From positions 1 through 5,033 of the forward strand of contig JALGZO010000633.1 of the NCBI GenBank assembly GCA_025774865.1: a stretch of DNA of 5,033 bases. Reading direction: 5' to 3'. The notes beneath the pieces were generated by a model. It ran no database searches and was not told where the DNA came from. It worked only from the letters and a program-made list of their open reading frames with translations. The translations under genes and the position numbers were made by a program. Below are positions 1-5,033 of this stretch, in pieces. Position 1 is the stretch's first letter, and every line of letters starts with the position of its first letter. Source of the DNA: a bacterium. Lineage in GTDB: Bacteria; ARS69.

Positions 1-13
1 ACCGACGAGGTGA
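1..13 (+). CDS. Possible 3' tail of an upstream gene ending in a GTGA overlap
   Basis: Only the last three codons and the TGA stop (11-13) of this reading frame lie in the window, so the product cannot be identified. The reason to suspect a gene is its position: the stop shares the GTGA quartet at 10-13 with the GTG start of the kinase. The next two junctions also overlap, by TGATG and ATGA. A four-base overlap would fit an operon with coupled translation extending left of the window. A chance TGA is equally possible. Confidence 0.3.
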
Positions 14-1146
14 GCAAGGAGGCTATCGAAGCGGTTCTCAAGATCGGAAAAGGCGACATCGCAGCCGACCAGCGGAACCGGATCGATACCGTGCTCAAGG
101 AGCACGGCGTGCGCATGGAGAAGACGCGGCTGCGCCCGATGGCGGTCCGCTCGGGCGGCGACCCCGAAAGTGAGCGTTCGGGAGGACGCATGTCGATCAT
201 CGAGCCGGAGGGGCGATCCGTCCCGCCGGCCGCCGCGCCGCGGCGCCCCGCATCGCCGGAACAGCCGGTGGAGGCCCCCGCCGCGGCCGCGAGGCCGTCG
301 GCTGAAATCCATGCCGAGGACATCACGGAAGGATCGGTCCTGGTCGATCGTTACCGCGTGATCCGGAAGGTCGGCCAGGGCGGCTTCAGCTCCGTGTTCC
401 TCGTCGAGGACGAGATGATCTCCGAGCCGGTGATCATCAAGGTGCTGAGCCCGCACCTGTCGGCGGATGAGAGCATCAACCAGCGCTTCGTCCAGGAGCT
501 GAAGCTCACGCGGCGGATCAGCCACCCGAACGTCATCCGGATCCACGAACTGTTCGAGGTCGGCCGATCACGGGCCATCTCGATGGAGTACTTCGAGAGT
601 GACGACCTGGGGGACGTCATCGAGAAGGAGCATCGGCTCGACTCGCGACGCGTGGTCACCCTGTGTCAGCAGGTCTGCCGGGGGCTCGACGCCGCGCACC
701 AGACCGGCGTGATCCACCGCGACGTGAAGCCCGCCAACATCCTGGTGGGGGCCGGCGACGAGGTGAAGATCGTCGACTTCGGGCTGGCGGCGGTCACGCG
801 CGAGGCGGAGAACCGGTTGACCCGTACCGGACATCTCGTCGGAACGCCGCACTACATGGCGCCGGAGCTCATCCGGGGGGAAGAAGCCGACGACAGGGCC
901 GACCTCTACTCCCTCGGCGTCCTCATGTACGAGATGCTCTCGGGAGAGCCTCCGTACGACGGCGACAATCCGATGAACATCCTGTTCCGGCACCTCGACG
1001 GGGACGCCACTCCGCTCTCGCGGCTCGCACCCGACGTAGCCCCCGCCCTCGAGCAGGCTATCCGGCATGCCATGAGCCTCGACCCCGGCAATCGCCCCGC
1101 GACGGCCGCAGACTTCTTGCGGGAACTGGACGAGGTCACGTTCTGA
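10..1146 (+). CDS. Soluble Hanks-type serine/threonine protein kinase
   Basis: A cytosolic protein kinase that transfers the ATP gamma-phosphate to Ser/Thr on unknown targets. Numbered from GTG 10 (378 residues), it shows a glycine loop GQGGFSSV (122-129), ATP lysine K144, helix-C glutamate E163, the HRDVKPAN catalytic loop (236-243, D238), DFG (256-258) and APE (284-286). It is an RD kinase, and its activation loop has T271, T273 and T279 at the spacing of T171/T173/T179 in mycobacterial PknB, so autophosphorylation is likely. The chain stops at the end of the kinase domain, with no membrane helix or sensor domain. Residues 1-60 are charged and probably helical and match nothing I recognise; about 68-98 is a Pro/Ala-rich linker. 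The frame stays open to the window edge, so the start could lie further left. GTG 10 is preferred because it forms a GTGA overlap. ATG 190, behind GGAGGA, is an alternative giving 318 residues. The stop overlaps the downstream ATPase start, implying shared expression. All catalytic residues are present. Confidence 0.93.
   Translation: MSKEAIEAVLKIGKGDIAADQRNRIDTVLKEHGVRMEKTRLRPMAVRSGGDPESERSGGRMSIIEPEGRSVPPAAAPRRPASPEQPVEAPAAAARPSAEIHAEDITEGSVLVDRYRVIRKVGQGGFSSVFLVEDEMISEPVIIKVLSPHLSADESINQRFVQELKLTRRISHPNVIRIHELFEVGRSRAISMEYFESDDLGDVIEKEHRLDSRRVVTLCQQVCRGLDAAHQTGVIHRDVKPANILVGAGDEVKIVDFGLAAVTREAENRLTRTGHLVGTPHYMAPELIRGEEADDRADLYSLGVLMYEMLSGEPPYDGDNPMNILFRHLDGDATPLSRLAPDVAPALEQAIRHAMSLDPGNRPATAADFLRELDEVTF
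181..186 (+). promoter_or_regulatory. Shine-Dalgarno-like GGAGGA before an internal in-frame ATG (190)
   Basis: GGAGGA lies three bases before ATG 190, which is codon 61 of the kinase frame. This is the strongest ribosome-binding-like match in the first gene, though the spacing is short. Used as a start, it would give a kinase that lacks the unrecognised N-terminal segment but keeps the linker and the whole catalytic domain. The codons before it keep strong third-position G/C bias in the same frame, so the upstream segment looks translated. I therefore treat this as an alternative or secondary start. Confidence 0.3.
1132..1136 (+). promoter_or_regulatory. Ribosome binding site for the first PilT-like gene
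   Basis: GAGGT, a direct match to the anti-Shine-Dalgarno core, lies nine bases before ATG 1146 and inside the last codons of the kinase gene. It fixes the ATPase start at 1146. The same frame is open back to 663, but that stretch is only an out-of-frame reading of the kinase, and the protein from 1146 begins exactly where PilT-family proteins begin. Confidence 0.7.
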
Positions 1147-2255
1147 TGCCGCGTATCGACGCGTTCCTGAAGATCGGCCGGGAGCAGGGATGCTCGGACA
1201 TCCACTTCACGGTGGGGCTTCCCCCACTCGTCCGTCTCGACGGCGACCTCGTGCCCCTGAAGTACCGGGAGTTGACGACCGAGGAGACCCTTTCGCTCGT
1301 CAACGAGATCATCACCTCGGCGCAGAAGAAGGACTTCGACCAAGCGGGCTCCGTCGACCTCTCGTACCACTCGGAGGAAGTGGGTCGATTCCGGGTCAAC
1401 CTGTGCAAGCACGCGCGCGGCGTCGCCGCAATCTGCCGCGTCGTCCCCGAGGAACCGCCCCGGCTGGCGGATCTCGGGCTCCCTCCCATCGTGCGCCAGT
1501 TCACCCGCCTCAACTCCGGACTCGTGCTCGTGACCGGATCGTCGGGCACCGGAAAGTCGACGACGCTCGCGGCCATGGTGGACGACATCAACCGCAGCCG
1601 GAACCTCAACGTCATCACGCTGGAGGATCCCATCGAGTTCGTCTACCTGAGTGAGACGTCTCTCGTCGTGCAGCGTGAGGTCGGAACGCACGTCCATTCG
1701 TTCCGCGACGGTCTCCGAGCCGCGCTCCGCCAGGACCCGGACGTCATCCTCGTCGGCGAGCTGCGCGATCAGGAGACGATCTCCCTCGCGATCGAGGCCT
1801 CGGAGACCGGTCATCTCGTCTTCGGGACACTGCACACCCGGGGGGCCGCTCAGGCAATCGACCGCATCGTCGACTCCTTCCCGGCCGAGGGTCAGGCGCA
1901 GGTCCGCACGACTCTCGCCGACAACCTGAAGGCGGTTCTCGCCCAGGAGCTCGTCCGGACGACGGACGGTCGCGGCCGCCGCGCCGTCGCCGAGGTGCTC
2001 GTGGTAACCCCGGCGATCGCTCAGCTCATCCGCGAGAACCGATCCTTCCAGATCCCGAGCACCATGGCGACCGGCCGCCGCCTCGGGATGCAGCTCATGG
2101 ACCAGGCGCTGCTCGATCTCGTCTCCGCCGGCTCGATCGACCCCGACGAAGCGTTCTTGAAAGCACTCGACAAGCGGGAGTTCATTCCCCACGTGACTCG
2201 CATGGAGCTGATCGACATGGTCGGCGCGCCGGCGCCCGCGGGAGAGGCGTCATGA
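1146..2255 (+). CDS. pilT: PilT-family type IV pilus retraction ATPase (first of two paralogs)
   Basis: A predicted hexameric motor of the PilT/GspE family that hydrolyses ATP at the cytoplasmic base of a type IV pilus to disassemble pilins. In its 369 residues the PAS-like N-terminal domain shows SDIH (17-20) and RFRVN (81-85). The RecA-like domain has Walker A GSSGTGKST (131-139), an Asp box TLEDPIE (158-164), Walker B DPDVILVGELRD (197-208, catalytic E205) and a His box GTLHTRG (227-233, H230). Walker A fits GxxGxGKST but departs from the usual PilT GPTGSGKST. AIAQLIRE (290-297) resembles the AIRNLIRE motif important for retraction in Pseudomonas PilT. Length is close to PilT (about 345) and PilU (about 380); the last 20 or so residues form an Ala/Pro-rich tail. 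It overlaps the kinase stop by one base and the next gene by four. The family is certain; the symbol is family-level, since PilT versus PilU orthology needs a tree. Confidence 0.93.
   Translation: MPRIDAFLKIGREQGCSDIHFTVGLPPLVRLDGDLVPLKYRELTTEETLSLVNEIITSAQKKDFDQAGSVDLSYHSEEVGRFRVNLCKHARGVAAICRVVPEEPPRLADLGLPPIVRQFTRLNSGLVLVTGSSGTGKSTTLAAMVDDINRSRNLNVITLEDPIEFVYLSETSLVVQREVGTHVHSFRDGLRAALRQDPDVILVGELRDQETISLAIEASETGHLVFGTLHTRGAAQAIDRIVDSFPAEGQAQVRTTLADNLKAVLAQELVRTTDGRGRRAVAEVLVVTPAIAQLIRENRSFQIPSTMATGRRLGMQLMDQALLDLVSAGSIDPDEAFLKALDKREFIPHVTRMELIDMVGAPAPAGEAS
2241..2247 (+). promoter_or_regulatory. Ribosome binding site for the second PilT-like gene
   Basis: GGAGAGG lies four bases before ATG 2252, or seven if GGAG (2241-2244) is the pairing core. 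It sits within the last codons of the preceding ATPase gene. With the ATGA stop/start overlap at 2252-2255 it supports coupled translation and sets the start at 2252. Confidence 0.6.
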
Positions 2256-3322
2256 GCCGCATCAACACGTTCCTGGAGCTCGTGGTTCGCCAGGGGGGAT
2301 CGGACCTCCACGTGGTCTCGGGCCTCACGCCGCGGGCGCGGATTCTCGGAACGCTCGAGCCCATCCGGTTCCGGGAGCTTTCGTCGGAGGAGATCCAGAG
2401 GATCCTCTCCGAGTTCATGACCGAGGACCAGCGCCGGAAGTACTCCGAGGACAAGCACGTCGACTTCTGCTACATCGTTGACGGACTCGGGCGGTTCCGG
2501 GTCAACGTCTACCGGCACATGCGGGGAATCGCTGCTGCGTTTCGCGTGATCCCGACGCAAGTTCCCACGATCCAGGATCTCGGCCTGCCCCCAGTCCTTG
2601 CGAATTCCGTCTCGACCCGACACGGACTCACCCTCGTGACCGGCCCGACCGGCTCCGGCAAGTCCACGACGCTCGCCGCCATGGTGGATCACATCAACGC
2701 GACGCAGAAGGGGCACATCATCACGATCGAGGATCCGATCGAGTTCATCCACGAGTACCAGAGCTCCGTGATCACGCAGCGCGAGGTCGGCGCTCACGCG
2801 GAGAGCTTCGCGGAAGCGCTCAAGCACGCGCTGCGCGAGGACCCCGACGTCGTGCTGGTGGGCGAGATGCGTGACCTCGAGACGATCCAGCTGGCCCTCA
2901 CGGCGGCGGAGACCGGCGTGATGGTCCTGGGCACGTTGCACACGAACGGGGCGGTGCGATCGATCGAGCGCCTGATCAGCGTGTTCCCGGCCCGAGTCCA
3001 GGAACAGGTGCGCTCCGTTCTCGCCGAGTCCCTCCGTATCGTCGTCTCGCAGCAGCTCGTCCGCAAGGCGGACGGCTCGGGGCGGATCGCCGTACCCGAG
3101 ATCCTCATCAACAACCAATCGTGCGCTTCCATGATCCGGAGCGGGAAGACGCACCAGTTGCCGTCGGTGATCCAGGCGGGGGCGCGTGTCGGCATGCAGA
3201 GCCTCGACGCCCAGCTGGAAGAGCTCGTTCGCAAGGAAGTGATCGGGGGCGAGGAGGCGTACGAGCGCGCCATCGACAAGACGAAGTTCGAGCGTTACCT
3301 GGTCGAGGAGGCCGCGGTTTAG
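2252..3322 (+). CDS. pilT: PilT-family type IV pilus ATPase (second of two paralogs)
   Basis: A second predicted hexameric pilus ATPase of 356 residues. It has SDLH (17-20) and RFRVN (81-85) in the N-terminal domain, a canonical Walker A GPTGSGKST (131-139), an Asp box TIEDPIE (158-164), Walker B DPDVVLVGEMRD (197-208, E205) and a His box GTLHTNG (227-233, H230). Every motif has the same residue number as in the upstream ATPase, so the two genes align without gaps, at about 47% identity by hand count. The core is closer to textbook PilT than its neighbour, but the AIRNLIRE position is degenerate here (SCASMIRS, 290-297). It could therefore be the PilU-like accessory motor, or the main motor with a variant C-terminal contact. 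The start overlaps the upstream stop as ATGA. The TAG stop lies in the loop of a hairpin. No pilin, PilQ or PilM genes are visible, so the pilus assignment rests on family membership. Confidence 0.94.
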   Translation: MSRINTFLELVVRQGGSDLHVVSGLTPRARILGTLEPIRFRELSSEEIQRILSEFMTEDQRRKYSEDKHVDFCYIVDGLGRFRVNVYRHMRGIAAAFRVIPTQVPTIQDLGLPPVLANSVSTRHGLTLVTGPTGSGKSTTLAAMVDHINATQKGHIITIEDPIEFIHEYQSSVITQREVGAHAESFAEALKHALREDPDVVLVGEMRDLETIQLALTAAETGVMVLGTLHTNGAVRSIERLISVFPARVQEQVRSVLAESLRIVVSQQLVRKADGSGRIAVPEILINNQSCASMIRSGKTHQLPSVIQAGARVGMQSLDAQLEELVRKEVIGGEEAYERAIDKTKFERYLVEEAAV

Positions 3323-3333
3323 GCGAACCGCGG
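3312..3333. terminator. Inverted repeat between convergent genes, possible bidirectional terminator
   Basis: CCGCGGTT (3312-3319) and AACCGCGG (3326-3333) are perfect inverted copies separated by a six-base loop, TAGGCG. On the plus strand the stem can extend through a G-U pair (3311/3334) and a G-C pair (3310/3335). It spans the last codons and TAG stop of the second ATPase gene and most of the 15-base gap to the minus-strand kinase stop, so it could serve both transcripts. No T-run follows on either strand, so it is not a classical intrinsic terminator; it may be a weak or Rho-assisted one, or protect 3' ends. Confidence 0.5.
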
Positions 3334-3337
3334 TCCG

Positions 3338-5033
3338 CTAGCCCACGCCGCCGCCCACCTGCGCCCGGATCCGCTGAAAGCGAGGCTCGGATCTCAGATT
3401 GTCGACCAGCGGCTCGACACCGAGGTACAGAACCGCCTCGGATCGCTCCTCGTAGGCCTTCTCGAGCCAGTCCAGGGCTCTCTCCCGGTCCTTGAGACCG
3501 GCGTAGACCGCGGCCGTGTAGAACGCCGGCACGTACCTCTGCGTCGCCAGATCGGCCAGTTGCTCGACGATCGCCAGAGCCCCGGCCGAGTCGCCGCTCG
3601 CTCCGTAACAGCCTCCGATTCCCGCGATGAAGGCAGGGCTCTCCCGCGACACCGCCCGTCCCTTCTCGAAGGTAGCCAGCGCTTGGGTGAACCTGCCCTC
3701 TTGCAGATGGACCATCCCGTAGACGAGAAGCGCGGGCAGCGACATGGGGTCGAGCTCCAGCGCTCGCCGAAAGTACCGTGCGGCCTCGTCATGGTCGCGC
3801 TTGTAGTAGAACAGACGCCCGAGAGAAGCGTGGATGAGCGGCGAGAGCGGATCGATCTCCAGCGCGACGCTCTGGGCGGCGATCGCCTCGTCGAGTCGGC
3901 CCCGGGTCGCGAGATAGAAACCGTACCACTGGTGCGCGGTCGCGTAGCCGGGATTGAGCTCGATGGCCTTCCGGAAGCCCTCCTCCGCCTCTCCCCAGTT
4001 CCAGTCGATGTTGTGTCGGATGTGGGCCATCGCCGTCTGAGCTTCCGCCGAATCCTCGTCGATCTCCAAGGCGGCCTGCGCCGCGGCGCGGGCGAGCTTG
4101 ACCGCCTCTGTCGGTCGCATCACGTCGAACCCGATGGATCCCAGCAGCAAGAAGCAGTTCGCCAGCTCCGCATGGGCCGAGGCGAAGGCCGGATCCTCCC
4201 GGGCGGCGAGCTCGAAGTGCTCGATCCCCGAAGCGAGCCCGTCCGGGGTTCTTCGACCCATGAAATGTCGTCCCTTGAGATAGGCCTCGTAGGCGCGCGG
4301 ATTCACCGGGACCGCCCTTCCCAAGCGGTTCTGCTCCCCGGGGGTCAGCACCGCGCGCACCTGGTGGGCAACGGTCTTCGCCACATCGCCCTGCAACTTC
4401 AGAATGTCGACGAGATCATGCTCGTACTTGGCGGCCCAGATGGTCCTCTCCTCGCGGGCGTCGACCAGCTGCAAAGTGATCCGGACCTTCTCCCCCGAAC
4501 GAAGCACGGCTCCGCCAACCACACCATCCACCCCCAACTCCTCCGCTATCTCGGGAAGCAGCTTCCTCGTTCCCTGGTAGTGCATCGCCGATGTTCGAGA
4601 GATCACGCGCAGCGATCTGATCTGGGCAAGATCCATGATCAACAGGTCGGTCATCCCGTCGGCGAAGTACTGCTGCTCCGGCTCCGACAAGTTCTCGAGC
4701 GGTAGGACCACGATGGATCGAATGGGCTCGAGGGCCGGTGGCGGCCTCAGGAATTCCTGCCATAGATGCTTGATGTCCGGCGCGAAGACCGCCAGAAGGC
4801 CGACCGCGGCCGCGATCACCGCCACCGCGGTCTTCCGTCGGCGTGAGCCGAGAAACGGCGCATCTCGCGACGCGGCCGTCGATCGACGTTCGTCGATCCG
4901 CCGAAGGGCGGCTTCCAGCTCCTTGGCGGACTGAAATCTCCGACCCGGACTCTTTGCCAGGCACTTGAGGATGACCCGCTCGAGATCCGAAGGGACATCG
5001 GGGTTCAATGCGCCAGGCCGCTCTGGTGTGCCA
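3338..5033 (-). CDS. Transmembrane Ser/Thr kinase with TolB-N-like and TPR domains (3' part, start outside window)
   Basis: The C-terminal part of a receptor-type kinase; the frame is open to 5033 and the gene starts beyond it. TTG 5008 is not a real start, because the codons before it read as kinase sequence. Numbering from 5008 for convenience (556 residues), 5-38 is the end of a kinase C-lobe with the subdomain XI pattern CLAKSPGRRF. RRRK (56-59) precedes one membrane helix (60-77), which puts the kinase inside and the rest in the periplasm. Residues 96-223 form a TolB-N/FlgO-like domain of the type found in COG5616 proteins, with VVLPLENLS, YFADGMTDLL and LRVISRTS. Residues 236-523 hold about eight TPRs; those ending at P353, P387 and P421 are exactly 34 residues apart. 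The TPRs should mediate protein contacts; the signal is unknown. The catalytic residues are not visible, so activity cannot be judged. It converges on the PilT operon with a 15-base gap. Confidence 0.9.
   Translation of the reverse strand, partial: GTPERPGALNPDVPSDLERVILKCLAKSPGRRFQSAKELEAALRRIDERRSTAASRDAPFLGSRRRKTAVAVIAAAVGLLAVFAPDIKHLWQEFLRPPPALEPIRSIVVLPLENLSEPEQQYFADGMTDLLIMDLAQIRSLRVISRTSAMHYQGTRKLLPEIAEELGVDGVVGGAVLRSGEKVRITLQLVDAREERTIWAAKYEHDLVDILKLQGDVAKTVAHQVRAVLTPGEQNRLGRAVPVNPRAYEAYLKGRHFMGRRTPDGLASGIEHFELAAREDPAFASAHAELANCFLLLGSIGFDVMRPTEAVKLARAAAQAALEIDEDSAEAQTAMAHIRHNIDWNWGEAEEGFRKAIELNPGYATAHQWYGFYLATRGRLDEAIAAQSVALEIDPLSPLIHASLGRLFYYKRDHDEAARYFRRALELDPMSLPALLVYGMVHLQEGRFTQALATFEKGRAVSRESPAFIAGIGGCYGASGDSAGALAIVEQLADLATQRYVPAFYTAAVYAGLKDRERALDWLEKAYEERSEAVLYLGVEPLVDNLRSEPRFQRIRAQVGGGVG

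Follow-up and report, generated by a model that had tools for sequence, protein, structure and literature searches.

Gene Organization of the Locus

The window, by which we mean the whole stretch of DNA analysed, is 5033 bases long and makes up the entire contig C637, one of the 785 contigs into which a draft genome of 4.7 Mb is divided. A comparison of contigs showed that its first 114 bases are identical to the end of contig C566. When C566 and the window are joined, there is a single open frame for 800 amino acids, which starts with an ATG at C566:4500 and ends with the stop at window position 1146, the first nucleotide of the window belonging to codon 420. The features are:

1..1146, + strand: 3' part (codons 420-800) of a gene encoding a HEAT-repeat/Ser-Thr kinase (HEAT-kinase), assigned from the exact 114-base overlap, the open joined frame, and the full-length homologue P0005 of a related genus
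C566:4500-5870: 5' part of the HEAT-kinase gene, from the contig overlap
352..1101, + strand: PknB-like protein kinase domain of the RD type with the activation-loop threonine present (Pfam PF00069, E 9e-56)
1144..1148, + strand: TGATG stop/start overlap between the kinase and PilT1 genes, read directly
1146..2255, + strand: module PilT1, a PilT-family ATPase of 369 amino acids (TIGR01420, 429.8 bits; modT1 clade, support 100/100)
2252..2255, + strand: ATGA start/stop overlap between the PilT1 and PilT2 genes, read directly
2252..3322, + strand: module PilT2, a PilT-family ATPase of 356 amino acids (TIGR01420, 447.8 bits; modT2 clade, support 100/96)
C566:3946-4491: FHA gene, whose product has a C-terminal hydrophobic segment, ending 8 nt upstream of the HEAT-kinase gene

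The two overlaps lie where the initial annotation had placed them. The stop codon of the kinase (TGA, 1144-1146) shares one base with the start codon of PilT1 (ATG, 1146-1148), while the start codon of PilT2 (ATG, 2252-2254) overlaps the PilT1 stop (TGA, 2253-2255). Short gene overlaps are frequent in bacteria, and by themselves these are thus weak evidence.

The same annotation described an intact, stand-alone soluble RD kinase lacking a sensor domain. The catalytic residues are indeed intact, as detailed below, but the gene is cut by the contig edge and does not start at GTG 10. A complete 378-residue soluble kinase starting there is ruled out, as the frame runs on upstream into C566. The apparent absence of a sensor domain results from the contig edge having cut off the N-terminus; the joined protein of 800 residues contains a HEAT solenoid and has an FHA partner. 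The join is supported by the genome of a related genus (G002), where a single contig carries the genes for FHA, HEAT-kinase (808 amino acids), PilT, and PilT in this order. Read further upstream, the G002 contig again has the order of the window's genome (H1-like, BMC-like, FHA, HEAT-kinase, PilT, PilT), so that contamination or a wrong joining of the contigs is unlikely.

A BMC-domain-like protein (L009, 3158-3811, + strand; 18.5 bits, below the cutoff) is encoded upstream of the FHA gene, and both this protein and an adjoining histone-H1-like basic protein are found in the genome of the window and in G002. On the opposite strand of the window, positions 3338-5032 contain an open-ended frame, the 3' part of a gene for a different protein, in which TPR repeats and a hydrophobic segment are accompanied by a kinase-like remnant at the C-terminus. 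This frame is convergent with the operon, 15 bases separating the stop codons, and G002 has a similar gene close to its module.

The HEAT-Kinase

Residues 1 to about 450 of the HEAT-kinase consist of HEAT repeats (Pfam HEAT_2, E 4e-53), which are known as protein-docking surfaces. The structure predicted for the G002 protein (seven sequences, mean pLDDT 75.9) has a helical solenoid to about residue 453, then a low-confidence linker (457-529) and the kinase domain. In the PDB, the kinase part is matched best by PknB structures, the top entry being a PknB-substrate (Gar...) complex. The Gly loop, the lysine, the αC glutamate, and the HRD, DFG, and APE motifs are kept in 33 of 33 homologues, the sole deviation being one F-to-Y substitution in DFG, and the activation-loop threonine equivalent to T171 of PknB is invariant in all 33 kinases. 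By its fold and by the lysine, HRD, DFG, APE, and activation-loop threonine, the window protein is a Hanks-type, PknB-like Ser/Thr kinase with predicted activity.

The protein is not a PASTA kinase of the PknB/Stk1 type. It scores 291.7 bits against NF033483, through the kinase part only, compared to a cutoff of 450. The combination of a transmembrane helix and extracellular PASTA domains is absent, the N-terminus being made up of HEAT repeats and the protein ending after the kinase domain. Matches obtained with PADLOC (PD-T4-6, mad6, and others) are generic to kinase domains and were set aside.

The Two Motors

The two genes following the kinase had been assigned to the PilT family, and both products score well above the TIGR01420 (PilT/PilU) cutoff of 319 bits (430 and 448 bits). 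The Walker A, Walker B, and His-box motifs are retained in the module PilTs. A maximum-likelihood tree of 97 PilT-family sequences, with 32 rows for module PilT1 and 31 for module PilT2, displays the two as separate well-supported clades (100/100 and 100/96). Each contains the window protein together with sequences from G002, from G555, and from Gammaproteobacteria, while PilT/PilU paralogues from the same genomes are placed outside both.

The canonical retraction motif AIRNLIRE, found in the canonical paralogues, is absent from the window proteins; PilT1 has AIAQLIREN and PilT2 has CASMIRSGK. This region is altered in the module PilTs in general, and most so in PilT1. Since the C-terminal motif of modT1 departs from AIRNLIRE, the module motors may have no role in retracting the main pilus. 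PilM, a marker of type IV pili, was found in 14 of 14 genomes tested, which makes it plausible that each of them has a type IV pilus. In one genome the PilM match (G428:C1:3298038-3299058) is in two pieces in overlapping frames, maybe due to a frameshift or a sequencing error.

Distribution and Conservation of Gene Order

When the HEAT part was used as query against 84,980 species genomes, 13 loci were found: the G002 record and 12 records from Gammaproteobacteria, many of them labelled Chromatiales. All 13 display the order HEAT-kinase, PilT, PilT wherever the contig is long enough. With a kinase profile built from seven full-length proteins, 47 of 369 evenly drawn genomes of Gammaproteobacteria were found to encode the kinase, or about one in eight. 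In a broad bacterial sample it was present in three of 386 genomes, the window's own among them. Within the window's phylum, two of five genomes encode it (protein query), and in the phylum of G555 it is found in two of 80, both from one family.

The initial annotation had suggested searching other genomes for the order kinase-pilT-pilT, and this order recurs. A PilT gene lies directly 3' of the kinase gene in 40 of the 40 homologous loci that extend past the kinase stop, with a spacing of -4 to +135 nt. The commonest junction among them is the one-base (-1) stop/start overlap seen in the window. These loci span two phyla and a third lineage. Overall, the gene order is retained in a candidate phylum, in a second phylum, and across Gammaproteobacteria, and the HEAT-kinase gene adjoins the same motor pair in bacteria of at least three phyla.

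The association is also seen genome by genome. Using a modT1 profile, module PilT1 proteins score at least 544 bits and every other PilT in the set at most 458. By this measure modT1 is present in 45 of the 369 gammaproteobacterial genomes and, after odd cases had been checked, all 45 also have the HEAT-kinase; none of the 369 has modT1 without the kinase. The two genes are neighbours on the same strand in 42 of the 45. A contig break separates them in G256, and the kinase and the PilT pair are on different contigs in G436 and G233. Another odd case is G279, where the kinase is cut off at a contig edge. Three kinase-positive genomes are without modT1: G224 lacks any module PilT and its kinase is divergent and interrupted by an in-frame stop, the gene in G355 contains a run of N, and the contig in G382 is 3 kb long. 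Fisher's exact test gives p = 1e-54 for the co-occurrence, a value uncorrected for shared ancestry.

Absence of the kinase beside the same motor pair in close relatives, which the initial annotation named as evidence against a link, was not observed. The relatives G001 and G004 are without the kinase, and in both the nearest PilT is a singleton outside the two module clades. G001 is only 67% complete, and its lack of the kinase is thus weak evidence. Near the singleton PilT of G004 (L047) there is an aspartyl-protease-like gene.

Because the gene order is kept across lineages and the kinase and motor genes co-occur in both directions, it is strongly supported that the kinase and the tandem motors constitute one functional unit, in agreement with the shared role first suggested from the overlaps.

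Neighbouring Genes

The genes around 33 module loci were clustered and scanned with selected Pfam models. An FHA gene is found in 24 of the 33 neighbourhoods. Genes for an FHA-GAF-HD_5 (HD-GYP-type) protein are present in 15 and for a PP2C-type phosphatase in 13, and many Gammaproteobacteria have these two as neighbours of the module. In G555 a single HD_5-PP2C fusion protein is encoded directly downstream of PilT2. The window genome encodes kinase and FHA together, and no PP2C was seen beside its module. One gammaproteobacterial clade and L061 have no adjacent FHA gene; in two members of this clade a cyclase-like protein with an FHA-like C-terminus (by sequence and a weak profile match) is encoded two genes onward. 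A full writer-reader-eraser set is thus not universal, as the adjacent FHA gene is missing in some loci and the PP2C and HD_5 proteins are each found in fewer than half. The tail of the FHA protein contains a threonine motif in 30 of 31 proteins, EPTMF[IVL] or ETTMFV in 27 and TTVLS in three.

Other neighbours were also observed. A protein of about 156 residues with an LWVHPEGRV motif and a weak DUF6812 match is encoded directly 5' of the HEAT-kinase in Gammaproteobacteria (21 of 33 loci, e.g., L060 9509-9982). In L155 and L158 an aspartyl-protease-like gene is found 3' of PilT2, followed by one for a cyclase-like protein with an FHA-like C-terminus.

Comparison with Known Systems

One of the closest parallels is the threonine phosphorylation pathway of type VI secretion systems (T6SS), where the PpkA kinase, the PppA phosphatase, and Fha are encoded together with the machine under their post-translational control (PMC5995506, PMC3953482, PMC3224232). 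In the module, too, a Ser/Thr kinase, mostly with an FHA reader and in 13 of the 33 loci with a PP2C phosphatase, is encoded beside a molecular machine that it may control. However, the machine genes of the module are PilT-family motors, its kinase has HEAT repeats instead of the PpkA architecture, and HD-GYP-type proteins are found nearby. No T6SS gene was recognised in the clusters around the 33 loci by sequence reading and the selected Pfam scans.

The module also resembles the PknB-GarA and OdhI FHA switches of Actinobacteria in having a PknB-like kinase domain and a small FHA protein whose short tail bears a conserved threonine, and its activation-loop threonines are at positions matching those of PknB. 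In contrast to GarA and OdhI, the tail threonine is C-terminal and not N-terminal to the FHA domain, the kinase is without PASTA domains, and the partners are motors rather than metabolic enzymes. The likeness to the GarA mechanism is an analogy.

The motors share with the PilT/PilU retraction ATPases of type IVa pili (TIGR01420) a full family match, the Walker A/B motifs, and the His box. They differ in forming two clades outside PilT and PilU, in their altered AIRNLIRE region, and in being encoded with a kinase. To our knowledge, SpkA of Synechocystis, named by the initial annotation as a precedent, is not encoded with pilT genes. SpkA is a Ser/Thr kinase needed for normal motility, and the precedent holds for that point only; a HEAT-repeat or motor-pair arrangement is not described for it (PMC4390875).

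Proposed Function and Alternatives

On balance we slightly favour the view that the module genes encode a threonine-phosphorylation system of the writer-reader-eraser kind, centred on an additional pair of PilT-type motors, its biochemistry and motility output being inferred. The gene content suggests that a dedicated pilus-motor pair is probably under threonine-phosphorylation control in these cells. The following mechanism may be proposed, by analogy both with PknB-GarA and with the way in which PpkA, PppA, and Fha control type VI secretion (PMC5995506, PMC3953482). A cytoplasmic kinase, in which a linker connects a HEAT-repeat N-terminus, probably serving for docking, to a PknB-like catalytic domain, would be produced in step with both ATPases. 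It would autophosphorylate its activation-loop threonine, where the FHA protein could dock as a phosphothreonine reader. The kinase would in turn phosphorylate the conserved threonine in the tail of the FHA protein (EPTMF[IVL] or TTVLS). How active the motors are, or whether they are recruited to the pilus base, would then depend on the phosphorylation of the FHA protein and/or of PilT1/PilT2. The PP2C phosphatase that many members encode would remove the mark, and the HD-GYP-type domains might tie the switch to cyclic-di-GMP.

The strongest alternative, which we consider rather unlikely, keeps the genes as one unit and reverses the direction of the signal. The motors would then not be kinase substrates but the input to a kinase/FHA/phosphatase/HD-GYP-type circuit sensing the state of the motor or pilus, for instance as a surface sensor. 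The HEAT repeats could provide the docking surface, the FHA and GAF-HD_5 proteins would be signalling outputs, and a search at the thresholds used yielded no Ser/Thr position that is kept in modT1 or modT2 and not in canonical PilT, so that an obvious dedicated phosphosite was not found. There is no decisive counterpoint to this model, as the overlap of motor and kinase genes suits both directions.

It is less probable still that PilT1 and PilT2 are PilT-derived ATPases of another machine, for secretion or DNA traffic, which the kinase controls in place of pilus retraction. The gammaproteobacterial genomes examined carry a separate PilT/PilU pair in tandem, both module motors fall outside the canonical clades and have an altered AIRNLIRE motif, and a role in DNA-uptake traffic has been proposed for PilT1 of Geobacter (PMC5065972). 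However, the Walker and His-box motifs are retained, the TIGR01420 scores are far above the cutoff, PilM is found in every genome tested, and among the recurrent neighbours around the 33 loci no other gene for secretion was recognised. That an ordinary orphan kinase happens to lie beside pilT genes in one draft genome could be imagined from the richness of this genome in kinases and the frequency of short overlaps, but such chance adjacency is refuted by the conserved adjacency in 40 of 40 loci and the two-way co-occurrence in 369 genomes.

Implications for Pilus Motor Control

Type IV pilus motors are known to be directly controlled by PilZ/FimX, by cyclic-di-GMP, and by chemosensory systems with histidine kinases. 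Histidine kinases and cyclic nucleotides are discussed in a 2024 review of the control of pilus assembly, in which the words 'serine' and 'FHA' do not occur (PMC11656802). No published description of the HEAT-kinase/PilT/PilT arrangement was found in the open-access full-text literature, subscription papers being outside the scope of the search. We tentatively suggest that the module might be an undescribed motor-control cassette, mobile or anciently inherited. In that case a HEAT-docked kinase would act together with an FHA reader of phosphothreonine, a PP2C eraser, and the turnover of cyclic-di-GMP to switch a dedicated second PilT1/PilT2 motor, possibly of mixed hexamers.

If this is true, the cassette would provide the first case of type IV pilus motors with an integrated threonine-phosphorylation system. 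As the operon holds one kinase, one reader, and two motors, concrete tests are possible. The retention of a Ser/Thr kinase gene beside a dedicated PilT pair across phyla points to an overlooked layer of control.
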